Below, one piece after another: positions 1-27,733 of a stretch of DNA of 27,733 bases (positions are counted from its first letter, which is position 1; each line of letters starts with the position of its first letter). Source of the stretch: a virus. Below the pieces are notes generated by a model. The model was not told the DNA's origin. It worked only from the letters and a program-made list of their open reading frames with translations, and searched no databases. The DNA is taken from positions 1 to 27,733 of IMG/VR virus record IMGVR_UViG_3300021964_000403; one strand, given 5' to 3'. A program made the translations under genes and the position numbers.

Positions 1-137
1 AGTTAAAGTATCTGGACGGAACCATCAAATCAATCATGAAAAGAATTCCAATGCACGAACCTTGGGTATTGCATGAGAACTTTTCCCCTGCTCTTCAAAA
101 GGAAGAGTTTACTGACAGGGAACTAGAAGGGAACTAG
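1..137 (+). CDS. 3' end of an unidentified upstream gene (partial)
   Basis: An open frame enters from the left edge (first full codon at base 3) and stops at TAG 135-137, giving about 44 C-terminal residues. The visible tail contains the segment RIPMHEPWVLHEN, then an acidic end. Its stop lies 12 nt before the gp25 start, so it is probably in the same transcript as the baseplate genes. In T4-like phages the neighbours of gene 25 are other baseplate genes, such as gp53 or hub/lysozyme proteins. A Pro-rich MHEPW-type tail fits a baseplate-associated enzyme or hub protein, but that is only a guess from memory of similar tails. The fragment is too short to identify. Confidence 0.6.
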   Translation, partial: LKYLDGTIKSIMKRIPMHEPWVLHENFSPALQKEEFTDRELEGN

Positions 138-149
138 AGGAGTAGGACT

Positions 150-587
150 ATGAAGAAGATATACAATCAAAAGGCAGTGGCAGTTAACAAGGCAAGCGTT
201 GGAGCAGAAGGATCAAACACTTTTACCTATAGAGGATTTAATTCAAAAAACAAGGCAAATGGATTTAAGTTATACGATATTGACCTGGTAAAACAGGATA
301 TTATTAATCATTTCTACATAAGAAAGGGTGAGAAATTAGAAAATCCTTCTTTCGGAACCATAATATGGGACATGATATTTGAACAGTTTACTGAGGAAGT
401 AAAAACCATGATAGCCAAGGACGTGGAAACCATAATAAACTACGATCCTAGGGTAGTTGTGCAGAATGTAAGCGTTGATAGCACGGAACAGGGCATGCGA
501 ATAGAAGCAGAAGTGGTATATGTGCCTTTTAATGTAAGTGAAAACATGACGTTTAACTTTGACAGAAATAACTCCGTTATAAACTAA
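150..587 (+). CDS. 25: Baseplate wedge protein, gp25 (GPW/gp25 family)
   Basis: This 145-residue protein is a structural subunit of the T4-type baseplate wedge, the gp25/lysozyme-like fold that sits at the sheath-baseplate junction and helps start sheath assembly. T4 gp25 is of similar length (132 aa). The family signature is plain: LYDIDLVKQDIINHFYIRKGEK at about residues 42-63, then the PSFGTIIWDMIFE core at about 66-78, and TIINYDPRV at about 94-102. Residues 1-40 form a basic, Asn-rich leader typical of marine T4-like homologues. The start is supported by AGAGGAG at 136-142, 7 nt upstream. The gene follows an upstream stop closely and is followed by gp6, as expected for a wedge operon. 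The name lysozyme for this family is historical; no lysozyme activity is implied. Confidence 0.95.
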   Translation: MKKIYNQKAVAVNKASVGAEGSNTFTYRGFNSKNKANGFKLYDIDLVKQDIINHFYIRKGEKLENPSFGTIIWDMIFEQFTEEVKTMIAKDVETIINYDPRVVVQNVSVDSTEQGMRIEAEVVYVPFNVSENMTFNFDRNNSVIN

Positions 588-631
588 GCAGTTTATTACA
601 AGGGCTAAATATTACAATAGGACATTAATTA

Positions 632-3600
632 ATGAGCACAACGTCAAGACAGAACAATTTAATACTTAATCAGGACTGGACAAGAATATATCAGACCTTT
701 AAAAATGCTGATTTCAAATCCTACGATTTTGAAAATATTCGTAGGGTGATTATCTCTTATCTTAGAGAAAACTATCCTGAAGATTTCAACGATTACATTG
801 AGAGTTCTGAATACATGGCGCTGGTTGACGCAGTTGCGTTCCTTGGACAGAGCCTAAGTTTTAGGCTTGATTTAGCCAGTAGAGAAAACTTTTTAGAGTT
901 AGCAGAGCGAAAGGAAAGCGTTCTACGAATTGCCCGCATGCTGTCATACAATGCGAAGAGAAATATTGGTAGCAGTGGACTGCTCAAATTTAATTCGATT
1001 AGCACAACCGAACAGATTATCGACAGCAATGGTAGGAATCTAGCACAGCAGACAGTGAAGTGGAACGATCCTACTAACACAAACTGGGCAGAACAATTTA
1101 TTCTTATTTTGAATACTGCAATGGCAGATAATACCGAGTTTGGTAGAAGTGAAGGCGCCGCATCGATTCAAGGAATACCAACAGAACAGTATAGATTCAG
1201 AACAACTTCCACTGACGTTCCATTGTTTACATTTACAAAATCAGTTGCTGGTAGGAATATGGCATTTGAATTAGTAAGCACGGCGTTCAAAGATAGCGAA
1301 ACAATCTACGAGGAAGCACCTACACCAGGAAATCAACTAGGGTTTGTTTATAGACAGGACGGTAAAGGTCCAGGAAGTGCCAACACAGGCTTTTTCTTAC
1401 AATTTAAACAAGGAAGTTTAGAATTTGCAGATTTTAGTATCGCTACTCCGACAACAAATGAAACACTTGCTGTTGAAAGTAATAATATCAATAACAATGA
1501 CGTTTGGTTGTTTAGTTTAAACTCTGCTGGAGGACAAGATAAACAATGGACAAGAGTTGATACACTAACAGGAAATAATATTGCATATAACAGCATCGTA
1601 GGAAACATTAAAGATATCTATAGTATTTCCACACAACCTAATGATAAAATTAATTTAGTTTTTGCAGATGGAACTTACGGTAACTTGCCCCAAGGTTCAT
1701 TTAGAACTTACTACAGAGTAAGTAATGGTTTAGAATATACAATTGCTCCTACAGACATGCGTGGTATATCTATTGATGTAAATTATAGAAACAAATCAGG
1801 AATAGCACATACCTTAACTATAAACTTAGGTTTGCAATACACTGTTAACAATGCAGCGGCGACTGAAAGTGTAGATACTATTAGACAGAATGCACCTGCT
1901 CTTTATTATACACAAAATAGAATGGTAACAGGTGAAGATTATAATCTAGCACCATTAGCAAGTTCACAAAATATTTTAAAAATTAAAGCAGTTAATAGAA
2001 CATCAAGCGGTATAAGCAGAAACTACGATATAGTAGATGCTAGTGGAAAATATTCAAGTATAAATGTTTTTGCGGATGATGGATATATCTACAAACAAGA
2101 CTCTGAAAGAAGTTTATTTTTAAAATTTAGTAGTAAAACTGAAATTATAAATTTTTTAAGACAAAATATAGAAGGAGCATTTAGTGATAAAGATTTATAC
2201 AATTTCTATATTACAAAATATGAAAGGGTAACTTTCAGTGAACAAACAACAGTTTGGACTGCTGTGACAAATGACTTCAACAGAGGCACTGGATATTTTA
2301 CAAATACAGTTGATAACAGTTTATTAAAAGTAGGAACCTATTCTACAAGTAGTTTAAAATTCTTGACAGTTGGAAGTTCGATTAAATTTGTGGCGCCTGC
2401 GGGTTTCCATTTTATGTCTAACCAAGATAATAAATTAATGGAAGGTCCTGCTAACCATCCAGGTAGTAAAACATATATTTGGACAAAGGTAATTAGCATT
2501 GCCGGCGACGGAACAAATGCTGGAAGAGGAGCACTTGCTAGTGGATTAGGACCTATTACATTTAATGAAAATATTCCATCAGGAGCAGTTGCTACTAATA
2601 TAGTTCCAAAATTTGTAAATGATTTAAACGTTGCTCTCGAAACAGAAATTACTAATTTAATGTTTGCTAATTTAAACTTTGGTCTGAGATATGAAACTAG
2701 CGATACGTCTTGGAAAATTATACAAAATCAAAATTTAGATTTAATAAACAATTTTAGTTTAGGTAAGGCTGGAGATTCAACAAATGAAAATCTTGATGCT
2801 TCTTGGTTATTTGCATTTGTAAAAGAAAATGATCAATATATTGTTAGAATTAGAACGCTTAATTATGTGTTTGGTAGTGTTGAACAGAATAGATTTTATT
2901 TTGATAAAAATGAAAAAGCATATAACAATCTTACTGGTTCGATTGAAAAAGATACAATAAACGTTTTAGGAATAAACAGTCAAACTACGAGCACATCTGC
3001 GTTAGGAAGAGATTTTAAATTTCAAATCACTGATACAATTGAATTTGACGATGGCTACGAAAGCAGCAAAGAAATAAAATTAAGTTTCAATGATACAGAT
3101 AGTGATGGTGTTGTAGATGATCCTGACTCCTTTATACAAGTTGCAGGACAAGATGTTGAAGCAAATTATTTATTTTTTGTAAGAAGCACAGATGAATATG
3201 GAACAGACATTTTAAACCTGTTTGATAATACAAATAATATTATATTAATTAGAACCAGAGAATCTCTAATTAATATAAATGATTATGATGATGGTCAATT
3301 AATATATTTTAGTGACGTGTCTGAAAATAGGGTAAAGCGTGTAGATAGAAATACAAATACACTTAATCTTGACAGTTCATATGTTGCCTATATTGGTAGA
3401 AGAAATTTAAAATTTCAATATACTCATTCTGCGAGCGATGATAGAAGAATTGATCCTAGTGTAACAAATATTGTTGATATATTTTTATTGACAAGAAATT
3501 ATGATACCGCATATAGAAACTATCTAGCAGGATCAATTACAGAACCAGTTGCTCCAACAACAGACAGCCTTAGAATAGAGTTTGGCGGCAAACTAAATGA

Positions 3601-4120
3601 AATAAAAACAATTAGCGATGAAATTATATATCATCCTGTAAAATATAAAGTTCTGTTTGGTAGTAAAGCGGCAACAAAGTTACAGGCAGAATTTAAAGTA
3701 GTCAAAAATCCAGGTAAGGCAATTAATGACAATAATCTTAAAGTTAGAATAGTAAATGCAATCAATCAATTCTTTGCTATAAGTAATTGGGATTTTGGTG
3801 ATAGATTTTACCTCAGCGAACTGACAACTTATGTTATTAATTCAGTTTCTCCAGATGTAACTAACTTTGTTATTTTACCTAGATCATCTAATCAAGCATT
3901 TGGTAGCCTGTTTGAAATACAGAGCAAACCGGATGAAATATTTGTCAGTGGCGCTACTGTAGATGACGTAAAAATAGTTACTAGTATCACCGCTGCAGAA
4001 ATTAGAGCCAGCACAGGTTCTATTGAAAGTGATGCATCCTCGAATACGAATACAAGTTCAACAAATTCTAGTTCTACAACTAGTTCATCGAGTTCAAGCA
4101 GCGGAGGCTCTAGTTACTAA
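632..4120 (+). CDS. 6: Baseplate wedge protein, gp6-like, enlarged
   Basis: This 1162-residue protein is a gp6-type wedge subunit. In T4, gp6 dimers form the inner ring joining the wedges of the baseplate. Residues 1-130 contain the typical start: a helical region (NADFKSYDFENIRRVIISYL), then YMALVDAVAFLGQSLSFRLDLASRE and RKESVLRIARMLSY. The C-terminal region at about 1010-1120 (KVLFG..., NPGKAINDNNLKVRIVNAIN, then DRFYLSELTTYVI) matches the C-terminal ring domain of the family. T4 gp6 is about 660 aa, so the middle is greatly expanded. It includes a calcium-loop-like DTDSDGVVDDPD at residues 821-832. The last 33 residues are a Ser/Thr tail with 18 Ser. A weak ribosome site, TAGGA at 618-622, precedes the start. 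The stop overlaps the next start by one base (TAATG), which suggests translational coupling. Confidence 0.9.
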   Translation: MSTTSRQNNLILNQDWTRIYQTFKNADFKSYDFENIRRVIISYLRENYPEDFNDYIESSEYMALVDAVAFLGQSLSFRLDLASRENFLELAERKESVLRIARMLSYNAKRNIGSSGLLKFNSISTTEQIIDSNGRNLAQQTVKWNDPTNTNWAEQFILILNTAMADNTEFGRSEGAASIQGIPTEQYRFRTTSTDVPLFTFTKSVAGRNMAFELVSTAFKDSETIYEEAPTPGNQLGFVYRQDGKGPGSANTGFFLQFKQGSLEFADFSIATPTTNETLAVESNNINNNDVWLFSLNSAGGQDKQWTRVDTLTGNNIAYNSIVGNIKDIYSISTQPNDKINLVFADGTYGNLPQGSFRTYYRVSNGLEYTIAPTDMRGISIDVNYRNKSGIAHTLTINLGLQYTVNNAAATESVDTIRQNAPALYYTQNRMVTGEDYNLAPLASSQNILKIKAVNRTSSGISRNYDIVDASGKYSSINVFADDGYIYKQDSERSLFLKFSSKTEIINFLRQNIEGAFSDKDLYNFYITKYERVTFSEQTTVWTAVTNDFNRGTGYFTNTVDNSLLKVGTYSTSSLKFLTVGSSIKFVAPAGFHFMSNQDNKLMEGPANHPGSKTYIWTKVISIAGDGTNAGRGALASGLGPITFNENIPSGAVATNIVPKFVNDLNVALETEITNLMFANLNFGLRYETSDTSWKIIQNQNLDLINNFSLGKAGDSTNENLDASWLFAFVKENDQYIVRIRTLNYVFGSVEQNRFYFDKNEKAYNNLTGSIEKDTINVLGINSQTTSTSALGRDFKFQITDTIEFDDGYESSKEIKLSFNDTDSDGVVDDPDSFIQVAGQDVEANYLFFVRSTDEYGTDILNLFDNTNNIILIRTRESLININDYDDGQLIYFSDVSENRVKRVDRNTNTLNLDSSYVAYIGRRNLKFQYTHSASDDRRIDPSVTNIVDIFLLTRNYDTAYRNYLAGSITEPVAPTTDSLRIEFGGKLNEIKTISDEIIYHPVKYKVLFGSKAATKLQAEFKVVKNPGKAINDNNLKVRIVNAINQFFAISNWDFGDRFYLSELTTYVINSVSPDVTNFVILPRSSNQAFGSLFEIQSKPDEIFVSGATVDDVKIVTSITAAEIRASTGSIESDASSNTNTSSTNSSSTTSSSSSSSGGSSY
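3092..3127 (+). other. Calcium-loop-like motif in gp6
   Basis: These bases encode DTDSDGVVDDPD (residues 821-832 of the gp6-like protein). Its Asp positions 821, 823, 825, 829 and 832, with Gly826, match the DxDxDGxxDxxD pattern of thrombospondin type 3 and EF-hand-like calcium loops. It lies in the expanded middle of the protein, which has no counterpart in T4 gp6. Metal binding is inferred from the motif alone. Confidence 0.45.
4017..4117 (+). repeat. Ser/Thr low-complexity C-terminal tail of gp6
   Basis: The final 33 residues of the gp6-like protein are low-complexity: 18 Ser, with Thr, Asn and Gly, including a run of seven Ser. The DNA is an imperfect repeat of AGT/TCA/TCT-type codons. 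Such tails are usually disordered and may act as flexible linkers. The segment abuts the start of the giant gene and contains GGAGG at 4103-4107, the only plausible ribosome site for that gene. Confidence 0.7.
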
Positions 4121-7100
4121 TGGCAGATAAAGTTTATCCAAATAGTCAGTTACCAATTAGAAAAAGTTCTGAGCTTCTTCCTCAAACTTTTAGAACTAAA
4201 AATAATGACAAGTTTTTGTCAGGTGTTGTTGATCCTCTAATACAGCCAGGAGCCTTAGATAAATTATCAGGTTACGTTGGTAGAAGATTTGGTAAGACCT
4301 TTGACGGTAATGCCGTATATCTAGACACTGATAATACTTTAAGAAGTAGATATCAATTAGAACCAGGCATCACGGTTGAAAATAATCAAGTTGTTACTAA
4401 GTTTTATGATTACTTAGACTTAAAAAATATAGAAACCTTTTTTGGTAACACTAACGAAAGAGATGATAAAACTACGTTTCAAGAACACTACAGTTGGAAC
4501 CCTCCTATTGATTGGGATAAGTTTATCAATTATAGAGAATATTATTGGATACCGGCAGGCCCGCCTACAATATCTATATTCGGGCAGGCCAATACTGTTC
4601 AGTCTACTTATAAGGTAAATCAAGGAATAGGTTCATCTTGGGTATTCACACCAGATGGATTAACAAATAATCCTACGATTACTTTATACAGAGGACAAAC
4701 ATATAATTTCAATATTAATTCTCCCGGAGAACCATTTGTTCTTAGAACAAATTATGATACAGGCAGTTTAAATTATGAACCTTTAAAAACTTATTTTCCG
4801 GGTGACCTTGCAGTTTATGATGGAAAGTTGTGGCGTGCATTACAAGAAATATCACCGTTAGATGGAAGTAGTATAGATATCAATTCACAAGATTGGGAAT
4901 TGATCGATAGTTCGGCAAGTTTAAGCAGTTTGATATACAACAATGGTGTTACAAATAACAGCATTGAATCTGGAATACTTAAATTTGAGGTTCCTCAAAA
5001 TGCTCCAGATGTAATTTATTATCAAAGCGCAACAGATCCAAATAGACTAGGAAGATTTATAATTGCAGATATAGAGTCTAATACAAGTATAAATGTTGAG
5101 ACAGAAATACTAGGTAAGACTTTTTATACTTCAGCAAATAATATTGAACTGTCAAACGGTATGATAGTTGAGTTTCAAGGGCAGGTTCAATCAGAAAAGT
5201 ATGCTACTGATACTTGGCTAGTTGAGGGTGTGGGCAAGGCAATTAATTTAATTAGATTTGCAGATTTAATTCCACCATCAATAAGTGTTGATAATCCTGA
5301 AATTTTATTTGATAATCAGGGTTTTGATACACAGCCATTTGATGATGCTACACTCTATCCCGGAACTAAGGATTATGTTACAATTAATCGCAGCAGTAAG
5401 GATTTAAATCCATGGAGCAGATATAATAGATGGTTTCATAGAAGTGTTTTAGAGTATTCCTATAATTTAAGAAATAGTGATTTCGATGCACTTGAAACTT
5501 CAAGAGCAAAGAGACCAATTATCGAATTTCATCCAAATGTAAAACTTTACAAACATGGAACTATTGCAAAAGCCTCTGTTGATTATATAGATGATTACAC
5601 AACAGACGTATTTTCAACTATTGAAGGAAGCACTGGTTATTCGGTCGACGGCGAGTCATTATTTGAAGGTGCAAGAGTATTGGTCACCGGAGATACAGAT
5701 AGTTTAGCAAACAATAGAATATATGAAGTTAAGTTTATTGTTCACAATGGAAGAAGACAAATTACCTTGAAGGAAACTGCTGATAGTAATCCTACAATAA
5801 ACCAATGTGTTTTAGCAAGTCGAGGAACCGTTAATTCTGGAAAGATGTTTTATTTTGATGGAACATCTTGGAATCGTAGTCAGGATAAAACCACAGTTAA
5901 TCAAGCACCGCTGTTTGATGCATTTGACGAAAACGGAGTAGCACTTGACGACCCACAAACTTATCCTGTAAGTAGTTTTATTGGTAGCAAAATATTCAGT
6001 TATAAACAAGGAACTGGCCCTATCGATGCTGAACTAGGTTTTGCTATATCATATCAAAATATTGATAATGTAGGAGATATACAGTTTGATTGGAATTGGG
6101 AATCTGAACAGTATTCATACACTATAAATCAACAGTCCTTTACAAATAAGATAAACAAGAATTATTTTAAAGTAAATGATGGTTATGAAAACGGTTGGGT
6201 AAAATCAAACTACAAATATCTACAACCAATCGTTGATAGTAAAATAGTAGTAAATGAATCAAACAGTATTGAATTTAATACTGTCGATTTTGCATCTATA
6301 AATGAATCTGCTGAAATTATTTTTTATCTAAATGGAAATAAGTTATTAGAAGAATATACAAGAGATAATAATACATTTACATTTTCAACTATATTTAAAA
6401 CTAATGATGTTATCACCATAAAGATTGTAGATGATATTATTCCAGACAATGGATATTATGAAATTCCAGTAGGCCTAGAAAAGAATCCGTTGAATGAAAA
6501 TCTTTCAACATTTACTCTAGGGCAAGCAACAGACCATATCAGAACAGGTTTAGAATTTGATAATAGATTTAAAGGAAACCTACCTGGAGTTTCTAATTTA
6601 AGAGATATTTCAGATTTTACTATAAACTGTAAAAGATTTTTAAAACATAGTGGTGTTGCAGCATCTGCAACTCTTGTGTTATGCGACAAAGAAATTAATA
6701 TTGTTAAATCTATTCAAAATGCTAAAAAACAATATTCATTATTCAAAGAAAATTTTATAAAAAAATCTTATGAAATTGATAATACTGATAGTATTCCTGA
6801 TCTGGTAGATAGTATATTAGAACAATTGAATAAAACCAAAAATTCAAATAGTGCATTTGCAGACAGCGATATGATCGGAACAGGAGCATTTACCAAGATT
6901 GAAATCGTCGTTGATGATCCAGGCATTAAAACATTTACACTTAGTGAAACTTTTGATTTGAAGACACTGAGCAGACGTGCGGTATATCTGTATAAAAATG
7001 ATCAGCAATTATTACACGGTCGAGATTACATATTTGATTCTGAATTTTCTTTTGTTACAGTTACAATTAATTTAGTAGAAGGCGATAGGCTAGAGATAAG

Positions 7101-10100
7101 AGAATATGTTTCGACAGCATCTTGCCACATACCACCAACACCAACTTCAATAGGATTGTATAAAAAATTTACTCCAATGAAGTTTACAGATGACACTTAT
7201 AGAGATTCTCAGGAAGTAATTCAGGGTCATGACGGTAGTATCACAATAAGTTATGGAGACTTCAGAGACGATGTGCTACTAGAATTAGAATACAGGATCT
7301 ATAACAATATAAAACAAGAATATGATCCATCTGTATTTGATATTGATGCAAATCTAGGAGGTTACTATGGCAATTCTGTGTTTACCAAAGCAGAATTTGA
7401 CAAGGTTGCTAATCAGGAATTTTTGCGTTGGATTGCAAATACAAATTTAGGTTATACTAATAACGAATACTTTAAAGATACTGAAACGTTTACCTATACC
7501 TATTCTAATATGACTAGTCCAGACGGACAAGAAAATTTGCCAGGATGGTGGAGAGGAGTTTATCAGTATTTTTATGATACTGACAGGCCACATCGCTGTC
7601 CGTGGGAAATGTTAGGCTTTTCAGAGCAACCAACATGGTGGGAAGAAGAATACGGAGCAGCACCTTATACCAGTGGTAACCTAATCCTTTGGGAAGATAT
7701 TAGGGACGGCATAATCCGTCAGGGTGACAGGAAAGGAACCTACAAGAGATATGCAAGAACATCGATCATGCGTCATTTACCGGTTGATGAACATGGCAAT
7801 TTATTAAGTCCACTGGACAGCGGATTAGCAGGAAATTTCACACTAACAAATAACAAAGGTAGTTTCAAACTTGGAGATGTTTCACCAACTGAATATGCTT
7901 ATAGAAGTAGTTCTGAGTTTCCTTTTGTGATTGTTTTAGCATTGTGTTTGCTTAGACCTTTTGAATTTATTATTGCAAATTTTGATAGAAGTAAAACCAA
8001 ACGCAATATTGCTAATCAAATTATAAGTAAAAATACTGGTGTTTTTATTACTCCTTCGGAAATACAATTACCAATTACAGGACAAACATTTACCAGCGGA
8101 TTAGCATTTTATCTTTCTAGTTATATTAAATCTCAAGGCAGAAGTGTAACCACCGCGCAGGAAACTCTTAATAATATAAATGTTAGATTAACAAATAGAT
8201 TAAGTGGGTTTGTTGACAAATCACAGCAAAAATATCTTTTAGATTCTAAGAGTCCGGCTGCATCTAGTTCTAGCATATTCATTCCTCCAGAAAATTATAA
8301 TATTTTCTTTAATGTTTCAACTCCGATTCAGACAGTAAGTTACAGTGGTATTATATTTGAAAAAACTGAAGGCGGATGGATAGTAAATGGGTATGATGAT
8401 GTTAACCCATATTTTACCATTTACCAAAGTATTCCTAATCAAAAGGATCCGACTATATCAGTCGGAGGAGTAAGTGCAACATTTGTTAATTGGAGTTCTA
8501 ACCAATTATATAACAATGGTGCTATAGTTCAATATAGAAACATGTTCTATAGAGCAAAACTAACACACACAAGTGCAGACTCTTTTGAGAATGATAACTG
8601 GACCATGTTGCCTGAATTGCCGATTATTGGCGCAGCAACAGCACAGCGTAGAAGAAATTTCAACAGATTCAGAACAATAAATGTTAGTTACGGAACAACA
8701 TTTAATACAGTCCAAGAAGTAGTTGACTTCCTACTTGGCTATGAAGAATATCTAAAATCACAAGGATTTATATTTGACAATTACAGCAGTGATAATCAAG
8801 CAATGCAGGACTTTACAACGTCTGCAAAAGAATTTATGTTCTGGACTCGTAACGAATGGGCAATAGGTTCATTATTAGCAGTAAGTCCTGGTGCAGAACA
8901 AATTAAGATTACTGTTCCTGTTGGTGTTGTAGATAATTTATTAGATGGGTTTTACGATTACAACATTCTTACAGATACCGGCGAACCTATGGAAGTAAAG
9001 AATTTTGATGTGAACAGAGAATTTCAAACATTTACTTTTAACATAAATGATACTACAAAAGGTTTATTTTATCTTAAATTAAATTATGTTCTTAAAGAGC
9101 ATGTTGCTATTTTTAATGATAGAACAGTATTCAATGATGTTATATTTGATAAGCCTACAGGATATCGTCAGGAAAGAATTAAGGTAAAAGGATTTAGAAC
9201 TGTTGATTGGGATGGTGATTATACTTCTCCTGGATTCCTGTTTGACAATGTGAATATAGATGGCTGGCAGCCGTTCAATGATTATAAACTTGGTGATATA
9301 ATAAACTACCAAGGAGTAAATTATACCAGTAAACGTAACCATACTAGTCTAGAAGAGTTTAATGCTAATAATTGGACGGTGCTAGATTCAACACCGGATA
9401 AAAAACTAGTTCCTAACTATGATTTTAAAATTAATCAAATGGAAGATTATTTTGATGTTGATACAGAAGGATTATCACAGAGTCAAAGAGATCTGGCAAG
9501 ACACACAATTGGGTATCAAACAAGAACCTATTTACAAAATTTAGCAGAAGATGAAGTAACACAGTTTAGATTATATCAAGGTTTCATAAGAGAAAAAGGA
9601 ACAAATAATTCATTAACAAAGATATTCGATAAGATAGGTAGAACATCGAATATTGGTGTTGATCTAAAAGAAGAATGGGCATTTAAAGTAGGAGAACTTG
9701 GAGGAACAGATCAATCTAAGGTATTAGAAATAAAGTTAGATACTGACAATTTTGTAATAAATCCACAGGCGATTATAGTAACAGATGGTAACACCAATAC
9801 ACAAAATACAAATAGATATTATGAAATTAATCAATCTGATTTTGATTATGCTCCGATACCATACACTACAAATATAAATCCTGTTACAAGTGAAAAACAA
9901 TATTTAAGAACTGCCGGTTATGTAAAGGTAGATCAAACAAAATATATTGTAAAGACTCGTGACGATATTCTTAATATAGATATTAACAATGTTAATAACA
10001 ACGATCACATATGGATTACTTTTGATAAACAGGATTGGACTGTTTTAAGAGTGAATTTTGTAAATGAACTTCCTATTACAAATTTAACAACAGAAAAAAA

Positions 10101-13100
10101 TGTTGTAACACTTACATTTGGTAAACGACATAACTTATCTGTTGATGATATATTAGGGTTAAAAACATTTGGAGATGTAGACGGGTTTCATAAAATAACA
10201 ACGGTGACCGAATTTACCTTAACTTTTGAAACCGAAAAGCCACCTGCAGATACAAATTTTGAACCTAGTTCTCTTAACTATCCGATACTTTTAACAAATG
10301 CAAGATTTAGCAATTACGATTCTCTAAATTTAGAAACTACAGCATTGTTAGATAAAAAATCTAAGTTGTTTATAGATAACAATAAAAATAATAAATGGGA
10401 AGTTGTTGAAAAAAATAAAATATATTCTGCTAAAAAAATAGAAGCATTTGGTAGCACAACACCTAAGCACACAGGTAAAAAAGTTCTTTATTCTGAAGAA
10501 TTACAACAAACGATAGCATCACTTACTGGTTCAAATATTGTAGTTGTATATGTAGAAACTTCAACAGGATTAGCGGTAAAACAAATACTTGAGCCACTGT
10601 CGGGTTTTTCGACTGCTGTTTCAAATACATTTGGAGAGGAACTTGCTATTTCTCCTGACAACACTTGGTTAATAGTTGGTTCACCTAGTGCAAGCGGTGT
10701 TACATCTAACTATAAAGGAATTTTTAGCACATATAAAACCTATGCTACGAATGACATAGTTTTATATGAAGGAAATTTATGGAAAGCCAAAAAAACTATC
10801 CTAGGAGATGGAAGCTCAATTAATGTTTACACTGAAGATTGGGAACAGGCTTATAATATAGAAGCCATTGAGACCGGAAGTAATTCAGGATACCCGAATC
10901 AGGGCATGATAAGCATATACAGATATAGTGCAAGACAATGGAATTATGTAGAAAGTTTTGTAAGTCCAAGACCAGACGGTGACAAATTCTTTGGTAGTAA
11001 AGTTAGTTTAGCAAAAACAGCAACAGGTTATACCATGGCTGTAAGTGCCCCAGGAACAAATAATACTAAAGGTAGAGTTTATCTCTACAATTACACAACG
11101 GCAGAAGGCTGGCAATTAATACAAAACAAAGATTATAGAGGTTTATACCAGCCAGGCGGCACATTACCGGCAACACAAATATTAGCAGGTAGAACATACA
11201 CAATTGATACACTAGGAACAACCGATTTTATAACTCACGGTGCGTTGTCAAATACACCCGGACAGGTTTTTGTTGCCACTGATAATGGTGCAGGTAGCGG
11301 AACCGTAACAGTTGAAAGTTACTATCCTAAAGGATCAATTGTTTATCATAATGGATACTTGTGGCAAGCACTTGAAGATAACGAAGGTGACGGAAGCACA
11401 ATAACACTTTTAAGTAATGACTGGATTAGACTGGATGAGGTTAATACCAATGTTTCATTACCAACGAGTGTTAGCATAGAAGATGACGGTTCAACCCTGG
11501 CTTCAGGAGTATTATCAGAAGATCAACTTGCTGAAATAGTTAAAGAAGGCGACAAATTTGGTAGTTCCTTAGCATTCAATAGTGATGCATCTACTCTAAT
11601 AATAGGAGCACAAGAAGCAGATGGTCAATATTTTCCAAATTTCAAAGGTAACTGGCAGGCAAATTTTGAATATGCAGAAAATGATGTTGTAAAATATCAA
11701 GGAGGCTATCACAGGTTAGAAAATCTAGGTGCTACAGCAGTCGGTCCAGATAGCACAATTAGAAGTTTTAATCAACCGCCAGATGAAGGTGAACCTTGGG
11801 TAAATGTAGGAGATAGTAGTTCAGAGCCTGTTGGTAAGGTATTTGTTTATAATAAAAACGATAAAGGTTTTTATACACTCAAACAAACCATCACTGCTGA
11901 GAGCCTATCTGAGATAAGCGATATTGACGATGATGAAACAATTAACACAGGAGACTTGTTTGGTTATGGGGTTGATCTTGACCATACAGGTAACACCTTA
12001 GTAATTACAAGTCCTAGGGCTGATAAAAATTTACAGAATCAAGGAAGTGCATATGTGTTTAAGTATGAAACTGATTCGACTGCAAGCCGTTACAGACTGA
12101 AACAAAAAATTGAAAGTTACGGAATTTATCCAAATGAATATTTTGGACAATCTGTTTGTATCACTAATAATTCAAGTAAAATTGTTATTGGAGCAAACAA
12201 TACCGGTTATAGTTTACCGATAAGATTTGATGCTAATAACACTACTTTTGATAATTCTAATACTAAATTTACTACGTATGGAGGTTATAGCGGAGCAGTT
12301 TATGTATTTAATTTAAAAGGGTCACGTTATTTACTGACTGAAAAATTAGAAGATGATCTAAGCACAAATGAATCATTTGGTTACAGTGTGTATTGTTCTG
12401 ATAATGTAATTGTTGTAGGATCTCCTAATTATATAGAGCCTGTTGCACATGGTCCAACATTAGATTTTACTGGTGATGTTACCGGAATGGTAAGATTGTT
12501 TAGAAAGGATGCAAATTTAGAAAGTTTAAAAATAATCGGATCCGAACCAGAAAGAATAGATATAAGAAAAATTAAAAGAATAGCCCTTTATAATGAAAGA
12601 GGTGATACTAAAATACAAGATATTGAAGTAGTTGATCCTGCGAAACTTAAAATTTTAGCGGCAGCAGAAAAAGAAATAGAATACAAAACACTTTACGATC
12701 CTGCAACTTATAATGTAGGAACAGAAGATGTTGTTGTGGATGATACAGTAGCATGGTTTGATAAAAATGTTGGCAAGTTATGGTGGGATATCAGCAAGGC
12801 AAAATGGATTGACTATGAGCAAGGTGACACAGCATATAGATTGGCCAACTGGGGATCTCAAGCAGAAGGTTCAACCATTGATGTTTATGAATGGGTTGAG
12901 TCTAAACTTTTACCTTCTGAATGGTCAGTTCTTGCAGATACAACTGAAGGCTTGCAGTTAGGTGTATCAGGACAGCCTTTATACAATGATGATACTGTTT
13001 ACAGCGTAAAAGAATTTTTAAATGTTAACACAGGATTAGTAACTGAAACAAAATATTACTTCTGGGTCAAAAACAAAGTTACAGTTCCAGAAAATATTAT

Positions 13101-16100
13101 TGGTAGATCAATTAGTGCAGGAGAAGTTGCAGCATTAATTAATAATCCGTCAACATTAGGAAATACCTATATAGCTCTTGCTGACAGTAACAAAATATTC
13201 TTTTATAATTATACTTCATTGACAAGTGATAATTTAAATATTTTAAATTTAGAATATTATAATTCTATTGTAAACAACAATCAAGCACACTATGAATTTT
13301 TACTGTTAACAGAAAACGATGAAAATAGTATACCTAATTTTAAACTTGAAAAGAAATGGATTGATAGTTTAGTTGGTTATGACTTGCAAGGAAATAGAGT
13401 TCCAGATCCTAATCTAACTGATAAGCAAAAATACGGTATCCATTTCCGTCCAAGACAAAGCATGTTTGCTAACAGAAAACAAATTTTAGGTCAAACAATT
13501 GATCATGTAAACAAGATATTATTGGATCAGGCATTTTCTAATATTATAAATTTTGAAAATTTAAATTTAGTTGATCCAGAACCTGCAAAAGAACTGTATC
13601 TGTATGATACTAAAGTTGCTGGAGTTATTGATTTACAAAATGTTGGAACAGTTAGAGTAAAACAGGCAAAACTTTCTGCAAATATAATTAACAATGGAAT
13701 TTCTTCCATTGATATTATAGATTCGGGATTTGGTTACAAACCTCAAGAATTGTTTGATACAGAAGCGCCTGGGCTATATCCTGGACCAAAAGTAACTATA
13801 ACCGGCGATGGCCAAGGTGCTGAAGCAATTACGCATATTGATAATCAAGGAAGAATTGTAGAGGTAGTGATTGTAAATAGCGGCAGAAATTATACCAATG
13901 CAACACCTATTGTAAGACAGTTTTCAGTATTGGTAGAAAATGATTCAACAGCAAATAATTATTGGTCAATTTATGCATGGGATGATATAAGACAAACGTT
14001 TTATAGAAGTGCATCACAGGCATTTGACACTACAAAGTATTGGAATTATAAGGATTGGTGGAAAACAGGATACGGTGAAACTAGCAGAATAACCAAAGAA
14101 ATTTTAGATGTTTCCGTAGAACCTTCTATTAATTTAGAGTTAGGTGATTTAGTTAGAATAAAAGAATATGGTTCAGGCGGCTGGGCAGTTTTTGAAAAAG
14201 TTTCTGAAAGTAGCGATTTGCCATTAGGTAATTATAACTTAGTTGGCAGAAAGAACGGAACAATACAACTTTCGAAAAATCTGTATGATCTAAATGTTTC
14301 AGGTGTTGGGTTTGACAACACTGTAAATTTTGATACAGGACTATATGATTTAGAACCAACAACGGAACTACGTAATATTTTTAAAGCCATTAAAGAAAAT
14401 ATATTCCAAGGGGATTATAAAATTGAATGGAATAGAATATTTTTTAATTCTATTAGATACGTATTGCACGAACAAACTTATGTAGACTGGTTATTCAAAT
14501 CAAGTTTTCTAAAGGCAATACACAATGTCGGAAATTTAAAAGTTGTTCCAAATTATAGTAATGATAACCTAGAAAGTTATCAAAATTATATTGAAGAAGT
14601 TAAACCTTATAGAACCACCATTAGAGAGTATATCAGTAGATATAATCAACTTGAAGGAAACGGTGTTGCAGCAAATGATTTTGATTTACCTGCCGTATAT
14701 TCAACATCTGCTGGTAAGATTATAACTGTAAATGAAAACAGTCCATTAATTTCACAACAACCGTGGAAAACATGGTTTGATAATAGAGGTTATCGTATCA
14801 CCAATATAGAAGTATCCAGCGCAGGCAGCGGATATACAAGTCCTCCTAAAGTAGTAATAGAAGGAAATGGCTCTGAAGCCAGTGCAGTGGCTTTTATTTC
14901 TAGCGGGAAAGTAACTGGTATAAAAATAACCAATAAAGGTAAAGGATACACACAGATACCTAAGATAAGTTTAGTAGGAGGTAATGGTGCTTCAACAGAT
15001 ATTGCGAAGGCTGTTGCCTACCTAGGAGAAGGAAATAGTAGAAGTTTTGAATTAAAGGTTAAATTTGATAGAATCAATAAACAAGGAATATATTCTACAT
15101 TTAGCGATACTCAAACATTTACGGCAACTGGAACAACGGCAGTATTTGATTTAAAATATGCACCTACAGTTGACAAAACAAAAATTAGCATTACAAAAAA
15201 TGATCAAACTGTCTTGGGTAGTGATTACAAAGTATCTCTTTTCACTCAAAAAGTAAATGGATATAGTTTAATTCAAGGGAAAATAATATTTAATGTTGCT
15301 CCTCAACTAAACGATGTAATAAAAATAATTTATGATAAAAATGATGAATTGTTAGATAGTGTCAATAGAATATCAAAATATTATAATCCATCAGAGGGAA
15401 TGAAAGGCAACGAACTAGATCAGTTAATGACAGGTATAGATTATGGCGGTGTTCAAGTTCAAGGCACAACATTTGATGTTACTGGAGGCTGGGACGCACT
15501 TCCTTGGTTTACAGACAGTTGGGATAGTGTAGAAAGCAGTGCAGATTATTACGTGGTTGCAGACGGAAGCACGAACGAAGTAACACTTCCTTATGTGCCT
15601 GCAGATGGACAGGAAATAAACATCTATCTAAAACGTGTCGGTGAAGGAACGCTACCAACAATTGACAATCTACAATACAGCGAAAGCGTGAAGAATCCTC
15701 CAGTAGTTAGAATAGATGATCCGTTCTTCTTTGAAGGCAACGATAGTTCAACTAGTGCTAACCCAAATGCACAAATGCCAACGTTTATTGGTGATGGATC
15801 AACAAATGTTATTGATGTAGGTTCATACATTACTACAAATGACGGCGACATTTTAATATTCCGTCCTATAGAAAGTGACGGTGCAGTTACAATTACAGAT
15901 CCTAATATTGTTGATACTAATTTAGGTGGCGGAACATTATCAGCCATAGACGGTGCGTATACAACCGCAACCGGCATGACGGTAGAAGAGATTAAAATAA
16001 CAGGTGGAAGATTTATAGGTCCTGAACAAGTTCCATCTCCTGAAGAAAATATTCCAGGGCAGGTGTTAGATAATCTAAGTATAAAAGTTTTCCAAACTAC

Positions 16101-18060
16101 GTCCGGCGGAGCAGCACCATTAGAATCGAACGTTATTATTAGTGATGGATCGACATCTATATATGAAATAGGACAAAAAATTATTGAAGATAAATCTGTT
16201 CTAGTATATGTTGATGGAATTAAAAAAGTTCTTAATACAGATTATACAGTTGGAGAAAACAATATTGAATTTGTATCAACTCCAGATGCAGATAAAAAAA
16301 TTGAAATCATCTCAATAGGTATAGGGGGTATTGGATTATTAGACTATCAAGAATTTATAGCAGACGGTGATACTGGACTTTTCCTTACTGATGCACCTTA
16401 TAATATTACATCTAGTGTATTCGTAACTATTAATGGTGTTGAACAAGATGCTGTGTTCAGCGATAGCACAGACACTGTAGATACCGTTGGTAGAACATTA
16501 GTTCAGTTTGGAACAGTGCCTGCTGAAGGAAGTATAATCAAAATAGTTGTTTTCCAGGCAAGTGAAAACGTAGATAGTGGGCAACTTGGGTTAGTAAGAG
16601 TTAATAAACAAACAACAACTCTTGGAACCGGCAGAGTTTACGATTTAGATAATTTTGTAAAACTAACAAGAGAAAGTTCGATATCATCTATGGTGGTTGA
16701 AATAAATGATGTGAAATTAAAAGGCGTGGATACAGTGTATGCTGTTTATGATGGAGTTACCAATGCGTTCACCCTTGGACAAGATCCACTAGAAGCATCG
16801 GGTGCGATTCTTTCAGCCAATATTAAAGTTTTTGTAAACGGTGAACAAAAAACATTTATTCAAGATTATGTATATGACGGAACTACAAAATTATTAACCA
16901 TTGAAAGTAATGTGTTGACCAAAGGAGATATAATAAAAATAGAAAATGATTTGCGTGCAGAATATTCTATCGTCAACAATAGATTACAGATAGCAGAAAG
17001 TGTTAGTTTTAATTCTGGAGATATATTAACAGTAACTTGGTTTAGCGAATATCCGAGTATGGAAATATACAGTGATAGAACAACCGGTGGTAAAGTTAAT
17101 TACGAATTACCATATAAGCCATTAGGAGTTTCCTATGTATGGGTTTACAAGAATGGAGTTAGATTAATACAAGATCAAGATTATAACATTTCATTACCTA
17201 GAGGTGTAATATATTTAGATATAGAAAGCACAGTAGATGACATAATAACAATTACAACCTTTGGAACAGATGTTTATAAATTACCTAGTTCTTACGAAAT
17301 TAGTAAAGATATGTTAAATGTATATAGATACAATAGATACTCTACTTCTAAGTCAATATATCTAACAAAGGAATTAAATTATTTTGATGACACAATCTCT
17401 ATTAGTGATGCAAGCCAGTTATCTAATCCTAATAGAAATAGAAATATACCAGGAGTCATTGAAATTAGCGGAGAAAGAATTGAATATCTTCGTAAGACAG
17501 GCAACACACTTAGCCAACTTAGAAGAGGAACTAATGGAACTGCTATAAAAGAAACACACTCTATAAACTCCTTAGTTGCAGATATTGGACCAAATGAAGT
17601 TATACCGTATAATGATTCACAGGATCGAACAGATTTTGTAAGTGATGGTAGTTCGACACTAATAGGACCTTTGGAATATACACCAGCAAAATCTACGGTA
17701 GGAAGATGGGTATCAACAACAATCCCGTCAGAATACGGTAGATGTGATACAATTGAAGTATTTGTTGGTGGTAAGAGATTGCGTAAGACACCTCTTACAG
17801 TATACGATGAAAGTTTAGGTCCTGTAAGTCCAGGTGCTGACAGAGAATTAGAGGCAGAATTTGCTGTTGATGGCATTGATCCATATATAAGGCTCACTCA
17901 AACGCCACCAGCAGGAACACGTATAACCGTAATTAAAAGGACAGGAAATACATGGTATGATAAAGGAGCATCAAGTGCTACAACCGGCGTTACATTGTTG
18001 GAAAACAATACGTCTATAAGTAAGTTCATTGCTGCTAGAACTACCAGTTTACCTGAATAA
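4120..18060 (+). CDS. Giant 4646-residue wedge-region virion protein
   Basis: A single 13.9-kb open frame starts on the gp6 stop (TAATG overlap, GGAGG 12 nt upstream). Position and length suggest a baseplate or tail structural protein in the gp7/gp8 slot. Residue-level similarity to T4 gp7 (1032 aa) is not evident to me. Visible modules, with approximate residues: a conserved-looking N-terminus 1-170; chitin-binding-like (CBM5/12-type) WxxxxxYxxGxxVxYxGxxYxA modules near 225-262, 1458-1500, 1716-1756, 2197-2246, 2401-2441 and 2508-2565; T7-fibre-like beta modules at 711-772 and 924-997; a Trp-rich core 1130-1310 (CPWEML at 1160, WW at 1173-1174); an FG-GAP-like propeller 2171-2800; GSGYT-type repeats at 3196-3269 and 3561-3638; tandem beta modules 3666-4382; and a C-terminal ISGERIEYL...RRGTNGT module from about 4446. 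No signal peptide is seen. The frame is intact throughout, so it is under coding constraint. Its exact role is unproven. Confidence 0.9.
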   Translation: MADKVYPNSQLPIRKSSELLPQTFRTKNNDKFLSGVVDPLIQPGALDKLSGYVGRRFGKTFDGNAVYLDTDNTLRSRYQLEPGITVENNQVVTKFYDYLDLKNIETFFGNTNERDDKTTFQEHYSWNPPIDWDKFINYREYYWIPAGPPTISIFGQANTVQSTYKVNQGIGSSWVFTPDGLTNNPTITLYRGQTYNFNINSPGEPFVLRTNYDTGSLNYEPLKTYFPGDLAVYDGKLWRALQEISPLDGSSIDINSQDWELIDSSASLSSLIYNNGVTNNSIESGILKFEVPQNAPDVIYYQSATDPNRLGRFIIADIESNTSINVETEILGKTFYTSANNIELSNGMIVEFQGQVQSEKYATDTWLVEGVGKAINLIRFADLIPPSISVDNPEILFDNQGFDTQPFDDATLYPGTKDYVTINRSSKDLNPWSRYNRWFHRSVLEYSYNLRNSDFDALETSRAKRPIIEFHPNVKLYKHGTIAKASVDYIDDYTTDVFSTIEGSTGYSVDGESLFEGARVLVTGDTDSLANNRIYEVKFIVHNGRRQITLKETADSNPTINQCVLASRGTVNSGKMFYFDGTSWNRSQDKTTVNQAPLFDAFDENGVALDDPQTYPVSSFIGSKIFSYKQGTGPIDAELGFAISYQNIDNVGDIQFDWNWESEQYSYTINQQSFTNKINKNYFKVNDGYENGWVKSNYKYLQPIVDSKIVVNESNSIEFNTVDFASINESAEIIFYLNGNKLLEEYTRDNNTFTFSTIFKTNDVITIKIVDDIIPDNGYYEIPVGLEKNPLNENLSTFTLGQATDHIRTGLEFDNRFKGNLPGVSNLRDISDFTINCKRFLKHSGVAASATLVLCDKEINIVKSIQNAKKQYSLFKENFIKKSYEIDNTDSIPDLVDSILEQLNKTKNSNSAFADSDMIGTGAFTKIEIVVDDPGIKTFTLSETFDLKTLSRRAVYLYKNDQQLLHGRDYIFDSEFSFVTVTINLVEGDRLEIREYVSTASCHIPPTPTSIGLYKKFTPMKFTDDTYRDSQEVIQGHDGSITISYGDFRDDVLLELEYRIYNNIKQEYDPSVFDIDANLGGYYGNSVFTKAEFDKVANQEFLRWIANTNLGYTNNEYFKDTETFTYTYSNMTSPDGQENLPGWWRGVYQYFYDTDRPHRCPWEMLGFSEQPTWWEEEYGAAPYTSGNLILWEDIRDGIIRQGDRKGTYKRYARTSIMRHLPVDEHGNLLSPLDSGLAGNFTLTNNKGSFKLGDVSPTEYAYRSSSEFPFVIVLALCLLRPFEFIIANFDRSKTKRNIANQIISKNTGVFITPSEIQLPITGQTFTSGLAFYLSSYIKSQGRSVTTAQETLNNINVRLTNRLSGFVDKSQQKYLLDSKSPAASSSSIFIPPENYNIFFNVSTPIQTVSYSGIIFEKTEGGWIVNGYDDVNPYFTIYQSIPNQKDPTISVGGVSATFVNWSSNQLYNNGAIVQYRNMFYRAKLTHTSADSFENDNWTMLPELPIIGAATAQRRRNFNRFRTINVSYGTTFNTVQEVVDFLLGYEEYLKSQGFIFDNYSSDNQAMQDFTTSAKEFMFWTRNEWAIGSLLAVSPGAEQIKITVPVGVVDNLLDGFYDYNILTDTGEPMEVKNFDVNREFQTFTFNINDTTKGLFYLKLNYVLKEHVAIFNDRTVFNDVIFDKPTGYRQERIKVKGFRTVDWDGDYTSPGFLFDNVNIDGWQPFNDYKLGDIINYQGVNYTSKRNHTSLEEFNANNWTVLDSTPDKKLVPNYDFKINQMEDYFDVDTEGLSQSQRDLARHTIGYQTRTYLQNLAEDEVTQFRLYQGFIREKGTNNSLTKIFDKIGRTSNIGVDLKEEWAFKVGELGGTDQSKVLEIKLDTDNFVINPQAIIVTDGNTNTQNTNRYYEINQSDFDYAPIPYTTNINPVTSEKQYLRTAGYVKVDQTKYIVKTRDDILNIDINNVNNNDHIWITFDKQDWTVLRVNFVNELPITNLTTEKNVVTLTFGKRHNLSVDDILGLKTFGDVDGFHKITTVTEFTLTFETEKPPADTNFEPSSLNYPILLTNARFSNYDSLNLETTALLDKKSKLFIDNNKNNKWEVVEKNKIYSAKKIEAFGSTTPKHTGKKVLYSEELQQTIASLTGSNIVVVYVETSTGLAVKQILEPLSGFSTAVSNTFGEELAISPDNTWLIVGSPSASGVTSNYKGIFSTYKTYATNDIVLYEGNLWKAKKTILGDGSSINVYTEDWEQAYNIEAIETGSNSGYPNQGMISIYRYSARQWNYVESFVSPRPDGDKFFGSKVSLAKTATGYTMAVSAPGTNNTKGRVYLYNYTTAEGWQLIQNKDYRGLYQPGGTLPATQILAGRTYTIDTLGTTDFITHGALSNTPGQVFVATDNGAGSGTVTVESYYPKGSIVYHNGYLWQALEDNEGDGSTITLLSNDWIRLDEVNTNVSLPTSVSIEDDGSTLASGVLSEDQLAEIVKEGDKFGSSLAFNSDASTLIIGAQEADGQYFPNFKGNWQANFEYAENDVVKYQGGYHRLENLGATAVGPDSTIRSFNQPPDEGEPWVNVGDSSSEPVGKVFVYNKNDKGFYTLKQTITAESLSEISDIDDDETINTGDLFGYGVDLDHTGNTLVITSPRADKNLQNQGSAYVFKYETDSTASRYRLKQKIESYGIYPNEYFGQSVCITNNSSKIVIGANNTGYSLPIRFDANNTTFDNSNTKFTTYGGYSGAVYVFNLKGSRYLLTEKLEDDLSTNESFGYSVYCSDNVIVVGSPNYIEPVAHGPTLDFTGDVTGMVRLFRKDANLESLKIIGSEPERIDIRKIKRIALYNERGDTKIQDIEVVDPAKLKILAAAEKEIEYKTLYDPATYNVGTEDVVVDDTVAWFDKNVGKLWWDISKAKWIDYEQGDTAYRLANWGSQAEGSTIDVYEWVESKLLPSEWSVLADTTEGLQLGVSGQPLYNDDTVYSVKEFLNVNTGLVTETKYYFWVKNKVTVPENIIGRSISAGEVAALINNPSTLGNTYIALADSNKIFFYNYTSLTSDNLNILNLEYYNSIVNNNQAHYEFLLLTENDENSIPNFKLEKKWIDSLVGYDLQGNRVPDPNLTDKQKYGIHFRPRQSMFANRKQILGQTIDHVNKILLDQAFSNIINFENLNLVDPEPAKELYLYDTKVAGVIDLQNVGTVRVKQAKLSANIINNGISSIDIIDSGFGYKPQELFDTEAPGLYPGPKVTITGDGQGAEAITHIDNQGRIVEVVIVNSGRNYTNATPIVRQFSVLVENDSTANNYWSIYAWDDIRQTFYRSASQAFDTTKYWNYKDWWKTGYGETSRITKEILDVSVEPSINLELGDLVRIKEYGSGGWAVFEKVSESSDLPLGNYNLVGRKNGTIQLSKNLYDLNVSGVGFDNTVNFDTGLYDLEPTTELRNIFKAIKENIFQGDYKIEWNRIFFNSIRYVLHEQTYVDWLFKSSFLKAIHNVGNLKVVPNYSNDNLESYQNYIEEVKPYRTTIREYISRYNQLEGNGVAANDFDLPAVYSTSAGKIITVNENSPLISQQPWKTWFDNRGYRITNIEVSSAGSGYTSPPKVVIEGNGSEASAVAFISSGKVTGIKITNKGKGYTQIPKISLVGGNGASTDIAKAVAYLGEGNSRSFELKVKFDRINKQGIYSTFSDTQTFTATGTTAVFDLKYAPTVDKTKISITKNDQTVLGSDYKVSLFTQKVNGYSLIQGKIIFNVAPQLNDVIKIIYDKNDELLDSVNRISKYYNPSEGMKGNELDQLMTGIDYGGVQVQGTTFDVTGGWDALPWFTDSWDSVESSADYYVVADGSTNEVTLPYVPADGQEINIYLKRVGEGTLPTIDNLQYSESVKNPPVVRIDDPFFFEGNDSSTSANPNAQMPTFIGDGSTNVIDVGSYITTNDGDILIFRPIESDGAVTITDPNIVDTNLGGGTLSAIDGAYTTATGMTVEEIKITGGRFIGPEQVPSPEENIPGQVLDNLSIKVFQTTSGGAAPLESNVIISDGSTSIYEIGQKIIEDKSVLVYVDGIKKVLNTDYTVGENNIEFVSTPDADKKIEIISIGIGGIGLLDYQEFIADGDTGLFLTDAPYNITSSVFVTINGVEQDAVFSDSTDTVDTVGRTLVQFGTVPAEGSIIKIVVFQASENVDSGQLGLVRVNKQTTTLGTGRVYDLDNFVKLTRESSISSMVVEINDVKLKGVDTVYAVYDGVTNAFTLGQDPLEASGAILSANIKVFVNGEQKTFIQDYVYDGTTKLLTIESNVLTKGDIIKIENDLRAEYSIVNNRLQIAESVSFNSGDILTVTWFSEYPSMEIYSDRTTGGKVNYELPYKPLGVSYVWVYKNGVRLIQDQDYNISLPRGVIYLDIESTVDDIITITTFGTDVYKLPSSYEISKDMLNVYRYNRYSTSKSIYLTKELNYFDDTISISDASQLSNPNRNRNIPGVIEISGERIEYLRKTGNTLSQLRRGTNGTAIKETHSINSLVADIGPNEVIPYNDSQDRTDFVSDGSSTLIGPLEYTPAKSTVGRWVSTTIPSEYGRCDTIEVFVGGKRLRKTPLTVYDESLGPVSPGADRELEAEFAVDGIDPYIRLTQTPPAGTRITVIKRTGNTWYDKGASSATTGVTLLENNTSISKFIAARTTSLPE
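10630..12440 (+). repeat. FG-GAP-like propeller repeats with inserted carbohydrate-binding-like modules
   Basis: Six repeats in the giant protein begin with Phe-Gly (F2171, F2291, F2480, F2614, F2675, F2753) and run as FGxxLxxxxxxxxLxVGxPxA followed by GxVYLYxY, the pattern of FG-GAP (integrin-alpha-like) propeller blades. The canonical DxDxDG calcium loop of integrin blades is not obvious. Between blades 1-2, 2-3 and 3-4 sit single modules of the pattern YxxxDIVxYEGxLWxA...DW (about 2197-2246, 2401-2441, 2508-2565), resembling small chitin-binding type modules. The fold assignment comes from pattern recognition only. Confidence 0.65.
15115..17270 (+). repeat. Tandem T7-fibre-like beta modules in the giant protein
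   Basis: About seven diverged copies of one module lie in residues 3666-4382. Each runs roughly as xDGxTxxFxLxxxP, then VxVYVNGxxxxxxxDYxV, then xIxFxxxPxxGDxIxI. Copies begin near residues 3666, 3810, 3889, 4005, 4078, 4206 and 4313. The layout resembles the beta-sandwich unit at the N-terminus of T7-type tail fibres. Two further isolated copies occur earlier, near 711 and 924. The array is probably an elongated stalk. Confidence 0.6.
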
Positions 18061-18063
18061 ATA
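18056..18063 (+). promoter_or_regulatory. Candidate T4-type late promoter
   Basis: AATAAATA spans the stop codon of the giant gene and matches the cyanophage/T4 late consensus NATAAATA, recognised in T4 by the gp55 sigma factor. Transcription would start about 6-7 nt downstream, leaving a short leader containing the GAAGAG ribosome site and the ATG at 18089. The motif is short and the genome AT-rich, so chance cannot be excluded. Confidence 0.5.
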
Positions 18064-18076
18064 CACTATGAAAACT

Positions 18077-18082
18077 GAAGAG
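18077..18082 (+). promoter_or_regulatory. Ribosome binding site choosing the 18089 start
   Basis: GAAGAG lies 6 nt before ATG 18089. The in-frame ATGs at 18029 (inside the giant gene) and 18068 have no comparable site. A transcript starting from the candidate late promoter at 18056-18063 would also begin near or beyond 18068. Confidence 0.5.
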
Positions 18083-18088
18083 AACAAA

Positions 18089-18736
18089 ATGCCAGATAGC
18101 CAAAAAGAAACGCAACAAAATAAAAAACCTCAAGTAAATGAGACTGGAGGGTTTCATTTTGAAGGTCATATTAAGATATTTGATCCGGAAACAGGTGAAG
18201 TTTTCCAGGACAAACGCAATGCTATTCATTATGAGAACATGAGTGTTGCTATGGTCCAATCACTGTCAAATCAGGGATTAGGCACAATTTATGAAATGGC
18301 GTTTGGATCTGGAGGAACTTCGGTAGACCCTACAGGGTTAATTACATATTTGACTCCTAATACCGTAGGAGTTAATTCAAGTTTATATAATCAAACTTAT
18401 ACTAAAGTTGTAGATCAAAATGCTATTGCTAATGTTGATCCAACAAGAAATAAAATGGAAGTAAGACACATAAGTGGTGCAACATATAGTGACATTATTA
18501 TTAGTTGTCTTTTAGATTATGGTGAACCAGATGATCAAGAAGCATTTGATAATAGTGTAAATTTAGATGGAAACTTTGTATTTGATGAATTAGGAATTAA
18601 ATCATATGATCCAACAGGCACTGGTAAATTATTAACGCATGTTATCTTCCATCCTGTGCAAAAATCATTAAACAGATTATTGCAGATCGATTATACGATT
18701 AGAATACAAAGTTTAACTGGTTTTAACGAGGGATAA
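18089..18736 (+). CDS. Putative virion structural protein, function unknown
   Basis: The predicted product is 215 residues from the chosen ATG (a longer frame reaches back to 18029). The N-terminus is Gln/Lys-rich and probably disordered, followed by GGFHFEGHIKIFDPETGEV at about residues 23-41 and a beta-rich body ending in LNRLLQIDYTIRIQSLTGF. There is no signal peptide or membrane segment. It sits between the giant wedge-region gene and the first fibre gene, where T4 carries wedge and fibre-connector genes (8-11), so a baseplate or fibre-docking role is plausible but not shown by motifs. GAGGGA at its 3' end (18728-18733) serves as the ribosome site for the next gene. I do not recognise a named family. 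Confidence 0.8.
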   Translation: MPDSQKETQQNKKPQVNETGGFHFEGHIKIFDPETGEVFQDKRNAIHYENMSVAMVQSLSNQGLGTIYEMAFGSGGTSVDPTGLITYLTPNTVGVNSSLYNQTYTKVVDQNAIANVDPTRNKMEVRHISGATYSDIIISCLLDYGEPDDQEAFDNSVNLDGNFVFDELGIKSYDPTGTGKLLTHVIFHPVQKSLNRLLQIDYTIRIQSLTGFNEG

Positions 18737-18739
18737 TAG

Positions 18740-20881
18740 ATGCCATACATTGTAAATTTTACAGATAAAGATAATAAATCCCCAATAACAGTTTTTGATA
18801 ATACATCAAGTAATGATACCAGTCTTACATTTCCGGGCAGAAACGTAACAGGCTATGGACAAATCATTGCTGAAAACTTTTTATCACTTTTAGAAAATTT
18901 TGCAAGTGCATCACAACCTGTTAATCCAGTTGAGGGGCAATTATGGTATGATACCACAAATGGTGTTTTACAATTATATGATAATACAAGTTGGAAAGCA
19001 GCATCAAATATTCAAAAAGGTCCAACTGAGCCCAGTGTCGCAAATTCTAAAGTAGGCGAACTTTGGGTAGATACAACAAATCAACAGTTAAGAATCTATA
19101 CAGGTAGCAGATGGTTACTTGTTGGCCCTAGTGAAAGTTCTATTGACGGTAAGAGATATGGACCAGCAGTTGAAAAAATTGTTGATCAGGATAACTTTGA
19201 TCGAAATGTCTTAACATTTTATATTGCCGATACACCAGTAGTCATACTTTCAAGAGATTCATTTACTCCAAAGATTGAAATTAAAGGATTCGATCAAGTT
19301 AAATCAGGTATCAACATTGCAACTCCAGCAAACGCAGCAGAAGAAGCAGAATTTGCAAGTATTTTCTTAGGAGGAGAACTTCCTAAACTTATAGGAACTG
19401 CCGCTAATGCTGATGCACTGAATGTAGGCGGAATAGAAGTTGCCGCAGGAAAATTTTTAAGAAGTGATACAACAAACACAACAGAACAAGGATTTAATGT
19501 AAGAAGCAATACTGGTGTAACAATAGGGGTTGACGGAAATTTCCAGTTGACAACTTCAGCGACAGCGGCAAAGATCTATAATAGTGCTGCGGGTAGCAGT
19601 ATAGACTTACAGATAAACAGAAACGGTATTCCTGATACAATTCTTAGAGTAATAGATGACAAAGTTGGAATCAATATTGCAGCACCCGATAATGCTTTAG
19701 ATGTCGGCGGCGACTTTGGTCTAACAGGAAGTATTATTGTATCTGATACTAATGATGCAATTAATCTTTCAACAGGAAGTATACGGACTGAAGGTGGAGT
19801 ATCAATTAAAAAGACACTTCGTGTTGGTCAAGGTGTTAACGTTACAGGAACAATTACGAGTTCTAATATAGTTCCTGAATCAAACGAAACCTACGATTTA
19901 GGTAATGACAGTTTAAGATGGAATAATATTAAGGCTAAAAAAATTATTGCAGATGAAATTGAAGGAACCATCAGCGGAAATATTACAGGTAATGCTAATA
20001 CAGCAACAAACTTAAAGAATGTAACTAATTTTACAATGGCAGGAGATGTTGTATCAAGCGGATTTACATTTGATGGTATTGGTGATGCTAAAGTATTTAA
20101 TACACAATTGACAGCAAACATTATTACAGATAAAGATCAGCCACTTCCTAATGTTTCGGGTGTAGATGATCAGATTTTGGTATATAGAGCAAATCCATTA
20201 ACTGGAAGCGCATCAACTGGTTTGTTGAGACAGACAAGAGATACATTTGTAGGCGATTTAGGAATTCCAATAGGCACCATTTTACCTTATGCAGGCGCAA
20301 ATGTTCCATATGGTTTCCTATTTTGTGACGGCGGCGAAGTTGAAATAGCAAAATTTAGATCATTGTATGATACAATAGGAACCACGTATAATGGTTCAGC
20401 GGCACTTAATGGTGCGGTCGGAAAAACTTTTAGAGTTCCAGACCTAAGAGGTAGATTTGCCCTTGGACGTCATAACATGGACAACAATATTACTGTGCCA
20501 AATGACGTAGGGGGTTTTGTTGATAATGGTGGAGGTTCACCAGTTCCGGCACGTATATCAGGAACAGAACCAGAAACACTTGCAGCATCAAGTGGTTCTA
20601 GTAACGTTAATTTAACACTATCTAATCTTCCAGAGCATTCACATAGTTTGGTTGCTGATGGCGAACAGTTTTATGGTGTAAGAGTAGATACTGCACCAAC
20701 AGTTAGTTCAGTTTCAGGAAGAGGTCCAAACAATCCAGGCGAGGCACAATACCTACCAGATACAGGTGGTGTAAAAGTTCCAACTGGAACAACATTAGGA
20801 TCGCCTGTGGGTATTATGAATCCATACTTAACAATAAATTATATCATAAGATCAGGTCCGCCTGCATTTACAACGACATAG
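18740..20881 (+). CDS. Short tail fibre with phage collar domain (gp12-like), fibre paralogue 1
   Basis: This 713-residue protein is a trimeric-fibre-type adhesin. Residues 1-190 are the N-terminal module shared with the other three fibre genes: YGQIIAENFLSLLENFA, then two GxLWxDTTxxxLxxY...W units at about 65-88 and 105-128. The shaft carries NETYDLGNDSLRWNNI at about 381-396 and a GNITGNANTAT repeat. Residues about 509-713 form a phage tail-collar domain: GTILPYAGANVPYGFLFCDG, then PDLRGRFALGRH, and a C-terminal MNPYLTINYIIR. EHSHS carries His633 and His635, an HxH pair like the one that binds zinc in T4 gp12. This predicts a receptor-binding short fibre. GAGGGA at 18728-18733 lies 6 nt before the ATG. 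Confidence 0.9.
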   Translation: MPYIVNFTDKDNKSPITVFDNTSSNDTSLTFPGRNVTGYGQIIAENFLSLLENFASASQPVNPVEGQLWYDTTNGVLQLYDNTSWKAASNIQKGPTEPSVANSKVGELWVDTTNQQLRIYTGSRWLLVGPSESSIDGKRYGPAVEKIVDQDNFDRNVLTFYIADTPVVILSRDSFTPKIEIKGFDQVKSGINIATPANAAEEAEFASIFLGGELPKLIGTAANADALNVGGIEVAAGKFLRSDTTNTTEQGFNVRSNTGVTIGVDGNFQLTTSATAAKIYNSAAGSSIDLQINRNGIPDTILRVIDDKVGINIAAPDNALDVGGDFGLTGSIIVSDTNDAINLSTGSIRTEGGVSIKKTLRVGQGVNVTGTITSSNIVPESNETYDLGNDSLRWNNIKAKKIIADEIEGTISGNITGNANTATNLKNVTNFTMAGDVVSSGFTFDGIGDAKVFNTQLTANIITDKDQPLPNVSGVDDQILVYRANPLTGSASTGLLRQTRDTFVGDLGIPIGTILPYAGANVPYGFLFCDGGEVEIAKFRSLYDTIGTTYNGSAALNGAVGKTFRVPDLRGRFALGRHNMDNNITVPNDVGGFVDNGGGSPVPARISGTEPETLAASSGSSNVNLTLSNLPEHSHSLVADGEQFYGVRVDTAPTVSSVSGRGPNNPGEAQYLPDTGGVKVPTGTTLGSPVGIMNPYLTINYIIRSGPPAFTTT

Positions 20882-20890
20882 GGATAGAGA

Positions 20891-22789
20891 ATGGCATATC
20901 AAGTTAATAAAACAGACGGAACAATTGTAGCAACAGTCGCAGATGGACAAGTCGATACTCTATCAACTGATTTAACTCTAATAGGAAAAAATTATAGTGG
21001 ATTTGGTGAAGCACTGAATGAAAATTTTGTAAAACTATTAGAGAATTTTTCAAGCACTACACAGCCAACAAATCCAATAAAAGGTCAGATCTGGTTTGAT
21101 GGAACAGAAAATAAACTTAAAGTTTACAGTGGAACTGCATTTGTTCCAGTAAGTTCTGCAACTATTTCAAACACCCAGCCTTCAACACTTGGGGTTGGGG
21201 ATTTATGGTTTAATGATACAGATAAACAATTATATTTCTTTGACGGAACAAACACGATATTATTAGGACCAGACTATTCTGAACTACAAGGATTAAGTGG
21301 TTTAAGAGTTACAAGCATACTTGATACACTCAATCAGACACGTGTAATTACAAGTTTATATAATAACGGAATACTTTTAGGAATTTTTTCAAAAGATTCA
21401 TTTACACCTAAGAATGCTATAGAAGGATACACAGGCAGCATTGAGCCAGGATTCAACCAAGGAACACTGGCAGGAATGAAATTTGATGTTACGGCAACAA
21501 ATGCAGAAAAGTTAGGTGCAGTTGATGCAACAACATATGCAAGAAGAGATACTTCAAATCAGTTTGCAGGACAGATTAGAATAAATTCTGACTTAGGAGT
21601 AGTTTTCGGTGCTGGTGACCAAGGTAACTTAACTGTTGATTCTAATGGTAATATATTTTTCTCAAATACAGCGTCAGATAAAACAATAGTTATTAATGTA
21701 AGAAAAGGAATTGTTCAAGAAGAAGCAATAAAAGTTGATTCCGCTGATAGAAAATTAAGTTTCTATGAAAATTTTTCAGGGAGCGAAGCAGTATTTGGCG
21801 GTGACGTTGAAATCAAGGGTAACACAACTATCAGAGGACAGTTAACCATCGAAGATGGTGACATTCTTTCATTAAACACACAGAACTTAGTAGTTGAAAA
21901 CAAACAGATTGAACTTGCACAGACAGGAGATGACGCAACTAACTCTGATACAGTAGCAGATGGTGGAGGTATTGTTCTCAAAGGTCCAGCAGGAAATATT
22001 GATCACGTATTTTTATGGTCGAATCTAGGATTAGCATCAACACCAAGAACACCAACACTTGCTGCACAGGCGTGGACTTCTTCTGAACACATCAATCTTG
22101 CTACAGGAAAAGCATTTAAGATTAATGGTGTTACAGTATTGGACGGAACAAGTTTAGGAGCAGGAATCACTGCCATTCCAGGCGTTACGTCCTTTGGAAC
22201 ACAAAATGTTGTTAACATTGGTGCAACACCTCCTACTGCTGATGCTAAGTTCGAAGTTGACAGTGGAAGTGGTAAACCAAGAATTACAACCATACTTTCT
22301 GACAGCGATTTAGAACTAGCACCAGACGGAACGGGTAACGTTGCATTGATAGGCAGTCCTAAGATTACGGGATTAGCAGATCCTACTGATGCACAGGATG
22401 CAGCAACTAAAGAATATGTAGATAACGTTGCCGAAACAAGAAGTTTAGCATTTTCTATGGATTTAACAGACGGTAAACCAAATAGTTATATTGCGGGAAC
22501 AATACTTGCATCTCTTGCTCCTGTTGCAGAGTATAGAAACGGAACATTGGCAAGAATTTTATGCACAACATTGAGCAACTCAACAACCAGTTTAGAAATT
22601 AATCCTCTTAGAAGTAGCACAACTGTAGAATTTAATGCTACTGCCGGTGGCTCAGCATTTGGAATAACAGATTTAGCATTTTCAACAGCAACTATCTCGG
22701 CACCAACTATTACCACAGTGAGGGTAATCAAGACCTTCCAATTGGTAGCAGGTGCATGGACATTTGTTTCTGAGGTGGCACTACCATAG
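20891..22789 (+). CDS. Tail fibre protein, fibre paralogue 2
   Basis: This 632-residue protein has the shared N-terminal anchor at 1-190 (NENFVKLLENFSSTTQP, GQIWFDGTENKLKVY, GDLWFNDTDKQLYFF). The shaft includes NLVVENKQIELAQ, then VADGGGIVLKG and AWTSSEHINLATGK at about 330-425, a unit common in marine T4-like phage fibres. ITGLADPTDAQDAATKEYVD at about 493-512 is the widespread fibre motif that often precedes a trimerising tip. The C-terminal domain (about 515-632, starting RSLAFSMDLTDG) is distinct from the collar domain of the previous gene, so the two fibres should have different tips. The gene starts 9 nt after the previous stop, behind GGGATAGAGA. Confidence 0.88.
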   Translation: MAYQVNKTDGTIVATVADGQVDTLSTDLTLIGKNYSGFGEALNENFVKLLENFSSTTQPTNPIKGQIWFDGTENKLKVYSGTAFVPVSSATISNTQPSTLGVGDLWFNDTDKQLYFFDGTNTILLGPDYSELQGLSGLRVTSILDTLNQTRVITSLYNNGILLGIFSKDSFTPKNAIEGYTGSIEPGFNQGTLAGMKFDVTATNAEKLGAVDATTYARRDTSNQFAGQIRINSDLGVVFGAGDQGNLTVDSNGNIFFSNTASDKTIVINVRKGIVQEEAIKVDSADRKLSFYENFSGSEAVFGGDVEIKGNTTIRGQLTIEDGDILSLNTQNLVVENKQIELAQTGDDATNSDTVADGGGIVLKGPAGNIDHVFLWSNLGLASTPRTPTLAAQAWTSSEHINLATGKAFKINGVTVLDGTSLGAGITAIPGVTSFGTQNVVNIGATPPTADAKFEVDSGSGKPRITTILSDSDLELAPDGTGNVALIGSPKITGLADPTDAQDAATKEYVDNVAETRSLAFSMDLTDGKPNSYIAGTILASLAPVAEYRNGTLARILCTTLSNSTTSLEINPLRSSTTVEFNATAGGSAFGITDLAFSTATISAPTITTVRVIKTFQLVAGAWTFVSEVALP

Positions 22790-22794
22790 GATGA

Positions 22795-22801
22795 TTAGGA
22801 G
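22795..22801 (+). promoter_or_regulatory. Strong ribosome binding site of fibre paralogue 3
   Basis: TTAGGAG lies 6 nt before ATG 22808. It is one of the best Shine-Dalgarno matches in the fibre cluster and fixes the start at 22808. Confidence 0.6.
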
Positions 22802-22807
22802 CGCAAC

Positions 22808-24814
22808 ATGGCATATATAATTAATAAAAGTGACGGAACAGCGTTTACAACGCTACAGGATTCCACCATTGATACTACATCGAGTTTAACACTTGTAGGT
22901 AGAAACTATATCGGTTATGGTGAAATACAAAACGAAAACTTTCTGTTCCTGCTTGAAAATTTTGCAAACATCACTGCTCCAGCAAGGCCCGTTAGTGGTC
23001 AATTATGGTTTGATACGACCAACAGTGTTTTAAAAGCATATGATGGAACAAAATGGGTAGAAGTGGGTGCGTCTGCAATAAGTGCAGATCCACCACAAGA
23101 TCCTCCATCAGGAGCATTTTGGTTCAAGACAGGTGCAAACACACTTCACGCATATGATGGAAATAGTTGGGTATTCATAGGCCCTGAAACGGCAGCAGGT
23201 TTTGGTGTTACAAGAGCAAGAAGCACCACGCTAGTTTCTGATACATCGGTTGAATATCCAGTTATACTGATTACTGTTGCAGACATTGTTATAGGCATAG
23301 TATCGTCTAGTTCATTCACGATTGGATCATCCAATGCAGTAGCAGGATTTACCACGTTGGATGCCGGAATAACTTTAAATTCAAATTATCTTATAAAAGG
23401 TAACATAAACGGTAATGCATCAACGGCAACTGCACTTGATAACACAAGATTAATTAATGGCGTTGGCTTTAATGGAACACAAGACATTACTATTACAGCA
23501 AACACACAAAACAATCTTCAGACAGGAACTTACCTCATTGGAAATGACTTTGATGGTAGTTCAACTACCGTATGGTCAGTTGACGCTACATCAGCCAATC
23601 AAATTGGCAAGATCGTTGCAAGAAATAGCAGTGGAGGTTTTAGCGCAGGTCTAATTACCGCTGATCTAGCAGGAGACGTTACAGGAAATGTTACTGCGGC
23701 TTCGGGAACATCAAGATTTGATGTAATTGAAGCAAATAGATTTGTCGGCCAAACACTAACAGGTAATGCATTCAGTGCAACAAAATTAAGAACATCAAGA
23801 AATATTAACGGTGTTCCGTTTGACGGACAATCAGATATCACAGTTCCAGCAAGTGCAAGAACACTAACGGATACTGCCCTTGCAGCAAATGTTGTTAGTT
23901 CACAATTAGAGTCGGTGGGGCTATTAAACAGATTAGATGTTAATGGTTTGATAACCGTAAGCAGTAATTTTACGATTGGAGCATCTGGCAGCGACACAAA
24001 TTTAACCGCAACAAGAGTATTACGTTTAACAGCAGATGATGGAACTGACACTTCAGTAGTTGATTTAATTTCACCAGACGTTTCGGTAGCAGCAGGATAC
24101 GGTTCCAGGGGTGCAATCATTCCTAATGTGGATCAGGATCTTGATCTAGGTAAGAGTGCTAGAAAGTTTGATAATGTTCATGCAAACACATTTGTTGGAG
24201 ACCTACAGGGCAATGCTGATACAGCCACTTTAGCAACTACCGCTACAAATATCGCGGGCGGAGCCTTAGGCTCTATCGCTTACCAGACTGCGTCTGGAAC
24301 TACCGCGCTGCTCCCTGCGGGAGCGCCGGATCAGGTTTTAGCATCAAGAGGAACGGTTGCACCGCCAGTATGGGTAGACAATGTTCTTGAATCTGCACAG
24401 ACAATAAAATTAAAAACATCAAGAACAATAAACGGTGTTGGTTTTGATGGAACTGCAAATATCACAATCGCTGACAATACAAAGGTTGCATTAGCAGGCG
24501 ACACAATGACAGGGTTCTTAACTCTTCATGCTAATCCTACGGCAAACATGCACGCCACAACAAAACAATATGTTGATAGTCAAATAAGTGTAGCAATCGC
24601 AGCAATACCAAATCCATATTGGGCTGGAGCAACAACGTTGGCAAATGTTCAGGCAACTTATTCTTCATTTCCGACCGGAACTCTTGTTTCATTCTGGGAC
24701 GAAAGATCGTATTCCAGACCTGCTAACTCAAATGGTGGTAGTGTTAGTATTGTTGATAGGTATAGAAGAAAGGTCGAAAAGCAGGCAAATGGCTCATGGA
24801 TTGATGTAGGATAA
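22808..24814 (+). CDS. Tail fibre protein, fibre paralogue 3
   Basis: This 668-residue fibre has the shared anchor at 1-190 (NENFLFLLENFANITAP, GQLWFDTTNSVLKAY, GAFWFKTGANTLHAY). Its shaft holds three copies of RxINGVxFxGxxDITI, coded at 23447-23496, 23798-23845 and 24422-24469, and a VDQDLDLGKSARKFDNVHA unit. Residues about 480-515 (GGALGSIAYQTASGTTALLP) belong to a fibre motif widespread in marine phages and are coded by an unusually GC-rich, hairpin-rich DNA island. GDTMTGFLTL...MHATTKQYVDSQI leads to a short tip of about 70 residues. No stop or frameshift interrupts the island. The C-terminus has no collar domain, so its receptor is probably different from that of paralogue 1. Confidence 0.88.
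   Translation: MAYIINKSDGTAFTTLQDSTIDTTSSLTLVGRNYIGYGEIQNENFLFLLENFANITAPARPVSGQLWFDTTNSVLKAYDGTKWVEVGASAISADPPQDPPSGAFWFKTGANTLHAYDGNSWVFIGPETAAGFGVTRARSTTLVSDTSVEYPVILITVADIVIGIVSSSSFTIGSSNAVAGFTTLDAGITLNSNYLIKGNINGNASTATALDNTRLINGVGFNGTQDITITANTQNNLQTGTYLIGNDFDGSSTTVWSVDATSANQIGKIVARNSSGGFSAGLITADLAGDVTGNVTAASGTSRFDVIEANRFVGQTLTGNAFSATKLRTSRNINGVPFDGQSDITVPASARTLTDTALAANVVSSQLESVGLLNRLDVNGLITVSSNFTIGASGSDTNLTATRVLRLTADDGTDTSVVDLISPDVSVAAGYGSRGAIIPNVDQDLDLGKSARKFDNVHANTFVGDLQGNADTATLATTATNIAGGALGSIAYQTASGTTALLPAGAPDQVLASRGTVAPPVWVDNVLESAQTIKLKTSRTINGVGFDGTANITIADNTKVALAGDTMTGFLTLHANPTANMHATTKQYVDSQISVAIAAIPNPYWAGATTLANVQATYSSFPTGTLVSFWDERSYSRPANSNGGSVSIVDRYRRKVEKQANGSWIDVG
23447..24469 (+). 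repeat. Three dispersed RxINGVxFxGxxDITI fibre repeats
   Basis: Three related 16-codon units lie in fibre paralogue 3 at 23447-23496, 23798-23845 and 24422-24469. They read RLINGVGFNGTQDITI, RNINGVPFDGQSDITV and RTINGVGFDGTANITI. This motif recurs in tail fibres of many phages. The copies differ at the DNA level, which indicates old duplications rather than recent slippage. Confidence 0.75.
24251..24330 (+). repeat. GC-rich island with three consecutive perfect hairpins
   Basis: I count 53 G/C in these 80 bases (66%), in a region otherwise near one third GC. Three perfect inverted repeats with 3-nt loops follow each other: GAGCC-TTA-GGCTC (24261-24273), CCAGAC-TGC-GTCTGG (24283-24297) and GCTCCC-TGC-GGGAGC (24310-24324). 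All lie in frame within fibre paralogue 3. The encoded peptide is a recurrent marine fibre motif, so the segment may have been acquired by recombination. Confidence 0.8.
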
Positions 24815-24817
24815 ATA
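24810..24817 (+). promoter_or_regulatory. Weak late-promoter-like match at gene junction
   Basis: GATAAATA matches NATAAATA but spans the stop of fibre paralogue 3 and the first base of the next ATG. A transcript starting 6-7 nt downstream would miss that start codon and could at best begin with a leaderless ATG at 24823. It may be a chance product of the stop-start junction. Confidence 0.25.
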
Positions 24818-25329
24818 TGGATATGAATAGACAGACAGCACTAGCACAGTTCAATAAACTTAACAAAAAATTTACAACAGTTCTTGGAATGGTGGATGAT
24901 CAATCTCTGCTCAATCATGATTTATACCTTTATAGAGAAATTGAAATTGATATCGAAAATGAAAATGTCAGAGGCGACTATGACAATTATGAGATTTATG
25001 ATGTAAATGCTACTCCTCTCATGACAGAGGACGCATTAAACACTCTAGCAAGAACAAGAATTACAGACAAGTATCCATTAGAAAATCAATTAAGCATTTT
25101 AGGATCTGCAATTGAAAGATTAGCAGACAATGCCGGAATTGAAGCAGATGAATTAAAAGAAATGAATGATTTTATTGCTGAAGTTAGACGTGCTAACGGC
25201 ATAAGAAAAGAATACTTTAGAAATAATTCACAGGTAGAATACAAAAGCACTGAAGATGTTGCAGCAGAAATTGCAGAAAAATATGAAGGTGCTATTCAGG
25301 AGTATGGTGATGACATACGTGATATCTAA
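24817..25329 (+). CDS. Small acidic protein, possible fibre-assembly factor
   Basis: This 170-residue, acidic, mostly helical protein lies directly after three fibre genes. It begins 2 nt after the previous stop, behind TAGGAT at 24807-24812. Residues about 80-130 contain ITDKYPLENQLSILGSAIER and LKEMNDFIAEVRRANGIRKEY. The pattern of a KYP-type segment before a helical tail is reminiscent of phage tail-fibre assembly proteins, which often end in a related helix. The match is loose and the position is the main support. The alternative ATG at 24823 would remove only two residues. The end of the gene contains the ribosome site and first codons of the oxygenase gene (20-nt overlap), implying coupled translation. 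Confidence 0.8.
   Translation: MDMNRQTALAQFNKLNKKFTTVLGMVDDQSLLNHDLYLYREIEIDIENENVRGDYDNYEIYDVNATPLMTEDALNTLARTRITDKYPLENQLSILGSAIERLADNAGIEADELKEMNDFIAEVRRANGIRKEYFRNNSQVEYKSTEDVAAEIAEKYEGAIQEYGDDIRDI
25298..25302 (+). promoter_or_regulatory. Ribosome binding site choosing the 25310 start of the oxygenase
   Basis: AGGAG lies 7 nt before ATG 25310. The longer frame from ATG 25256 has no such site, and ATG 25304 is only 1 nt away from it. The 25310 start also gives a protein beginning exactly at the first oxygenase strand (MTYVISKYL). Confidence 0.65.
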
Positions 25330-25783
25330 ATACTTGGATAAAGACACAGCAGACAGAGTAAGAGAGTATGCTGAGACTCTTGAAGGACCTAGATGGGTTA
25401 GAAGATCACAACTTACTCCACCTAGGCAAGTTGATGGCTCATCATGTTCATATGATTTTTGCGGTCACAGTCAAATGCCAGGTCACATAGTAGATTTTTT
25501 AAAGTCTATTGCACCGCATTTTGAGGAACATAAACTTGCAGAAATTGCAATCAACAGATATAACATAGGCGATTACCTAGGTAAGCACAAAGACTTTGAC
25601 TATTATAGAAAAAATTTAGTAATCGCACTGCAAGACAGTGAAGACGGTGTGTTAATTGATGACGAAAATGAATTTATAAAAGATTCTGTCGGGCAAGGAA
25701 TATGTATCGACGGTATAGGTCCGGTGCACAGTGTAGCACCAGTTAACAATAAAAGATATTCATTAGTTTATCTTTACGAGTAG
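25310..25783 (+). CDS. 2-oxoglutarate/Fe(II)-dependent oxygenase
   Basis: This 157-residue protein is a compact double-stranded beta-helix oxygenase of the prolyl-4-hydroxylase-like type. Such enzymes couple 2-oxoglutarate and O2 to hydroxylation of a substrate. All catalytic residues are visible: the iron HxD as His93 and Asp95 in NRYNIGDYLGKHKDF, the distal iron ligand His140 in GPVHSV, and the 2-oxoglutarate-binding Arg149 in NKRYSLVYLY. It starts inside the preceding gene (20-nt overlap). The substrate cannot be read from sequence. Enzymes of this family are common in T4-like marine phages, often beside structural genes. Here it lies between fibre genes, so modification of a fibre or of a host-surface component is a reasonable guess. 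A role in DNA modification or host metabolism is also possible. Confidence 0.85.
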   Translation: MTYVISKYLDKDTADRVREYAETLEGPRWVRRSQLTPPRQVDGSSCSYDFCGHSQMPGHIVDFLKSIAPHFEEHKLAEIAINRYNIGDYLGKHKDFDYYRKNLVIALQDSEDGVLIDDENEFIKDSVGQGICIDGIGPVHSVAPVNNKRYSLVYLYE

Positions 25784-25789
25784 GAAATT

Positions 25790-26254
25790 ATGGCACATAT
25801 TTTAAAAACACAATTGAGCGCAGAAAACTTAACAGCACTAGATACTTTAAAAAATAGTGTAAATTTTGCATCAAATACAACTAGATTGGGTGCTAACGGC
25901 TATGACAATTTAAGCAAATATGAAGTTTCAAAATGGAAATCTTGGAACAGAACCCAAAGATCTAACTTTAAGTCATATTTTGCTGAAGCCGATATTAATA
26001 AAGCAGTAATTGGCTACTTTCTAAAATTTCCTGCAAATACAGGATGTTTAGATACAATGAATACGTGGAACGATGTAAGTGCAGCAGGAACAATTGTTGC
26101 ATATAGTCTAACAGATAACAATGCTATTACTATTGATGGAACAACAGTAGAGCTAGATAGAGGGGACGGAGTAGAATTTTCTCTTACTAATACACACTCT
26201 ATAAGCACATCGGGAGCCGAAAGAAACTGGGCATGCTTAATGCTTATGAAGTAA
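25790..26254 (+). CDS. Unknown small protein between oxygenase and fibre gene
   Basis: This 154-residue protein starts 6 nt after the oxygenase stop, behind GAGTAGGA (25778-25785). The N-terminal half is helical and Asn/Lys-rich (LSAENLTALDTLKNSVNFAS, YEVSKWKSWNRTQRSNFKSYF). The C-terminal half is beta-rich: GTIVAYSLTDNNAITIDG, then VELDRGDGVEFSLTNTHSI and NWACLMLM. That strand pattern with a terminal His faintly recalls the second half of a cupin or jelly-roll, but no metal-binding set can be assigned. Tight linkage to the oxygenase suggests shared expression and perhaps a shared task. I recognise no named family. Confidence 0.75.
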   Translation: MAHILKTQLSAENLTALDTLKNSVNFASNTTRLGANGYDNLSKYEVSKWKSWNRTQRSNFKSYFAEADINKAVIGYFLKFPANTGCLDTMNTWNDVSAAGTIVAYSLTDNNAITIDGTTVELDRGDGVEFSLTNTHSISTSGAERNWACLMLMK

Positions 26255-26259
26255 AAAAC

Positions 26260-26267
26260 GATAAATA
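26260..26267 (+). promoter_or_regulatory. Late promoter (NATAAATA) before fibre paralogue 4
   Basis: GATAAATA lies in one of the few real intergenic gaps (26255-26290). It is followed by a predicted start point near 26274, then TAGGA at 26277-26281 and ATG 26291. The order and spacing fit a T4/cyanophage late promoter that does not depend on upstream sequence. It is the best promoter candidate in the window. Confidence 0.65.
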
Positions 26268-26290
26268 CAACTGAACTAGGAAAAAACAAA

Positions 26291-27733
26291 ATGGCATACC
26301 AAGTAGATAAATTTAACGGAACTTTTTTAACATCTGTAGCGGATGGAACTATTGACACTACCACGGATTTAAGATTTGTTGGTAAAAACTATGCTGGCTA
26401 TGGTGAAGTTCAAAACGAAAATTTTCTTCATCTTCTTGAAAATTTTGCCAACACTACTGCTCCACCAAAAGCAGTTGAAGGCCAAGTTTGGTATGATAGC
26501 GGAAACAAAAAATTAAAATTTTATGATGGTGCAAAGTTTAAAAGTGCATCAGGAGCAGAAACTAGTGCTTCAGCACCTGGTGGCTTAGGAACTGGTGATT
26601 TTTGGTGGGACACATCTGCAAAACAAATGTATGCATGGGACGGTGGAGCATTTGTTTTAATAGGTCCTGAAGCAAGTCCAGATCTCGGAACTAGTGGAGT
26701 TGTAGCACAGGTAGTAAAAGATAGCGGAAATGCTAACCACTCTATTCTAAAAGTATTAGCAGGCGGTAAAACAGTTGCTATTGCTTCTCAAACAGCATTT
26801 ACATTAAACAGTTCGGTAAACCCAATAGACGACTTCACCTTAATCAAAAAAGGACTTACACTGGCAAACACAGATGCTAATGGTATTAGTGCTGACGATT
26901 ATGTGTATTGGGGAAGTGCATCTAACTCACTAAGATTAGGCGGTCTATTAGCAAGCGATTATATCACAAAAGGAACAGTTGAATTTTCAAGCACCGTATT
27001 TTATGATGATCCTGGATTGAAAATAGGTGATCAACGAGACCTGCATATTTTTATTAACAGTGCTGATGAACCTAGAATAAACAGTCTACTAGGAAATCCT
27101 TTAGACTTTGTTATTACTGATGGTGGTATTGATTACAAAACTGCACAGGTTACACTAAGTTCATTTCGTCCAGGCGCAGGTGGAAATTTTGATCTAGGCG
27201 AAGCAAGTTATCAATGGAAAGATGTTCATGCACAAACAGTTATTGCAAACTTAACTGGTAACGTTACAGGTAATGTTACAGGCTCTGTAAAAGGAAATGT
27301 TTTAGCCAATGATACACAGGTAATGATTGATGCATCAACCAAAGAAATAGGGTATGCAGGAGCAACACTTAGAGGAACGCTGATAGGTAACGTGAGTGGT
27401 AACGTAACTGGAACGGCATCTAATGCAAATAATTTAAATAACATTCCTCCCTCAATCACTGTTCCAAGTCCCGTAACAACATCTATTCCTGTTAGAGATT
27501 CGAGCGGTAACATAACTGCAAATCAATTTGTGGGAACTGCCGACGAAGCAGACGCATTAGATGTAGATGGAACGTATAGAGTTGCTGATACTGATCCAGT
27601 TGCTAATACTATTGCGGCAAGAGATAGCTCAGGAAATTTAGAGGCTGTATTATTTGAAGGAACTGCAACATCAGCAAGATATGCAGACCTTGCAGAAAAA
27701 TATTTAACTGACAAAAATTATGAGGCCGGCACT
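26291..27733 (+). CDS. Tail fibre protein, fibre paralogue 4 (3' end cut by window)
   Basis: The frame is open from ATG 26291 to the last base (481 codons, no stop), so the C-terminus is missing. Residues 1-190 are the fourth copy of the shared anchor (NENFLHLLENFANTTAP, GQVWYDSGNKKLKFY, GDFWWDTSAKQMYAW). The shaft holds GNFDLGEASYQWKDVHA, then GNVTGNVTG repeats (about 317-330 and again near 365-378). Close to the edge lies SARYADLAEKY (about 461-471), a motif that in many fibres precedes the C-terminal domain, sometimes an S74-type self-cleaving chaperone. Whether that domain is present cannot be seen. The start is preceded by TAGGA at 26277-26281 and a late promoter at 26260-26267. Confidence 0.88.
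   Translation, partial: MAYQVDKFNGTFLTSVADGTIDTTTDLRFVGKNYAGYGEVQNENFLHLLENFANTTAPPKAVEGQVWYDSGNKKLKFYDGAKFKSASGAETSASAPGGLGTGDFWWDTSAKQMYAWDGGAFVLIGPEASPDLGTSGVVAQVVKDSGNANHSILKVLAGGKTVAIASQTAFTLNSSVNPIDDFTLIKKGLTLANTDANGISADDYVYWGSASNSLRLGGLLASDYITKGTVEFSSTVFYDDPGLKIGDQRDLHIFINSADEPRINSLLGNPLDFVITDGGIDYKTAQVTLSSFRPGAGGNFDLGEASYQWKDVHAQTVIANLTGNVTGNVTGSVKGNVLANDTQVMIDASTKEIGYAGATLRGTLIGNVSGNVTGTASNANNLNNIPPSITVPSPVTTSIPVRDSSGNITANQFVGTADEADALDVDGTYRVADTDPVANTIAARDSSGNLEAVLFEGTATSARYADLAEKYLTDKNYEAGT

Follow-up and report, generated by a model that had tools for sequence, protein, structure and literature searches.

The put RNA of phage HK022 is a nascent antitermination RNA of about 70 nt, in which both sequence and structure matter (PMC9378689). 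The promoters of the N4 virion RNA polymerase are hairpins with a sheared G:A triloop, for which -8G and a purine at -11 are required (PMC4496689). DGR target hairpins have stems of 7-10 bp and 4-nt GRNA loops, lie beside the variable repeat and depend on a reverse transcriptase (PMC3240598). Palindromic repeat coding elements (PARCELs) are tandem, multi-copy and horizontally scattered (PMC2996958), and short conserved boundary sequences at mosaic junctions are discussed in PMC3029335. The locus described here, a row of short hairpins within a phage tail-fibre gene, shares some traits with each of these systems and departs from each of them in others.

The fibre gene and its GC-rich island

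The window, i.e. the whole stretch of DNA analysed, is a 27.7-kb fragment that encodes contractile-tail baseplate genes besides the fibre gene, and of the named phages, the nearest to it are large ones, e.g. Atu_ph07, SCTP-2 and GAP32 (34-37% protein identity). All members of its clade are uncultivated fragments; the phages are presumably marine, as the original prediction and the types of sample suggest. The baseplate/tail region contains a single ORF of 4646 aa (4120-18060) with a CBM_5_12 carbohydrate-binding module (E 5.4e-9) in the portion scanned. The protein of 25256-25783 bears the PHROGs label "DNA endonuclease", although an HxD motif followed by late H and R residues, judged by eye, gives it the look of a 2OG-Fe(II) oxygenase; as listed, the beginning of this ORF overlaps the preceding gene, which is read in a different frame, and the true start probably lies near 25310. 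Few regions of phage genomes are normally as mosaic as the fibre genes. The fibre protein of the window has no match in Pfam. The gene and the hairpins first described in it are the following:

22808-24814, plus strand: tail-fibre gene carrying the island, 668 aa (PHROGs phrog_20242, E 1.4e-23; phrog_1833, E 2.4e-19)
24261-24273, plus strand: hairpin 1, GAGCC-TTA-GGCTC, perfect in the window
24283-24297, plus strand: hairpin 2, CCAGAC-TGC-GTCTGG, perfect
24310-24324, plus strand: hairpin 3 of the first description, GCTCCC-TGC-GGGAGC, perfect in the window only

The original prediction had placed three perfect stems with 3-nt loops at exactly these positions, and all three were confirmed there. 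The GC-rich island (24251-24330) has a GC content of 66.25%, as predicted, compared to 35.0% for the window; the top 80-mer of the window by GC is this same island (67.5%, start at 24253), with the runner-up at 52.5%. The surroundings had been described as near one third GC, which holds for the window as a whole but not for the flanks within the fibre gene (about 0.38).

Folded as RNA, the segment 24248-24331 has an energy of -39.2 kcal/mol. Resampling of synonymous codons from those of the gene itself resulted in -20.9 ± 3.7 kcal/mol, with 0/2000 reaching the value of the island, and GC-matched synonymous controls resulted in -28.6 ± 3.3 kcal/mol (island p 0.0025). Three loop-3 stems were obtained in 0/2000 sequences in each of two resampling controls, and in 8/2000 when the synonymous codons were permuted within the segment. 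The folding-energy comparison with codon-shuffled controls, which had been proposed together with the hairpins, shows that the island folds more strongly, and the view that the stems are unlikely by chance is borne out against synonymous controls, the GC-matched ones included.

A second trio of loop-3 stems occurs in the same fibre gene (23535/23555/23594). Between 22840 and 24324, the window's copy of the gene has 7 perfect loop-3 stems of at least 6 bp versus 0.63 expected, other loop lengths being at chance. This excess is no general property of the gene, as the relatives are without most of those stems.

Distribution and base-level conservation of the island

About 32 uncultivated viral contigs have the fibre gene together with the island. 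The exact 20-mer of stem 2 is present in 30 contigs, with stem 1 in every one, and a 17-mer of stem 2 adds two contigs only, both matches being within the same fibre gene. Searches with the flanking or upstream protein led to 23 ortholog loci of at least 57% identity (some of them sharing a contig and thus not all independent), and 23/23 have the stem-2 17-mer. No intermediate forms of the island were found, and all members belong to one clade. Against GenBank phages, blastn gave no match, and a search with the peptide gave distant matches only, mostly Synechococcus phages, at less than 60% identity. The proposal that the island is a mobile segment was abandoned: it is found in one copy per contig in 20/20 contigs (up to 65 kb), always at the same gene position, other 12-nt island matches within the clade loci are almost nil, and the 20-mer and a 19-mer have 0 matches in 84,980 bacterial and archaeal genomes.

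The conservation tests took in 19-25 distinct sequences of this one clade, and their P-values are approximate, the sequences being related. Two stretches are referred to in what follows:

24239-24322, plus strand: depressed synonymous change, codons -13 to +14 around GCT 24278 (29 changes on the gene tree versus 102 expected)
24274-24277, plus strand: spacer between hairpins 1 and 2, three of its four bases varying freely (TCN NTN)

On the gene tree (length 3.6 for the local gene), stems 1 and 2 together (11 codons) carry 4 synonymous changes versus 46.8 expected, the lowest equal-sized run of flank codons carries 32, and flank codons average 4.26 synonymous changes each. Base-by-base retention thus covers about 11 codons, and more loosely about 24. 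In 23 distinct members synonymous change is near zero around both stems, the neighbouring codons standing mostly at identities of 0.3 to 0.7, and the excess synonymous identity is 0.51 at the island versus 0.117 ± 0.063 elsewhere in the gene (maximum 0.33). These members were collected by the stem-2 20-mer; stem 1 lay outside that search pattern, and its codons alone carry 4 changes versus 21.3 expected (P 6e-6). Hairpin 2 is identical in all members, those found without using stem 2 included.

The spacer reads TCT, TCC or TCG followed by ATC, ATT, GTT or TTT, and the bases adjoining it are unchanged in all 23 members. The spacer varies to an extent comparable to the flanks, which speaks against explaining its frozen neighbours as nothing more than a block transferred recently. 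Rare codons of the AT-rich window are common among the frozen ones (GCG 7%, GCC 8%, GGC 14%), the codon GGA at 24320 is invariant in 25/25 sequences and the unpaired base 24280 is invariant as well. As far as comparison of sequences can tell, the bases themselves, beyond the protein, appear to be under selection, and this base-level constraint is the firm result of the analysis. A second apparent synonymous cold spot at 24569 has few comparable pairs and consists of preferred AT-rich codons. Another top-ranking interval, at 25283, was rejected, since two reading frames overlap there.

The protein search retrieved 336 viral stretches that encode relatives of the island peptide. In the 103 peptide sequences that do not belong to the window's clade, a perfect stem 1 occurs once and a perfect stem 2 not at all, and the mean fold z-score is -0.21, i.e. 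no better than chance; in these other phage families the codons for the same peptide vary synonymously to a normal degree. Homologous fibre genes that keep the peptide and lose the stems had been named in advance as evidence against a special role of the island. Such genes do exist in the other families, whereas in the window's own clade both the stems and the codons are frozen. In the loci L066 and L070, a GGAAGxIPYQ unit is repeated about ten times per locus and is thus a general building block of some phage fibres. The model of the island peptide shows a linker of low confidence and, after it, a small unit of four strands (pLDDT about 70 there, a weak model); prediction of the peptide structure is poor overall (mean pLDDT 52), and a fold search with it returned no match.

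Several readings were tried and dropped. An overlapping gene was rejected, as only the +2 frame is open through the core in all members, with shifting ends, and this frame has no start codon in two members read by eye. Programmed frameshifting was rejected likewise, the slippery candidates A_AAT and G_GGC being broken by ACC AAC and GCT/GCA GGC variants. No promoter or terminator was found, with no sigma-70-like site in 24000-24600, and no Rfam family matches the island.

Hairpin architecture and the proposed role of the island

Beyond the hairpins listed above, comparison with the relatives brought in two further features:

24254-24279, plus strand: possible outer extension of hairpin 1, 24254-24257 pairing with 24276-24279
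24299-24311, plus strand: alternative third hairpin of most relatives, GCAAC-T[GT]C-GTTGC

Stem 1 is kept in 23/25 sequences. It is absent from the outlying L208 and L209, which have ordinary codons at the stem-1 site and keep stem 2 together with the next hairpin (about 42 nt) inside diverged DNA. The loop of hairpin 1 is GCA in 21/25 sequences, TTA being found solely in the window. At 24299-24311 the window and the three members closest to it have ACTACCGCGCTGC or similar and do not form the GCAAC-TKC-GTTGC hairpin, while at 24310-24324 the relatives have a shorter stem with a TTCC/GGA core. In the outer helix proposed by RNAalifold, the pair 24256/24277, made of two third positions that are free to change, is G-C, G-U or A-U in 17/20 distinct sequences. 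Stems 1 and 2 are the shared core. There is no fixed multi-hairpin architecture, since L208/L209 have lost hairpin 1 and the form of hairpin 3 is not conserved.

Hairpin 2 is present in the minimum-energy fold of 25/25 members; against GC-matched controls, the fold z-scores of these members range from only -0.1 to -2.7. Conservation of third positions is higher where they are paired than where they are not (p 0.03, uncorrected and marginal); an alternative set, in which one long stem (24307-24327) replaces the third hairpin, separates paired from unpaired positions less well (p 0.18). A double change is seen in one pair only, the covariation score is equalled or exceeded in 53/500 shuffles, and stems 1 and 2 hardly vary. 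Being nearly invariant, these two stems leave covariation unable to prove pairing. The search for compensating changes, envisaged by the original prediction, thus revealed conservation of bases and stems beyond the protein, but true covariation is scarce. The same holds for its suggestion of an mRNA structure: nucleotides, stems and two loops are conserved far beyond the need of the protein, against which the scarcity of covariation has to be set. RNA secondary structure of the island is likely, though not proved.

The letters of the island allow a fold of several short hairpins in succession, each with a 3-nt loop. We propose, with even chances of being right, that the island is a cis-acting nucleic-acid element laid over the fibre codons in one clade of uncultivated contractile-tailed phages, and that it acts as folded late mRNA. 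The element would act on the coding strand; two observations favour the mRNA: where paired third positions alternate between T and C, only G-U or G-C pairs result on this strand, and every member has hairpin 2 in its predicted fold. A protein, RNA polymerase or the ribosome would read the exact letters, those of the loops included, and the fibre message would thereby be controlled in its elongation, stability or translation. The invariant loops and the invariant unpaired 24280 suggest recognition of sequence over recognition of the fold alone, which a DNA site would fit too.

Such a site would be bound or processed as DNA by a protein (a recombinase, a nuclease or a factor of replication or packaging), possibly in the form of extruded hairpins with 3-nt loops; it is consistent with the retention of exact letters, loops included, and with the single copy per contig, as expected of a unique site. 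On the template strand the loop reads C(GCA)G in stem 2 and, in the majority of relatives, C(GCA)G or C(GAA)G in the third hairpin, while on the coding strand the loop of stem 1 reads C(GCA)G; the loops are therefore nearly always GNA on one strand, of the sheared G:A type seen in N4 (PMC4496689). This pattern rests on few free bases, however, since Thr-Ala and Ala codons largely fix the loop letters, and the window's own stem-1 loop, TTA, breaks it. As possible partners, reverse transcriptase (PF00078) was found in 0/20 contigs and GIY-YIG homing endonuclease gave one sub-threshold match only in the 20 contigs, which are fragments, so that absence is no proof. We regard a DNA-level site as unlikely, though it is a rival to be taken seriously. 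Still less probable to us is that the block stays identical through crossover or gene conversion during the exchange of fibre modules. In favour of such exchange, the fibre gene of L118 is a chimera, L108-like upstream and L125-like downstream, that crossed over 95-131 nt before the core; further downstream the gene exists in two unrelated forms, A and B, and homology between them ends about 10-30 nt past the island; and 33/180 pairs have their detected breakpoint in the island core and its first 60 nt. Before about -95 nt from the core, L118 does not differ from L108 over the whole length that L108 covers there, and from -131 nt on it is identical to L125. The main tip-swap point lies just after the TKQYVD motif, at 24560-24590 (about +540 to +566 nt in relatives). 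Yet 96/180 breakpoints fall at +540 to +600, after KQYVD, a region with ordinary synonymous conservation only and no freezing comparable to that of the island. A transferred block would moreover bring its spacer along, yet the spacer varies, and the patch of about 42 nt in L208/L209, diverged on both sides, is short for gene conversion. The idea of a homology block for the swapping of fibre tips, put forward originally, is thus weakened: recombination does occur near the island, but most breakpoints lie ~550 nt downstream. Recombination near the island is real, but alone it leaves the frozen bases with a drifting spacer unexplained.

Slowing of the ribosome by the hairpins and the rare-codon cluster, so that the small beta unit of the fibre can fold or trimerise, would agree with that cluster, with the strong local fold and with the predicted four-strand unit after the low-confidence linker (pLDDT about 70, weak model). 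Many synonymous sequences would serve this purpose, yet the exact letters are frozen, including common codons such as GGA, and the fold search for the peptide was empty; we consider pacing of translation improbable. Recent common origin or chance, without any function, would account for the fact that one clade holds all the members with no intermediates found, but the synonymous sites of the flanks are heavily substituted (the mean of 4.26 per codon at tree length 3.6) and the spacer within the block varies. We strongly disfavour this explanation and find it barely credible.

Returning to the cis-acting element, it is conceivable, although we hold it doubtful, that the hairpin array, being sequence-specific, represents a phage regulatory site, on RNA or DNA, of a new class, one that a factor recognises and that couples the expression or module exchange of the host-recognition fibre to a signal within the gene. 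Freezing at the level of bases is unexpected in a fast-evolving receptor-binding gene. If the island is a cis element, it means that dsDNA phages write signals for regulation or recombination over their host-range genes. The island offers a precise 80-base target for recoding tests.

Comparison with known systems

Like PARCELs, the island is dyad-symmetric DNA inside an ORF of surface-type proteins; unlike PARCELs and the Rickettsia palindromic element, which are multi-copy, it is single-copy and positionally fixed. It resembles the boundary sequences of mosaic junctions in being short DNA kept between diverged phage gene modules, but the main module junction of this gene lies elsewhere. With the DGR target it has in common a GC-rich hairpin with a conserved loop, located within a phage receptor-binding gene or close to one; its stems of 5-6 bp and loops of 3 nt, however, place it outside that group by stem and loop.

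The hairpins of the N4 promoters are likewise short and GC-rich with 3-nt loops of the GNA type, and in N4 the loop letters matter. The island differs in that -8G and the -11 purine do not occur together (CC-GCA-GG, AC-GCA-GT), the loop purine being found only in AC-GAA-GT. As in HK022 put, neighbouring stem-loops would form in phage mRNA and act in cis. HK022 put is found downstream of early promoters and is made of two long stem-loops, whereas the island lies inside a structural gene and consists of several 5-6 bp stems with 3-nt loops, which sets it apart from put RNAs. The invariant loops suggest that the letters of the island are read, in the manner of HK022 put (PMC9378689) or of the N4 promoter hairpins (PMC4496689).
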